From contig CACLZM010000010.1 in NCBI GenBank assembly GCA_902611415.1, positions 1-37,669 of the forward strand: a stretch of 37,669 nt of DNA, read 5' to 3'. Under the pieces are notes generated by a model. That model worked only from the letters and a program-made list of their open reading frames with translations, was not told the DNA's origin and ran no database searches. Origin of the DNA: an uncultured Alphaproteobacteria bacterium (lineage in GTDB: Bacteria > Pseudomonadota > Alphaproteobacteria > HIMB59). Below are positions 1 to 37,669 of this stretch, in pieces (the stretch's first letter is position 1; every line of letters starts with the position of its first letter). A program made the position numbers and the translations under genes.

Positions 1-311
1 GAATTGGAATTGGAATTGATCTTATAATACCCCAGATTGAGTTAGCTGACATATTAGATGTAAATAATGAAAATCGTTTATCACAGTTTTTTACCTCATT
101 TTTCTCAATTATAAGAAAAGCTGCTATAGGAATTGCTGCTGGTATAGCACTAACGGGATATGGTTACTTACAATCAATAAATTTTACAATTCACCCAAAT
201 ATTCCAAATATTATGATTTTTTATTTTTTTATACCGCTTACCATTAAATTGTTCGTATTAATCTTAGTAATGAGATATAGAAGTAAATTCAATGTCTCAA
301 TTAGAGAGTAA
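1..311 (+). CDS. MFS_2 (GPH-type) sugar/cation symporter, C-terminal fragment
   Basis: Frame 3 is open from the left edge to TAA at 309-311, giving about 102 residues of a protein whose start lies outside the window. The fragment has a segment with ELADILD followed by a basic turn (IIRKAAIG) and a membrane helix ending in GYGY. It then has one more hydrophobic helix (about residues 70-90) and a basic tail. That order matches the last two helices of MFS_2 (melibiose/glycoside-pentoside-hexuronide symporter) proteins, whose cytoplasmic loop commonly reads like ALADVIDY before the next helix. It would be an inner-membrane cation-coupled solute importer. The substrate cannot be inferred. The stop lies 20 bp inside the next gene, so the two are probably co-transcribed. 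Confidence 0.65.
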   Translation, partial: IGIGIDLIIPQIELADILDVNNENRLSQFFTSFFSIIRKAAIGIAAGIALTGYGYLQSINFTIHPNIPNIMIFYFFIPLTIKLFVLILVMRYRSKFNVSIRE

Positions 312-1164
312 AAAACACCTAATTTACATACTAGGCACTGTTGCCTTCTTCTTATTTTCAATTGCAGACACTATTATAAAGTTAATTGGAGATTTATATA
401 AAGACACAGTTATATTTTCCATAGCGAGTTTCTCCGCAATAATCCCAGTGCTCTTTTATTTACTGTACAGAAAGAGCTTAGAAGAAATAAAAACAAGCAA
501 TTATAAACTTCATTTTATAAGAGGTATTTTAATGACTTTGACCTATTATTTTGTTGTAAAAGGTATCATTTTATTACCTTTATCTATTGCTTATCCAATA
601 ATTTTGTCAGCTCCTGTGTTACTCTCAATTATGGGAATAGTAATTTTAAAGGAGTCGATTTACCTTTCCAAAATAATTTCTTTAATACTAGCTATGATTG
701 CTGTTTTTATGGTCTCAGGTTTTAGTTTAAACGCAGGTTTTAATGCTTTGGGAGTAATATTTCTTATATTAGGTGTAATTTCATTAGCGTGTCTAGACTT
801 TACAGTGCGAGTTTATGGGAAATCTGAAAGAACTATGGCTTTGACTTTTTATAGTATGGGAATTACTGGCATAATTTTCACAGTATTTTCAATCAACCAT
901 TACAAAGATATCGCTTTGTACGATTTTTTAATAATGGTAGGTGCAGGGCTTATTGATGGTGTGGCCATGATGATCTTAATCTATTCTCTTAGAAGAATAG
1001 AAGCTTCATTTTTTAGCATCACACATTATTCACAGATCATTTTTGGAATAGTAATTAGTATTTTTGTTTTCAATCACTACCCCTCAATTATAGAATTATG
1101 CGGAGCTATTTTAATAATAATTTCTGGATATCTTGTTTATTCTAAATTAAAAAAGCTAAATTGA
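292..1164 (+). CDS. EamA/DMT-family transporter
   Basis: A 290-residue, very hydrophobic protein in which I can make out about ten membrane helices, the length and layout of drug/metabolite transporter superfamily proteins with two EamA repeats. The second repeat starts around residue 150 (LGVIFLILGVISLACLDF). A basic C-terminal tail (KLKK) fits a cytoplasmic end. Families like this export amino acids or other small metabolites, or import nucleosides and similar compounds. Nothing here fixes the substrate. The ATG overlaps the end of the upstream symporter by 20 bp, which suggests translational coupling. The 3' end overlaps the convergent DUF4864 gene by 9 bp. Confidence 0.8.
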   Translation: MSQLESKKHLIYILGTVAFFLFSIADTIIKLIGDLYKDTVIFSIASFSAIIPVLFYLLYRKSLEEIKTSNYKLHFIRGILMTLTYYFVVKGIILLPLSIAYPIILSAPVLLSIMGIVILKESIYLSKIISLILAMIAVFMVSGFSLNAGFNALGVIFLILGVISLACLDFTVRVYGKSERTMALTFYSMGITGIIFTVFSINHYKDIALYDFLIMVGAGLIDGVAMMILIYSLRRIEASFFSITHYSQIIFGIVISIFVFNHYPSIIELCGAILIIISGYLVYSKLKKLN

Positions 1165-1581
1165 TTGCTTTTCCATTGGGTAAATAGAGCAACCTGAAAT
1201 TTTCCACTCTCCCTTATCTTTAATGAGCGAGTACATTGCTAAATAAGAAACATTATCTTGCGAGACGATTTGTAGTTGATGATATATAGCTCCTTCAAAA
1301 AATTTTGATTCCATAAAATAGTAATTTTTAGGGTTATAAACAGGCTCATAATAGTTTTTAACCATACTCATAAAATCTTGAGGATTATTGAACCTCATCT
1401 TGATATAAGGTGAGGCATGAAAGAAAGCTCCTTCAGCATCTTTGTTAATGAAGGCCTTTAGTTGACTTTCAATCACTGCTTGCGTTTCACTAAACTCATT
1501 TTTATCAATAGTTTCTGCAATAGATATGGTGTTAAAAAGTAAAAGGCATAAACTTGTGTAAATTAATTTTTTAAACTGCAT
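1156..1581 (-). CDS. DUF4864 domain exported protein
   Basis: A 141-residue protein beginning with a signal peptide (KK, a hydrophobic stretch, then SIAET near residue 23). The mature part fits DUF4864: AFINKDAEGAFFHASPYIK, then F..MVKNYYEPVYNPK, and a C-terminal GEWKISGC. Proteins of this family are common in Alphaproteobacteria and look like small NTF2-like folds, but have no established function. It is probably periplasmic. It is divergent from the TPR gene with only 30 bp between the two start codons, so the promoters must be compact or overlap the coding starts. Confidence 0.75.
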   Translation of the reverse strand: MQFKKLIYTSLCLLLFNTISIAETIDKNEFSETQAVIESQLKAFINKDAEGAFFHASPYIKMRFNNPQDFMSMVKNYYEPVYNPKNYYFMESKFFEGAIYHQLQIVSQDNVSYLAMYSLIKDKGEWKISGCSIYPMEKQSI

Positions 1582-1611
1582 ACTATTTATATGCGTAATT
1601 AAACAATATAG

Positions 1612-2154
1612 ATGAAAATCATTTTAATTATATTCGCATTATTTTTGAACATATCCTATAGTTACGCAGATCAAAATAGCCCAAAACTTGATGAATTATT
1701 CAATCAGCTCTCCGAGGTAAAGGACTCAAAAGAACAAAGTCTAATTATATCAAAAATATGGGGAGAATGGATGAAAATTGAAAATCCAGATGTAAAAATA
1801 GTAATGGATAATATTTCAGATTTCTTTGAATCTAAAAACTACCAATCTGCGATATCAGCTTTGACTTTTGCTATTGAGTTAGAGCCAAATTATGCGGAGG
1901 CATACAACAAAAGGGCAACTTTTTATTTTATGATGGGAGACTATGAAAACTCTATGAGAGATATTGAAGCTACATTGTATCTTGAACCAAGACATTTTGG
2001 TGCATTAGATGGTTTGAGTAGAATTCTTATAAGCTACAAAAATTATGATGGAGCACTTAAGGTTTATCAAGAAATGAAAAAGTTAATGCCAAATGATTTG
2101 TCTGTTGATATGAAAATTGAAAATCTTAATCAAATGGTGTCAAAGGAAACTTAA
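1612..2154 (+). CDS. Exported tetratricopeptide-repeat protein
   Basis: A 180-residue protein with an N-terminal signal peptide (MKIILIIFALFLNISYSYA). About 110 residues downstream are TPR motifs. One covers roughly residues 72-105 (SAISALTFAIELEPNYAEAYNKRA), the next roughly 106-139 (FYFMMGDYENSMRDIEATL followed by LEPRHFGAL), and a partial one ends in LKVYQEMKKLMPND. The Pro-acidic helix ends (ELEPN, YLEPR) are typical. Such short periplasmic TPR proteins are frequent in Alphaproteobacteria and probably mediate protein contacts. The specific role is unknown. It is followed by 223 bp without a gene that contains the GC-rich block at 2204-2259. Confidence 0.8.
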   Translation: MKIILIIFALFLNISYSYADQNSPKLDELFNQLSEVKDSKEQSLIISKIWGEWMKIENPDVKIVMDNISDFFESKNYQSAISALTFAIELEPNYAEAYNKRATFYFMMGDYENSMRDIEATLYLEPRHFGALDGLSRILISYKNYDGALKVYQEMKKLMPNDLSVDMKIENLNQMVSKET

Positions 2155-2203
2155 ATTAATCAATTTGTAAAGAAAATAGATTAACGAAATAATGAAATTT
2201 ATT

Positions 2204-2259
2204 GCCCCTTGCCACCTTCCTCCTCGACAATGTCTCAACCCAAGCGGCTAGGGGACAGG
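2204..2259. ncRNA. Candidate structured RNA (riboswitch, leader or sRNA; type not recognised)
   Basis: This block has 35 G/C in 56 bases, in a spacer that is otherwise almost pure A/T. Positions 2205-2213 (CCCCTTGCC) pair with 2246-2254 (GGCTAGGGG), giving eight pairs and one mismatch. Inside the loop is GACAATGTC (2225-2233), which can fold into a 3-bp hairpin. On the plus strand the remaining loop is C/U-rich (ACCTTCCTCCTC) and complementary to Shine-Dalgarno sequences. On the minus strand it contains AGGAGG. As a plus-strand element it would lie 118 nt before the start codon of the sulfur amino acid operon, fitting a leader riboswitch or an anti-SD small RNA. A minus-strand sRNA is also possible. 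I compared it by eye with SAM, SAH, guanidine, glycine, cobalamin and SRP RNA consensus features and found no match. The strand is undecided. Confidence 0.5.
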
Positions 2260-2364
2260 TATAATATTCGAATTTTGGTTGATATGAAACAGATTTCTTA
2301 TAATTTAAAAAGCCTATCAAATAAGAAAAATATCGTTAAAGATGTTATTTAAAAATTAATTAGT

Positions 2365-2370
2365 TATAAA
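2365..2370 (+). promoter_or_regulatory. -10-like box 7 nt before the metB-like start
   Basis: TATAAA ends 7 nt before the GTG start at 2378, and there is no Shine-Dalgarno sequence between them. If it is a real -10 element, transcription would begin at or next to the start codon and skip the GC-rich block upstream. That would argue against the block being a leader of this operon. No good -35 is visible. In AT-rich DNA such hexamers also occur by chance. Confidence 0.35.
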
Positions 2371-2377
2371 TTGAGCT

Positions 2378-3517
2378 GTGAAAAAAAAATTTAATACAAA
2401 AGTAATTCATTCTGGGCATGGCCCAGATAAAGAAACGGGAGCTGTTATGCCACCAATACATCTTTCATCAACCTTCAAACAAATGGAACCTGGAAATTTC
2501 GAGTATGAATATGCTAGAACCAAAAATCCTTCTAGAGATATATTAGAAAATTTACTGGCACAAATCGAGTCTGGAGATAAAGCTTTTGCATTTGCATCTG
2601 GCATGTCAGCAATAAATACAGTTTGTGACCTATTTGGCACAAACTACCATATAGTTTGTTCCGATGATGTATATGGGGGTACTCGTAGGTTATTCGATAA
2701 AGTTAAATCAAACATTGACGTAACTTACATCGACTTTGATAAAAATATAAACTGGAATGATGAAATAAAAGAAAACACAAAATTTATATGGATTGAAACA
2801 CCTTCAAATCCTTTAATGAAAATTATTGATATTAAAAACACTGTTAATATTGCAAGTGAGTTTAAATTACCTGTGATTTGTGACAACACATTTGCCTCTC
2901 CATTTAATCAGAGACCACTTGAATTAGGTGCAGATATGGTAGTGAGTTCTTCAACAAAATATTTAGGAGGCCACTCAGATATTGTTGGCGGGTCTATTGT
3001 TATTAAAGAGAATAAGAAGTACGCTGAAAAAATTTCTTTTATTCAAAATGCAGTTGGGGCTGTCCCCTCTCCCTTTGATTGTTATTTATTAACAAGAAGC
3101 ATTAAAACACTCTCTGTAAGAATGAAGCAACATAATGAAAATGCTATTGCTGTGTCTAATTATTTATCCAATCATCCTAAGATAGAAAAAGTTTTTTTTC
3201 CGGGTACTGATAAAAGGCACAAGGAAATTGCAGAAAAACAAATGGATGGTTTTGGTGGAATGATGTCTTTTGTAATTGACTCAGATATTAATGGTGTAAA
3301 AACTTTTCTAAAAAATTTAAATTTATTTACACTCGCGGAAAGCCTAGGAGGAGTCGAAAGTTTGATCGAGCATCCAGCCATCATGACCCATGCTTCTATA
3401 GATCCAATAATTAGAGAAAAATTAGGCATATCAGAAACATTGCTAAGAATATCTGTGGGTATTGAAGATGTAGATGATTTGATCTCAGATTTAGACCAAG
3501 CCCTATCAAAGATTTAA
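2378..3517 (+). CDS. metB: Cystathionine gamma-lyase / gamma-synthase family PLP enzyme
   Basis: A 379-residue Cys/Met metabolism PLP-dependent enzyme of normal length. The family features are the N-terminal HSGHGPDKETGAVMPPIHLSSTF, a substrate/phosphate-contacting YEYARTKNPSR (43-53), GDKAFAFASGMSAI (66-79) and DVYGGTRRLF. The PLP lysine is K194 in SSSTKYLGGHSD. The C-terminal signature is ESLGGVESLIEHPAIMTHAS. Such proteins either cleave cystathionine to cysteine or make it from an acylated homoserine, and sequence alone does not separate them. The next gene is a CysK/CBS-type enzyme 1 bp downstream, so a reverse transsulfuration pair (homocysteine to cysteine) is the likeliest reading. The start is GTG, the first plausible codon for the conserved N-terminus, with no Shine-Dalgarno site. 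Confidence 0.85.
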   Translation: MKKKFNTKVIHSGHGPDKETGAVMPPIHLSSTFKQMEPGNFEYEYARTKNPSRDILENLLAQIESGDKAFAFASGMSAINTVCDLFGTNYHIVCSDDVYGGTRRLFDKVKSNIDVTYIDFDKNINWNDEIKENTKFIWIETPSNPLMKIIDIKNTVNIASEFKLPVICDNTFASPFNQRPLELGADMVVSSSTKYLGGHSDIVGGSIVIKENKKYAEKISFIQNAVGAVPSPFDCYLLTRSIKTLSVRMKQHNENAIAVSNYLSNHPKIEKVFFPGTDKRHKEIAEKQMDGFGGMMSFVIDSDINGVKTFLKNLNLFTLAESLGGVESLIEHPAIMTHASIDPIIREKLGISETLLRISVGIEDVDDLISDLDQALSKI

Positions 3518-3518
3518 A

Positions 3519-4511
3519 ATGAGAGACATAGTTGATTTTATTGGCAATACGCCACTTATTAAACTCAAATATCCATCTGAAATTACGGGATGTAATATTT
3601 ATGGTAAAGCAGAATTTATGAATCCAGCTGGTTCTATTAAAGATAGAACGGCATTGGGTATAATCCTTGATGCTGAAGAGAATAATTTAATTGAACCAGG
3701 CGGCACTGTCGTTGAGGGTACCTTTGGAAACACAGGTATTGCTTTAACAATGATTAACAATGCTAGAGGATACAAAACTATAATTGTAATGCCTGACGGT
3801 GCATCAGAGGAGAAGCAAAGCATTTTAAGGAATATGGGGGCAAAGCTTAAAGTTGTGCCAACTAAACCTTATTCTGATCCGGGTAATTATCAGCATGTAT
3901 CAAAGAGGTTAGTTGAAGATCTACAATCAAAAGGAGAGACTTCAGTTATGTGGGCAAACCAATTTGACAACACAGCAAATTACAAATTTCACGCAAAAAC
4001 CACAGCTAAAGAAATATTCAATCAGCTTGAAGGAAAAGTAGATGGTTTTACTTGTGCAATTGGGTCGGGTGGAACATTAGCAGGTACATCTATTGGACTC
4101 AAAGAATTAAATTCAAATATAAAAATAGCTTGTACAGATCCACAAGGTGCTCAAATGTATAATTATTTTAAATATTCTAAATTGGAAGTTAAAGGCGATC
4201 CATCAGAAACTGAGGGAATAGGTCAGTATAGAGTGACAAAAAATGTTGAACCTTCCCTTATTGATTTCTCATATCATATTAGTGATTATGAAGCGTTTGA
4301 ACTTTTATATAAAATGGTCAAAACAGAAGGCTTATTTCTTGGCTCTAGTTCTGGAGTAAACGTAGCAGGGGCTATCGAAATGGCTAAAGAAATGGGACCA
4401 GGTAAAAACATTGTTACAATTCTGTGTGATGATGCTAGCAAGTATTTTAGTAAATTATATAACAAAGAATATCTGATATCAAAAAAACTTCCCGTACCCG
4501 AGTGGATTTAA
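3519..4511 (+). CDS. Cysteine synthase / cystathionine beta-synthase-type enzyme
   Basis: A 330-residue fold-type II PLP enzyme. It has IGNTPLIKL (8-16) and the PLP lysine K41 in NPAGSIKDR. The substrate loop is EGTFGNTG around 64-71, and the phosphate-binding loop is GSGGTLAG. The tail ends in LPVPEWI. It fits the alphaproteobacterial cysteine synthase A subfamily, which usually has EGTAGNTG in the loop. Here Phe replaces the small residue. It starts 1 bp after the stop of the cystathionine lyase/synthase gene, so they are one transcription unit. It could use O-acetylserine and sulfide, or serine and homocysteine. The pairing favours the second, but this is inference. Confidence 0.85.
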   Translation: MRDIVDFIGNTPLIKLKYPSEITGCNIYGKAEFMNPAGSIKDRTALGIILDAEENNLIEPGGTVVEGTFGNTGIALTMINNARGYKTIIVMPDGASEEKQSILRNMGAKLKVVPTKPYSDPGNYQHVSKRLVEDLQSKGETSVMWANQFDNTANYKFHAKTTAKEIFNQLEGKVDGFTCAIGSGGTLAGTSIGLKELNSNIKIACTDPQGAQMYNYFKYSKLEVKGDPSETEGIGQYRVTKNVEPSLIDFSYHISDYEAFELLYKMVKTEGLFLGSSSGVNVAGAIEMAKEMGPGKNIVTILCDDASKYFSKLYNKEYLISKKLPVPEWI

Positions 4512-4515
4512 AATA

Positions 4516-5052
4516 TTAATCACTATCAAAAGTCATTCTTTTTAAAGTTCTATCTTTAAATACAAAATGGTGCATAAGTGCGGCTCCTGAATGTATAAAA
4601 AATAAAACTAATAAAACATTACTAGAATATTCATGGAAACTTTTGAACAAATACCTTAAATCACTGTTGTGATCTAATAAATTTATTAATTCAAAATTTA
4701 AAAACATTACCGTGTCACCTTGCAAATTTGTAAGGATGTATCCAGATATTGGTTGTAAAAAAAATATTGAGTAAAATAAAAAATAGTTAGTTTTCGCAAC
4801 GTAAATTAATATTTTATTTTTTAAGATTGGCTTGGGCCTAATATTGATAAATTTCCAACTTAATCTAAAAATGGCTAGGACAAGAATTGAAAGGCCTAGT
4901 GTGTTGTGTATCATCAATATCTCATAGTAATACTCGAAATTATTCTCTAAATTTTTGCCTAGTAAGTATGTTGCAATTATAAGAGCAGCCATGATCCAAT
5001 GAAATAACTTGCTAATTAAACCGTAATTATCTGCGCTGTTTGCTAACTTCAT
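4516..5052 (-). CDS. Cytochrome b561 family protein
   Basis: A 178-residue four-helix membrane protein of the bacterial b561/YceJ type. The family pattern begins YGLISKLFHWIMAALII, followed by EILMIHNTLGLSILVL, then LQPISGYI and a last helix with FHEYSSNVLLVLFFIHSGAALMHH. Candidate heme-b ligands, numbered from the ATG at 5052, are H18, H49, H140 and H154. The open frame extends to a TTG at 5061, but the ATG three codons further in is a better start. Members pass electrons between quinone or a periplasmic donor and small carriers. It is convergent with the sulfur operon (4 bp apart) and divergent from tupA (37 bp). Its partner may be the cytochrome c' or rhodanese gene nearby, which is only a guess. 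Confidence 0.8.
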   Translation of the reverse strand: MKLANSADNYGLISKLFHWIMAALIIATYLLGKNLENNFEYYYEILMIHNTLGLSILVLAIFRLSWKFINIRPKPILKNKILIYVAKTNYFLFYSIFFLQPISGYILTNLQGDTVMFLNFELINLLDHNSDLRYLFKSFHEYSSNVLLVLFFIHSGAALMHHFVFKDRTLKRMTFDSD

Positions 5053-5089
5053 TATCTTCAATTATGTATGTTAATATTGTTGATTATAA

Positions 5090-5884
5090 ATGAAATTAAA
5101 AAATTTATTTTTATCGTTATTTTTATTTTTTTCCATAAGCGTTTATTCTAAAGATTTTATAATCATTCAGTCTACAACAAGCATTGCTAATACGGGTTTG
5201 CTTGATCTCTTAGCATCAGAATTTAAAAATAAAACTGGAATAAGTATAAGACCTATTGCAGTTGGAACCGGCAATGCTATTGCAAACGCAAAAAGGGGCG
5301 ATGGAGATTTATTATTTGTTCATTCAAAAAAAGATGAATTAGAATTTATAGATGAGGGCTACGGTGTTCAAAGATATGAGGTTATGTACAATAAGTTTAT
5401 TTTAGTTGGTCCAAAATCTGACCCACTGAAAATATCACAAGAGGAAGATATTTTATCTGCATTAAAAAAAATATATAACTCAGAATACAAATTTATATCA
5501 AGAGATGATAATTCTGGAACTCATAAAAAAGAACAAGAATTATGGAGTTTGGCAAATATCAAAAAATTTGATTCTGATAAATATATAAAAACTGGGACAA
5601 GCATGGCCAATACATTAAATATTGCCTCTGAAATTGATGCCTATACGATAAGTGACAAAGGCACCTGGCTATCTTTTAAAAATAAAAATAATTTAAAAAT
5701 TCTGTTTGAGGGCGGTGATGAATTACATAATCCCTATGGAATTATTGCAGTCAATCCTGAAAAATTTCCTCATGTTGAGTATAATAAATCTCAGAAGTTC
5801 ATCGAATGGTTGATTGCAGGTGAGGGCAAAGATGTTATTAATAGGTTTACATATAACGGTGAAAAGTTGTTTCATACTTATTAA
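5090..5884 (+). CDS. tupA: Tungstate-type ABC transporter substrate-binding protein
   Basis: A 264-residue periplasmic binding protein with a signal peptide (about residues 1-20, ending VYSKD). The mature protein starts with IIIQSTTSIANTGLLDLL, the TTS..TGL motif that contributes oxyanion ligands in TupA-type proteins. This is followed by FKNKTGISIRPIAVGTGNAI, GDGDLLFVHSK, YNKFILVGPKSDP and SRDDNSGTHKKE. These features distinguish it from the ModA molybdate-binding family. It is the first gene of a three-gene importer with the permease 10 bp downstream. Tungstate is the best-supported substrate for the family. Molybdate or a broader oxyanion range cannot be excluded. Confidence 0.85.
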   Translation: MKLKNLFLSLFLFFSISVYSKDFIIIQSTTSIANTGLLDLLASEFKNKTGISIRPIAVGTGNAIANAKRGDGDLLFVHSKKDELEFIDEGYGVQRYEVMYNKFILVGPKSDPLKISQEEDILSALKKIYNSEYKFISRDDNSGTHKKEQELWSLANIKKFDSDKYIKTGTSMANTLNIASEIDAYTISDKGTWLSFKNKNNLKILFEGGDELHNPYGIIAVNPEKFPHVEYNKSQKFIEWLIAGEGKDVINRFTYNGEKLFHTY

Positions 5885-5894
5885 TATTACTTAA

Positions 5895-6536
5895 ATGCTA
5901 ACTTTTGAAAAAATACAATCTGCAGTTTTTATTACAATTTATGTAAGTATTTTTTCAACATTAATTGCATTTTTTTTATCAATGATTTTTGGCTATTTAA
6001 TTGCTATTTATCAATTCCAATTAAAAAAACCAATTGTAATTTTTTTAAGCTCTCTTACCTCTATTCCTCCCGTATGCGCAGGGCTACTAGTCTATATACT
6101 CATAAGTAGATCTGGCCCCTTAGGTTGGACGGAAATTTTATACTCACCTATAGCAATGATCATTGCCCAGATCGTAATTATCTTCCCAATTATGATTACT
6201 TTAATAATTAAAAACATTGAAGAGGATTACCCAATTTATAGAGATGAATTAATGTCTTATGGAGCGTCCAAAAAAGATATAATTTTCATACTTTTTTCAA
6301 ATAAAACAAATATCTACGTAACAGTTCTTTTATTAGGTTTTGGCCGAGCTATTAGTGAGTACGGTGCGGCTGCAATAGTAGGAGGTTCAATTGATCACTT
6401 CACAAGAAACATGACAGCTACAATTGCATTAGAAACATCTAAAGGCAATGTTTCACTAGGTATTATTTTAGGAGTTATTCTGATCTCTCTGACACTTTTA
6501 ATTTCAATATCTCTTAACTTTTTAAATAAAAAATGA
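5895..6536 (+). CDS. tupB: Tungstate-type ABC transporter permease
   Basis: A 213-residue BPD-type permease with about five to six membrane helices. The family features are the early IYVSIFSTLIAFFLS segment, a conserved SSLTSIPPVCAGLLVYIL, and a cytoplasmic EAA-like loop with YRDELMSYGASKKDIIF (about 116-132) that would contact the ATPase. After it comes GRAISEYGAAAIVGGSIDH. Short TupB-like permeases have this length and this GR.I.E.GA...VGG signature. It overlaps the ATPase gene by four bases (ATGA), a classic coupling arrangement. Confidence 0.85.
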   Translation: MLTFEKIQSAVFITIYVSIFSTLIAFFLSMIFGYLIAIYQFQLKKPIVIFLSSLTSIPPVCAGLLVYILISRSGPLGWTEILYSPIAMIIAQIVIIFPIMITLIIKNIEEDYPIYRDELMSYGASKKDIIFILFSNKTNIYVTVLLLGFGRAISEYGAAAIVGGSIDHFTRNMTATIALETSKGNVSLGIILGVILISLTLLISISLNFLNKK

Positions 6537-7144
6537 TTAAAATTAATAATATCTCATATGCAATTAATGGAAAAAATATACTTTCAAATATCAATCTAAA
6601 TATTAGAAGGAACAAAATTACAGTAATCACTGGAAAAAATGGTTCTGGTAAAAGTTCCTTAATAAAAATTATAAATAAAATTATTTTTCCTAGTAAAGGA
6701 TCAATTAAATCTGACTACTCTGAACCTATTCCGATGCTTTTTCAAAAACCTATTTCTTTAAATAAAAGTCTAGAGGATAATTTTTTATTATTAAGCAATA
6801 TTAAGAATTCCAAGGTAAATAAGTCTTATTTTAATCTTTTCAATTTAAATAAATTAAAAAAACGTAAGTTTCAAAATTTATCGGAAGGGGAAAAGCAGAA
6901 AGTGTTTATATCTAGATTTATGAGTTTCGAACAAGATTTAATTATACTTGACGAACCTAATCAAAATCTAGACCTTGAGAGTGAAAAATCTTTTTTTTCA
7001 TCTTTGTCTAAAATGAAAAATAAAACTATCGTATTAACGTTACATAATTTAACCTATATAAAAGATTTTGCAGATTATTTAGTAATTTTGGACTCAGGAA
7101 AGATAATATTTAATGACACAATTAAAAAATTTACAAAAAAATAA
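6533..7144 (+). CDS. tupC: Tungstate-type ABC transporter ATP-binding protein
   Basis: A 203-residue ABC ATPase. Walker A is GKNGSGKSS (34-42), the Q-loop glutamine is Q71 (MLFQKP), and the signature is LSEGE (116-120). Walker B ends in LIILDEP with D140/E141, and the switch histidine is H171 (TLHN). All catalytic elements are present. At 203 residues it is a minimal ATPase without the regulatory extension seen in some oxyanion importers, so control of uptake must lie elsewhere. Its ATG overlaps the permease stop. The operon ends here or continues into the cytochrome c' gene 32 bp downstream. Confidence 0.88.
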   Translation: MIKINNISYAINGKNILSNINLNIRRNKITVITGKNGSGKSSLIKIINKIIFPSKGSIKSDYSEPIPMLFQKPISLNKSLEDNFLLLSNIKNSKVNKSYFNLFNLNKLKKRKFQNLSEGEKQKVFISRFMSFEQDLIILDEPNQNLDLESEKSFFSSLSKMKNKTIVLTLHNLTYIKDFADYLVILDSGKIIFNDTIKKFTKK

Positions 7145-7176
7145 GTCTATAATTTTTTATGTTACGTTAATAAGTT

Positions 7177-7590
7177 ATGTTTAAATTAATTTTAATTTTT
7201 TTTCTTCTTGCACAGTCATTACTCTATGCAGACCCAATATCTGATAGACAAGAATTAATGAGAGATTATAACAAACTCATGAGGGCAGCAAATAACTTGA
7301 TCAGAGAAAATGAAATAAATGATGACCTAGCATCAATTTATGAAGAAATCGAAGAGATTATGAGAGTATATCCGACTTTATTTCCAGATGACTCTTTTGG
7401 TGGTAAGTCAAAAGCTAGTACTGACATAATTGACAATAGGGAATTATTTAATCAAATTGCAAAAGAGACCGAGAACAGTGCAGCGCTTGCCAAACTTTCT
7501 GCTCAAGAAGGAGAATTTGAAAATGTTATGCAATTCCACCAAAATCTTTTTGGAAGCTGTAAGAGTTGCCATTCTCGCTTTAAAAATTAA
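7177..7590 (+). CDS. Cytochrome c' (c-prime)-like protein
   Basis: A 137-residue protein with a signal peptide (ending LLYADP near residue 20), a mainly helical middle, and a single heme-binding site at the very C-terminus (CKSCH, C128/C131/H132). A C-terminal CxxCH followed by only a few basic residues (SRFKN), in a four-helix-sized exported protein, is the hallmark of cytochrome c'. Family members bind NO or CO at a five-coordinate heme, and some carry electrons. It is followed 5 bp later by an exported rhodanese gene, so the two probably work in the same compartment. Confidence 0.8.
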   Translation: MFKLILIFFLLAQSLLYADPISDRQELMRDYNKLMRAANNLIRENEINDDLASIYEEIEEIMRVYPTLFPDDSFGGKSKASTDIIDNRELFNQIAKETENSAALAKLSAQEGEFENVMQFHQNLFGSCKSCHSRFKN

Positions 7591-7595
7591 TAAAA

Positions 7596-7991
7596 ATGAA
7601 TTTACTAAAAATTTTTTTATTTTTTTTTCTGTTAACTAATTTATTATTTGCTCAGAGTAATATAATGAAATACACACCTATAGATACCGAAGAGTCGTTT
7701 AAAAGAATTCAAGAGGGTGCAATTGTGATCGATGTTAGATATCCAAAAGAACATAATATAATTCGAATTGAGAACTCACACAATATTCCTTTTAAAGAAA
7801 TAACTGTTGAAAAAATCAACTCCATAAACCCCGATAATAAGGATATTATTATTCACTGTACCGCAGGTATTACCTCTAAAAAAGTTGCAGACAATCTAGT
7901 TTCTGAAGGTTATCAGGGTACTATTTATGAAATGGACAAAGGTTTAATTGATTGGATTAATTTAGGTTTTAAAACCGAGCAAGGTATATAG
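7596..7991 (+). CDS. Exported single-domain rhodanese
   Basis: A 131-residue protein with a hydrophobic signal peptide (about 1-20, ending LLFAQS). A rhodanese domain follows, with IVIDVRYPKEHN (43-54), HNIPF (62-66) and the active-site loop containing C88 (IIHCTAGITSKK). The loop is longer than the GxR/S type found in Cdc25-like members, and the Cys is present, so a persulfide-carrying sulfurtransferase activity is plausible. It would act in the periplasm. It sits directly after the cytochrome c' gene, suggesting a shared function in reactive sulfur or nitrogen chemistry, which is inferred from position only. Confidence 0.85.
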   Translation: MNLLKIFLFFFLLTNLLFAQSNIMKYTPIDTEESFKRIQEGAIVIDVRYPKEHNIIRIENSHNIPFKEITVEKINSINPDNKDIIIHCTAGITSKKVADNLVSEGYQGTIYEMDKGLIDWINLGFKTEQGI

Positions 7992-8009
7992 TTCATAATT
8001 CTAAAACCT

Positions 8010-8180
8010 CTAAGAAAAATAGTTTGTGCTGAACATATAGTAAATCATATATCCGATAAGTCCTACAACTAGTAAGACAAGAGGTATTACTGATATTGTA
8101 AAAGCCTCCCTAAATTTCTTATTAAATATTAATAAACTAGCTAGTAATAAAATAAGAAGAATAAGTGCAAGTCTAATCAT
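8010..8180 (-). CDS. Small two-helix membrane protein, 56 residues
   Basis: A 57-codon frame running from ATG (8180-8178) to TAG. The product starts MIRLALILLILLLASLLIF (first helix), then a basic turn with NKKFREAF. A second helix runs through ISVIPLVLLVVGLIGYMIYY, and the tail is short and polar. It fills the gap between the rhodanese gene and dapB almost exactly, and its composition is that of a real membrane protein rather than noise. I do not recognise the family. It is probably an inner-membrane protein with both ends on the same side. Confidence 0.65.
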   Translation of the reverse strand: MIRLALILLILLLASLLIFNKKFREAFTISVIPLVLLVVGLIGYMIYYMFSTNYFS

Positions 8181-8254
8181 AAGTTAATTTTAGCATAAAA
8201 TTTAATAATTTTGCTATTCCATATCTGCTAATTTATGTATAACAAGTCTTAATC

Positions 8255-9034
8255 ATGTCTAGAACAAAAATAGCTATCGCAGGGGCATTAGGAAGAATGG
8301 GAAATAATCTCATAAAATCCGCTCTATCGAATAATAACGTTGAACTCGTTGGAGTATTTGATGTTAAAGATATTGACCCTAGCTTTATTAATAAAAATCA
8401 AATTCAAGAAAATGTTTTTACCACTAGGGAAGAATCATTTGAAAAAGCAGATATAGTTATAGATTTTACAACACCCAAGGCCTTATTTAATTTCACCGAA
8501 GCTGCCGTTTCTAATAATACTGGTTTAGTTATTGGAACGACCGGACTAGATGAGGGTCATTTTAACCTTTTAAAGCAAACAAGTAATTCAACAAAAGTAT
8601 TTTACGCACCAAATATGAGTTATGGAGTTAATACATTTTTTGAAATAGCAAGAAAAGCCGCAAAACACTTAAAAGATTTCGACATAGAAATAATTGAAAC
8701 ACATCACCGACACAAAAAGGATGCACCTAGTGGAACAGCTTTAAAGCTTGGAGAAGAGATTGTAGCAGAGCTTGGGCTATCTAAATCAAATTTTAATTTT
8801 AAACGTCAGTATCAAGAAGGCCAAAGAAAAGAAAATGAAATTGGTTTCTCGTCTATTAGAGGTGGAAATATTCCAGGTGAACATACGGTCATATTTCACG
8901 GTGACAATGAGTCTGTAGAATTAACACACAAGGCCCACAACAGAAAAATTTTTTCTGATGGTGCTATTCAAGCAGCAGCATGGTTATCATCAAAGGGAAA
9001 AGGCTTTTACACCTTCAAAGATATGATTAGCTAG
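8255..9034 (+). CDS. dapB: 4-Hydroxy-tetrahydrodipicolinate reductase
   Basis: A 259-residue enzyme of lysine and peptidoglycan-precursor synthesis, reducing hydroxy-tetrahydrodipicolinate with NAD(P)H. The Rossmann motif is GALGRMG (10-16). VIDFTTP and GTTGLDE follow, then NMSYGVN. The catalytic block contains ETHHRHKKDAPSGTAL (148-163), with the active-site histidine pair H150/H151 and the DAPSGTA substrate loop. Length is typical (about 260-270). The 3' end overlaps the convergent DUF2244 gene by 8 bp. A TATAAC hexamer 11 nt before the ATG could give a leader of only a few bases. Confidence 0.95.
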   Translation: MSRTKIAIAGALGRMGNNLIKSALSNNNVELVGVFDVKDIDPSFINKNQIQENVFTTREESFEKADIVIDFTTPKALFNFTEAAVSNNTGLVIGTTGLDEGHFNLLKQTSNSTKVFYAPNMSYGVNTFFEIARKAAKHLKDFDIEIIETHHRHKKDAPSGTALKLGEEIVAELGLSKSNFNFKRQYQEGQRKENEIGFSSIRGGNIPGEHTVIFHGDNESVELTHKAHNRKIFSDGAIQAAAWLSSKGKGFYTFKDMIS

Positions 9035-9461
9035 ACGAGGAGCTGTACTTCTCAATAATTCTTTTTAATTTTTTCCTTCTATCCTCACTCAAAAAACTAG
9101 CGAAGAATTTTTTCTTTCCAGCATAATTTACGCTTAATGAATTTTTTTCATTCTTTATCTTCAACCAATTTAAATTATAACTGTTTTGTTCAATAACCTC
9201 ATCTCCATCAAGCCGCTCTAATTGCATAGATTTTGATTCTAATGAAATTTTTTCTGTTTTTTTTAAATTCTTTACAAATAAATAAGTACATACGACCAAA
9301 ATAGAAAATTCAACAATACCAAATATGATTATCGGCCAAGCACCGACTAATAAAAATCTTCCACCAATAAAAATGATCAAGAAACCTGTAACGAATAAAA
9401 AAAATAGAATTTGAAGATTTGTCAGACTCCTATTTGGTTTGATATGAAGCTTTCTTGTCAT
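9027..9461 (-). CDS. DUF2244 membrane protein
   Basis: A 144-residue protein with a short polar N-terminus (MTRKLHIKPNRSLT). Two adjacent membrane helices lie at about 18-37 and 40-62. A cytoplasmic or periplasmic domain follows that reads like DUF2244 (VKNLKKTEKISLE, then LERLDGDEVIEQ, and LNWLKIKNEKNSLSV). A run of five serines closes the protein. DUF2244 proteins are nearly universal in Alphaproteobacteria and often sit next to endonuclease III, as here (divergent, 63 bp apart). No function is established. Confidence 0.8.
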   Translation of the reverse strand: MTRKLHIKPNRSLTNLQILFFLFVTGFLIIFIGGRFLLVGAWPIIIFGIVEFSILVVCTYLFVKNLKKTEKISLESKSMQLERLDGDEVIEQNSYNLNWLKIKNEKNSLSVNYAGKKKFFASFLSEDRRKKLKRIIEKYSSSSS

Positions 9462-9524
9462 TTCTATAAGTTTATAAAATTATATTTATATTTATAATAG
9501 ATTTAATAGCACACCAATAATAAT

Positions 9525-10178
9525 ATGAAAAAACAAGAAAGAGCAAACGTCGTATTGGATAATCTAAACAAATTTTATCCAAATATCCCAATACCTCTTA
9601 AACATAAAAATGTATATGAGCTTTTAATAGCAGTCTTATTAAGTGCTCAATGCACAGACGAACGTGTGAATAAGATTACACCTTTACTATTTAAAACGGC
9701 AAATAATCCCCATGATATGGCAAAGGTGCCTGTAAATAAAATTTATAAAATCATTAAACCATGTGGACTTGCACCTAAAAAATCAAAAGCTATTTCTAAA
9801 CTCTCAAAAATATTAATTAAAAAATTTAATGGTAGGGTCCCAGAGACTTTTGAAGATTTAGAAAACTTACCTGGAGTTGGTCATAAAACAGCGAGTGTAG
9901 TAATGTCCCAAGGTTTTGGTCACCCTGCATTCCCTGTAGATACACATATTCATCGTCTAGCACAAAGGTGGGGTCTGACAAATGGTAAAAATGTAGTCCA
10001 AACTGAATTAGATATTAAAAAATTATTTCCTGAGGCAACTTGGAACAGACTTCATTTACAAATGATTTTTTATGGAAGAGAATATTGTAAAGCTAGAAGC
10101 TGCTTTGGTGTTGAATGCAAAATTTGCACAGATTGTTATCCAAACAGAACAAAGGCTATAAAAGTAAAAAAACCCTAA
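9525..10178 (+). CDS. nth: Endonuclease III (DNA glycosylase / AP lyase)
   Basis: A 217-residue base-excision repair enzyme that removes oxidised pyrimidines and cuts at abasic sites. The helix-hairpin-helix is LPGVGHKTA with catalytic K121, and the catalytic aspartate is D139 in PVDTHIHR. The cluster region has five cysteines (C188, C193, C198, C201, C204). The usual C-X6-C-X2-C-X5-C spacing of the 4Fe-4S cluster is not seen. Instead C188, C198, C201 and C204 would be spaced 9-2-2. The enzyme is otherwise complete, so either the cluster loop is re-shaped or the cluster is lost. Confidence 0.93.
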   Translation: MKKQERANVVLDNLNKFYPNIPIPLKHKNVYELLIAVLLSAQCTDERVNKITPLLFKTANNPHDMAKVPVNKIYKIIKPCGLAPKKSKAISKLSKILIKKFNGRVPETFEDLENLPGVGHKTASVVMSQGFGHPAFPVDTHIHRLAQRWGLTNGKNVVQTELDIKKLFPEATWNRLHLQMIFYGREYCKARSCFGVECKICTDCYPNRTKAIKVKKP

Positions 10179-10241
10179 TTTTCTATAGATTGTCTATGAA
10201 AAAAAACAGAATAATGTATAAAAATAAACTTATCTACCATT

Positions 10242-13200
10242 ATGAAACAAATTAAGAAAATATTAATTGCTAACAGAAGTGAAATTGCAATTAGAATATC
10301 TCGTGCAGCAACTGAATTGGGCTTTAGGACTGTATCCATTTACTCGTACGAGGATCGTTTTGCATTGCACCGCTTCAAAACAGACGAAAGCTATCTTGTT
10401 GGATCAGGATTAGGTCCTATTCAGGCTTACCTAGATTACAAAGGTATCGTACAAATTGCTGTTAATTCAGGTTGTGATGCCATCCATCCAGGTTACGGCT
10501 TCTTATCTGAAAACCCAGAATTTGCTGATGAATGTGCAAAACATAATATTATTTTTGTTGGACCCTCTCCAAAGATTATGCGATCACTTGGAAATAAAGT
10601 AGAAGCTAAAAAAACCGCAGGTAAAGCTAAAGTACCAACCATACCTTCCACAGGACCCTTACCAAAAGACTTAAAAAAATGTAAAGATCTTGCAAAAAAA
10701 ATTGGTTATCCAATTATGCTCAAAGCATCCTGGGGTGGCGGCGGTCGTGGAATGCGAGTGATCAGAAAAGAAACAGAATTAGAAAATCAAATCAACACCG
10801 CTAGGAGAGAAGCTAAAAGTGCTTTTGGAAAAGACGATGTATTTTTTGAAAAGTTAATCGAAAAAGCTTTTCATGTTGAAGTTCAGATAATTGGCGATAC
10901 GCATGGAAATATAGTTCACCTTTTTGAAAGAGATTGTTCTCTTCAAAGACGACATCAAAAGGTAGTAGAAAGAGCTCCTGCTGCTTACCTATCTGACAAA
11001 GAGAGAAATGAGATTTGTAATGCAGGTGTTAGAATAGGAAAACAAGTTAATTATTCATGTGCGGGAACCGTAGAGTTTTTAATGGATGCTAAATCTAGAG
11101 ATTTCTTCTTCATTGAAGTTAATCCAAGAGTTCAAGTTGAACACACTGTAACAGAAGAAATTACTGGTATTGATATAGTAAAAGCTCAGTTTCTCCTAGC
11201 AGCTGGTGCTAAAATTGGAGATGATATATGTGGTGTGCCAACTCAAAAAGACATTCATATGAAAGGACATGCTATCCAATCAAGGGTTACAACAGAAGAT
11301 GCCGCTAATGATTTTGCTCCAGATTACGGTAAAATTAATGTTTATAGATCTGCAAGTGGCTTGGGAATAAGACTAGATGCTGGAACTGCATCTACTGGTA
11401 CGGTTATTACTCCTTATTATGACTCTCTTTTAGTTAAAGTAACTGCAAAAGGCCAAACCCCTATTGAAGCAAAGAGACGAATGAATAGAGCATTGAGTGA
11501 ATTTCGCGTCAGAGGTGTAAAAACAAATATACCTTTTTTATTGAAGTTAATTAACCACAAAGGTTTCGATATTTTCAAATACCATACAAAATTTATAGAT
11601 AGTGAAAAAAGTTTATTTCAATTCTCTGGTCGAAAAGATAGGGCAACCAAAACATTAAACTTCTTAGCTGAAGTTATTGTCAACGGTAACCCAGAAGTCG
11701 CTAATAGACCAAAATTAAGAGAGACAACACCAGCAAAACTCTCAGACTATGGAATATCTAGATCAAAAAAAGCTCAAGAGACTGTCAATAAAACATATAA
11801 ACAAATTTTAGATACTAACGGTCCATCTGCCGTTGCTGAGACTGTGTTAAAAGAAAAACAATTATTGATTACAGATACTACCTTTAGAGACGCTCATCAA
11901 TCTTTGATTGCAACTCGAATGAGAACACAAGATATGTTAGGCATAACTGACCTATATGAAGAAAGACTTAAAAACTTATTCTCAGTTGAGTGTTGGGGTG
12001 GTGCAACTTTTGATGTTGCATTAAGATTTTTAAAAGAGGACCCATGGGAGCGTCTAGAAAAGTTACGTGAACAAATGCCCTCAGCCTTATTACAAATGTT
12101 ATTCAGAGGATCAAATGCTCTTGGATATACAAACTATCCTGATAATGTTTTAAGAAGGTTTATACAACTTTCCGCTCAGTCTGGGATTGACGTTTTTAGA
12201 ATATTTGATGCACTAAACTGGATTGAGAATATGAGAGTCTCTATTGACGAAGTATTAAAATCTGGAAAAATCTGTGAAGCTTCTATTTGTTACTCAGGTG
12301 ATTTATCATCTCCAGCAGAGAAAAAATATACACTTGATTATTACTTAAAAATGGCTCAAAAGCTTGAGAAAATGGGAGTTCACTTTCTTGCAATTAAAGA
12401 TATGGCAGGTTTGTGTAAACCCAAGGCAGCAAAAATTTTATTCAAAGAATTAAAAAAAAGCATAAAAATTCCAATCCATTTCCATACTCACGATACAAGT
12501 GGAAATGGTGTTGCAACATTGCTAAATGCCTCGGAAGCAGGGGTAGATATTGTTGATGTAGCAATTGACTCTTGGTCTGGCTTCACATCGCAACCTAGTT
12601 TTGGTGCAGTTTTAGAGTCTCTTGATGGCAATAAAAGAGATCCAAAAATTTCTTCTGCTGTTGTCAGGACAGCTGCAAATTATTGGGAAGGTGTTAGAAA
12701 ACAATACCAACCTTTCGAAAGTAAAACTCGCACTAGTATGTCAGAGGTATATTTACATCAGATGCCAGGTGGCCAGTACACTAATTTAAGAGAGCAAGCA
12801 AGGTCAATGGGTATTACAGACGAGAGATGGCCAGAACTTGCATCAATGTATGCCGAAGTGAACAAAATATTTGGCGATGTAATTAAAGTTACACCTATAT
12901 CTAAGGTTGTTGGTGATATGGCAATTTATATGTTGGCAAATAATATTCAAATTCAAGATGTTTTAGACCCTAAAAAGGATGTTGGCTTTCCAGCATCAGT
13001 CATCGAATTCTTTAGTGGCCGATTAGGTCAACCATATAAAGGTTTTCCAAAAGCACTCCAAAAGAAAATTTTAAAAGGAAAAAAACCAATTAATTATAGA
13101 TTTGGATCAAAGTTACCTTCATTAAAAATTAAAAATAGAACGAAGGAATTGGAAAAGAAGTATAGTGAGACTATTTCAGAGAAAGATACAATTTCACAAA

Positions 13201-13706
13201 TATTTTTTCCTGAGGTTTTTGATGAGTATATAAAACACAAAAAGAAATTTGGTAATACTAGTGTTATTCCAACATCAAACTATTTCTTTGGGATGAATAC
13301 AGGGGAAGAGATATATGTTTCTATAGAACCTGGTAAAACACTTATAATAAGATATTTCACCTTAAGTGAGCCAAACGAAAAAGGTTACAGGACAGTATAT
13401 TTTGAATTGAATGGTCAGGCCAGATCAGTTGACATTAAAGATAATTCCATTGCAGTTGACGATTTAGCTAAAGAAATTGCTGATCCCAGCAACAAAGATC
13501 ATGTTGCAGCTCCAATACCTGGTTTACTTGTAGACGTTACCGTTACTGAGGGAATAAAAGTGCCAAAGGGTGCTAAATTATGCACTATTGAAGCCATGAA
13601 AATGGAAACGGTTATTTACGCAGACCAACCTGGAATAGTTGAGAGACTATGCGTAAAAGCTGGTGAAAATATTGAGGCTCAGCAACTTTTATTAATTATA
13701 AAATAA
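10242..13706 (+). CDS. pyc: Pyruvate carboxylase
   Basis: An 1154-residue, full-length single-chain pyruvate carboxylase, making oxaloacetate from pyruvate, bicarbonate and ATP. The N-terminal biotin carboxylase domain has IANRSEIAIRI, HPGYGFLSEN, GGGGRGMRVI, ERDCSLQRRHQKV and EVNPRVQVEHTVTE. The carboxyltransferase domain begins near residue 545 (DTTFRDAHQSLIATRMRT), with GGATFDVALRF and HTHDTSGNG. The C-terminal biotinyl domain has EAMKMET with the biotin lysine K1120. No frameshift is seen. It stands alone between nth and ispH. It gives the organism an anaplerotic route that refills the TCA cycle. Confidence 0.97.
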   Translation: MKQIKKILIANRSEIAIRISRAATELGFRTVSIYSYEDRFALHRFKTDESYLVGSGLGPIQAYLDYKGIVQIAVNSGCDAIHPGYGFLSENPEFADECAKHNIIFVGPSPKIMRSLGNKVEAKKTAGKAKVPTIPSTGPLPKDLKKCKDLAKKIGYPIMLKASWGGGGRGMRVIRKETELENQINTARREAKSAFGKDDVFFEKLIEKAFHVEVQIIGDTHGNIVHLFERDCSLQRRHQKVVERAPAAYLSDKERNEICNAGVRIGKQVNYSCAGTVEFLMDAKSRDFFFIEVNPRVQVEHTVTEEITGIDIVKAQFLLAAGAKIGDDICGVPTQKDIHMKGHAIQSRVTTEDAANDFAPDYGKINVYRSASGLGIRLDAGTASTGTVITPYYDSLLVKVTAKGQTPIEAKRRMNRALSEFRVRGVKTNIPFLLKLINHKGFDIFKYHTKFIDSEKSLFQFSGRKDRATKTLNFLAEVIVNGNPEVANRPKLRETTPAKLSDYGISRSKKAQETVNKTYKQILDTNGPSAVAETVLKEKQLLITDTTFRDAHQSLIATRMRTQDMLGITDLYEERLKNLFSVECWGGATFDVALRFLKEDPWERLEKLREQMPSALLQMLFRGSNALGYTNYPDNVLRRFIQLSAQSGIDVFRIFDALNWIENMRVSIDEVLKSGKICEASICYSGDLSSPAEKKYTLDYYLKMAQKLEKMGVHFLAIKDMAGLCKPKAAKILFKELKKSIKIPIHFHTHDTSGNGVATLLNASEAGVDIVDVAIDSWSGFTSQPSFGAVLESLDGNKRDPKISSAVVRTAANYWEGVRKQYQPFESKTRTSMSEVYLHQMPGGQYTNLREQARSMGITDERWPELASMYAEVNKIFGDVIKVTPISKVVGDMAIYMLANNIQIQDVLDPKKDVGFPASVIEFFSGRLGQPYKGFPKALQKKILKGKKPINYRFGSKLPSLKIKNRTKELEKKYSETISEKDTISQIFFPEVFDEYIKHKKKFGNTSVIPTSNYFFGMNTGEEIYVSIEPGKTLIIRYFTLSEPNEKGYRTVYFELNGQARSVDIKDNSIAVDDLAKEIADPSNKDHVAAPIPGLLVDVTVTEGIKVPKGAKLCTIEAMKMETVIYADQPGIVERLCVKAGENIEAQQLLLIIK

Positions 13707-13738
13707 TTTTTCTCTTAATAATATGATAACAATTTACC

Positions 13739-14677
13739 GTGGTTAAAAAGATTATAACTGCCAAACACAGAGGTTTTTGTGCTGGAGTTGAGAGAGCCGT
13801 TGAAATGGTCGAAAAAAGCCTTTTGAAATATGGAGCTCCAGTTTATGTCCGTCATGAGATTGTACATAATAAATTTGTTGTCAATAATTTGAGAGAAAAA
13901 GGCGTTGTATTCGTAGACTCGCTAGAAGAAATTCCTAAAAATACAAAACAACCAGTAATCTTTTCTGCGCACGGTGTTGCACAAAGAGTAATTAACAAAG
14001 CCAAAGATTATAATCTATTATTTTATGATGCCATCTGCCCATTAGTCAGTAAGATTCATAAAGAAATAATTCAATTAGAAAAAAACAAATATAAGATAAT
14101 TATGATCGGCCATGAACATCACCCTGAAGTTGACGGGACAGCTGGACAACTAAAGGATATTAGCAATTTAACTTTAGTTCAAAATATTGAAGATGTTGAG
14201 AAATTATATTTCCCATCAAATCAAAAACTTGCCTACATTACACAAACAACCTTATCGGTTTTTGATACACAAAGTATTGTTGATGCTTTAGAAAAAAAAT
14301 TTCCTTCAATTCTAGCTCCTAAAAAATCCGATATTTGCTATGCAACTTCAAATAGACAATTATCTGTACAAGAAATGTCTAAAAATGTTGATGCTTTTTA
14401 TGTGATTGGTGCCCACAATAGTTCTAATTCAATAAGGTTAGTCGAAACTGCTAAAAGATTTGGTTGTAAACATAGTGAACTAGTTGAAAATATAAATGAC
14501 TTTGATTATTCAAATTTATCAGAATTTAATACAATAGGCTTGACAGCTAGTGCATCTGCTCCTGAAGAGCAATTAAATTTATTCATTGATCAGATAAAAA
14601 AAGTTTATGCAATCGAAGTTTTAAATTTTAAAGAGGACGAAAATATCACCTTTAAAATACCTAATTTTCTCAATTAA
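13739..14677 (+). CDS. ispH: 4-Hydroxy-3-methylbut-2-enyl diphosphate reductase
   Basis: A 312-residue iron-sulfur enzyme, the last step of the MEP pathway, producing IPP and DMAPP. The three cluster cysteines are C14 (HRGFCAGVERA), C100 (DAICPLVSK) and C200 (SDICYATSNRQ). The conserved histidines include H42/H43-region residues (HEIVHNK) and H79 (FSAHGV), with H126-H128 (GHEHHPEVDG) further on. The start is GTG at 13739, chosen because it puts the conserved VKKIITAKHRGFC at the N-terminus. A TATGAT hexamer lies 11 nt upstream. It is convergent with blh (8-bp overlap), directly next to the carotenoid genes that consume its products. Confidence 0.95.
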   Translation: MVKKIITAKHRGFCAGVERAVEMVEKSLLKYGAPVYVRHEIVHNKFVVNNLREKGVVFVDSLEEIPKNTKQPVIFSAHGVAQRVINKAKDYNLLFYDAICPLVSKIHKEIIQLEKNKYKIIMIGHEHHPEVDGTAGQLKDISNLTLVQNIEDVEKLYFPSNQKLAYITQTTLSVFDTQSIVDALEKKFPSILAPKKSDICYATSNRQLSVQEMSKNVDAFYVIGAHNSSNSIRLVETAKRFGCKHSELVENINDFDYSNLSEFNTIGLTASASAPEEQLNLFIDQIKKVYAIEVLNFKEDENITFKIPNFLN

Positions 14678-15485
14678 ATTTTCTTCTATAAAAGATATCT
14701 ACTAAAGTCATATGGGGAAGAGTTAATGCCGCTAATCCAATAAACAATGTCTTGATAAAAGACTCATCAAAAGAAAAACTCTTATGAAGATAGATAATTG
14801 CTAAGCTGCCGCCGACCCATGTTAAGACAGTAAAAGAGATGGTAGTTATAGTTATAAATTTGTTATTTGATAGATATTTTGATGTATCTTTTAATATTGA
14901 TTTAACATGCTTAAAAGTATGAATGAAACAAAAATAGATGGAAAATGCTACGAGCGGTTCTGTTAAAAATATTACCAATAAAATAATAGACATTTCTAAA
15001 ATCCCCCATCTTAATCTTGTAAATTTAATTGCCAAATATGCATATCTAATCAAAAGAAAAAAGTAACAAATGTAAACGATATATAGATATTCTTGAAATT
15101 GATTAAAAGATTGATTTGATAAAAAAGTAAATATCTTAAATGTTTCGTTAGTGTGAAAAAAAATAATCCCAAATACAATATTTAAACCATGCGTTAAAGA
15201 AACAGACCATTTAAATTTCTTCAAGCCTAGATAGGACCAGTCACATAATCCAAAATGAACGATACTCATTAAAATGAATAAAATTAAAGCAATTACGGAA
15301 AAGTAAATCCAAAATATAATCACTGCGGCAGAAATAATTAAATATAAGAATACAAATAAAAAAAAATCTTTTCTTGTCTTATACCCTAACAGTGCAGCTA
15401 CAGCTCCGTCAAATGATCCATGCGGCACACCTATGAATGAAACCATGCAAAGAGCAAGTAAAGATATAAAGCTTAATTCGTACAT
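14670..15485 (-). CDS. blh: Brp/Blh-type beta-carotene 15,15'-dioxygenase
   Basis: A 271-residue polytopic membrane enzyme that cleaves beta-carotene into two retinals, the opsin chromophore. The family features are GVPHGSFDG (19-27, H22), IVHFGLCDW (75-83, H77), H99 in a LTHGLN context, FCFIHTFKHVKS (H189, H193) and TLPHMTLVD (H258). The conserved histidines are the likely iron ligands, and all are kept. It is the last gene of the minus-strand carotenoid operon, starting directly after crtY ends. Together with the opsin gene upstream this makes a self-sufficient retinal module. Confidence 0.92.
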   Translation of the reverse strand: MYELSFISLLALCMVSFIGVPHGSFDGAVAALLGYKTRKDFFLFVFLYLIISAAVIIFWIYFSVIALILFILMSIVHFGLCDWSYLGLKKFKWSVSLTHGLNIVFGIIFFHTNETFKIFTFLSNQSFNQFQEYLYIVYICYFFLLIRYAYLAIKFTRLRWGILEMSIILLVIFLTEPLVAFSIYFCFIHTFKHVKSILKDTSKYLSNNKFITITTISFTVLTWVGGSLAIIYLHKSFSFDESFIKTLFIGLAALTLPHMTLVDIFYRRKFN

Positions 15486-16571
15486 TTAATTACAAATGGT
15501 GCTTAGGGCACTTTTTATGAATTTAATTTTTGGCATTGACATAATAACCTTTAATTTTGTCGGAAAATCAGCTACACCCATCATAAATGATGCAAATTCA
15601 TTGCCATTTAAAGAGTAAGCCATATTAATAAAAACCTTCTCTGTTCCACTATTATTTTTCAGATAATTCACAAATACCTTATCCATCCATTTATCAAAAT
15701 ATGAGTGATGAGCTTTATTAATATTTTCAAAATTTAACATTATGTTTTTTAGAAAAAAGGAAAAAGCATACCCTGTTGATATTTTGGTGGCACCACCTCT
15801 TGAACCGATATTAATATAATTTTCACTTGATTTGTTTTCAATATCATACATTGGTAACGCCCCTTTTTCTTCATCAACTATTTTATATTCAGATAAATTT
15901 AATTTTGTCTCAATGTATTCTAATATCTGTTTTTGATACCAAGCATCCTCTTGGATTTCTGAAGAAAAAACTGTTGACTCAACTAACATTCTATTTTCAT
16001 CTATTGGTAAACAATACATAAAATGTAATCCCATTTTTTGTTCAACGCGAAAATCCATTAAAGTTACACTATTACTATTTATCATTTGTTTAGTTTCTAT
16101 TAGGTATCCAAAAAAATGCTGTTTTACTTTTTCATTTTCTAATTTCGGTGTACGAGAATCATAAATTTTCTTAGCAAAAATTTCCTCACCATTCTCTAGC
16201 TTGATTTCATAGTATTTTTTTAAATTCTTAATACTTTGAACATTGAACTCTTTAATTAATAAGTTTTCTAAACCTTTTAAGCAATAATTTTTCCAATCTT
16301 GGTATCTTATAGTGCAATAAGGTAAATCCTTAGATTCGTGTTTTATATGATTATTTGTTATGTAAAAGTTCCAGCAAAACCATTTTTTTTGTGCAAGACT
16401 ATCAAAATCTTTCATCCAATCTGTCAGCCAAAATGCAAAAAAATTATTTCTTTTGCTATTATAATTTTTATCAATGCCAATTAAACTAATACTTGTTCCC
16501 TTATACTTTAATTTTGCAGTAGCAAGAGCACTGGCACCCATGCCTAAAAATGCTACATCATATATTTTCAT
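15486..16571 (-). CDS. crtY: Lycopene beta-cyclase
   Basis: A 361-residue FAD/NAD(P)-binding enzyme turning lycopene into beta-carotene. The N-terminal dinucleotide fold is IYDVAFLGMGASALATA (3-19). FFAFWL (44-49) is followed later by KIYDSR, FFGYLIET and a conserved TLMDFRVEQ. The C-terminal half has YINIGSRGGATKISTGYAF, matching the CrtY glycine-rich block (G..GG....TGY.F). Its start overlaps the end of crtB by 14 bp. It is somewhat shorter than typical CrtY (about 380) but keeps all recognisable motifs. Confidence 0.9.
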   Translation of the reverse strand: MKIYDVAFLGMGASALATAKLKYKGTSISLIGIDKNYNSKRNNFFAFWLTDWMKDFDSLAQKKWFCWNFYITNNHIKHESKDLPYCTIRYQDWKNYCLKGLENLLIKEFNVQSIKNLKKYYEIKLENGEEIFAKKIYDSRTPKLENEKVKQHFFGYLIETKQMINSNSVTLMDFRVEQKMGLHFMYCLPIDENRMLVESTVFSSEIQEDAWYQKQILEYIETKLNLSEYKIVDEEKGALPMYDIENKSSENYINIGSRGGATKISTGYAFSFFLKNIMLNFENINKAHHSYFDKWMDKVFVNYLKNNSGTEKVFINMAYSLNGNEFASFMMGVADFPTKLKVIMSMPKIKFIKSALSTICN

Positions 16572-17433
16572 TTTTAAAAGAGCCCCTAATTGGTTTGTAG
16601 GATTTAAAAATAATTTTTAAAAATAAAAATTCAGGTATAGAAATTATTGTAATCCATAATTTTTCTAATTTGTTTAAATAAATTCTCTCAAGCTTGTAAA
16701 CATAACCACCATTTTTAATCTTTTCCCCAATCCCTTTGTAAATTTTTGCTGCAAAAAATATTGCTAGTCTGGTTCTAAGAGGAATAAATTTCATACCAGA
16801 AAAACCGTTCGCATAGAATTTATCAGAGAGTTCTATTAAATTTTTAATAGACAATTCAATTAATCTTTTTTTTTGATCATCTAATTTATTATCTATCAGG
16901 TCGCTTACTGAGACTTGTCCTAACCATTCTTTTGGTAGATATAACCTATTCATTTTTGCGTCCTCGTAAACATCTCTTGCAATATTTGTTAGTTGCATAG
17001 CAATTCCTAAATCAATAGCATGCTTTCTTGCTTCAGCATCTTTGGTATTAATTATTGGCAACATCATCAAACCCACTGTTCCAGCAACCTTGTATGAGTA
17101 ATCTATTAATTCTTTTTCATCTGTAACTCTAACGTTCTGCTGATCGCTGATCAAACCATCTATTAGATCCTTTAAAATACCAAGGTTAATATTATTTTTT
17201 TTAAAAAAGATATTTATCTCAGAGCTTTCATTTTCTTTTATTTGATTAAATATATTTTTTATTTGAGAAGAGGTATCTAACTTCGTATTATCTGCCACAT
17301 CATCTAGATATCGACATATGCTATAGAGCCTTGAAGCTGAAATTCTATTTTTTTTAGGTAAAAAAAAACTTGCCCAATAAAAACTTTTACCTTCCGATTT
17401 AATGCTATAGGTATTTGTTTTAAAGGATGTCAC
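16558..17433 (-). CDS. crtB: Phytoene synthase
   Basis: A 291-residue enzyme that condenses two geranylgeranyl diphosphates to phytoene. The two Mg-binding aspartate motifs are intact: DDVAD (44-48) preceded by ICRYL, and D154/D158 in NIARDVYEDAKMNRLYLP. The length is typical. Its start is GTG at 17433 (product MTSFKTNTYS). This leaves a single base between it and the crtI stop, so the two are transcribed and probably translated together. Confidence 0.94.
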   Translation of the reverse strand: MTSFKTNTYSIKSEGKSFYWASFFLPKKNRISASRLYSICRYLDDVADNTKLDTSSQIKNIFNQIKENESSEINIFFKKNNINLGILKDLIDGLISDQQNVRVTDEKELIDYSYKVAGTVGLMMLPIINTKDAEARKHAIDLGIAMQLTNIARDVYEDAKMNRLYLPKEWLGQVSVSDLIDNKLDDQKKRLIELSIKNLIELSDKFYANGFSGMKFIPLRTRLAIFFAAKIYKGIGEKIKNGGYVYKLERIYLNKLEKLWITIISIPEFLFLKIIFKSYKPIRGSFKNENI

Positions 17434-17434
17434 C

Positions 17435-18922
17435 TTAATGACTAACTTTGAAATCCCTAATTATAAGCTTCTCTATTACCTTTGCAGAGCACAATACGCC
17501 AGGTATTCCGGCACCTGGATGTGATCCGGCAGCTGAAAAATATAAATTTGGTATTTTTTTATCTTTGTTGTGATAGCGAAACCATGCCGATTGAGAAAAA
17601 ATTGGTGCCACGGAAAATCCAGCTCCGTATTTTGATCTATAATCATTTTTAAAATCCTCAGGAGTCATCCAGAATTCTGCCTCAATGTTTTCTTTTAGTC
17701 CTGGCATAATAGTTTTATCCAGTGCTTCAACTATTCTATCCTTAAGTTTCTGACCCTCTAAATTCCATTGAACATTTCCTTGAAGATTAGGAACAGGGCA
17801 TAACACATAAAAACTATCACATCCTTCTGGTGCAAAAGTATCATCTGTGGCTGTTGGACGATGAAGATAAAGTGAAAAATCCTCAGTCAAAATCTTTTTC
17901 TCAAAAATATCGTGAAGGAGCTCTTTATATCTTTCAGACATCCAAATAGTGTGGTGAGCGACATCAGAGAATTTTTTCTTCGATCCAAAAAAAAGAACAT
18001 AAAGGCCCATAGAGTAATGTGTAAATCTCTTAGGTTTGAGAAGGCTATCTCTGGAGTATTCTGACGGTAACATTTCACTATAAACTGTAGGGGGATCTGC
18101 ATTACAAATCACAAGATCCGCAGGTATTTTTTTTCCGTTATTAAGCACCACGTTTTCTGCTTTACCATTTATAATGGAAATTTGCTCTACATCGGTTTCT
18201 TTATTTATAGTAATACCCTGTCTTAACATTAAATTTTCTAACTCTCTCACAATTTTACCTGTGCCTCCCATGCAAAAGTACACCCCCCACTTTCTTTCAA
18301 GATAGTGTATTAATGCGTATATAGATGTTGTAGTGAATGGATTGCCCCCAACTAATAAAGGATGTATCGAAAATGCCTTTCGCAGATACTTATTTTTCAA
18401 TTTGCTATTTACCAATTGACTGACTGTTAAATAACTTTTGAGTTTTATTAATGACGGTATTTGCTTTGCCATTTCCCAAAAGGAAATAAATGGCTTATCC
18501 GATAACTTTTCGAAACCTATCTCAAAAATATCTTTTGAAGTTTTTAATAATTTGTCATAACCATCAACATCATTTTCATCAAATTTTCTTATTTCATTAT
18601 TTGTATCTTCGATAGATGGTCGATAATCAAAAGTTTTTCCATTGTGAAAGTAAAATCTGTACCAAGGGTCTAAGGATTTAAAATTTAAGTAATCTTTTAA
18701 GTTTTCACCAAATAATTCAAAAAGTTCTTCAAATAAAAAGGGTGCTGTTATAACAGTTGGTCCAGCATCATGTTTATAACCATCTTTTTCGAAAACTCTT
18801 GCTCTTCCGCCAAGCATGTTAAGTCTTTCAAGCAGCGTGACATCAAAACCAAGTTTTCTGCACCTTAAGGCAGCAGCTAGTCCTCCAAAACCCCCACCAA
18901 TAACTACAACTCTCTTACCCAA
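17435..18922 (-). CDS. crtI: Phytoene desaturase
   Basis: A 495-residue FAD enzyme that desaturates phytoene to lycopene. The FAD-binding N-terminus is VVVIGGGFGGLAAAL (5-19), followed by GGRARVFEKDGYKHDAGPT (38-56). The C-terminal CrtI signature is AAGSHPGAGIPGVL. The gene begins with TTG at 18922. An in-frame stop lies a few codons upstream and no ATG or GTG intervenes, so TTG is forced unless the N-terminus is shortened past the FAD motif. It is the first gene of crtI-crtB-crtY-blh and starts only 27 nt past the opsin terminator. Confidence 0.94.
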   Translation of the reverse strand: MGKRVVVIGGGFGGLAAALRCRKLGFDVTLLERLNMLGGRARVFEKDGYKHDAGPTVITAPFLFEELFELFGENLKDYLNFKSLDPWYRFYFHNGKTFDYRPSIEDTNNEIRKFDENDVDGYDKLLKTSKDIFEIGFEKLSDKPFISFWEMAKQIPSLIKLKSYLTVSQLVNSKLKNKYLRKAFSIHPLLVGGNPFTTTSIYALIHYLERKWGVYFCMGGTGKIVRELENLMLRQGITINKETDVEQISIINGKAENVVLNNGKKIPADLVICNADPPTVYSEMLPSEYSRDSLLKPKRFTHYSMGLYVLFFGSKKKFSDVAHHTIWMSERYKELLHDIFEKKILTEDFSLYLHRPTATDDTFAPEGCDSFYVLCPVPNLQGNVQWNLEGQKLKDRIVEALDKTIMPGLKENIEAEFWMTPEDFKNDYRSKYGAGFSVAPIFSQSAWFRYHNKDKKIPNLYFSAAGSHPGAGIPGVLCSAKVIEKLIIRDFKVSH

Positions 18923-18931
18923 GATAGTTAA

Positions 18932-18937
18932 AGTATA
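18932..18937 (-). promoter_or_regulatory. Possible -10 box of the crtI operon
   Basis: On the minus strand TATACT ends 9 nt before the TTG start of crtI, and lies between the opsin terminator and the gene. It could start an almost leaderless crtI mRNA, independent of the opsin promoter. There is no Shine-Dalgarno site between it and the start. Read-through of the terminator is the alternative. Confidence 0.4.
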
Positions 18938-18949
18938 TGAAATTTAGAC

Positions 18950-18982
18950 AAAAAAAAACCAGGCAAGTTAGCCTTGCCTGGT
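18950..18982 (-). terminator. Intrinsic terminator after proteorhodopsin
   Basis: Reading the minus strand, ACCAGGCAAG (18982-18973) pairs perfectly with CTTGCCTGGT (18967-18958) around a 5-nt loop. An uninterrupted run of eight further T follows (18957-18950). It starts 22 bp after the opsin stop codon. A 10-bp, half-GC stem in DNA this AT-rich is unlikely by chance. It should separate abundant opsin mRNA from the crtI operon. Confidence 0.92.
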
Positions 18983-19004
18983 TTAAATAGGTTATAAAGC
19001 TTTA

Positions 19005-19772
19005 TTAAGCTTTTTTGCCTGAAGATGCTACAGCAGCAGCCCAAATAACTGCGACAAAAGCAATCTTATTCACAACGTCAGCAACGTTATAGATAACGTT
19101 TAGAGTTACAGCATCAGCTCCTCCAGTTAAGTAACCGAAGAAATATCCTAATGGATAAATTGCCCAACCAACTGTAACGATCCATCTCATTGTGTTGAAA
19201 GCTGTTTGAACAGCTGCAGGACATTTGTCAGCAGCAGCTTTACCAGCTTCACCAGCAAAAATTTCATATAAAATGTATGCCCAACCAGCTAGACCTACAA
19301 TGAATCCTGCCCATGCGTTAATGAAGCCAGCTTCACCAGCATAACCAGCAACAAGCATCACTAAAGTACCGATTAACAGTCTCCAGAAAATACCAGCTGA
19401 CACTGCAGCAACTGCAGCAAGGATAATGTAGAATTCAATCATCTGTAATGGAACAGTGATTAACCAGTCAACATATCTATAAACAGTAGGTGTATCACCT
19501 GTTGTTACCCATACTTCTCTCATATAGAAGTAGTGTACTGCGGCAACTAGACAAACAAGACCACCAAGTGCAAGAGATGTCTTCCACTTACCTGATACGT
19601 TGTTAGTTTCTAGGAAAAAGAATGCAGTAGCGGCAACCATACACATTGAGATAACCCAAAAAGATATCCCAACAAAGTCGTCTGGCGCTAAGCCGACGCT
19701 TGCAGAAGCTATTCCTGGCAGTGCTACTAGAGCAGCTGTTGGGATAGCCATAGATTTTAAAAACTTAATCAT
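19005..19772 (-). CDS. Proteorhodopsin, blue-tuned light-driven proton pump
   Basis: A 255-residue seven-helix opsin with a signal peptide (about 1-24, GIASASVG). In proteobacterial-rhodopsin numbering shifted by five, the proton acceptor is D102 with its partner histidine H80. The third pump residue is T106, the proton donor is E113, and the retinal lysine is K236 (VVNKIAF). This is the D-T-E set of outward proton pumps. The spectral position is Q110 (TVPLQMIEF), the residue of blue-absorbing forms. The start has a strong AAGGAG site 6 nt upstream. The gene is clearly richer in G+C (26 of 60 bases at 19021-19080) than neighbouring genes, consistent with high expression or a different history. 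It diverges from the crtE side and is followed by its own terminator. Confidence 0.97.
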   Translation of the reverse strand: MIKFLKSMAIPTAALVALPGIASASVGLAPDDFVGISFWVISMCMVAATAFFFLETNNVSGKWKTSLALGGLVCLVAAVHYFYMREVWVTTGDTPTVYRYVDWLITVPLQMIEFYIILAAVAAVSAGIFWRLLIGTLVMLVAGYAGEAGFINAWAGFIVGLAGWAYILYEIFAGEAGKAAADKCPAAVQTAFNTMRWIVTVGWAIYPLGYFFGYLTGGADAVTLNVIYNVADVVNKIAFVAVIWAAAVASSGKKA

Positions 19773-19778
19773 TGAGTA

Positions 19779-19829
19779 CTCCTTTTCTTAAGTTCTAAAA
19801 CTTATAACAGAATCCTAAATCTAAGGATT
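19779..19829 (-). promoter_or_regulatory. Proteorhodopsin mRNA leader: Shine-Dalgarno site and two hairpins
   Basis: AAGGAG (19784-19779) sits 6 nt before the opsin ATG. Just upstream, TAAGTT and AACTTA (19789-19794 and 19799-19804) form a 6-bp stem with a 4-nt loop. Further up, AATCCT and AGGATT (19811-19816 and 19824-19829) form a 6-bp stem with a 7-nt loop. Two small hairpins ahead of a strong ribosome site could stabilise the 5' end of an abundant mRNA or tune translation. Confidence 0.55.
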
Positions 19830-19844
19830 TGTTAATTTCAGGGG

Positions 19845-19878
19845 ATTATAGGTATAAATTGCAAAAAAAAAATACCTA
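19845..19878 (-). promoter_or_regulatory. Proteorhodopsin promoter with 7-bp inverted repeat
   Basis: A perfect TATAAT (19850-19845 on the minus strand) lies about 72 bp before the opsin ATG. The expected -35 position is only a T-rich run (ATTTTT), not TTGACA. TAGGTAT (19849-19855) and ATACCTA (19872-19878) are a perfect inverted repeat with a 16-bp spacer, one half touching the -10 box and the other lying at about -35. This layout suits a regulator that replaces or blocks -35 recognition. No binding protein is identifiable here. Confidence 0.55.
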
Positions 19879-19911
19879 ATATGACTTTTATTAATATATT
19901 TTGGGAGTATA

Positions 19912-20133
19912 GTGGGTAAAAAAATGGCTATTTTTCAAGATAGTGTACTGTTTAATGGGTTTTTATTCTTTTTATCCACACTATTGCTATGGATAATACT
20001 GAAATTCAATAAAAGCTACATAAATAACAAAAAAACTAAGAAAATCATTAATTTCTTTGTTTACCTTGTGTTTATAGGTGTAATTATATTCATTTTCGAT
20101 AATCACACCTCTCATTACTTGGATAACTTGTAA
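19912..20133 (+). CDS. Small two-helix membrane protein next to proteorhodopsin
   Basis: A 73-residue protein. A short N-terminus is followed by a helix (about 14-31, FNGFLFFLSTLLLWIILKF), a strongly basic loop (NKSYINNKKTKK, about 33-44) and a second helix (about 45-62, INFFVYLVFIGVIIFIF). The tail is DNHTSHYLDNL. The GTG start has GGGAG 4 nt upstream. An ATG at 19924 is the alternative. It is divergent from the opsin gene and 4 bp before the prenyl synthase gene, so it belongs to the same transcription unit as the latter. I do not recognise the family. A role in the rhodopsin or carotenoid system is suggested only by position. Confidence 0.6.
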   Translation: MGKKMAIFQDSVLFNGFLFFLSTLLLWIILKFNKSYINNKKTKKIINFFVYLVFIGVIIFIFDNHTSHYLDNL

Positions 20134-20137
20134 TTAA

Positions 20138-21037
20138 ATGAAAATAAGTGAAAACTTTGAGAAAAAGCAAATTAAATCATTTTCTCTGAATTTTGATAAA
20201 AAGCTTATTAGACACATACAAGAATTAAAGTCACCCGATAAACGAATTAAGAAGGCAATGATTTATTTTGCCAAAACTGGTGGAAAGAGGATTAGACCGT
20301 TCTTGCTTTGTCGAATGGGTTTATATTTAAATATTAAGCCGAAAATATTAGATGACTTTGCCCTTTCGATAGAATGTGTTCACCTGCACTCACTAATCCA
20401 CGATGATTTACCGTCTATGGATAACGATGACTTTAGAAGGGGTAAATTAACTGTCCATAAAAAATTTGATGAGGCAACTGCTGTTTTAGCTGGAGATATG
20501 TTTCAAGTTTTATCAGTAAAAACGCTAGCAGAGTCAAAAAATCTCTCTGATAATCAGAAAATCAAATCAATACAGATGCTTTCAAAAGCTAACGGTTTGG
20601 AGGGTTTAATTGCTGGACAATCCATGGATATTTACATGAAAAAAAATTCAACAATAAAGGATATAGAGATAATGCATCTTTTAAAAACAGGTGCATTATT
20701 TAGTTTATGTTTCAATCTTCTTCTAACTGTAAAAAAATTAAATTTAAATAAAAAAAGAGAGCTAAAAAAAATTGGAGATACAATTGGAAAAATTTTTCAA
20801 GTCACTGATGATATGCTTGATAGATGGGGCAATGAGAAAAAAGTTGGAAAGAAAATTAAAAAAGACTCACAAAAAGCAAATATTGCATATAAGCTTAATC
20901 GCACTGAATGTATTAAGTATTTAAAATTGATTCAAAATAGAAATTACAAATCAATGCAAAATTTCTTTAATAAAAAGAGGGAACCCTTGCTATATATGTC
21001 GAGTCTTGTTAATTTTATCGTTAATCGTATTAAATGA
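20138..21037 (+). CDS. crtE: Geranylgeranyl/farnesyl diphosphate synthase
   Basis: A 299-residue trans-prenyltransferase. GGKRIRP (about 50-56) binds IPP. The first aspartate-rich motif is DDLPSMDNDD, preceded by HLHSLIH, and the second is DDMLD. RRGKLTVHKKF follows the first motif as usual. It could be crtE (C20) or ispA (C15). The fifth residue before the first Asp, which gates product length in this enzyme class, is His. Known ispA-type enzymes often have Tyr there and CrtE-type enzymes a small residue, so the product is not decided by this. Its place in a carotenoid island argues for GGPP. It follows the small membrane protein gene by 4 bp. Confidence 0.85.
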   Translation: MKISENFEKKQIKSFSLNFDKKLIRHIQELKSPDKRIKKAMIYFAKTGGKRIRPFLLCRMGLYLNIKPKILDDFALSIECVHLHSLIHDDLPSMDNDDFRRGKLTVHKKFDEATAVLAGDMFQVLSVKTLAESKNLSDNQKIKSIQMLSKANGLEGLIAGQSMDIYMKKNSTIKDIEIMHLLKTGALFSLCFNLLLTVKKLNLNKKRELKKIGDTIGKIFQVTDDMLDRWGNEKKVGKKIKKDSQKANIAYKLNRTECIKYLKLIQNRNYKSMQNFFNKKREPLLYMSSLVNFIVNRIK

Positions 21038-21074
21038 ATAATCATTTTTATAAATATGAAATAACACATAGCCA

Positions 21075-21548
21075 ATGACAATAAATGAAAATGATTTAAC
21101 AAATGCTCGTACTGCTTGGGGAGAGAGCATGATTGCAATTTCACAGGCTTATGAAAAAAAAGGTATTGATCAAGCTACTTTAGTTGCAAACGAAATGTTA
21201 GATAATCTTTATGGGTTTGAGTTAGGATCAGTATTATTTAAACCAACTTTGAGTGGCGGTAATCAAACATTTCGATTAGACAAAGAGGGGGCGCTTTCAT
21301 ACTTTGTTGGAAATAACCCAAAGTACCCTAAAGATAGTGGGTTTGGAATTAAAGATTGGCTCGAAGTCAAATCAGAAACATCATCTGTGTTTATAGATCA
21401 AAATGTAGCAATGTGGATGGGTTGGGTAACCTTGATTAACAAAGAAGGAACCGCTGTTAAAGTTGATAAGAGCTGGGGATATAAAAAAACCGAAAATGGC
21501 ATATTAAAAATAGTTTTGCATCATTCTTCGCTACCTTATGAAGCTTGA
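21075..21548 (+). CDS. NTF2-like (SnoaL/CaMKII-association type) protein
   Basis: A 157-residue soluble protein without a signal peptide. It resembles a set of marine and alphaproteobacterial proteins often labelled phosphoribosyl-AMP cyclohydrolase. It has none of the zinc-binding Cys/His features I would expect of HisI, so that label is probably wrong. The conserved-looking parts are the N-terminal helix (ARTAWGESMIAISQAYEKKG), YGFELGSVLFKPT, EGALSYFVG and the C-terminal LHHSSLPYEA. The size and pattern (long helix, then strands) fit an NTF2-like cone fold that could bind a small ligand. It lies 37 bp after the prenyl synthase on the same strand, perhaps co-transcribed. Confidence 0.6.
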   Translation: MTINENDLTNARTAWGESMIAISQAYEKKGIDQATLVANEMLDNLYGFELGSVLFKPTLSGGNQTFRLDKEGALSYFVGNNPKYPKDSGFGIKDWLEVKSETSSVFIDQNVAMWMGWVTLINKEGTAVKVDKSWGYKKTENGILKIVLHHSSLPYEA

Positions 21549-21631
21549 GTAAATATTTATTTTTAGAAAATCCGAAATTCATTTAACTTTTTACATAAAG
21601 TAAGTTTTTTTAAAATTCTTTTAATGTAAAT

Positions 21632-22030
21632 CTAATTATCTTTAACTTTTACTATGTGTTCTATTGGTTTTCCCTTAATAGTAAACTGATCATGGAGATA
21701 GGAATGAATTGTAATTTTGATAAAGTTTTCCTTCAGATTAAAAAAACGTTGAGGTACGTGTACCCAGTCAGAATAAATTCTTGTGATCTTAATATCATTT
21801 ATAAAAAGCTGTAAGTATCCAGAGTTTGAAATATTTTCACCTCCAATTTCTGAAGGGTTTAGGTTAAAATATTTTAAATCTATAAAAATATTGTAACCAT
21901 CAATTTTATCTTTGATGACTGTTAAATTAATTGAAGGGTATGGCTTATCAGCATCTATCTGATTTCCTGGATGATGAGCAAAACAATTTATTGAGAAAAA
22001 TAAAATAAATATCCCATACTTAAATTTCAT
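21632..22030 (-). CDS. Exported protein of unknown function
   Basis: A 132-residue protein with a clear signal peptide (MKFKYGIFILFFSINCFAHH). The mature part is beta-rich and resembles small exported proteins that carry a GHAHLY.dG.K..RlYG.W.H block. Here the corresponding stretch is SGYLQLFINDIKITRIYSDWVH, so the two central histidines of that block are replaced and only the later H remains, together with HH at the mature N-terminus. Relatives are sometimes found near metal-handling genes. A metal role is not supported by this sequence alone. It is followed by the lipoprotein gene transcribed the same way. Confidence 0.55.
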   Translation of the reverse strand: MKFKYGIFILFFSINCFAHHPGNQIDADKPYPSINLTVIKDKIDGYNIFIDLKYFNLNPSEIGGENISNSGYLQLFINDIKITRIYSDWVHVPQRFFNLKENFIKITIHSYLHDQFTIKGKPIEHIVKVKDN

Positions 22031-22071
22031 AATTATGAATTATATTATTTGATATTAAACTATTATCTATT

Positions 22072-22488
22072 TTAAATATCAGTACACAAATCTTTTGAGT
22101 ATGTTTCAATAAACAAATTCTTTTTATAGTTGTAAATCGTAATGTTTATTATTGTTTTATCTACAGATCTGTTTTGTATAAAGATTCTACAATTATCAGT
22201 GTTATATCTGTGGAATTCATAAACACTCTCAATTTTTGAAAAATCAACTTTTCCATATTTTAAAATTAAATCATTTACCGATTTATTTAAAAATAGTTCT
22301 ACACCTTTGAAATGCTCAACAATTTCATCACTTTCCTCAACAGTTTCCTCTACTTCAGGGGTATATATAATTTTAGGTACAGGCTCTGGTTTTATTACTT
22401 TCTCTTCTACATCAGTTGTTTCACAGCCTGTTGCTATAATCAGAAAAGAAATAAAAATAAAATATTTAGATAATTTAACTAAATTCAT
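22072..22488 (-). CDS. Small lipoprotein, unknown function
   Basis: The product, 138 residues from the ATG at 22488, has a short basic N-terminus, a hydrophobic stretch and a lipobox ending in IATGC. It would be lipidated at that cysteine and anchored in the outer or inner membrane. The next 40 residues are acidic and Pro-rich (VEEKVIKPEPVPK, EETVEESDEIVEH), a likely linker. A small C-terminal domain with NDLILKYGKVDF and two cysteines (NCRIF and KDLCTDI) may form a disulfide. The open frame extends one codon further to a TTG, but ATG is preferred. I do not recognise the domain. Confidence 0.7.
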   Translation of the reverse strand: MNLVKLSKYFIFISFLIIATGCETTDVEEKVIKPEPVPKIIYTPEVEETVEESDEIVEHFKGVELFLNKSVNDLILKYGKVDFSKIESVYEFHRYNTDNCRIFIQNRSVDKTIINITIYNYKKNLFIETYSKDLCTDI

Positions 22489-22601
22489 CAAACTCTTAAA
22501 TCAATAAGAACACAAATTGCTCATGCAATTTCTATATTAAAAACACGATAAGACAATCAAAACAAATCTCCAACATACTTTTTTCATCTAAATATTTAGT
22601 T

Positions 22602-22607
22602 TATAAT
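22602..22607 (+). promoter_or_regulatory. -10 box 7 nt before the SMP-30 gene start
   Basis: A perfect TATAAT ends 7 nt before the GTG at 22615, so transcription from it would begin at about the start codon itself. There is no Shine-Dalgarno site. The -35 position is a plain T-run. This is the clearest leaderless-looking start in the window. Confidence 0.5.
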
Positions 22608-22614
22608 CATCTTT

Positions 22615-23526
22615 GTGAGAATTAAATACGAGCAACCGTCTGTTTGCCATCAATCATATAAAAGTGTTCTAGGTCAAAGACCACTTTGGGATTGGAGGCA
22701 CGATAAGCTGTTATGGGTGGATATTTATGAAAATAAAATAATTGAAACTGATCAAGATAATAACGAAGAACGTCAATATTCAGTACAAGACGGTGTCACC
22801 AATATTCTTTTACAAGATAATAAAAATTATATCATGAGTTCATACGACTCTCTTTATTCAATTCATCCCCCAATATCTAAAAAACAGCTTCTAACAAAGA
22901 TCAATTTTGATAGTCCAAATAACAGGATTAACGATGCAGACATAGATTTAAATGGACAAATTTGGATATCAACAATGGATATTCAACAAAAGTCTCAGAC
23001 TGGAAAAGTTATATGTCATGACTCCAATTTAAAACCAATATACTCAGATAACTCCTATATTATTTCAAATGGACCAGTTTTTGACTACGAGAGAAATGTA
23101 GGTTATGTAACTGACTCTATTAAAAGAATTATTTATATTTTTTCTATCAATGATTTGTCAGGCAATGGAATAAATAAAAAAGTTTTTCTTTCCATGAACA
23201 AAATCGATGGAAACCCAGATGGAATGACAGTTGATAAAAATGGTAACTTATGGGTAGCAATGTGGGGAAGTGGCAAAGTTTGTTGTTTTGATAAAAAAGG
23301 TTCACTTAAATTAATTTTACAACTTCCTGTTTCAAAAGTAACAAGTTGCACTTTTGGTGGGAAAAATCTCAATGAGCTTTTTATTACAACTGCATCTGTT
23401 GGTCTCAACGACATTGAAGCAGAAAGACAACCGCATGCTGGAAAACTGTTTAAGTTTGTTACCCAAGAACAAGGTTATGCTTCAAATTGTTATAGATCTG
23501 AAAATATCCCCGATTTGTATCATTAA
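22615..23526 (+). CDS. SMP-30/gluconolactonase/LRE-family beta-propeller
   Basis: A 303-residue six-blade propeller lactonase-like protein. RINDADIDLNGQIWISTMD (104-122) contains the N105/D106 pair, SNGPVFDYER has metal ligand N152, and NPDGMTVDKNGNLWVAMWG has D202. The position normally filled by a metal-binding glutamate in the G-E-x-P motif near the N-terminus is Q21 here (LGQRPLWD). Family members hydrolyse sugar lactones with a divalent metal. With Q for E the enzyme may be weaker, use a different metal, or act on another substrate. It leads a three-gene unit with DUF2805 (2 bp) and msrA. It is not exported. Confidence 0.85.
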   Translation: MRIKYEQPSVCHQSYKSVLGQRPLWDWRHDKLLWVDIYENKIIETDQDNNEERQYSVQDGVTNILLQDNKNYIMSSYDSLYSIHPPISKKQLLTKINFDSPNNRINDADIDLNGQIWISTMDIQQKSQTGKVICHDSNLKPIYSDNSYIISNGPVFDYERNVGYVTDSIKRIIYIFSINDLSGNGINKKVFLSMNKIDGNPDGMTVDKNGNLWVAMWGSGKVCCFDKKGSLKLILQLPVSKVTSCTFGGKNLNELFITTASVGLNDIEAERQPHAGKLFKFVTQEQGYASNCYRSENIPDLYH

Positions 23527-23528
23527 GT

Positions 23529-23747
23529 ATGAAATTTAATCAATCTCAGATTAGCGAAATAATTCAAATGGCTTGGGATGATCAAACAGATTTTAGTCAT
23601 ATCAAAAAAATTTATGAAATTGATGAGGGTGATGTTAAAAAAATTATGAAAAAAAATATTAAACAAAAAAGCTATGAAATTTGGAGAAAGAGAATTCACC
23701 AAAGAAGTGCCCAAAAGACACAACTAAAAGGAAAAGATTATGTCTAA
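23529..23747 (+). CDS. DUF2805 / TIGR03643 small protein
   Basis: A 72-residue protein matching the DUF2805 pattern: ISEIIQMAWDDQTDFSHIK (8-26), IDEGDVKKIMKKN (31-43), and SYEIWRKRIHQRSAQKT (47-63). It looks like a small helix-turn-helix-like nucleic-acid-binding protein, but no function is established for the family. It starts 2 bp after the SMP-30 gene and overlaps msrA by 8 bp, so all three are one operon. Confidence 0.8.
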   Translation: MKFNQSQISEIIQMAWDDQTDFSHIKKIYEIDEGDVKKIMKKNIKQKSYEIWRKRIHQRSAQKTQLKGKDYV

Positions 23748-24204
23748 AGCATTATTTGGTGCAGGATGTTTTTGGGGGCCTGAAAAAAAATTTTCTGAGA
23801 TCAAAGGTGTGATTGAAACCCAAGTAGGCTACTCTCAAGGCTTAACTGATAAAACTTCTTACGAAGAAGTTTGCAAAGGTAATACAAACCATGCTGAAGT
23901 CGTTTTCTTAAAATTTGATGAAAATCTCGTTTCATATACCAACCTTGTGGAGTTTTTTTATCAAATTCATGATCCGACAACTTTAAATCAACAAGGCCCA
24001 GATCGAGGATCTCAATACCGATCATTGATAGGCTATTATGACGAAACTCAATGTGAAATAGCAAAGCAGATCACGGACAAATTGAACGAAAGCCAATTTA
24101 ATCAAAAAATTACTACTATTATAGAACCTGTTAAGAATTACTGTCCCGCAGAGGATTATCATCAAAAGTATATGGAAAAAAAATACTCTTTTTTAAATTT
24201 TTAA
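23740..24204 (+). CDS. msrA: Peptide methionine sulfoxide reductase A
   Basis: A 154-residue enzyme reducing the S-epimer of methionine sulfoxide in proteins. The catalytic cysteine is C10 in FGAGCFWGPE, and the substrate-pocket residues include GYSQG, HAEVV and YQIHDPTT. PDRGSQYRS is intact. A likely resolving cysteine is C135 in VKNYCPAEDYHQKY. AAGGA lies about 9 nt before the ATG, inside the end of the DUF2805 gene. The 3' end is 3 bp from the convergent tsaB gene. Confidence 0.95.
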   Translation: MSKALFGAGCFWGPEKKFSEIKGVIETQVGYSQGLTDKTSYEEVCKGNTNHAEVVFLKFDENLVSYTNLVEFFYQIHDPTTLNQQGPDRGSQYRSLIGYYDETQCEIAKQITDKLNESQFNQKITTIIEPVKNYCPAEDYHQKYMEKKYSFLNF

Positions 24205-24207
24205 TTT

Positions 24208-24861
24208 TTAAATCGGAGAGTAGGGATAAACTATTTTTGGGAACTTATAATAAGATTTTTTCTTATAATGCTTTTTAATAAAATAATTTGATTTCAATTT
24301 TGTTGGCGAAATAATTTTATTTTTAATAAAGGCAAATTCAGAAATTTTTTTTAGTTTTTCTAATCCGTTTCCTATTAAAAAATAGTTTTGACTCAATATA
24401 TCCTCAAGGTCTGAGTCAATTTTTAAAGTTTTTGTCTTTCCAACTAATCTCCCTGAAGTATCAATCTTTTGAATAGCTAAATCTTTTCTATTTGTGTCAA
24501 TCACACACAAGACATCTTTAGTAAGTTTTTTGTTAATACCTAAAAAGAAATGCTCAAAGATAGAATAACCCACAATTTCTACTTTATGATCTATAAAAAA
24601 TCCTTTCATAAGTGAGTGACAATTTCTTATTGCTGTAAAGCGTGCTGGCCCATAATTTAGATGCAATTTTTTGATATGATCAGCCTTTATTTTTGTTTTA
24701 GTTACTAAGTTTTGTAGTAGTTTCGATAATATTTTTTCATGTCCATATTCACTTTTTACAGTTTTATCCCAAATGATTTTTTCATTTTTAAATAAAGTAA
24801 TTGAACAGTATGATAAAGAGCTATCTATGCCGATTTCAAAATTTTTTACTTTACTGATCAT
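24208..24861 (-). CDS. tsaB: tRNA threonylcarbamoyladenosine biosynthesis protein TsaB
   Basis: A 217-residue, diverged member of the TsaB family, the TsaD partner needed for t6A modification of ANN-decoding tRNAs. The N-terminus FEIGIDSSLSYCSITLFKN is the actin-like ATPase first strand-turn. SEYGHEKILSKLLQNLV and LNYGPARFTAIRNCHSLMKGF match the GPGSFTGLR/A..KG region, with the canonical GPGSFT changed to GPARFT. The C-terminal third is poorly conserved and basic. Its 5' end overlaps the divergent deacetylase gene. No ATG, GTG or TTG lies between the start and the conserved IGID, so the start cannot easily move inward. Confidence 0.75.
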   Translation of the reverse strand: MISKVKNFEIGIDSSLSYCSITLFKNEKIIWDKTVKSEYGHEKILSKLLQNLVTKTKIKADHIKKLHLNYGPARFTAIRNCHSLMKGFFIDHKVEIVGYSIFEHFFLGINKKLTKDVLCVIDTNRKDLAIQKIDTSGRLVGKTKTLKIDSDLEDILSQNYFLIGNGLEKLKKISEFAFIKNKIISPTKLKSNYFIKKHYKKKSYYKFPKIVYPYSPI

Positions 24862-25828
24862 TTTTGTGTCAAATTTTACTTTTCCAATTAGTACATCCTA
24901 TGCAACAAGTGTGAATGATACAATTCCAAATAATATTCTAATGTATCATCGATTTGGTGAAAATAAGTATCCCTCAACAAATATACGCGAAGAGCAATTA
25001 GTAAGTCATCTAGAGTATTTAAAGGATCAAGGGTTTAATTTTATTTTAGCTAGAGATCTTTTGTTTGAATATAAATTACAAAAAAAAACTATTTCAATAA
25101 CTGTAGATGATGCTTATTTGTCATTTTTTGAGGTGGGATTACCTATTTTTGAAAAGTATGAGATACCAGTCACTCTTTTTTTAAATACAGAAAACGTTGG
25201 TGGACAAAATTATATGAATTGGACTCAGCTTAAAAGTGTACTAAGTCGTGGTGTAGATATTCAAAATCATACACACTCTCATTCAAGTTTATCTAGTCTT
25301 AGTGAAATTGAAATTGTAAATGAAATAGAAAAATCACAGGATCTTATTTTTGAAAATTTAGGTATTACTCCAAATTTATTTGCTTATCCTTTTGGTGAAA
25401 ATAGTACTATAGCACAAAAAGTAGTTTCTCAGTATTTTGATGCAGCATTTGGACAACATTCAGGGGCCTTTTCAATTAATCAAAAATATTTTATTCCAAG
25501 ATTCCCTCTAAATGAGAATTACGGATCTATTAATCGAATAAAAGATGCATCAAGTGTTTTACCTTTTAATAATGTGCTTATTGAACCTGGCAACCCTTAT
25601 CAAAGTGAGCCTATCAGTAGATATGCTTTAGATTTTAACGAGGACTCTTCCAACATAAATTGTTTTATTAGTGATTTTCAAGGATCATTTAATCCAACAA
25701 TTACAAATCTTAATAATAAGTTATTAGTTGAACTTAATCGTTTACCTGTAAAAGGTAGACTTAGGTTTAATTGCACAAAAGTTAATAATGGTATTTTCTG
25801 GTTTGGCTATCAATACTTAGTTAATTAA
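24827..25828 (+). CDS. Exported polysaccharide deacetylase-like protein (NodB homology)
   Basis: From the ATG at 24827 the product is 333 residues with a good signal peptide (MPISKFFTLLIIF through STSYA). The open frame extends to 24773, but that would bury the signal peptide. The NodB domain shows PNNILMYHRFGE, ITVDDAY (in place of TFDDG), QNHTHSHSSLSSLS (the HxxxH metal site) and FAYPFGE. A C-terminal extension of about 100 residues after PRFPLNE is of unknown type. Family members remove acetyl groups from peptidoglycan or surface glycans. The start lies 35 bp inside the divergent tsaB gene, so the two 5' ends overlap. Confidence 0.8.
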   Translation: MPISKFFTLLIIFVSNFTFPISTSYATSVNDTIPNNILMYHRFGENKYPSTNIREEQLVSHLEYLKDQGFNFILARDLLFEYKLQKKTISITVDDAYLSFFEVGLPIFEKYEIPVTLFLNTENVGGQNYMNWTQLKSVLSRGVDIQNHTHSHSSLSSLSEIEIVNEIEKSQDLIFENLGITPNLFAYPFGENSTIAQKVVSQYFDAAFGQHSGAFSINQKYFIPRFPLNENYGSINRIKDASSVLPFNNVLIEPGNPYQSEPISRYALDFNEDSSNINCFISDFQGSFNPTITNLNNKLLVELNRLPVKGRLRFNCTKVNNGIFWFGYQYLVN

Positions 25829-26672
25829 ATTTAAATCGATCAAATTCTTGAAGATTATTTGAAGCAATGATCAGTTCTAATTTATCGACATATTTATCGC
25901 CGATCTCAGCATAGGCTGCTAAATATTTCACTTTCATACTAATAGGATCTGTGTATTTTATGCGCTCATCTATTCGCCTAATGACACGAAAATTATAATA
26001 AGCTTGATGGGTATTGATATTAAACATATACGCTTTAACACTTTCTGATAAATTTTTAAATTTTAAAACAGCGTGAGTTTTATCCTCATCCCTGTCTTGA
26101 GGAATGATCCCTTTGTCTTCAATTGTAGTCCACTGACCATAAAGAGCATTACCCTCAGTTGCAAATCTAGACTGTCCCCAACCACTTTCAATAATTGCTT
26201 GTCCAAGAGCTAGTGACACTGGAATAATATTAATACGTTGTTTAAGTTTTCTAAAAAGTTTTGTGTTAATTTCGCTATAATCTAATTTATATTTTTTTGA
26301 CAACTTAATAATTTCGTCAGTTTCGTTTTTATTTAATTCTTTTCTAGCAAATTTTTTTTCTATATTGATTACCATTCTTCGTTCTTGCATGATTGAGGCA
26401 TTCGCATTGTAAATCAAAGGAAGTGTTACGAGGTAAAATAGTTTTTTCTTTGTTGGAACATCCCGTATTTCTGAAAAATCATCAGGTAATTCTGATATTA
26501 TAGGAAGATGACCAATATTTTCTTGCGTTAAAATTTCAGGAATAAAATTATTTTTTTTATAATATTTATTTAAATCAACCCAATTATGAAATTCTCCTGC
26601 GTTAAGAGATGAATTTAATAAAAATCCAAAAAAAAAAAGTAAAAGACTAGACTTCAACGGGTCGTACTTCAC
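25821..26672 (-). CDS. Bax-type glucosaminidase (peptidoglycan hydrolase)
   Basis: A Bax/mannosyl-glycoprotein endo-beta-N-acetylglucosaminidase-like domain is recognisable. PVSLALGQAIIESGWGQSRFA carries the probable catalytic Glu, and GNALYGQWTT and EIGDKYVDKL follow. The open frame reaches 26708 with a TTG. The GTG at 26672 gives MKYDPLKSSLLLFFFGFLL, a normal signal peptide, and so 283 residues. A TTG at 26657 is also possible. The gene overlaps the end of the Nfu gene by 26 bp (11 bp with the TTG). It should act on glycan strands in the periplasm. It converges on the deacetylase gene (8-bp overlap). Both may remodel cell-wall glycans. Confidence 0.8.
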   Translation of the reverse strand: MKYDPLKSSLLLFFFGFLLNSSLNAGEFHNWVDLNKYYKKNNFIPEILTQENIGHLPIISELPDDFSEIRDVPTKKKLFYLVTLPLIYNANASIMQERRMVINIEKKFARKELNKNETDEIIKLSKKYKLDYSEINTKLFRKLKQRINIIPVSLALGQAIIESGWGQSRFATEGNALYGQWTTIEDKGIIPQDRDEDKTHAVLKFKNLSESVKAYMFNINTHQAYYNFRVIRRIDERIKYTDPISMKVKYLAAYAEIGDKYVDKLELIIASNNLQEFDRFKFN

Positions 26673-27204
26673 GGACTTCGGGAATATAATGCTTAAGCAT
26701 ATTTTCAATTCCCATTTTTAAAGTTGCCGTTGAACTTGGACATCCCTGGCAGGCCCCTTGCATTTGTAGAAATACAACTCCCTCATTATATTTGTCAAAT
26801 ATGATATCTCCACCGTCCATAGCAACAGCTGGTCTTACTTTACTATCTAGAAGTTCTTTGATCTTTTTTACAACATCACTATCGTTCTCATCAATTGTAT
26901 GTCCAGTTGATGCAGATTGCTCTGAGATAATAGGTTTGTTCATTGTAAAGTGCTCAATGATACAACCCAAAATTGCAGGTTTCATAAGCGTCCAATCGTT
27001 ATCTTTGCCTTTGGTTATAGTGATAAAGTCAGACCCAAAAAAAACACCCTCAACACCTTTAATATTAAACAAGTTCATTGCCAAAGGTGAATTTGAGGCA
27101 GACTCTTGGTTTTGATAGAACATAGTTCCGTCTTTCATTACCTCTTTTCCTGGCAAAAACTTTAAGGTTGCAGGGTTAGGCGTTGGTTCAGTTTGTACGA
27201 ACAT
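26647..27204 (-). CDS. NifU-like Fe-S scaffold protein (Nfu type)
   Basis: A 185-residue protein with an N-terminal Nfu_N domain (MFVQTEPTPNPATLKFLPGK) and a C-terminal NifU-like domain carrying the cluster-binding C152-QG-C155 (GACQGCPSSTATLKMGIE) after VAMDGGDIIF. It transfers 4Fe-4S clusters to target enzymes. IspH and endonuclease III in this window are typical client types. The length and two-domain order are standard for Alphaproteobacteria. It lies 45 bp downstream of trpS on the same strand. Confidence 0.93.
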   Translation of the reverse strand: MFVQTEPTPNPATLKFLPGKEVMKDGTMFYQNQESASNSPLAMNLFNIKGVEGVFFGSDFITITKGKDNDWTLMKPAILGCIIEHFTMNKPIISEQSASTGHTIDENDSDVVKKIKELLDSKVRPAVAMDGGDIIFDKYNEGVVFLQMQGACQGCPSSTATLKMGIENMLKHYIPEVREVRPVEV

Positions 27205-27249
27205 TGCTAATAATATGTCTATAAAATTGGAAATTTCAAGCCAAAGTGT

Positions 27250-28254
27250 CTATCTAAAACCGACTATCTTATAGACTTCTTTGAGAATAGGGCCTGCAAT
27301 TGTGGATGCTTTTTCGCTGCCCATATCTAGGACTTTATTTAATTCATCCTTATTATTGAGAAGATTTAATATCTCGGTTCTAATTGGTCCTATGACTTGA
27401 ATTAATTTGTCTGCAAGGTTATTTTTTAATTTTGAATATTCTTTGCCTGCATAACTTACCAGAGTTTTTTCAATACTTTCATTTGAACAAGCAGACAAAA
27501 TATTGATTAAATTTAAGCATTCAGGTTTATTTTGTAATTGATCCTTGTCTTCAGGAATAAGGTCTGAGTCAGACTTTGCTTTTTTTATTTTAGAACTTAT
27601 ATCATCATCACTATCAGTTAATAAAATTCTAGAAAATTCAGATGCATCAGATTTTGACATCTTTTTAGTTCCATCTCGAAGGCTCATTACTCTTGTCGCA
27701 TTTCCATAAATAAGTGGTTCTGGCAGTGGAAAGAAGTCTACTTTAAAATCATTATTAAATTTTTGTGCAATGTCCCTTGACAGTTCTAAATGTTGTTTTT
27801 GATCATCACCCACGGGAACATGCGTTGCAAGGTAAGCAAGAATATCTGCAGCCATTAAGTTTGGGTAAACCATTAAGCCAACACTTACGTTTTCTCTATT
27901 TTTTCCTGCTTTATCTTTAAACTGTGTCATTCTATTTAGCCAACCAATACGACTGACACAATTAAACACCCAAGCGAGTTGAGAGTGCTCTGCTACACTT
28001 GATTGTTGAAATATAATTTGTTTTTTGTAATCCACTCCTGCAGCAATAAACGATGCTAATACTTCTAGAGTGTTCGAGCGAAGCTCATTTGGATTCTGCT
28101 CAACGGTGATTGCGTGTTGGTCTACAACACAATAAATACATTCAAATTCTTTTTGAAGCTCTACAAAGTTTTTTATCGCACCAAGATAGTTACCTAAATG
28201 CAGGGTTCCTGTTGGTTGAACACCAGAAAAAACTCTTTTTTGGAAACTGCTCAT
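27250..28254 (-). CDS. trpS: Tryptophanyl-tRNA synthetase
   Basis: A 334-residue class Ic aminoacyl-tRNA synthetase charging tRNA-Trp. The HIGH equivalent is TLHLGNYLG in FSGVQPTGTLHLGNYLGA, and the KMSKS motif is intact (TKKMSKSDAS). GDDQKQHLELSRDIAQKFN and the C-terminal GPIRTEILNLL match bacterial TrpS. The open frame starts at a TTG (28260), but an ATG two codons further in (28254) is better. TAGTAT lies 6 nt before this ATG, hinting at a leaderless mRNA. In many Alphaproteobacteria murJ separates glnD from trpS. Here there is no room for it. Confidence 0.95.
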   Translation of the reverse strand: MSSFQKRVFSGVQPTGTLHLGNYLGAIKNFVELQKEFECIYCVVDQHAITVEQNPNELRSNTLEVLASFIAAGVDYKKQIIFQQSSVAEHSQLAWVFNCVSRIGWLNRMTQFKDKAGKNRENVSVGLMVYPNLMAADILAYLATHVPVGDDQKQHLELSRDIAQKFNNDFKVDFFPLPEPLIYGNATRVMSLRDGTKKMSKSDASEFSRILLTDSDDDISSKIKKAKSDSDLIPEDKDQLQNKPECLNLINILSACSNESIEKTLVSYAGKEYSKLKNNLADKLIQVIGPIRTEILNLLNNKDELNKVLDMGSEKASTIAGPILKEVYKIVGFR

Positions 28255-28329
28255 ATTCAAATACTATTAAAATTGATATCAGAATTATTTAATAATATCG
28301 AGGGACTAAAATTGACTAACATAAAAAAC

Positions 28330-30882
28330 CTAAAAAATAGACATCAAATCCTTTTCAATTGATTTGAGTAATTTTTCATCTTTGATTTTTTGGTTATTGC
28401 TATTCGTTAATTGAAAAATATCGAAAACCTTTTCCCCGTATGTGGAAATTTTTGCTGATTGGACACTTATTTGTTTGTCATGAAATACTCCTAAAATATC
28501 CATTAATAATCCAGGCCTATCGCCAGATAATATTTGAAAAGTAGTGACTTGCTTACTCATATCGTTATCAATTGTAATTTGAGGATTTACAGCAAGTTTT
28601 TGTAGACCTTTGGTAAATGACCGTAAGGGTTTAAAATCTTTTTGATCAAGAGCACTCATTACATGTTTAGCTGCTCTTTTTTGTTCGTTTAAATCTAAAA
28701 CACCTTTATTCAAAAAATTGGTTACCCAAAACACATCAATTACTTGATTGTTATTTAAAGATATTATTCTAGAACTAAGAATATTCGATTGAGAGTGTGT
28801 AAACCCCGAAACAATATCTTTTAAAATTCCTGGTCTATTTTTACTTGTGACAACAACAGCACTATATTCTTTATTTTCATAATTAAGAAAATTTACAGAG
28901 TTAATAACCTTTGCTTTTTTATTTCTTTGGTAAATTTTAAAGATATCGACGATCATTCTTGATGAAAAGGCTTCCCAGAATTGATTTGGAAATTCATTTA
29001 TCGAATTTTTTATAAACTTTTTTAAATTAACATCAGATTTTTGTAATACTGATTTCTTTAAAGATTCTTGAACAGAAGTAGAATAAGTTTTTGTATCTAG
29101 ACCTCTTTGCAGAAAATCTCTTGCATTATAAAATAAACTTCTAAGCAGGCTTATTCTCCATTCGTTTAGAACGTTTGGTCCGACAGAAGCAATGTCACAT
29201 AAAGTAAAAAGAAACAATGAGTTTATTTTTTCTTCTGTGTTTGCAATAGAAGTAAATTTAGCAATTGCCTCAGGGCTTTGAGTGTCATTTTTAAAAGCCG
29301 TATCGCTCATTGCTAAATGGTTTTCAACTAACCACAATGTCAATTCTTTCACTTCTTCTGATACAGGAAGTCTTTTTAGGATCTTGTTGGTTAACTCTGT
29401 TCCATAAACAGAATGATTTTTTGGCCCCTTCTTTCCAATGTCATGAAATAGTAAAGCAATGTGAAGGGCTTCTCTTGAGGATAACCTGCTATATATTTCA
29501 TTATAAAAGGATTTTTGTCTTAGCTCATTTAGGTTGTGCAGTGTTAATAATAAGTGTTCGTCTGTGGTGTAGTGATGATAAATATCAAACTGCACCTGTC
29601 CCCAAACTCTGCCAAACTCAGGAAATATTTCGCTAAATAGCTGGGTATCATTAAAATCATGAAGGGCTTGTATAGGATTTTTTTTAGAGACGACAATATT
29701 TAAAAATGATTGGAGGTGCTGTTTATCTGTGGTTTTTTTTAAAACTTTTCTCCTTTCCTCAACGGTTTTTAAAAAGCGAGGATGAATGAGTAAATTATGT
29801 TCCAAGGATTTTTCAAAGACGTTTGCCCATTTTAGTTGAAAGTTTTTAGCGGTATTATTTTTTAAATTCAGAAAACCTTTTTCAATTATAAATTCTTTTT
29901 CTAATGATTTAGTTTTAGTGGGTTTTCTTTTATAAATCGTTTTGATTATTAAATCCTCTGGAAGCTTCGAATAAAAGGTTCTTAAGAGAGAATTAATCTT
30001 TGCAACATTCACAAATAAATCTTTCATAAAAATCTCTACTCCTTTTTCCTTCTTTTTGTCTTTGTAAGAGAGTTTTTTTGAAATTTTTAACTGATTTTCA
30101 ATAGATAGAACATCACCTTTGCTTTCGTTAAATAAATGAATAAATGCTCGAATGGTTAAGAGAAATTTCCAAGCATTCTTTAATTCTTTAATTTCCTCTT
30201 TGGTGTAAATATTAATAGACGTTAAGTCCTCTAATTTATAAATGTTAAACATAAAGATCGATACCCACAGTATGGTATGAATATCTCTAAGACCCCCAAT
30301 ACCCTCTTTGATATTCGGCTCTAAATTACTTTTAATTCCTATTCGATAGTCATGTCTTTCAACCAACTCTATAAGCTTTAATTCGCTGAGCTTTAGGGGA
30401 TTTTGTTTTCCAATTAAAATCTTAATGGACCGAACAAACTCACCATATTGAATTTCATCACCAATAATAAAACGAGTCTCAACAAATTTTGTAATTGTCT
30501 TTGTATCTTTCTTAGAATCGATTAATGCCTGTTTAATTGTTAAGAAAGATATTCCAACTTCTAATCCAATATCCCACAGTGTATTATTTAATTGAGTAAT
30601 AAAATCTCTTATATTTTTATTAGATTTTTTATAAATAAATAGTAAGTCAACATCACTTTTTGGTGACAAGTCATGTCTGCCGTACCCACCTACAGCGATT
30701 AAAGAGAAATCTTCTATTGGATAAATATTATAAATTCCTTTAACTATTTCTTTTACAACTGTATCCACAAGATCTGTATGATTTTTATTAAAATAGAAGC
30801 CATCATTACTTGATGCTAATTTTTGAAATAATTTAACCTTATTTGATTGATACTTCTTTTTTATTTGAGAGATATCTTTCAT
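28330..30882 (-). CDS. glnD: [Protein-PII] uridylyltransferase / uridylyl-removing enzyme
   Basis: An 850-residue bifunctional nitrogen sensor that uridylylates PII under nitrogen limitation. The nucleotidyltransferase motif is GGYGRHDLSPKSDVDLLF with D77/D79. PNIKEGIGGLRDIHT is the conserved linker, and the HD hydrolase site is LFHDIGKKGPKNH. Two ACT domains end the protein (AVVVTSKNRPGIL and ILSGDRPGLLMDIL). All four domains and their key residues are present. It is slightly shorter than typical (about 890-950). It is divergent from the ATP-grasp-like gene. No glnB or ntrBC gene lies in this window. Confidence 0.95.
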   Translation of the reverse strand: MKDISQIKKKYQSNKVKLFQKLASSNDGFYFNKNHTDLVDTVVKEIVKGIYNIYPIEDFSLIAVGGYGRHDLSPKSDVDLLFIYKKSNKNIRDFITQLNNTLWDIGLEVGISFLTIKQALIDSKKDTKTITKFVETRFIIGDEIQYGEFVRSIKILIGKQNPLKLSELKLIELVERHDYRIGIKSNLEPNIKEGIGGLRDIHTILWVSIFMFNIYKLEDLTSINIYTKEEIKELKNAWKFLLTIRAFIHLFNESKGDVLSIENQLKISKKLSYKDKKKEKGVEIFMKDLFVNVAKINSLLRTFYSKLPEDLIIKTIYKRKPTKTKSLEKEFIIEKGFLNLKNNTAKNFQLKWANVFEKSLEHNLLIHPRFLKTVEERRKVLKKTTDKQHLQSFLNIVVSKKNPIQALHDFNDTQLFSEIFPEFGRVWGQVQFDIYHHYTTDEHLLLTLHNLNELRQKSFYNEIYSRLSSREALHIALLFHDIGKKGPKNHSVYGTELTNKILKRLPVSEEVKELTLWLVENHLAMSDTAFKNDTQSPEAIAKFTSIANTEEKINSLFLFTLCDIASVGPNVLNEWRISLLRSLFYNARDFLQRGLDTKTYSTSVQESLKKSVLQKSDVNLKKFIKNSINEFPNQFWEAFSSRMIVDIFKIYQRNKKAKVINSVNFLNYENKEYSAVVVTSKNRPGILKDIVSGFTHSQSNILSSRIISLNNNQVIDVFWVTNFLNKGVLDLNEQKRAAKHVMSALDQKDFKPLRSFTKGLQKLAVNPQITIDNDMSKQVTTFQILSGDRPGLLMDILGVFHDKQISVQSAKISTYGEKVFDIFQLTNSNNQKIKDEKLLKSIEKDLMSIF

Positions 30883-30931
30883 TAATAAAACTTTAACATT
30901 GTATATATGTAATGGTCTAAAGAATCAATTT

Positions 30932-31786
30932 ATGTCATCAATAACTGTTTCAGACGTAATTAGTACTATTCTTCGAGGGCTGAGAGATGTTTATTTTTTG
31001 ATTAGCTTATATGAATCTACCTCATCAAATAAAAAAAAAATAATCTGTTACCCTAGAAGGCCTTTGAATCCACTTTATACTTTAGCTAAAGTTAGATGGG
31101 GCTTGCCAGTTAGGTTTACGTCCTCCCCAGAACTAGCTGACATAGAATTATATTTTTATGACAAAACTAATAGTAACTACCAAGTCTCTGGAAATCCAAA
31201 AAAAATAGTAATAAATAAAAATTGCACTGACATCAGTAAATCTAATGTTGATAAAGTTTTCTTAGAGATTTTTGGTTATTCTCTGAGCTTAGATCCAAAA
31301 AACTTTCATGGTTCAATTTTAGAAAAATCAGAGCAAAATGCAAAACATGACGGGAAGATTATAAATAGTTCTTCGTTAGGATTTAAAATTTATAAAAATA
31401 AGGTTTACCAAAAATTAATTAATAATATTTATAACGAATTTGCTATCGATTATAGGGTCGTATGGGTTAAAGATGAAATTGTATTAGCTTACGTGAAATT
31501 TGCTCAAAAAGAATATCGCTTTAAATCTAAAACTGTTTATTCAAAAATAGTCTCAATTTGTTCTTTATTTGAAAATGAAGAGATTAGTTTAATAAATGAA
31601 TTTTGTAAAAAATTTAAACTAGATTTTGGGGAGTTAGACATTTTAAGAGATAGGGATACGAAAAAAATTTATATTGTTGATGTCAATAAAACTGCTTGGG
31701 GTCCGCCAGATAAGATTTCACTTGAGGATGGAAAAAAAGCTATTGCACTTATTAATGACAAGTTTAGAAAAAGCTATTTAATCTAA
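30932..31786 (+). CDS. ATP-grasp-like protein of unknown function
   Basis: From the ATG at 30932 the product is 284 residues. The frame extends to a TTG at 30899, but the extra residues look unlike a real N-terminus. The C-terminal third, FGELDILRDRDTKKIYIVDVNKTAWGPP, has the ELD...IVDVN pattern of the metal/ATP site of ATP-grasp enzymes. The centre has RVVWVKDEIVLAYVKFAQKEYRFKS, like an ATP-grasp lid strand. The N-terminal half (YPRRPLNPLYTLAKVRWGLP) is not a domain I recognise. Family members ligate amino acids or sugars, and the partner here is unknown. It is divergent from glnD with 49 bp between starts. Confidence 0.6.
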   Translation: MSSITVSDVISTILRGLRDVYFLISLYESTSSNKKKIICYPRRPLNPLYTLAKVRWGLPVRFTSSPELADIELYFYDKTNSNYQVSGNPKKIVINKNCTDISKSNVDKVFLEIFGYSLSLDPKNFHGSILEKSEQNAKHDGKIINSSSLGFKIYKNKVYQKLINNIYNEFAIDYRVVWVKDEIVLAYVKFAQKEYRFKSKTVYSKIVSICSLFENEEISLINEFCKKFKLDFGELDILRDRDTKKIYIVDVNKTAWGPPDKISLEDGKKAIALINDKFRKSYLI

Positions 31787-31811
31787 CCCTCCCTATTAAT
31801 TTAGAGAGGGT
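31786..31811. terminator. Hairpin between two convergent genes
   Basis: ACCCTCCCTA (31786-31795) can pair with TAGAGAGGGT (31802-31811), giving nine pairs and one mismatch around a 6-nt loop. It lies directly after the ATP-grasp-like stop codon and 13 bp before the stop of the convergent beta-propeller gene. No T-run follows on either strand, so it may act as a bidirectional RNA 3'-end protector or weak terminator. Confidence 0.5.
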
Positions 31812-31824
31812 AAAATAAATATTA

Positions 31825-33384
31825 CTAATCAATTATAACTTCGTAAATAGCAGTTGAACCCGAAAGTTCATAGGCTCCAATCAATAAAGGAGTTCCTTTT
31901 CTGACATGATAAAGTGGAGGTGTCTTGTCGGCAGGTATAAAAACTAATGACTCAGGAGATATGTCACCACCAGTTTGTTTTGTACCATCTCCAAAAAAGT
32001 TTCTACCATTAAAATATCCAAGAAATTTTGGTTTTACCATACCAGTAATATCGTACATCATGATACCGCCCTGTCTTTCAAGACCTACAAAAGCTATTGT
32101 TCTTCCATCAATTTCTCCAACTGTAAGAGCCTCTGGCTCTGCACCTTTATCGTCACTTCTGTCATCAAAAGATCCCGCATCCTCATTCCAGTTAAAAAAA
32201 CCTGAAAACGCTGTTCTAACAGCAATATCATTACCGCTATCATAAATAATTTGTCCGGTATTACCGTCTAAAATTGAAAAAGATCTTCCGCCGTAGGTAT
32301 AGATTTCTTCATAAAAACCGTCACCATCAGCATCTCCCATAGTAGTAGTTGTTTTTAACCTACCGAGATTTGATTTTTTTTGTAGCTCTGAGGCATTAGG
32401 AAAGACTGAGGGGTCTAAAGTTAAATCAGCGACCCTTACCTCTTCTGAGAATCCATCGTAATCTTTTGCATCTCCCTCATTAGCCATTAAAACATAATCA
32501 TACATTTCACCATTAATCTCTTTACTGACAACTACCATGGTGTCTGGTTGATACATTCCTTTAACCGGCCAAGGCTGTATATTAACTCTGTTATCCTTAT
32601 TCGAAGCATCAAGAGCGGACTGAGACCAATCTTTATAGCCTAAACCAAAGTAATCAGTAACTATGCCCAAACTAATATCTATCTTTGCAATAACGTTATT
32701 TTCTTGAAGAGCTACATAAGCTCTTTTAGAGTCACCGCTAACTGCTATAAACTCTGGTTCAGCATCATACAAAAAAGATGATCCAGGTTTTACAATTCTG
32801 CCACCCTCTGGAGCCCCATTGTAATAAAAGTTTATATTTCTGATTTTATCTTCACTAGGGCCAACAAACCATTTGTTTAAATCAATAATTGAAACAGATC
32901 CTTTGGGATCAACAGTGTAGTCATCATTTGGCTCACCCTCATTGGCGACCAATGCATATTTCCCATCCGGAGTAAATACAACATTATCAGGCAGCGCACC
33001 TACTGAGTACCCAAAAGCCAATTTTAATGTATTAAGATTATAGAACAAAACAGCACCATTGTCTTGTTTGTCTTCTGCCTCGATTGCTAAAGCAAGCAAA
33101 CCTGCTTGTTCTGAAACAGCAACACTGTTTATTCCACCAACACCTGCTCTTGGTTTTATTGAAATTAATTTTTCTGTATATGGTAATCTTGTAATATCTA
33201 AAACATCTATAGATTTTGTTAGATTGTTTGTTACAAATATTCTGTTTCTTTGAGAGTCGTAAGCTAAAATTTCTGATCCACCTTCGTCCCATGAAAAAGT
33301 TGAATAGCCTGAGATTTTATTAAGTTCCAATGCATTTACATTGAAAAAAACAAAGCTTAAAAGCATTGATAATAATAATTTCAT
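31825..33384 (-). CDS. Exported choice-of-anchor I family beta-propeller
   Basis: A 519-residue exported protein (signal peptide MKLLLSMLLSFVFFNVNA). It reads like the choice-of-anchor I domain: GGSEILAYDSQRNRIFVTNN, VGALPDNVVFTPDGKYALVANEGEPNDDYTVDPKGSVSIIDL, then GAEPEALTVGEIDGRTIAFVGLER and DKTPPLYHVRKGTPLLIGAYELSGSTAIYEV. No C-terminal anchor or sorting domain is visible, so it is likely periplasmic or secreted. Relatives are sometimes annotated as alkaline phosphatase, but I see no metal-phosphatase motif. It has GGAG 8 nt before the ATG. The nearest genes are ppx (upstream) and the ATP-grasp-like gene. Confidence 0.8.
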   Translation of the reverse strand: MKLLLSMLLSFVFFNVNALELNKISGYSTFSWDEGGSEILAYDSQRNRIFVTNNLTKSIDVLDITRLPYTEKLISIKPRAGVGGINSVAVSEQAGLLALAIEAEDKQDNGAVLFYNLNTLKLAFGYSVGALPDNVVFTPDGKYALVANEGEPNDDYTVDPKGSVSIIDLNKWFVGPSEDKIRNINFYYNGAPEGGRIVKPGSSFLYDAEPEFIAVSGDSKRAYVALQENNVIAKIDISLGIVTDYFGLGYKDWSQSALDASNKDNRVNIQPWPVKGMYQPDTMVVVSKEINGEMYDYVLMANEGDAKDYDGFSEEVRVADLTLDPSVFPNASELQKKSNLGRLKTTTTMGDADGDGFYEEIYTYGGRSFSILDGNTGQIIYDSGNDIAVRTAFSGFFNWNEDAGSFDDRSDDKGAEPEALTVGEIDGRTIAFVGLERQGGIMMYDITGMVKPKFLGYFNGRNFFGDGTKQTGGDISPESLVFIPADKTPPLYHVRKGTPLLIGAYELSGSTAIYEVIID

Positions 33385-33407
33385 TATTTATTCTCCAAAT
33401 ACCAAAG

Positions 33408-33462
33408 AATATTAGATTTATTGATTATGTAATTTTAATTAAAAAAATATTAATCTAATATT
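33408..33462. repeat. Long-spaced 11-bp inverted repeat upstream of the propeller gene
   Basis: AATATTAGATT (33408-33418) and its exact complement AATCTAATATT (33452-33462) are separated by 33 bp of nearly pure A/T. The repeat lies between the end of ppx and the start of the propeller gene, so it could be a regulator site or a ppx terminator stem. AT-rich DNA makes such matches commoner, but 11 exact bases is still notable. Confidence 0.4.
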
Positions 33463-34921
33463 AAAATTTTCTAATTAGGTTATAAAGCTGTTCAGTTTTG
33501 CCTGATTTTGGTACTTTTTGAATAGACGAAACCTTTTTTTGCTCTGCCAATGTTAAAGATTTAAGATCAAGCTGTTTTAATAAAAAAGAAGAACCCTTAG
33601 TTATAGAGTATAAAAAATTTAATACACACCCAATCTGATAAGCTAACTTTTTTTCGTCACTTGATAAATAAGATAAATAGGTACTTAATTCTTTTTCAAT
33701 AACCCTTTGGTCTAAGATATTTTTCGTGTGCCTTAAATACACTAAATATGCAATAAATACTTTTTCTGATTGTTCTATTCCTACTAGAGGACTATTTAAT
33801 ATTAGGTTGAATGCATAAGAAGCTCTAATTTTGGCTGTTTGCTCCCATCCCAAATCTGAAATAATGCATGAGAGTTTTATTACTCTCAGTTGGTTAGGGG
33901 ACATTTTTAAATTTATAAATTTTAAATAAACATTTTTAATCCAAGCAAAAGTCTTTTTATTAAATATTAAAAAACGACATCTACTTTTAGCTATTAATTC
34001 TAAAGAAATTTCAGTTGGATCTAAAAGCCTTTGCTTTTTGGGAAGATTTTCGTAAATGAAACCCTCTCTAATCCCGTATCTTGGATAAATAAACTGCTCG
34101 CAGTTTGATAATTTTAACACCTTGTCCAATACTTCTATTGCAATATGAATATGTTTTATTCTGTCGACAGAAATTTTCGGAATTTTTTGTAGGTCGTCAA
34201 TCCCAATTTTTTGTAATTCTGATTTTAATTCATAAAAATTTTTCCGAGAGATACTCAAGTTGTGTATTTCATTAAAGGGCAATTTATTAAAATAAATATA
34301 ACATCTTGCAATTGTCCTAAATGCTCCACCAATTAAATAGAAGATTTTTTGATTTTTATGTTTTGAATTTATTTCTTTGTTAATTTTTTTATGCTCTTTA
34401 TGTTCTTTAGTGAAGTTTAATATACCCAAAGGAAAAGAAGATATATTTTTAATTTTATGTGGTGTTATTTGTGCTAATTCAAGACTGCCACCTCCCATAT
34501 CAATAATGGTCCCATTGGCCCTAGGTATTGCAGAACGAACGCCTAGTGTGGCATAGGAGGCCTCTTGTCTTCCAGATAAAGTTAAAACTTTTCCCTTAAA
34601 AACTTTTTGTATCTTATTTGTAATTTGTTTTTTGTTAGAAGCATTTCGAATTGCTGCAGTACACAAAGCGACAGAGTGGTTAGGTTTTATTTCTTCAATT
34701 ATTGAGTTAAAAAAAATTATTGAGTTGATACATTTTTTTTCAGCCTCTTTGCTGATCAATTTTGTTTTTGGAAGGTATTCACCTAACCCACAAAAAAATT
34801 TTTTATTATAGAGCACATCAGGGCTTCTCATATTGCCCCTAAATACACACAATCTTACTGAATTTGACCCTATATCTATTACTGCAATAGAATCTTTTTT
34901 ATTAAGCATATTATATTGCAT
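33461..34921 (-). CDS. ppx: Exopolyphosphatase / pppGpp phosphohydrolase family
   Basis: A 486-residue Ppx/GppA enzyme. The actin-like nucleotide fold has IAVIDIGSNSVRLCVF, NGTIIDMGGGSLELAQI and SFPLGILNF, and IGGAFRTIA follows. A C-terminal helical (HD-like) domain begins around residue 310 and looks basic and diverged. Two in-frame ATGs lie at 34921 and 34909, and either would do. It degrades inorganic polyphosphate or converts pppGpp to ppGpp. It is divergent from sixA-ppk with only 11 bp between start codons, so synthesis and breakdown of polyphosphate can be controlled from one spot. Confidence 0.88.
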   Translation of the reverse strand: MQYNMLNKKDSIAVIDIGSNSVRLCVFRGNMRSPDVLYNKKFFCGLGEYLPKTKLISKEAEKKCINSIIFFNSIIEEIKPNHSVALCTAAIRNASNKKQITNKIQKVFKGKVLTLSGRQEASYATLGVRSAIPRANGTIIDMGGGSLELAQITPHKIKNISSFPLGILNFTKEHKEHKKINKEINSKHKNQKIFYLIGGAFRTIARCYIYFNKLPFNEIHNLSISRKNFYELKSELQKIGIDDLQKIPKISVDRIKHIHIAIEVLDKVLKLSNCEQFIYPRYGIREGFIYENLPKKQRLLDPTEISLELIAKSRCRFLIFNKKTFAWIKNVYLKFINLKMSPNQLRVIKLSCIISDLGWEQTAKIRASYAFNLILNSPLVGIEQSEKVFIAYLVYLRHTKNILDQRVIEKELSTYLSYLSSDEKKLAYQIGCVLNFLYSITKGSSFLLKQLDLKSLTLAEQKKVSSIQKVPKSGKTEQLYNLIRKF

Positions 34922-34932
34922 ATATTTAACAG

Positions 34933-35442
34933 ATGATTGAAAAAAAACTATTTTTATTACGTCACGCTAAATCCTCTTGGAAAAATTTAGAATTAGACGA
35001 TCATGAAAGACCATTATCTGAGAGGGGGATTTTTAGTTGCAAAGTAATGGCAACGCATATTTTTAAAAAACTAAATTTTAAAGATATCTCAATTTTTTCA
35101 TCGAATTCAAAAAGAACACAAGAGACTTGCAAAAAAATATTTAAAGACTCAATTAAAGTTAATTTTGAAAGTGAACTATATACTTTCAACTTTAACGATT
35201 TAATTAAATGGATAAAAAAAATTAAAATTAACAAAAATTTAATGATAGTAGGTCATAATCCAGCTTTTATTGATTTAATTAACTATATTGCAAAAGATAA
35301 AATAATAAAATTTCCAACATGTGCATTTTGCGAGATTAATCTATATATTAATTCCTGGAGTGAGATAAAAAAAAATACTGGTGAAATTAAAGAACTACAA
35401 TTAGTAAAAAGACTTAAAAGTTATAATTACAAGAATGAATAA
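34933..35442 (+). CDS. sixA: SixA-type phosphohistidine phosphatase (histidine phosphatase family)
   Basis: A 169-residue protein of the small histidine-phosphatase branch. The catalytic motif is LLRHAKSSW with H11, ERPLSERG follows, and the second histidine is H108 (IVGHNP). Family members remove phosphate from histidine on phosphotransfer proteins or act on small substrates. The TATATT hexamer lies 6 nt before the ATG. It overlaps ppk by 8 bp and diverges from ppx, so a link to polyphosphate metabolism is plausible, although the substrate is unknown. Confidence 0.85.
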   Translation: MIEKKLFLLRHAKSSWKNLELDDHERPLSERGIFSCKVMATHIFKKLNFKDISIFSSNSKRTQETCKKIFKDSIKVNFESELYTFNFNDLIKWIKKIKINKNLMIVGHNPAFIDLINYIAKDKIIKFPTCAFCEINLYINSWSEIKKNTGEIKELQLVKRLKSYNYKNE

Positions 35443-37519
35443 GTATTTTAATAGAGAAATATCCTGGCTAAAATTTAATGAGAGAGTAAATGAATTATCC
35501 TATGATAAAAACGTCCCAATTTTAGAACGACTAAATTTTATAAGTATTGCTGCATCAAACTTAGATGAATTTTTTTCAGTAAGAGTGGCTGGATTAATTG
35601 AACAGTTAAAACTCACTCCTAATAAAAAAAGTTTTGATGGAATGAAGATTGAGGATCAAATTAAAATTGTTGACTCATTAACAAGAGGTTTGATTAAAAG
35701 GCAAAATGAATCGTATGGTCAAATTGAAAAAGAATTAAAAAAAAATAAAATCTATATTTTAAGAGATAAGTTTTTAAAAAAACATTTGTCCCACATAAAA
35801 AATTATTATTTGAATGAAATTATTTCGATTCTGACACCAATTACAGTTGATAGCACACACCCTTTGCCCTTTATACCAAATTTAAGTTTGTGTCTTATCG
35901 CTAAAATTAAAAATAAAAAATCAAAAAAAGAATTTATCTCAGTTATGAGAGTATCAGATTTAAAACAACGCTTTCTTAAAATTATTGATAAACAGGGTAT
36001 TTATTTTTATCCCGTAGAGTCAATAATTAACAATTATGTTGGGGATGTATTCCATGATTTTGATGTTATTGATACAAATCTATTTCGCGTAATAAGGGAC
36101 AGTGATTTAGAGGTTTTGGAGGAGGCAGACGATCTTATCAGAGAGTTTAAAAAACTTGTCAGGGAAAGAAAAAGAGGACAGGTAATCAGATTAGATGTTC
36201 AAAAAAGTCTTAATAATAATTTTAAATCATTCATCATTAACGAGTTGAATGTATCTGAAAATGAAATTTTTGAATACGAAGATCTACTGGGGTTCGACCA
36301 ATTATCAGAAGTCTTTGGAAATATAAAAAACAAGAATTTAAATTATAAAAAATTTAAACCTCGTTTCCCACAGCGAATAAATGATTTTGGCGGTGATTGT
36401 TTTGCAGCAATCAAAAAAAAGGATTTAGTTGTACACCACCCTTTTGAGTCTTTTAATGTTGTTGTTAGTTTTTTAGATCAAGCATCAAACGACAAAAACG
36501 TTGTGGCAATTAAGCAAACTTTGTATCGTACTAGCGATCAATCGCCAATCATTGATGCACTCATTCGTGCTGCTGATGCTGGTAAATCTGTAACAGCAGT
36601 TGTTGAGTTAAAAGCAAGGTTTGATGAAGAAAAAAATCTACAGTGGGCATCAAATTTGGAAAAAGCTGGAGTTCAAGTAGTGTATGGTTTTTTAAATCTA
36701 AAAATTCATGCAAAAGTTTCCTTAGTTACTAGAAGAGAAAAAAAAAATTTAGTCCATTACGTTCACTATGGTACTGGTAACTATCATCCTCAAACAGCAA
36801 AGGTTTATACAGATCTATCATTTTTTACTTGTAATAAAGATCTAGCATCTGATGCTATAAAATTATTTCATTATATGAGTAGTTACAACATGGCAAAAGA
36901 TTTTAAACGAATATCTTTCTCTCCATATAACTTAAGACAAAAACTATACGAACATATTGACTACGAAATAGGTTTATCAAAAATTAAAAAGCCAGCTAAC
37001 ATATGGATCAAGATGAATAATTTAGTTGATCAAGAAATAATTAACAAACTTTACGAAGCATCTAAAGCAGGAGTGAAAATTACTTGTTTAATTAGAGGTA
37101 TCTGCTGCTTAGTTCCTGGTGTTAAAGGAATGTCAGAAAACATAGAAGTTAAAAGTATTGTAGGAAGATTTTTAGAGCATTCACGTGTAGTTTGTTTCGG
37201 AAAAGGCAATAAACTACCCAGTAAAAAAGCAAAAATTTATATTTCATCTGCTGACTGGATGACTAGAAATTTTGACAGGCGCGTGGAAACATTAGTTCCT
37301 ATCGATAACAAAACTGTTCACGAACAAATTTTATATCAAATTATGTACACTGCCATTAACGATAATCAAAATACTTGGAAACTCGACTCAGATGGAAATT
37401 ATCAAAAAATAAACTCTAAACTAAAAATAGACTCACATAAATATTTTATGACCAACCCTAGTCTCTCAGGGAGAGGCACTGCTGCCAAAAAGGTCTATAA
37501 AAAAATAGAAAAACAATAA
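35435..37519 (+). CDS. ppk: Polyphosphate kinase 1
   Basis: A 694-residue full-length PPK1, making polyphosphate from ATP. The N-terminus is NREISWLKFNERV with ILERLNFISIAASNLDEFF. The phospholipase-D-like catalytic halves carry the autophosphorylated histidine H425 (LKIHAKVSLV) and a second conserved histidine in VGRFLEHSRVV. KQTLYRTSDQSPII and VHYGTGNYHP match the family. No gaps are apparent. It is the last gene of sixA-ppk, and a membrane protein gene starts 1 bp downstream. Confidence 0.96.
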   Translation: MNKYFNREISWLKFNERVNELSYDKNVPILERLNFISIAASNLDEFFSVRVAGLIEQLKLTPNKKSFDGMKIEDQIKIVDSLTRGLIKRQNESYGQIEKELKKNKIYILRDKFLKKHLSHIKNYYLNEIISILTPITVDSTHPLPFIPNLSLCLIAKIKNKKSKKEFISVMRVSDLKQRFLKIIDKQGIYFYPVESIINNYVGDVFHDFDVIDTNLFRVIRDSDLEVLEEADDLIREFKKLVRERKRGQVIRLDVQKSLNNNFKSFIINELNVSENEIFEYEDLLGFDQLSEVFGNIKNKNLNYKKFKPRFPQRINDFGGDCFAAIKKKDLVVHHPFESFNVVVSFLDQASNDKNVVAIKQTLYRTSDQSPIIDALIRAADAGKSVTAVVELKARFDEEKNLQWASNLEKAGVQVVYGFLNLKIHAKVSLVTRREKKNLVHYVHYGTGNYHPQTAKVYTDLSFFTCNKDLASDAIKLFHYMSSYNMAKDFKRISFSPYNLRQKLYEHIDYEIGLSKIKKPANIWIKMNNLVDQEIINKLYEASKAGVKITCLIRGICCLVPGVKGMSENIEVKSIVGRFLEHSRVVCFGKGNKLPSKKAKIYISSADWMTRNFDRRVETLVPIDNKTVHEQILYQIMYTAINDNQNTWKLDSDGNYQKINSKLKIDSHKYFMTNPSLSGRGTAAKKVYKKIEKQ

Positions 37520-37520
37520 A

Positions 37521-37669
37521 ATGTTATTTGTATTTTCTATTGCTGTTCTCTCATTAAACTTATTTTTGTTTTTTAGTACTTCAATTAATATTTTTTTAAT
37601 ATCAATTATTTCTCAGAGTTTAGTTTATTTCATTTCTTATTATTTCTTTGAGAGCTATCTTGAAAAAAA
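37521..37669 (+). CDS. Partial membrane protein, start only
   Basis: An ATG 1 bp after the ppk stop opens a frame of at least 49 residues to the right edge. The product is highly hydrophobic, with likely helices MLFVFSIAVLSLNLFLFF and about 23-43 (NIFLISIISQSLVYFIS). It is probably the N-terminus of an inner-membrane protein cotranscribed with ppk. Too little is present to name a family. Confidence 0.45.
   Translation, partial: MLFVFSIAVLSLNLFLFFSTSINIFLISIISQSLVYFISYYFFESYLEK

Follow-up and report, generated by a model that had tools for sequence, protein, structure and literature searches.

The window, i.e. the whole stretch of 37,669 nucleotides of an uncultured Alphaproteobacteria bacterium of the HIMB59 lineage that was analysed here, contains an A/T-rich spacer (2155-2377) between a gene for a TPR-repeat protein and a gene for a cystathionine gamma-synthase-like (CGS) PLP protein, both on the plus strand (Table 1; loci compared are given L numbers, genomes G numbers). 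Within this spacer a stretch of 56 nt (2204-2259) was described in an earlier note on this DNA as a G/C-rich element, and the counts agree with this description: 35 of its 56 bases are G or C, compared with 29 of the remaining 167 bases of the spacer. The stretch is the G+C maximum among all 56-nt stretches of the window, and those with at least 33 G/C start at 2201-2206 only. The folding energy is -16.2 kcal/mol for the plus strand and -24.0 kcal/mol for the minus strand, which, when compared with shuffled sequences (z of -0.70 and -1.83, respectively), is alone not beyond chance. It is its conservation, and not its folding energy, that lifts the element above chance.

Table 1. Features at and around the conserved element (window coordinates)
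Feature	Position	Strand	Remarks
TPR-repeat protein gene	1612..2154	+	convergent neighbour; a read-through minus-strand transcript would be antisense to this gene
conserved hairpin RNA	2203..2260	-	covariance-model match, 58 positions
P1 3' strand	2205..2217	-	includes AAGGGG (2205-2210)
loop segment AGGAGGA	2218..2224	-	L022-L024: one base fewer directly after AGGAGG
P2 3' strand (GUC)	2226..2228	-	
P2 5' strand (GAC)	2232..2234	-	
conserved 5'-side loop segment, GGGUUGA in the window	2235..2241	-	
P1 5' strand	2242..2254	-	
-10-like box TATTAT, possible minus-strand promoter	2261..2266	-	
-35-like box TTTCAT	2284..2289	-	17 nt from the -10 box (by eye)
cystathionine gamma-synthase-like PLP gene	2378..3517	+	next plus-strand gene; not downstream of the RNA

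Indeed, when homologous spacers are aligned as the note had proposed, a core of about 50 nt turns out to be near-invariant across the 39 loci compared, the window included (39 of the 41 main-lineage loci; G005 and G011 were left out of this neighbourhood table). L034 agrees with the window at 50 of 50 positions of the core, 55 of 60 of the promoter side, 26 of 46 of the 3' flank and 59 of 125 four-fold sites of the CGS gene. The core of L024 agrees with that of the window at 44 of 50 positions and that of L025 at 44 of 53, ungapped counts being too low for L022, L024 and L025 because of indels. The neighbouring genes vary: at L021:2135-2884 and at the same place in L022-L024, a plus-strand gene for a TauE/SafE-family permease (Pfam assignment made on L021) lies divergent from the element, and this gene is not present in the spacer of the window.

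The stem was claimed as 2205-2213/2246-2254, and its eight pairs and one T-T mismatch exist on the plus strand as described; it is, however, part of a longer stem which is better paired on the minus strand. In detail, P1 comprises 13 positions with one A-A mismatch in the window and would close a conserved purine-rich internal loop (GGGUUGA / AGGAGGA) together with the 3-bp hairpin P2. In the 13 distinct rows of the alignment, 197 of 207 stem cells are paired on the minus strand, 36 of them by G-U, compared with 161 of 207 and no G-U for the plus-strand complement of the same rows; the rows are not independent, as seven of them share nearly the same core, and the structure counted had been chosen on the minus strand. 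Two stem positions are invariably G-U / U-G on the minus strand in the 12 close rows, which makes them A-C on the plus strand. Mismatches occur at pair 12-64 in seven of the 13 rows; pairs 11-65 and 10-66 are not formed in two rows and one row, respectively. Taken together, the pairing of the stem favours the minus strand. The covariation check suggested in the note gave modest support to it. Within the 12 close rows covariation is not above the shuffle control, which reached it in 264 of 500 cases. When the diverged copy of G015 is added, both sides change in three pairs (matched by 3 of 500 shuffles), and 1 of 500 shuffles attains the covariation score; this signal depends on that single diverged row, whose alignment was made by the model itself, and the shuffles ignore relatedness. 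The element might in principle act as DNA, as a protein binding site or part of a divergent promoter, and being short, highly conserved and close to promoter-like boxes it has features expected of such a signal; a DNA palindrome would, however, favour neither strand, whereas the G-U pairs all fall on the minus strand (for a structure chosen there), and we regard this explanation as very unlikely.

Twelve distinct minus-strand sequences were used to build the covariance model. At E up to 0.1 it matched 42 of the 162 genomes of the order, each of them a member of the genus of the window (42 of its 52 genomes), with the diverged copy (28 bits) in G015 and the main lineage in the other 41. At E up to 1 a DNA search of 100 relatives matched 55 genomes, many of them by short chance matches, and the strong matches again fall in this genus. 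Among the ten genus genomes without a match, six have no CGS match at E 1e-60 (G038, G002, G034, G017, G006, G036), two have a contig end at that place (G019, G043) and two carry CGS in another neighbourhood (G013, G024); a more sensitive search of these ten, in which G036 gave the best E (0.77), revealed no convincing copy. Both the RNA and a close CGS gene are missing from G017, and as this assembly is 94% complete, the absence may be real. Outside the genus no copy was found in the 162 genomes of the order or in 385 genomes of the class, the latter drawn evenly and searched with strict filters; this search returned four genus genomes and G454, where the match is antisense to a Pal-lipoprotein-like ORF (by eye) and was taken as chance. 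Weak second matches in G007 and G001 lie inside a 530-aa ORF and were treated in the same way. In blastn searches eight phage records matched parts of the spacer outside the element only and plasmids gave no match, and an exact pattern search of viral contigs gave none either. We consider it most likely that the RNA represents a new family, of a known kind, which is restricted to one clade (the HIMB59 clade).

Promoter-like boxes precede the stem on the minus strand. The promoter scan reported two sites, compared with a chance mean of 1.4, one on the minus strand and one on the plus strand at 2165-2193; its own -35 match on the minus strand, TTCATA, has a spacer of 16. L021-L024 and both window-side clades also have a -10-like box that precedes the stem by 6-7 nt (by eye), as TATTAT, TATCAT, TAGTAT or TAATAT with TTTCAT or TTTCC upstream (by eye), and L025 and L026 show no clear boxes and are merely A/T-rich there. 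Transcription from the boxes at 2289-2261 would begin at the foot of P1 or a few bases away from it, and the position of the -10-like box would put the 5' end of the RNA near 2252-2257.

Intrinsic terminators were not found on either strand of 2150-2400. In the window and in the other loci of the same layout, the TPR gene lies antisense downstream of the RNA. At such orphan loci the RNA is directed into the 3' end of the TPR gene, with a DUF4864 gene beyond on the minus strand, which together with the terminator result would be consistent with the RNA being the stabilising 5' hairpin of a longer transcript antisense to TPR and perhaps reaching DUF4864. The distance between RNA and TPR, however, is not constant, being about 50 nt or less at one extreme and more than 1 kb, with an oxidase gene in between, at the other, the conservation of the loop exceeds the apparent need of a plain 5' hairpin, and a T-run closely follows the stem in L025 and L026, so that this antisense explanation seems unlikely to us.

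The earlier note had proposed a new sulfur-metabolite riboswitch upstream of a cysteine operon, or a small RNA blocking ribosome sites. The plus-strand loop indeed holds the anti-Shine-Dalgarno-like CCTTCCTCCTC, the minus strand reading AGGAGG, and the -10-like TATAAA at 2365-2370 is present. A leader of the plus-strand cysteine operon is contradicted by the RNA lying on the opposite strand and pointing away, and by the permease gene which intervenes in L021-L024. A plus-strand anti-Shine-Dalgarno sRNA fares no better, as two stem positions are broken in 12 of 12 close rows and the changes in relatives also break plus-strand pairing. More generally, a plus-strand element of any of these kinds, or a small ORF (2231-2352), could draw on the stem claimed on this strand, the promoter-like plus site and the ATG of the ORF, which is kept in 33 of 39 loci; the fold is weaker on this strand, however, L021-L026 lack the ATG, and most of L027-L036 have an inserted base that shifts the frame. 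We therefore consider the plus strand to be a most improbable source of the signal. The preference of the note for a free sRNA over a leader of the cysteine genes is supported as the more likely of the two.

In some relatives the RNA is followed by a gene on its own strand. In L021-L023 a minus-strand gene for an FMN-dependent alpha-hydroxy-acid oxidase begins 7-9 nt after the AGGGG of the stem, and in L071 (G015) the diverged RNA lies about 14 nt before the ATG of an oxidase homologue; in all four the AGGGG is placed as a possible Shine-Dalgarno sequence of the oxidase. The start in L022, where the frame is open upstream through the RNA, was set by likeness to L021 and L023. The family was scored on the L021 protein alone (Pfam FMN_dh, E 1e-114), whose closest solved chain is an L-lactate oxidase (E 7e-106), with glycolate oxidase at E 2.5e-87. 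The homologue in G015 (L071:161-1229) is split into two overlapping frames, which is either a sequencing error or a broken gene. A minus-strand upstream ORF or leader peptide was also considered and dropped: the GTG of the stem shares the frame of the oxidase ATG in L022 but not in L021, and meets a stop in L023.

A search of the 52 genomes for the oxidase gave matches in 36 at E 1e-20. A close oxidase (59-100% identity) was found in six of them (G026, G037, G009, G013, G024, G015); the remaining matches, with 31-44% identity, were treated as paralogues, orthology being assigned by identity and not by a tree. The RNA precedes the oxidase in four of these six genomes, while G013 and G024 have the close oxidase but no detectable RNA. 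Most of the 41 main-lineage genomes with the RNA are without the close oxidase, and the assembly of the window (81% complete) has no oxidase match at E 1e-20. In the class, no close oxidase was found at E 1e-90 in 289 genomes, a draw without a known holder and hence weak evidence of absence. That most genomes with the RNA lack the oxidase points to an independent role of this RNA.

The oxidase gene is flanked by genes for TPR, DUF4864 and EamA in G024, by TPR and DUF4864 in L021 (EamA is not within the L021 stretch), by DUF4864 in G013 and by DUF4864 and EamA in G015. As the outgroup oxidases keep the DUF4864 neighbour, and that of G024 TPR and EamA too, the oxidase looks ancestral to the block, with G013, G015 and G024 taken as outgroup on account of a long branch and the root not resolved. 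In the CGS tree, the oxidase-less G030 is placed in the starred clade with the oxidase-bearing G037 and G009, separate from the 33-row clade of the window; the bootstrap of this tree is not settled, nor are the placements of L021, L025 and L026. Both observations together suggest that an ancestral oxidase would have been lost at least twice. The CGS neighbourhood of the outgroup differs from that of the window: in L075, L077 and L078 (G013, G024 and G015) a cystathionine-synthase/cysteine-synthase pair lies behind a serine-acetyltransferase-like gene (by eye).

The statement that the element does not resemble known riboswitches agrees with Rfam 15, in which it has no family match. In the window there are no matches at gathering score; 2100-2400 gives five matches at E 1 to 9.4, all far below gathering scores, and at E up to 1 none lies over the RNA in L021, L024, L025 or L071. 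Eight genomes, including G000 and G030 and two that are about 80% complete (that of the window and G026), were searched for partner proteins and housekeeping RNAs. Hfq was found in none of the eight (the control matches 5 of 14 known genomes, including Caulobacter) and CsrA in none (control 3 of 14), so that neither an Hfq-dependent sRNA nor one sponging CsrA/RsmA through GGA motifs describes the RNA; a free RNA in these bacteria would thus need another mode of action. 6S RNA (RF00013) was not detected in the eight genomes at E 0.001, and the RNA is far shorter than the 187 positions of this model. SRP RNA (RF00169) has no match in the window, and a separate SRP RNA is present in all eight genomes. 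The layout of a structured leader, with a gene following in the same direction, is found in L021-L023 and L071, and neither in the window nor in the loci that share its TPR arrangement. The idea of a 16S rRNA fragment, which arose from GGAGGAAGGUGG, presumably similar to a segment of 16S rRNA, was dropped as the variants of L022-L026 differ at this sequence.

Conservation, a pairing that favours the minus strand and the position upstream of the oxidase in four of six genomes are observed directly. The explanation we prefer, giving it an even chance, is that of a promoter-proximal structured RNA of the minus strand, which began as or doubles as a leader of the oxidase and persists as a free small RNA. 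In the oxidase-bearing genomes it would be the 5' leader, in which P1 may hide the AGGGG Shine-Dalgarno sequence, and elsewhere it would be kept as a trans-acting free RNA that works by base pairing or protein binding via its G-rich loop. The order could also be reversed, with a free RNA gene existing first and later being placed before the oxidase. Alternatively, the RNA could be a purely cis-acting metabolite riboswitch or translational leader of the oxidase, and a functionless, slowly decaying relic in the genomes without it. The leader position with AGGGG within the stem in four genomes and the compact stem with a conserved asymmetric loop would suit such a leader; a relic should decay, yet the orphan copies L001 and L034 share 50 of 50 core positions where the next gene retains 59 of 125 four-fold sites, and we think this improbable. 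Starting again from the preferred free RNA, a bolder and rather doubtful proposal is that an oxidase leader, perhaps sensing hydroxy acids, survived the loss of its gene on at least two occasions and developed into an indispensable free regulator with no Hfq detected, i.e. that a cis-to-trans conversion took place across about forty genomes. If true, the RNA (about 50 nt, some forty genomes) would show cleanly, in nature, how a leader is converted into a free regulator, and would offer an aptamer candidate that is small, tractable and linked to hydroxy-acid oxidation.

Trans-acting sRNAs derived from riboswitches are known from Listeria (SreA/SreB, Rli55). The RNA resembles them as a leader-type RNA occurring as a free RNA, with trans action here only proposed, and differs in that the downstream gene is missing in most genomes. 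Anti-Shine-Dalgarno sRNAs of alphaproteobacteria carry CCUCCUCCC loops. They share the pyrimidine-rich, anti-SD-like loop with the plus strand of the element, whereas the better-supported strand carries the SD-like AGGAGGA.

The SAM-V and SAM-II riboswitches of Pelagibacter are short structured spacer RNAs, and SAM-V is reported to act by hiding the ribosome site [PMC2704228, PMC5069961]. The RNA is similar to both in being short, structured and located in a spacer of a streamlined, A+T-rich marine alphaproteobacterium, and to SAM-V in the ribosome-site hiding proposed for the oxidase leader; it differs from them in having no Rfam match, no methionine genes behind it and mostly no downstream gene, and any ligand would be putative. 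In addition, a candidate separately transcribed RNA near SAR11_0636 is described as a three-stem junction [PMC2704228]. It, too, is structured and conserved in a marine alphaproteobacterium while its neighbours vary, and it is set apart from ours by this description. In the accessible parts of the literature searched (including PMC2704228, PMC5069961 and PMC5069720), a description of the RNA was not found by searches which could not target its sequence.

Two minor features of the flanks were observed. In L036 and, more degraded, in L029 a look-alike of the 5' part of tRNA-Leu lies between the RNA and the TPR gene (by eye); ARAGORN finds no tRNA in L036, and the look-alike is perhaps the relic of an insertion. 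Just past the TPR stop, at 2155-2180 of the window and at the same place in L002-L020, some relatives have the palindrome TTAACCAATTGGTTAA, whose halves partly change together (L003 reads TTAATCAATAGATTAA) and which may perhaps serve as a weak TPR terminator.
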